Under the pieces are notes generated by a model that saw only the letters and a program-made list of their open reading frames with translations, was not told the origin of the DNA and made no database searches. The translations under genes and the position numbers were made by a program. This document shows, piece after piece, positions 1 through 9,841 of a DNA stretch of 9,841 bases (the first letter of the stretch is position 1; the number at the start of each line of letters is the position of its first letter). Source of the DNA: Thermoplasmatota archaeon (GTDB lineage: Archaea; Thermoplasmatota; E2; DHVEG-1); contig JAUWYM010000012.1 of assembly GCA_030615845.1 (NCBI GenBank), positions 1 through 9,841 of the forward strand, given 5' to 3'.

Positions 1-2
1 GG

Positions 3-92
3 TTCACAATCTTTGGATTCATTCTTTTTTTAGCGCATCCCATCTTGCTAAAAAAGAATGATTATCTCCCAATTATCTATTTCGGGATGTAG
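3..92 (+). CDS. possible C-terminal end of a membrane protein (partial)
   Basis: The third forward frame is open from the window edge to a TAG at 90-92. It gives 29 residues, FTIFGFILFLAHPILLKK followed by NDYLPIIYFGM, which look like a transmembrane segment, a positively charged turn and a short hydrophobic tail. The gene would start outside the window. The stretch is too short to assign a family, and a hairpin (19-61) lies within it, so it could equally be chance reading through non-coding DNA. Low confidence. Confidence 0.25.
   Translation, partial: FTIFGFILFLAHPILLKKNDYLPIIYFGM
19..61. repeat. near-perfect inverted repeat (hairpin)
   Basis: Arms 19-34 (TCATTC, seven T, AGC) and 47-61 (GCT, six A, GAATGA) are reverse complements except for one extra T in the left arm. 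The loop is 12 nt. It could be a terminator-like structure of a gene entering from the left or the scar of a mobile element end. The run of T lies inside the stem, not after it, so it is not a standard intrinsic terminator. Confidence 0.6.
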
Positions 93-148
93 CATGCTGG
101 TTCAATCCCTTTTTATCCTCACCACAAAAAAACAAAACAAACAAAAAA

Positions 149-478
149 TTGGTGTTTTTCATTTTATCTCGACCAAGTTATCAGAAATTTTCTATACGAA
201 TTGATAGAACAAATAAAGAAAATACTGATGAATATAAGTGGACATTCCAACATTTACGAAATAAACATACTGATATTTCAATGAATTATGATTTAGTAGA
301 TGAACATGCTAATAATTTAAATGATAAATTATTGAAAGATTTTAAAGATTATATTGAAAATGAGATAATAAATAGCATTGGAGGTAACTATGTAAATATA
401 TTTTCTAATGTTATATGGAAAATAATAGAAAATTCAGTTAAAAGAAAAATGAAAAAATATGTGAAAGCCTACTGCTAA
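149..478 (+). CDS. unrecognised AT-rich ORF, possibly a gene remnant
   Basis: The frame is open from 62 to a TAA at 476-478. The only early starts are TTG at 149 or GTG at 152, and the first ATG is at 281 (about 65 residues). No ribosome binding site is evident. The translation is rich in Asn, Lys and Ile, with a predicted helical, strongly basic C-terminus (around KRKMKKYVK). I recognise no domain. Composition is markedly more AT-rich than the housekeeping genes to the right, and the last 41 nt overlap the 3' end of the convergent secreted-protein gene, so at least one of the two ends is probably not native. It may be the 3' remnant of a larger gene, or not coding at all. Confidence 0.3.
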   Translation: MVFFILSRPSYQKFSIRIDRTNKENTDEYKWTFQHLRNKHTDISMNYDLVDEHANNLNDKLLKDFKDYIENEIINSIGGNYVNIFSNVIWKIIENSVKRKMKKYVKAYC

Positions 479-1274
479 AATATTTGGAAATCAAAAATGT
501 ATTCTTTGATACTGTTTCAGGTTCTGTTTCATCATCTTCATTATCAAGCTCAAAATCTACAGTTATAACAGCATCTGGAAATATCAGTCCAGTTGATCTT
601 GTTTCATCAGTAAATCCTTCTGAAGATGCAGTAACACTATACCTTGATGGTATATAATCCTGTAAAGCTGCAACTTCAATACTATAATAACCATCACTAC
701 CAGTATCTTGAGATACTTCATTACATGTTATATGAGCTTCCAATGTCCCCTCTGGTCCGCTAACTGTTCCACGAATTAAAACAGGTGCAGTCCATGGTTC
801 TCCTTGTATATATGGTATAAACTCTTGAGTTGTTTGAATAAGGTCAGTAACAACTTGTACTAGTCCCATAACTCTTTGTGCAACTGAAATTATCTTCTGA
901 ACTGTTGGTATAAATTCATTTATAACTACGCTTATTAATTCAACAAAGTTATTACATTCTCTAAGACTTTTGATAAGATTAAATGTGTCTTTTAAAGTGT
1001 TAAAAAGATCTTGGCATATCCCTTTAGAAGATACTATATATTGTATATCATTAAATATTGTCGATACATAATTTATTGTATTTGTAACCCAGCCACCTGG
1101 ATTATCTGCCTCGTCATCATATAATGCTAAAACATATCCTAGCGAAGATAAATTTTCATCATAATTACCTAAATTATTTTCTTCTTGCGATTGCGCATTA
1201 ACTGTTGAAATAAAAGGTAATGACACTATAATTAACGCAGCAAAAACACTTCCGATTAATATTTTCTTTCTCAT
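438..1274 (-). CDS. secreted protein with carboxypeptidase-regulatory-like domain
   Basis: The 278-residue product starts at ATG 1274, preceded by an AAAAGGGG ribosome site 8 nt upstream. Residues 1-27 form a clear Sec signal peptide: MRKK, a hydrophobic core, then a VNA cleavage site before QS. Residues 80-157 are amphipathic or hydrophobic helices with Cys at 87 and 107. Residues about 167-243 read as a beta-sandwich of the carboxypeptidase regulatory-like type (RGTVSGPEGT, then GYYSIEV, YSVTASSEGF and VDFEL), which in this family is usually a binding or structural domain on secreted proteins. An acidic linker (DNEDDETEPE) follows, where a membrane anchor would be expected. Instead there is a short tail, KNTFLISKYF plus a run ending SFFF, antisense to the neighbouring ORF, so the true C-terminus may be lost. 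It probably acts outside the cell; its partner is unknown. Confidence 0.75.
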   Translation of the reverse strand: MRKKILIGSVFAALIIVSLPFISTVNAQSQEENNLGNYDENLSSLGYVLALYDDEADNPGGWVTNTINYVSTIFNDIQYIVSSKGICQDLFNTLKDTFNLIKSLRECNNFVELISVVINEFIPTVQKIISVAQRVMGLVQVVTDLIQTTQEFIPYIQGEPWTAPVLIRGTVSGPEGTLEAHITCNEVSQDTGSDGYYSIEVAALQDYIPSRYSVTASSEGFTDETRSTGLIFPDAVITVDFELDNEDDETEPETVSKNTFLISKYFSSRLSHIFSFFF

Positions 1275-1282
1275 TATTTTTT

Positions 1283-1338
1283 CCCCTTTTTAATTTAAAT
1301 TAAAGTGAAATAAGAGAATAGTAATAAATATATAAACC
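1283..1338 (-). promoter_or_regulatory. promoter, ribosome site and palindrome of the secreted-protein gene
   Basis: Reading the minus strand, a TATA box TTTATATA lies at 1336-1329, which predicts a transcript start near 1306 and a leader of about 30 nt. A perfect 16-bp palindrome TTTAATTTAAATTAAA (1289-1304) sits just after that predicted start and could be an operator, although AT-rich palindromes arise easily by chance. The ribosome site GGGG (1286-1283) is 8 nt before the ATG. Confidence 0.55.
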
Positions 1339-1435
1339 TTCCCATAAAATATTATGGCGTTAGAGTGAAGTTATAACTAGCTTTGTTTGTATTTAAACCT
1401 GTTGGATGTATTTTCTAGATGTGATAAAAGTCAAT

Positions 1436-1465
1436 TAGAACGAATTTCATTCGTGATCGGTTAAG
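1436..1465 (+). repeat. left inverted repeat of the 503-bp module
   Basis: CATTCGTGATCGGTTAAG at 1448-1465 is the exact reverse complement of 1920-1937 (18 of 18). Similarity continues outward with one indel and a mismatch through CGAAT (1441-1445) to TAGA (1436-1439). The outer part is itself a small hairpin, CGAAT-TTC-ATTCG (1441-1453). Confidence 0.85.
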
Positions 1466-1533
1466 AAAATATAAAGATCAAAATAACATGGTTTCAACAG
1501 ATTAGATTAAATATTGGTAACAAATTACCAATA
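1466..1533 (+). promoter_or_regulatory. promoter and operator-like palindrome of the small basic protein
   Basis: Two TATA-like stretches are visible: AAAATATAAA near 1467-1476 and ATTAAATATT at 1506-1515. The second is about 27 nt from the ATG at 1540 and would give a leaderless transcript. The perfect palindrome TATTGGTAA-CAAA-TTACCAATA (1512-1533) would lie between that TATA box and the start of transcription, where archaeal repressors commonly bind. If the first box is used instead, the palindrome becomes a stem-loop in the leader. No Shine-Dalgarno is seen before the ATG. Confidence 0.5.
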
Positions 1534-1539
1534 CTAACC

Positions 1540-1782
1540 ATGACACAGGTAATAAAGACGATCAAAGGACGTAAATATGCTTATGATGTAAAGTGGGATC
1601 CAGAAAGGAAGAAACAAATATGGACGTATCAAGGAAGGGTAGAGAAAAAGACCGATCTAGAAAAGTTGAAGGGAGAACTATACAGTGAAATAATGAGGCA
1701 CGTAAGGATACAAAAGAAAGACCGGAAGGAAATAATGAAAGCTATCCAGGAGGTTTTAGTAAAATACGAGTCCTATTGGTAA
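1540..1782 (+). CDS. small basic protein of the inverted-repeat module
   Basis: An 80-residue, Lys/Arg-rich protein that starts at ATG. Residues 3-36 look like beta strands (VIKTIKGRKYAYDVKWD, then KQIWTYQGRV). This pattern recalls the short N-terminal region of some IS4/IS1634-like transposases and solo archaeal proteins of mobile regions (recollection, not a search). Residues 38-76 are predicted to be helical and charged (KTDLEKLKGELYSEIMRHV). It has no DDE, HUH or tyrosine/serine recombinase motif, so it is not an evident transposase. It is the only gene between the inverted repeats at 1436-1465 and 1920-1943, and it is flanked by two copies of one palindrome. A DNA-binding autoregulator, an accessory factor or a passenger gene are all possible. 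The regular codon structure supports a real gene; its function is unknown. Confidence 0.65.
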   Translation: MTQVIKTIKGRKYAYDVKWDPERKKQIWTYQGRVEKKTDLEKLKGELYSEIMRHVRIQKKDRKEIMKAIQEVLVKYESYW

Positions 1783-1792
1783 CTTTTACCAA
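1776..1792. repeat. second TTGGTAA palindrome, overlapping the stop codon
   Basis: TTGGTAA-CTT-TTACCAA repeats the arms of the palindrome at 1514-1531 exactly, with a 3-nt instead of a 4-nt spacer. The TAA stop of the small basic protein lies within the left arm. No T-tract follows directly, so it does not resemble a terminator. A second protein-binding site, or the boundary of a nested unit at 1512-1792, is more likely. Confidence 0.75.
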
Positions 1793-1919
1793 CAAATTCT
1801 ATGCATCTGACAATATCAAGCTAAAATGGGAGGCATTCTCCTGTTGAAAAACAATCTTCGGCATCTAGTTAAGGTGCTAAATATGAACTATGAATGTAAT
1901 TGAGCTGCAGCAAAATGCC
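1783..1919. other. non-coding right part of the inverted-repeat module
   Basis: No convincing gene lies on either strand between the palindrome at 1776-1792 and the right inverted repeat. A short GGAG-GCATT-CTCC inverted repeat is present around 1829-1842. On the minus strand this DNA supplies the 13-residue tail (AFCCSSITFIVHI) of the ORF that enters from 2098. Confidence 0.4.
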
Positions 1920-2098
1920 CTTAACCGATCACGAATGGATTCGAATCTATCAAGTATATATTTTTGAAAATCTTCATAATCTTTGGAAAGTCGTTTCCCT
2001 TCCAAAAGTTTTGGTTTGTTTCTACTAAAGAAACAGATCGAATCCATATCCATCTGATCTCCCCCGAAGACGAAGTAATATGGTTTGAAATCTTTCAC
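1877..2098 (-). pseudogene. truncated ORF running into the right inverted repeat
   Basis: The minus-strand frame is open from an in-frame TGA near 2125 to a TAG at 1877-1879. GTG at 2098 is a possible start, giving 73 residues. Residues 1-60 look protein-like (VKDFKPYYFVFGGDQMDMDS, then KRLSKDYEDFQKYILDRF). Residues about 52-60 (FESIRDRLR) are encoded by the inverted repeat, and the following tail is Cys- and hydrophobic-rich and unlike the rest. The ORF begins 47 nt after the stop of the RND transporter on the same strand, so it could be co-transcribed. I recognise no family. It is most simply a gene fragment whose 3' part was replaced when the module arrived, or one whose tail is exchangeable by inversion. 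Confidence 0.35.
1920..1943 (-). repeat. right inverted repeat of the 503-bp module
   Basis: CTTAACCGATCACGAATG (1920-1937) is the exact reverse complement of 1448-1465, followed by GATTCG. As at the left end, the outer part forms a small hairpin, CGAAT-GG-ATTCG (1932-1943). With the left copy it delimits 1441-1943 (503 bp). No clear target-site duplication is visible in the flanks. Confidence 0.85.
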
Positions 2099-2144
2099 AA
2101 ATTCATAATGCAGGAGGGGTTCTCATATTTTATGGTAAATTATT

Positions 2145-4382
2145 TTACTTAACGAACTTTAAACTATAAAATATTGGTAGAATAAACACGGCAGCTACAA
2201 GTGAGGAGGCCGTCATAATTATGACAATTGTTCCAAACTGTTGTATAGCGGGAATATCTACAAAATATACAGAAGCAAGACCTGCAATAGTAGTACAAGC
2301 AGCTTCGATAAGAGAAAGACCGGTTTTATCGATAGCTTCCTTTGTTGCCTCCATTTTCGCTTTCCCTTTTGCTATTTCTTCTTTAACCCGTGCAGTGATA
2401 TGTATACCGTAATCAATACCGATACCGATCATAATAGAAGCAATAGAAATCGTTATGACAGATAACGGGATATCAAGCATCACAAGAAACCCTGGCTCCC
2501 AGATGAGAACAAACATGACAGGAATCATCGTTAAAAATCCCCACAACGACGAATTAAATATGATGATAAGTGCTGCGAGTACAATTAAGAGTGCAATAAT
2601 CATGGAACGCGTTTGTTCATCTAAAAGCTGATTGTTGATCTCCACATTCATTGTGTCTTGACCTGTTAATTTTGAAACACGTCCATTATGAGGTATCACG
2701 GTTTTTGATGCTATTGCATTGATCTCATTAACTAATACTTCCAACTCGTCAGTGCTTTTTCCAACAGGGAAGTAAACAAAAACAATAGTCTTTGAATACT
2801 CATCATCAACAAGACCCTCCTTTGCGATTCTATCAAATACAATTTCTTCTACACCTGCAAATTCAGTGAGTTTTTCAATGATTACATTTCTCTCAAGCAC
2901 ATCATTAATTTCTTTTAATGCATCTGCAATTGAAGTAACAGTTGCACCTGCACCTCTCATTTCTTCCTCCATAGCGTAGATAGCTTCGATAGTCTCTGGA
3001 TAGGTGAGACCCTGAGGCTCTGTTTCAATAAGAATCATGTTAATGTTGGTTCCACCACCAAAATTATCTGCATATTCAAAATATTTTTCTACTTCAGTAA
3101 TGCCTTCGGGAACCATGTCAAAATAGTTAACATCAGTTCGTATACTCGGAAGCACAATAAGAGACATTACAACAAAAAAACAAGCGAGTACTGCAAACCG
3201 TTTTTTGTTATCAACAGCAATATTTGCAACAATTCTCCAATCACTGACACGCCCCTTCTTTTCAAACTTTAGGATGATTGCAAGACAAGGGACAAGAACT
3301 GTCGCAGAAATAAAACAGAATAAAATACCAATGACACATCCGATACCAAAGGTTACCATCGGAGGCATACTTGATACCATAAGTGAACCAAAACCTATTA
3401 TTGTCGTAATGGTGGAAAGCAGTACTGCCTTTCCAGTAAGCCGAAGCGTTTTTTCAACTACCTCAACTTTGTCTTCCAGGGCTTGTTCTTCGGAAAATCT
3501 ATTGAGGATATGAATAGAATAATCAACACCTAAACCAACGAGAAGTGCAACAATTGCAATGGAGAGAAGCGTAAGCTCTGGCATCACCAGCCCAAAAACT
3601 CCAAATGTTAAGGCAAGTGCATATGCCAATGGGAGAAAGATGATGATAACTCCTTTAATTGTTCTATTGAAGAAAAAGATGACAATGGAGATAAACACGA
3701 TTGCTATCGGGAAGATTATTTTCAGACTTTCCATACTTTCTTTTTGCATAGCCTGCTGCATTGCAACAAGACCTGTTACCATCATATCTGAATATCGTGC
3801 TTCGCGATCAATAGCTGCTTCAACATTACTAAGTACGGTAAGATAATCAGCCTCATCAGATAGTTGTAAGATAATGACTGCTACTTTATAGGTGTTAATA
3901 AAAAGAACTCCTTTCATTTCTTGAACAAGAGTTCTTGCGATATATCGAGAAATAAGGTTCCTATCGTCAGGTATTTCAAATTTCCCGGTTCCTCCAAGTC
4001 CTCCAGGAATATTTGGTTTTGCGTTTTCGTCTTTTATAAGTGAAGCAATACTCATTGCGGAAACAATACCGTCTTTTTCTCCTTTGTCAAGATCATAATA
4101 GTTTATTTTAGTGCTGACACGATCCATCTCCCGTAAAACGTAGGGGTCTCGTATGTCATCTGCCTCGACATAGATGACTATAGTGGATCCTATCTGGAAT
4201 TCTTCATTTATTTCTTCCCAAAGCTGCAGCGAAGGATTATCCTTAGGGAGATAACCGGTGAGATCTGAAACCATATATACATTCGTGATCTGAAGAGCAA
4301 TAATTGCAGTAATTATAGTAAAGACTATGACAACCGCTTTTGGTTGTTTTACTAAGATTTTTGCAATTGTTTTTGTATTCAT
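2145..4382 (-). CDS. RND/MMPL-superfamily transporter, HAE3-like
   Basis: A 745-residue membrane protein with the duplicated RND layout: TM1 (about 14-37), a large external loop (38-218), TM2-6 (219-372), TM7 (395-413), a second loop (414-592) and TM8-12 (593-742). TM4 and TM10 carry the paired motifs GLGVDYSIHI (283-292, Asp287) and GIGIDYGIHI (653-662, Asp657), matching the acidic residues that couple transport to ion flow in RND/MMPL proteins. The length of about 750 residues and the lack of an adaptor gene fit the largely archaeal hydrophobe/amphiphile efflux-3 family, which includes hopanoid- and lipid-transport relatives. Its ATG overlaps the stop of the upstream regulator (ATGA at 4379-4382), so the two are probably translationally coupled. 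The substrate cannot be read from sequence; lipids or hydrophobic compounds are the family expectation. Confidence 0.9.
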   Translation of the reverse strand: MNTKTIAKILVKQPKAVVIVFTIITAIIALQITNVYMVSDLTGYLPKDNPSLQLWEEINEEFQIGSTIVIYVEADDIRDPYVLREMDRVSTKINYYDLDKGEKDGIVSAMSIASLIKDENAKPNIPGGLGGTGKFEIPDDRNLISRYIARTLVQEMKGVLFINTYKVAVIILQLSDEADYLTVLSNVEAAIDREARYSDMMVTGLVAMQQAMQKESMESLKIIFPIAIVFISIVIFFFNRTIKGVIIIFLPLAYALALTFGVFGLVMPELTLLSIAIVALLVGLGVDYSIHILNRFSEEQALEDKVEVVEKTLRLTGKAVLLSTITTIIGFGSLMVSSMPPMVTFGIGCVIGILFCFISATVLVPCLAIILKFEKKGRVSDWRIVANIAVDNKKRFAVLACFFVVMSLIVLPSIRTDVNYFDMVPEGITEVEKYFEYADNFGGGTNINMILIETEPQGLTYPETIEAIYAMEEEMRGAGATVTSIADALKEINDVLERNVIIEKLTEFAGVEEIVFDRIAKEGLVDDEYSKTIVFVYFPVGKSTDELEVLVNEINAIASKTVIPHNGRVSKLTGQDTMNVEINNQLLDEQTRSMIIALLIVLAALIIIFNSSLWGFLTMIPVMFVLIWEPGFLVMLDIPLSVITISIASIMIGIGIDYGIHITARVKEEIAKGKAKMEATKEAIDKTGLSLIEAACTTIAGLASVYFVDIPAIQQFGTIVIIMTASSLVAAVFILPIFYSLKFVK

Positions 4383-4777
4383 GCGTTCTCGTCTCGTTTG
4401 TAAATTTTTATTCTCACATATTTGGTGTTTCCACCTTTTTTATTTGTTAGATTTGCAATTCTGTTGAGTCTGTCTTCGATTTCTTTTGCTTTTTTTTGTA
4501 GAAGTTTAACAGGAGAAACTGCCCGGTAGAGGTAGGGGTTTTTCCCGATACTGTCATTTTTTAGTTTTTCACGATAAATTAACTTTTGTCCATGCATTTT
4601 AGAAAGGAGTTCTCTTACTGTGCTTGGATGAAGTTTGGTGCCTTTGATGATTTCTTCACTTCTCGCCCCGTTTTTTCTGAGGAGATATATGTAAATTCTT
4701 GATTCAGCTCTCGATTTCAATAGTTCATACACTGCTCTTTCTGTATTTTTGTCTATATGAAACATAGATCTTGTCAT
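4379..4777 (-). CDS. TrmB/MarR-like winged-helix regulator
   Basis: A 132-residue protein. Residues about 12-66 form a helix-turn-helix: ESRIYIYLLRKNGARSEEI, then the recognition helix HPSTVRELLSKMHGQKLI at 50-67. A basic wing follows (YREK to GKNPYLYRAVSP, 68-89), then a charged C-terminal helix (91-111) suited to dimerisation. The layout is that of TrmB-like or MarR-like archaeal regulators without a sugar-binding domain. The start is ATG 4777, with a GGTG ribosome site 7 nt upstream (4788-4785). The stop overlaps the start of the RND gene, so it is the first gene of a two-gene operon and most likely its local regulator. The inducer is unknown. Confidence 0.85.
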   Translation of the reverse strand: MTRSMFHIDKNTERAVYELLKSRAESRIYIYLLRKNGARSEEIIKGTKLHPSTVRELLSKMHGQKLIYREKLKNDSIGKNPYLYRAVSPVKLLQKKAKEIEDRLNRIANLTNKKGGNTKYVRIKIYKRDENA

Positions 4778-4806
4778 TACGTTGCACCAAATTATTTATT
4801 ATTTTG

Positions 4807-4836
4807 TTATATTAATATAATTATTTTATTTTATAA
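4807..4836 (-). promoter_or_regulatory. operon promoter with palindromic candidate operator
   Basis: On the minus strand a TATA box TTATAAAA lies at 4836-4829, predicting a transcript start near 4806. Between it and that start is a perfect 14-bp palindrome, TTATATTAATATAA (4807-4820). A dimeric regulator bound here would block transcription, which fits autoregulation by the winged-helix protein encoded immediately downstream. The site is assigned by position and symmetry only. Confidence 0.5.
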
Positions 4837-4853
4837 GTTTAAATACTTTTTCA

Positions 4854-4905
4854 TTTTGTCGTGTAAAAACCGACAAAACATTATATCGGATCAAAAACGA
4901 CAAAA
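4854..4905. repeat. three copies of CGACAAAA in the divergent intergenic region
   Basis: TTTTGTCG at 4854-4861 is inverted relative to CGACAAAA at 4871-4878 (9-nt spacer), and a third copy lies at 4898-4905 in the same orientation as the second, 27 bp further on. They sit between the divergent regulator/RND operon and the DUF357 gene. The exact 8-bp repetition suggests binding sites for one factor, upstream of both promoters. Confidence 0.5.
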
Positions 4906-4962
4906 AACACAAAATTAGCAAAAAATTTATGACCACAAACCCTGTCTCATATCCCAGATAAC

Positions 4963-5175
4963 ATGGATGAAAAAACAAGAATAAAAAAAGATATCGCAAT
5001 GTTCGAAGAAAACATAAAAAAAACAAAAACCCAGAAGAATCAGAAGAAAATAATAAAACTTGCAAACCAATACTTCGAAGACTCAAAATACTATCTAGAA
5101 AAAAAAGACTTCTTCACAGCCTTCGGATGCATAAACTATGCACATGGACTACTTGATGCGATTCTAAAATTTTAA
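4963..5175 (+). CDS. DUF357 family protein
   Basis: A 70-residue, all-helical protein. Residues 37-68 ([19 protein letters not shown] followed by [13 protein letters not shown]) match the conserved pattern of DUF357, a small archaeal family forming a helical bundle and of unknown function. The N-terminus is highly basic ([10 protein letters not shown]). The start is ATG 4963, with no clear Shine-Dalgarno. A TATA-like AATTTATG at 4924-4931 would give a very short leader, while ATTATAT at 4880-4886 would give one of about 50 nt. The stop codon is tail-to-tail with the SAM hydroxide adenosyltransferase gene; both TAA codons use the same TTAA. Confidence 0.85.
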
Positions 5176-5960
5176 TCAAACACTATCTTTACGATATCAT
5201 CTTCTTTTACAGATAATTTTTTTGCTGCACTTCCTTGATTTATCCCTATTTCAAAAAAATTGCTACTTCCAATGGTTGCAAGCATCTCCCGTTTTTTTAC
5301 AAAACCATAAGACCGGACAAAAGGAATCTCAACAGTGTTTTTCCCAACCAATACCTTAATTTTCTTATTAAAACAAATAACCTCAAACACCATATCTCCT
5401 GAAATATTAGTTATAACATTTCCAAATCTATCAATATATATGATTTTTCCAGTAACTATGTTTTCTTTTCTTTCACCCCCTCCAAAATCCAAATCAACAA
5501 AATCATTGATTCTCCTACCTATCTCTTCAAAAGACACGTCATTTGTAATATGTGCAGCAACAGAAGCAAAAATATCCCTTCCATGAAACGTATTAGATAA
5601 AGAAGACAACATATATTTTTTGTTTGTAATCTCATAGACAACAAAATCAGCAAAAGTATGCGCAGCTGGCATCAAAAGACCATTATCAGGACCTATCAAA
5701 ACATGTTTTCTCGTAGTAACAATAATGCCTTTTCTCTCAGTGCCAACACCAGGATCAACGACAGCAACATGAACAGTACCCCTAGGAAAATATGGCACAA
5801 CATTTCGAAGAACAAATGCCCCCTCAGAAATATTATGAGGTGTTATTTCATGTGTTATATCAACAAGTCTTGCATCAGAAATTCCTGATGCAACTCCTTT
5901 CATCTGAGCAACATACCCGTCTTTTAATCCAAAATCTGAAAGAAACGTAATAATTTTCAT
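5172..5960 (-). CDS. SAM hydroxide adenosyltransferase (DUF62 family)
   Basis: A 262-residue enzyme that, in this family, hydrolyses S-adenosylmethionine to adenosine and methionine; it is related to the fluorinase and chlorinase fold. Visible motifs are an N-terminal [11 protein letters not shown] (6-16), DITHEI (34-39), [10 protein letters not shown] (67-76), GPDNGLL (90-96) and NTFHGRDIF (123-131). These supply the Asp-Arg-His set (Asp69, Arg76, His126) expected of the hydrolase. The C-terminal half has [10 protein letters not shown], typical of the beta-barrel domain. The start is placed at ATG 5960, because AAGGTG lies 6 nt upstream and the family begins with MxIITxxxDFG. The frame stays open to a TTG at 6035, which would add 25 residues. 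It is convergent with DUF357 and divergent from the zinc-ribbon gene. Loss of SAM without an obvious product makes its physiological role uncertain. Confidence 0.9.
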
Positions 5961-6039
5961 AAGCAACACCTTGTATCCTTGATCAACTATCAATTTAATA
6001 AGGCTATTTACCTCGTTATCAGTCATATCGGCCAAAACT

Positions 6040-6067
6040 CTTATATGGGAGAAGCACCTATAATATA
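6040..6067. promoter_or_regulatory. shared divergent promoter region
   Basis: CTTATATGG at 6040-6048 reads as a TATA box on both strands. Forward, its centre is about 27 nt before ATG 6071, suggesting a leaderless message for the zinc-ribbon gene. In reverse it predicts a start near 6017 and a leader of about 57 nt carrying the AAGGTG site of the SAM hydrolase gene. A second forward box, TATAATATA (6059-6067), would instead fit a leaderless start at the in-frame ATG 6086. Confidence 0.5.
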
Positions 6068-6070
6068 TGG

Positions 6071-6475
6071 ATGGAGTTTGCTGAGATGAGTTTCAAAAAA
6101 AACATGGACGTTTTAAAAGATATATGGGATAAAACTGGCGGCTCCATGATCTGTCCACAATGCAAAGGAACCCTAACAATGATTCAAATAGAGCCAATAT
6201 CGGATACAGAAAACCCCTACGTTCCATATAAAACAGTCATCGAGTGCGTCTCTTGTTCATTTAAACTAACGACAGAATCATTCACCATACTTGGGAGCGT
6301 AAAAGACTTTGACTCACATCATATAGAAATAGCAAGCTGGTCGCCAAGTGGAAGCAGGGTTTTATCAAAATATGAACACATCTTAAGCTATAATCTTTTA
6401 AAAGAATTAAAAAAATCAGCTGAACTAGTAGAATTTCTTATCGTAAACAAACAAGTCGTACAAGTAATTGGATAA
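6071..6475 (+). CDS. small zinc-ribbon protein of unknown function
   Basis: A 134-residue protein with two cysteine pairs, CPQC (28-31) and CVSC (59-62), separated by a loop of about 27 residues: a zinc-ribbon arrangement. Residues 1-22 are helical and charged. Residues 72-134 (TILGSVKDFDSHHIEIASW onward) form a second, mixed region ending in a short beta strand (QVVQVIG). I do not recognise the family; zinc ribbons of this size bind nucleic acid or protein partners. There is no Shine-Dalgarno, and the TATA box at 6041-6048 favours a leaderless ATG at 6071, with ATG 6086 as the alternative. It is divergent from the SAM hydroxide adenosyltransferase and 126 bp upstream of the glm operon, which has its own promoter. 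Confidence 0.75.
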   Translation: MEFAEMSFKKNMDVLKDIWDKTGGSMICPQCKGTLTMIQIEPISDTENPYVPYKTVIECVSCSFKLTTESFTILGSVKDFDSHHIEIASWSPSGSRVLSKYEHILSYNLLKELKKSAELVEFLIVNKQVVQVIG

Positions 6476-6601
6476 AAACAATCAGATCAAAGCTAAACGT
6501 AGAGTATTTTTAAACAAATTAAACAAGAAAATCGTCTTTAAACGAAGTTTTGTGAGAAAATATAAAATACCCGAACCAAGCTACCCTCGGAAGGCGATGT
6601 A
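6476..6601 (+). promoter_or_regulatory. promoter and leader of the glm operon
   Basis: A TATA box AAATATAAAA lies at 6558-6567, predicting a start near 6590 and a very short leader holding GGAAGGCGATGTA directly before the ATG at 6602 (partial match to the archaeal ribosome site). The AT-rich stretch further upstream, with a weak T-run near 6509-6513, may end transcription of the zinc-ribbon gene. I see no riboswitch or glmS ribozyme-like structure; the leader is too short for one. Confidence 0.6.
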
Positions 6602-7786
6602 ATGAAAGCAGTCATTCTTGCGGCAGGCGAAGGAAAACGATTACGACCATTTACTGAAACCATGCCGAAGGTAATGCTACCCGTTGCAAACAAACCTATA
6701 TTAGAATATGTTTTTGATGCAGTAAAAAATTGTGGAATCGAAGAAATCATCGTTGTTGTCGGATACAAAAAAGAAGTCATCATGGAGTATTTTAAAAACT
6801 ATAAAGACATCAAAATCACCTATGTTGTACAGGAGAAACAGCTTGGAACCGCCCATGCATTACTACAGGCAAAAAACAACCTAAACGACTCTTTTATTGT
6901 CTTATCAGGAGACAACATCATTGATCGGAACAGCATTTCAAAATTAATGAAGGGCAAAACAGAATATTCCATACTAATAAAAGAACATTCTCATCCATCG
7001 AAATACGGCGTCGTTCTTGTAGAAAAAAACATTCTTAAAGAACTTGTTGAAAAACCAAAAGAAGAACTAGGAAGATTTATTTCAACAGGTATATACAAAC
7101 TCCCCCTCAAAGTATTTGACGAAATAGAGGAGCTAACATCTCAAGGCATTTACGCCCTTTCATCTGTTGTACAATCAATTATTGATAAAGACAAAACTAT
7201 CAATACAATACTTGCAGATGTATGGATGGATATCGTGTATCCGTGGGATCTTATCAGTGTGAATGAAGCTATGATTCATCATATTCCTGCATCCACCAGC
7301 GGCGTTATAGAAAAAGGAGTCACTATGAAAGACGCTGTCTCTATAGGAGAAGATACCACGATCTACTCTGGTTGTTATATCGTCGGACCTGTTGTGATCG
7401 GCAGTGGCTGTGAGATAGGGCCAAATGCATGTATCTTCCCTTCAACAACCATTGGAGATAACTCTGTCATCCGTCCCTTCTGTGAGATCAGAAATAGCGT
7501 CATAATGGAGGACGTCCATATAAACTCCAACTCATATCTCTCACATTCAATCGTTGCCAAGGGAAATAGAATCGGAAATAACTTCTCAAGTATAACTGGA
7601 AAATCAACCATTGAAACTGAAGATGAATTTAAAAAATTAGAAAACATTGGTACCATGATCGGTGAAGATTGCACGATAGGAAGCAACGTTGTCGTCGAAC
7701 CAGGAATAATAATAGGGAGAAGATGTAGAATTGATTCTTTGAAAAAAATATGCAAAAACATACCAAGTGAAAGCAAAGTGATGTAA
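6602..7786 (+). CDS. GlmU-like sugar-1-phosphate nucleotidyltransferase with LbH domain
   Basis: A 394-residue protein in two parts. Residues 1-230 are a nucleotidyltransferase: the signature LAAGEGKRLRPFTETMPKVM (6-25), GTAHAL (82-87), LSGDN (101-105, metal-binding Asp), VEKP (149-152) and WMDIVYPWDL (208-217). Residues about 235-380 are hexapeptide repeats of a left-handed beta-helix (VIGSGCEIGPNACIF and following). Archaeal GlmU-type proteins of this length make UDP-GlcNAc from glucosamine-1-phosphate through acetyl transfer and uridyl transfer. The second activity is doubtful here: the usual H-x-x-Y-x-G-D and N-x-G-A-G-T segments read NSYLSHS and RIGNNFSS (310-330), and the following Asn-rich loop is absent. 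It may therefore transfer only the nucleotide, perhaps to another sugar-1-phosphate. It is the first gene of the operon, one base from glmS. Confidence 0.85.
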   Translation: MKAVILAAGEGKRLRPFTETMPKVMLPVANKPILEYVFDAVKNCGIEEIIVVVGYKKEVIMEYFKNYKDIKITYVVQEKQLGTAHALLQAKNNLNDSFIVLSGDNIIDRNSISKLMKGKTEYSILIKEHSHPSKYGVVLVEKNILKELVEKPKEELGRFISTGIYKLPLKVFDEIEELTSQGIYALSSVVQSIIDKDKTINTILADVWMDIVYPWDLISVNEAMIHHIPASTSGVIEKGVTMKDAVSIGEDTTIYSGCYIVGPVVIGSGCEIGPNACIFPSTTIGDNSVIRPFCEIRNSVIMEDVHINSNSYLSHSIVAKGNRIGNNFSSITGKSTIETEDEFKKLENIGTMIGEDCTIGSNVVVEPGIIIGRRCRIDSLKKICKNIPSESKVM

Positions 7787-7787
7787 C

Positions 7788-9602
7788 GTGTGTGGAATAA
7801 TCGGTTATACTGGATTTAGAGAAGCGAAAAACGTAATTATTGAGTGTTTAAAAAAACTTGATTACAGAGGATACGATTCAGCAGGTATCGGAATAATAGA
7901 TGACAAACTACAGGTTTTTAAAGAAGTTGGAGAAATAACGCATTTAGAAAAAGAAATCCCCGCAATGTCTGGAGATATCGGCATAGGACATACAAGATGG
8001 GCCACCCATGGGAAAGTAAGCAAAGAAAACGCACATCCTCAGATAAGCCCCAATAAAAAAATTGCAGTTATTCATAATGGAATCATAGAAAACTTCAAAA
8101 AATTAAAAGAAGAGTTAGAAAACAAAGAACACACATTCACATCTCAAACAGATACAGAAGTTATCGCCCATCTACTTGAGGAATATTATGAAGGAAACAT
8201 CGAGGAAGCAGTATTTGCTACCCTAAAACACATTCAAGGGTCTTATGCAATTGTTGTCATGTGTGAAGATGAACCAGAAAAACTTATTGGTGCCAGAAAA
8301 GAAAGTCCACTTATCATAGGAGTTGGAGATAATGAAAATTTCATCGCCTCAGATATTCCAGCATTACTCAAGTATACAAATAGAGTAATCTACCTTGATG
8401 AGGGAGAACTCTGCGTCATAACAAAAAACTCAGTACATGTTTTTGATGAAACAAAAAAAGAAGTGACAAAAAAAGAAGATATCATCACATGGAATGTCAA
8501 GGATGCTGAAAAATCAGGTTTTCCACATTTTATGTTAAAAGAAATTTTCGATCAACCCGACACAATTAATCAGGCTTTAAGAGGAAGAGTATCGGAAATA
8601 AAACAAACTATTGATTTTCCAGAAAACGTTGAAAAACTTCTATCAAATGGGACTGATTCAATTCATATCGTTGCATGTGGAACATCTTATTATGCAGGCC
8701 TTGTTGGAAAATATATCATAGAACAAATATGCAAAATTCCTGTTATTGTAGAAATTGCTTCAGAATATCGATTCTTTAGCACAAGAAACAAATCATCACT
8801 TGTTATCGCTATCACACAATCAGGTGAAACATCTGATACACTTGCAGCGTTACGAGAAGCAAAAAACTCAGGCTGTAAAACACTTGCAATCACTAATGTT
8901 ATCGGCAGCACTGCAACAAGAATTGCTAATGGATATATTCTTACACAATCTGGCCCTGAAATCGGAGTTGCTGCAACAAAAACATTTACTTCACAAATTA
9001 TTCTTCTTCTATTAACTGCATTAAAAATTGCATCGATAAAAAATACCTTAGGCTCCAATGATCTTTATAATTATATCCTTCAATTAAAAGAACTCCCCAG
9101 ACATGTTCGACAAATACTTGACAACAGCGACGAAATAAAAAGAATTGCAAAACAAATTAAAGACTCGGAATCAGTTTTTTTCATTGGACGAGGAATAAAT
9201 TATCCTCTCTCGTTAGAAGGCGCGTTAAAACTTAAAGAAATATCATACATCCATGCTGAAGGTTTTGCAGCAGGGGAACTCAAACATGGCCCTTTTGCCC
9301 TACTTACAAAAGATACTCCGGTCGTTGCTATTGTTACTAACGACCCAACGTATAATAAAGTTCTCGCAAACATAGGTGAGATAAAGGCAAGAGGTCCACA
9401 AGTAATAGCTATTGCCGATGAACACGATACTGAAATCGAAAAACATGCAGATTTTGTTTTAAGATTCCCATCAAATTCAACATTACTATCCTGCATTCCT
9501 ATCACAGCAATTCTTCAGCTTCTCGCGTATCATGTCGCAAGTCTTAGAAATTGCCCTATCGATAAACCCCGCAATCTTGCAAAATCTGTTACTGTTGAAT
9601 GA
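7788..9602 (+). CDS. glmS: glutamine-fructose-6-phosphate aminotransferase (isomerizing)
   Basis: A 604-residue, full-length enzyme that makes glucosamine-6-phosphate from fructose-6-phosphate and glutamine, the entry step of amino-sugar synthesis. The start is GTG 7788, which places Cys2 as the N-terminal nucleophile once Met is removed (MCGIIGYTG). The glutaminase domain (2-215) shows RGYDSAG, HTRWATHG (68-75), HNGIIENF (96-103) and SQTDTEV. The linker has FPHFMLKEIFDQP. The first SIS domain has ACGTSYYAG (296-304) and TQSGETSDTLAALREAK (343-359); the second has GRG (467-469) and AEGFAAGELKHGP (490-502). The tail DKPRNLAKSVTVE is the canonical GlmS end that closes over the active site. All key motifs are intact. 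It is separated from the upstream GlmU-like gene by 1 nt and from the next nucleotidyltransferase by 13 nt. Confidence 0.97.
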   Translation: MCGIIGYTGFREAKNVIIECLKKLDYRGYDSAGIGIIDDKLQVFKEVGEITHLEKEIPAMSGDIGIGHTRWATHGKVSKENAHPQISPNKKIAVIHNGIIENFKKLKEELENKEHTFTSQTDTEVIAHLLEEYYEGNIEEAVFATLKHIQGSYAIVVMCEDEPEKLIGARKESPLIIGVGDNENFIASDIPALLKYTNRVIYLDEGELCVITKNSVHVFDETKKEVTKKEDIITWNVKDAEKSGFPHFMLKEIFDQPDTINQALRGRVSEIKQTIDFPENVEKLLSNGTDSIHIVACGTSYYAGLVGKYIIEQICKIPVIVEIASEYRFFSTRNKSSLVIAITQSGETSDTLAALREAKNSGCKTLAITNVIGSTATRIANGYILTQSGPEIGVAATKTFTSQIILLLLTALKIASIKNTLGSNDLYNYILQLKELPRHVRQILDNSDEIKRIAKQIKDSESVFFIGRGINYPLSLEGALKLKEISYIHAEGFAAGELKHGPFALLTKDTPVVAIVTNDPTYNKVLANIGEIKARGPQVIAIADEHDTEIEKHADFVLRFPSNSTLLSCIPITAILQLLAYHVASLRNCPIDKPRNLAKSVTVE

Positions 9603-9615
9603 GGAGAAAGTAGAA

Positions 9616-9841
9616 ATGAAATGCGTTATTCTTGCAGCAGGCGAAGGAAAACGGATGCATCCACTCACGTTTACCCGCCCCAAAGTTATGCTTCAAATCG
9701 CCAATAAACCAATCCTGGAATGGAATCTAATAAATGCAATCAATGCAGATATAAAGAAATTTATCTTAGTCGTTGGTTATAAAAGCGAGATGGTGAGAAA
9801 CTATTTTGGCAATGGCAAAAAATGGAACGTCTCAATAGAAT
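9616..9841 (+). CDS. second sugar-1-phosphate nucleotidyltransferase (5' part)
   Basis: The gene runs off the window after 75 codons. The start ATG 9616 has a GGAG ribosome site overlapping the glmS stop region (TGAGGAG, 9600-9606). The N-terminus repeats the nucleotidyltransferase signature, LAAGEGKRMHPLTFTRPKVM (6-25) and NKPILEW, and VVGYKSEMVRNYF corresponds to VVGYKKEVIMEYF of the first copy. The two are clearly paralogues but well diverged, with similarity at DNA level only in the signature. Whether this copy has a beta-helix acetyltransferase domain lies outside the window. It is probably the true GlmU partner of GlmS or an enzyme for another nucleotide sugar. Confidence 0.9.
   Translation, partial: MKCVILAAGEGKRMHPLTFTRPKVMLQIANKPILEWNLINAINADIKKFILVVGYKSEMVRNYFGNGKKWNVSIE

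What the first reader, a model, noticed from the sequence alone, without database searches (positions are those of the whole stretch)
1436..1943. 503-bp module with long inverted repeats and a single 80-residue basic protein
The ends share an exact 18-bp inverted core plus a diverged outer part, and the only gene inside has no transposase or recombinase motif. A unit this small could be a non-autonomous mobile element carrying a passenger gene, or a new minimal element whose 80-residue protein takes part in its own movement. The repeats and gene are seen directly; mobility is inference.
Basis: partly seen in the sequence, partly recalled or inferred. Interest (0 to 1): 0.7.

Follow-up and report, generated by a model that had tools for sequence, protein, structure and literature searches.

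The report
Small archaeal gene riding borrowed transposon ends
A 490-base stretch of an archaeon's DNA has the end sequences of a known jumping-gene type around one small conserved gene, so it is likely moved by a jumping enzyme made elsewhere; relatives of the gene, framed by a matching pair of DNA marks that the protein is predicted to bind, recur inside several different kinds of ends.

Summary
The repeats are real. Its 18-bp ends are identical to those of a full-length IS4-family (ISH8-like) insertion sequence in the sister species. A near-identical pair of 570-bp relatives sits in two different genomes in unrelated flanks with exact 10-bp target duplications, so the kind is mobile. The window copy is single, has no target duplication, and no helper transposase was found in its 73%-complete genome.

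The cassette reading holds, but the story is larger. The inner part aligns end to end with an IS701-type cassette, intact in two relatives. Homologous genes occur in a third end type (at least four copies in one genome, 13-bp duplications) and on a likely circular 6.8-kb element. In 8 of 9 loci the gene is framed by TTGGTAA-N-TTACCAA palindromes, one between a TATA-like box and the start, one at the stop. The protein is under purifying selection; residues 1-47 match the N-terminus of IS1634-like transposases; no catalytic domain.

Best explanation: a mobile insertion cassette carrying an orphan transposase N-terminal domain, predicted to repress its own gene through these palindromes and mobilised in trans. 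New variant of a known kind.

The parts
1448..1937 (.). mobile insertion cassette, 490 bp
   Evidence: 18-bp exact terminal inverted repeats; ends identical to full-length IS in G001
1448..1465 (+). left terminal inverted repeat CATTCGTGATCGGTTAAG (ISH8/IS4 type)
1920..1937 (-). right terminal inverted repeat, exact reverse complement of the left
1487..1505 (+). decayed IS701-type left end (13 of 19 to CTTGACTTTGTCAGATTAG)
   Evidence: alignment with L013/L014, whose intact ends stand at the same place; the 13 of 19 alone is not above the window background
1802..1820 (-). decayed IS701-type right end (CTTGATATTGTCAG...)
   Evidence: alignment with L013/L014; score alone not above background
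1507..1514 (+). TATA-like box TTAAATAT abutting the upstream palindrome (by eye)
   Evidence: similar A/T box before the palindrome in L013, L014, L017, L018, L019, L026, by eye in the output
1514..1531 (.). upstream palindrome TTGGTAACAAATTACCAA (predicted operator)
   Evidence: upstream site with at most one mismatch in 8 of 9 gene-bearing loci
1540..1782 (+). 80-residue basic protein; residues 1-47 related to the N-terminus of IS1634-like transposases
1776..1792 (.). downstream palindrome TTGGTAACTTTTACCAA overlapping the stop codon
   Evidence: downstream site with at most one mismatch in 8 of 9 gene-bearing loci

Best explanation
The 490-bp unit has the ends of an IS4-family (ISH8-like) insertion sequence around one small conserved gene and no transposase, so it is likely a mobile insertion cassette moved in trans by an ISH8-type transposase, and its 80-residue protein is predicted to bind the two TTGGTAA-N-TTACCAA palindromes that frame its own gene and to repress it. 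Shown: the ends, the mobility of relatives, the recurrence of gene plus palindromes in other kinds of ends, purifying selection on the protein, and its relationship to the N-terminal part of IS1634-like transposases. Inferred: trans-mobilisation of this copy, DNA binding, and autorepression (the upstream palindrome lies between a TATA-like box and the start codon, where a bound protein would block transcription). The history inferred from the alignment: an IS701-type cassette carrying the module came to lie inside an ISH8-type shell, the outer ends stayed intact and the inner ends decayed.
For: Ends: CATTCGTGATCGGTTAAG at both ends of a 1413-bp IS in the sister species G001 whose 460-aa ORF scores as IS4-family transposase (E 6e-73, over cut-off) and has YSARWHIELIFKELK, fitting the YREK motif (ISH8 described with CAT ends, YREK and 10-bp repeats in passages of PMC2266710; the spacing of the motif is recalled). 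CATNNGTNATCGGTTAAG was found in 12 of 45 family genomes (own included), its backward control in 0 of 45. Mobility: L017 and L018 carry a 570-bp unit, 98.6% identical over 573 bp, with no other match between the two loci, each with an exact 10-bp duplication; 5 of 8 ISH8-type end pairs show exact 10-bp duplications. Other shells: IS701-type in L013/L014 with CTAA on both sides (the G010 IS with such ends scores as IS701, E 6e-92); TAGCCTGTTG-type in G037, five exact left ends, four with readable and different flanks, one at a contig edge; two copies with 13-bp duplications read from contig ends; 174-nt inverted repeats around a homologue on contig L026. Palindromes. Selection: dN/dS 0.09-0.14 for the window gene against L013, L014 and the first 70 codons of L015. 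Domain: hhalign 95%, E 2.5e-8.
Against: The window copy is single in its genome, has no target duplication, and no relative of the ISH8-type transposase was found in that genome (0 matches), though only 73% of it is held. L016 carries the gene with no upstream palindrome, a two-mismatch downstream one, and no ends recognised. The IS701-type remnants in the window are not above background by score alone. The 80-residue model has no convincing fold match, so DNA binding rests on homology and the palindromes. TTGGTAA-N1-TTACCAA also lies before pstS-like genes in three genomes of one genus in which the gene was not found, so a host regulator may read such sites.
Confidence: 0.7

Rival explanations
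1. The protein is a trans-acting inhibitor: an orphan transposase N-terminal domain that competes with a full-length IS1634-like transposase for its sites, like the Tn5 inhibitor (recalled).
For: Residues 1-47 match the N-terminus of IS1634-like transposases (L127 over the IS1634 cut-off), no catalytic domain; one transposase-like ORF (L131, not itself classified) has TTGTTATTACCAATAACAA at its start, sharing TTATTACCAATAA with the L013 site.
Against: Around the 13 palindromes of the 45 family genomes that lie outside the module, 0 of 13 fetched stretches (608 ORFs) hold a match to the 80-aa profile or to the profile of those transposases, so no full-length partner with these sites was seen; the C-terminal half has no counterpart in those transposases.
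Confidence: 0.3
2. The palindromes are subterminal sites: the protein pairs the two flanks of the unit and so helps whatever transposase recognises the outer ends.
For: The site is kept on both sides of the gene in 8 of 9 loci across different end types; in L026 some of the sites lie inside the 174-nt inverted repeats.
Against: Two MITEs of 195-196 bp with the same ISH8-type ends, without gene or palindromes, have 10-bp target duplications, so the protein is not required for ISH8-type movement; no experiment.
Confidence: 0.2
3. The gene is a true passenger that acts on host genes (for example phosphate uptake, whose operator in genus g12 resembles the palindrome) and is spread because it helps the host.
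For: TTGGTAA-N1-TTACCAA next to the TATA-like box of a pstS-like gene in the three loci examined; purifying selection.
Against: The gene was not found in the genomes with the pstS site (incomplete genomes); the pstS matches are below the families' cut-offs; sites in modules mark the gene itself.
Confidence: 0.2
4. A fixed host locus with chance inverted repeats.
For: Single copy in its own genome.
Against: 18-bp exact repeat beyond all 200 resamples, same ends on a full IS, patchy distribution, 6 of 99 genomes with own included.
Confidence: 0.02

Closest known systems
MIC231 mobile insertion cassettes of the Bacillus cereus group (IS231, IS4 family)
   Same: IS-type ends, no transposase, a carried gene, presumed movement in trans (MICs described in passages of PMC3129680; the MIC231 papers seen only as references in PMC2266710 and PMC6542083; their content is recalled)
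   Different: Archaeal, 490 bp, ISH8-type ends, carried gene is a transposase-derived domain with its own palindromes, and relatives of it also ride IS701-type and other ends
ISH8 subgroup of IS4
   Same: 5'-CAT ends, 10-bp target duplications in relatives, likely helper with a YREK motif
   Different: The unit has no transposase
IS701 family
   Same: The inner part aligns end to end with 335-336-bp cassettes bearing IS701-type ends in two relatives
   Different: In the window those ends are decayed
IS1634-family transposases
   Same: N-terminal ~47 residues
   Different: No DDE domain; different C-terminal half
MITEs
   Same: Short, non-autonomous, IS-derived ends; 194-196-bp MITEs with ends of the same type exist in relatives
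   Different: Carries a gene under purifying selection

Membership tests
Mobile insertion cassette (MIC) | terminal inverted repeats of a known IS group | tested here: met
   identical ends on the G001 IS4-family IS
Mobile insertion cassette (MIC) | no transposase gene inside | tested here: met
   of ORFs of 50 aa or more only the 80-aa gene lies wholly within the ends; no DDE family
Mobile insertion cassette (MIC) | carries a gene other than a transposase | tested here: met
   80-aa gene, dN/dS 0.09-0.14 in three pairs; it is transposase-derived but has no catalytic part
Mobile insertion cassette (MIC) | target duplication of the helper's length | tested here: inconclusive
   exact 10 bp for L017 and L018; 4 of 10 for the window copy
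Mobile insertion cassette (MIC) | movement in trans by the cognate transposase | not testable with these tools
   likely helper present in sister species G001, none found in the window's incomplete genome
IS4 family, ISH8 subgroup (as an IS) | own transposase with DDE and YREK | tested here: not met
   no transposase inside
IS1634 transposase family (protein) | DDE catalytic domain | tested here: not met
   80 aa; the match covers only residues 1-52 of the relatives
AP2-like/integrase N-terminal DNA-binding fold (seriously considered) | three-stranded sheet with a helix | tested here: inconclusive
   model has three strands and two helices, pLDDT 85, pTM 0.47; no convincing match

The most novel reading that the evidence does not exclude
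Gene plus palindromes form a portable control module that recurrently takes over the ends of insertion sequences of different families: an orphan IS1634-type domain binds its two flanking palindromes, pairs the ends, and lets one small unit be carried by IS4-, IS701- and other transposases and by a circular plasmid-like element.
Probability: 0.15. Interest if true: 0.82.

Novelty: new variant of a known kind. Interest (0 to 1): 0.58.

Why it matters
Cassettes that ride on IS ends are described from bacteria (Bacillus cereus group; Xanthomonas papers use the term too, listing). Here a small gene family with its own paired sites recurs in at least three kinds of IS ends, mostly in archaea, and on a likely circular element, under purifying selection. 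That makes a question testable: why a transposase-derived domain without a catalytic part is kept and repeatedly re-packaged, as regulator, inhibitor or helper of movement.

Full report
Setting. The window is contig C122 of a 1.05-Mb, 195-contig, 73%-complete genome; its family includes G015, whose matching record is titled Candidatus Thermoplasmatota.

Observation. The 18-bp exact inverted repeat 1448-1465/1920-1937 is real; 200 Markov resamples gave at most 15. By the CAT rule of ISH8-type ends the unit is 1448-1937, 490 bp. The flanks agree at 4 of 10 positions and the right one is a palindrome, which likely explains the apparent outer repeat.

What the ends are. The identical 18-mer bounds a 1413-bp insertion sequence in sister species G001; its 460-aa ORF is an IS4-family transposase (NCBIfam 245.8 bits, cut-off 115; DDE_Tnp_1) with YSARWHIELIFKELK. 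In passages of PMC2266710 the ISH8 subgroup has CAT ends, YREK and 10-bp repeats. The degenerate end occurs in 12 of 45 family genomes (own included), the backward control in 0 of 45. Among the 8 end pairs of this type checked, 5 have exact 10-bp duplications: L017, L018, the G044 insertion sequence and the G031 and G025 MITEs; the window, G001 and the G018 MITE do not.

Mobility. L017 and L018 (records titled bacterium isolate AUK088 and Candidatus Methanoxibalbensis ujae) share a 570-bp unit with such ends, 98.6% identical over 573 bp, no other match between the two loci, and different exact 10-bp duplications. The protein is patchy: 6 of 99 genomes, own included; 11 of 389 phylum genomes with the wider profile, own included, of which 5 are weak matches to the first 35-47 residues, three of them in ORFs over 300 aa; 54, then 131, database proteins (the best 120 listed). 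It is single-copy in the window's genome, where no relative of the ISH8-type transposase was found. That genome does hold a stretch resembling an ISH8-type right end (C193) and an IS701-type end at a contig edge (C185).

Nested history. The inner part of the window unit aligns from TAAC to AAGCTAA with 335-336-bp units in L013 and L014. Those have intact CTTGACTTTGTCA or CTTGGCTTTGTCA ends flanked by CTAA on both sides, the ends of an IS701-family insertion sequence (G010: 308.8 bits, cut-off 150). IS701-type end pairs with equal 4-bp flanks: 3 of 4; G004 differs. In the window and L015 these inner ends are decayed; each alone scores no better than the window background, so the claim rests on the continuous alignment.

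Other shells. L019 (G037) has TAGCCTGTTGAAAAATT-type ends; its left end is found exactly in five contigs, four with readable and different flanks and one at the contig edge; contig pairs C43/C124 and C42/C79 share 13-bp strings next to opposite ends, so there are at least four copies. L026 (G037:C14) has a 141-bp terminal repeat, so it is likely circular, 6781 bp, with a tyrosine recombinase; a homologue lies there between 174-nt, 92% inverted repeats. L015 is a copy whose frame breaks near the C-terminus, followed by a transposase C-terminal piece and another ISH8-type end.

Palindromes. Nine gene-bearing loci were examined: window, L013-L019, L026; L020 was dropped. A TTGGTAA-N-TTACCAA site with at most one mismatch stands upstream in 8 of 9 and downstream in 8 of 9; L016 is the exception on both sides. 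Spacing is 3-4 in most, 1-2 in L019, 5-6 in L026. Among 45 family genomes there are 29 exact sites, 16 in module places (one counted twice through the contig overlap of L026); the backward control gave 8. Of 120 protein sequences held, eight have N-terminal extensions of 13 residues or more; 7 of 8 can be back-translated to contain the palindrome, against 0.19% of shuffles (some of the eight are close relatives of each other). Thirteen sites lie elsewhere; three of them, examined, stand before pstS-like genes of one genus (below the families' cut-offs); none of the 13 fetched stretches holds a match to the 80-aa profile or the IS1634-like transposase profile.

Protein. dN/dS is 0.09-0.14 for the window gene in the three pairs where dS could be estimated; the other four window pairs were saturated. 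Residues 1-47 match a profile of four IS1634-like transposase sequences (hhalign 95%, E 2.5e-8); of these L127 was classified (121.9 bits to NF033559, cut-off 100). The model has three strands and two helices, pLDDT 85, pTM 0.47, without a convincing fold match.

Mechanism. Shown: ends, mobile relatives, module recurrence, selection, domain relationship. Inferred: mobilisation in trans by an ISH8-type transposase; binding to the palindromes; autorepression, because the upstream site lies between a TATA-like box and the start codon. Why the downstream site is kept is open; end pairing is the bold reading, but two MITEs without the module also have 10-bp duplications, so the module is not needed for ISH8-type movement.

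Verdict. A mobile insertion cassette in an archaeon, a new variant of a known kind, with an unusual carried gene.

Noticed in passing
L026 4069-4102 and 5794-5827: Perfect 34-nt inverted repeats frame the tyrosine-recombinase gene of the likely circular element G037:C14; possibly an invertible segment.
   Followed up: no
L066, L067, L068 near 1501: TTGGTAA-N1-TTACCAA next to a TATA-like box of pstS-like genes in genus g12; a host phosphate regulator may use a site like the module's.
   Followed up: partly
L015 4909-5766: Broken module copy directly followed by the C-terminal piece of an ISH8-type transposase and a further IS end.
   Followed up: partly
window 1877-2098 (-): 73-aa ORF running into the right end of the cassette, perhaps a gene fragment cut by the insertion; no Pfam match.
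   Followed up: partly
L131, at the start of its 551-aa open frame: Palindrome TTGTTATTACCAATAACAA between a TATA-like box and the start of a transposase-like ORF (not classified by a family search).
   Followed up: no
window 9616-9841: A second gene start resembling the nucleotidyltransferase gene at 6602-7786 (shared GCAGGCGAAGGAAAAC stretch), cut by the contig end.
   Followed up: no
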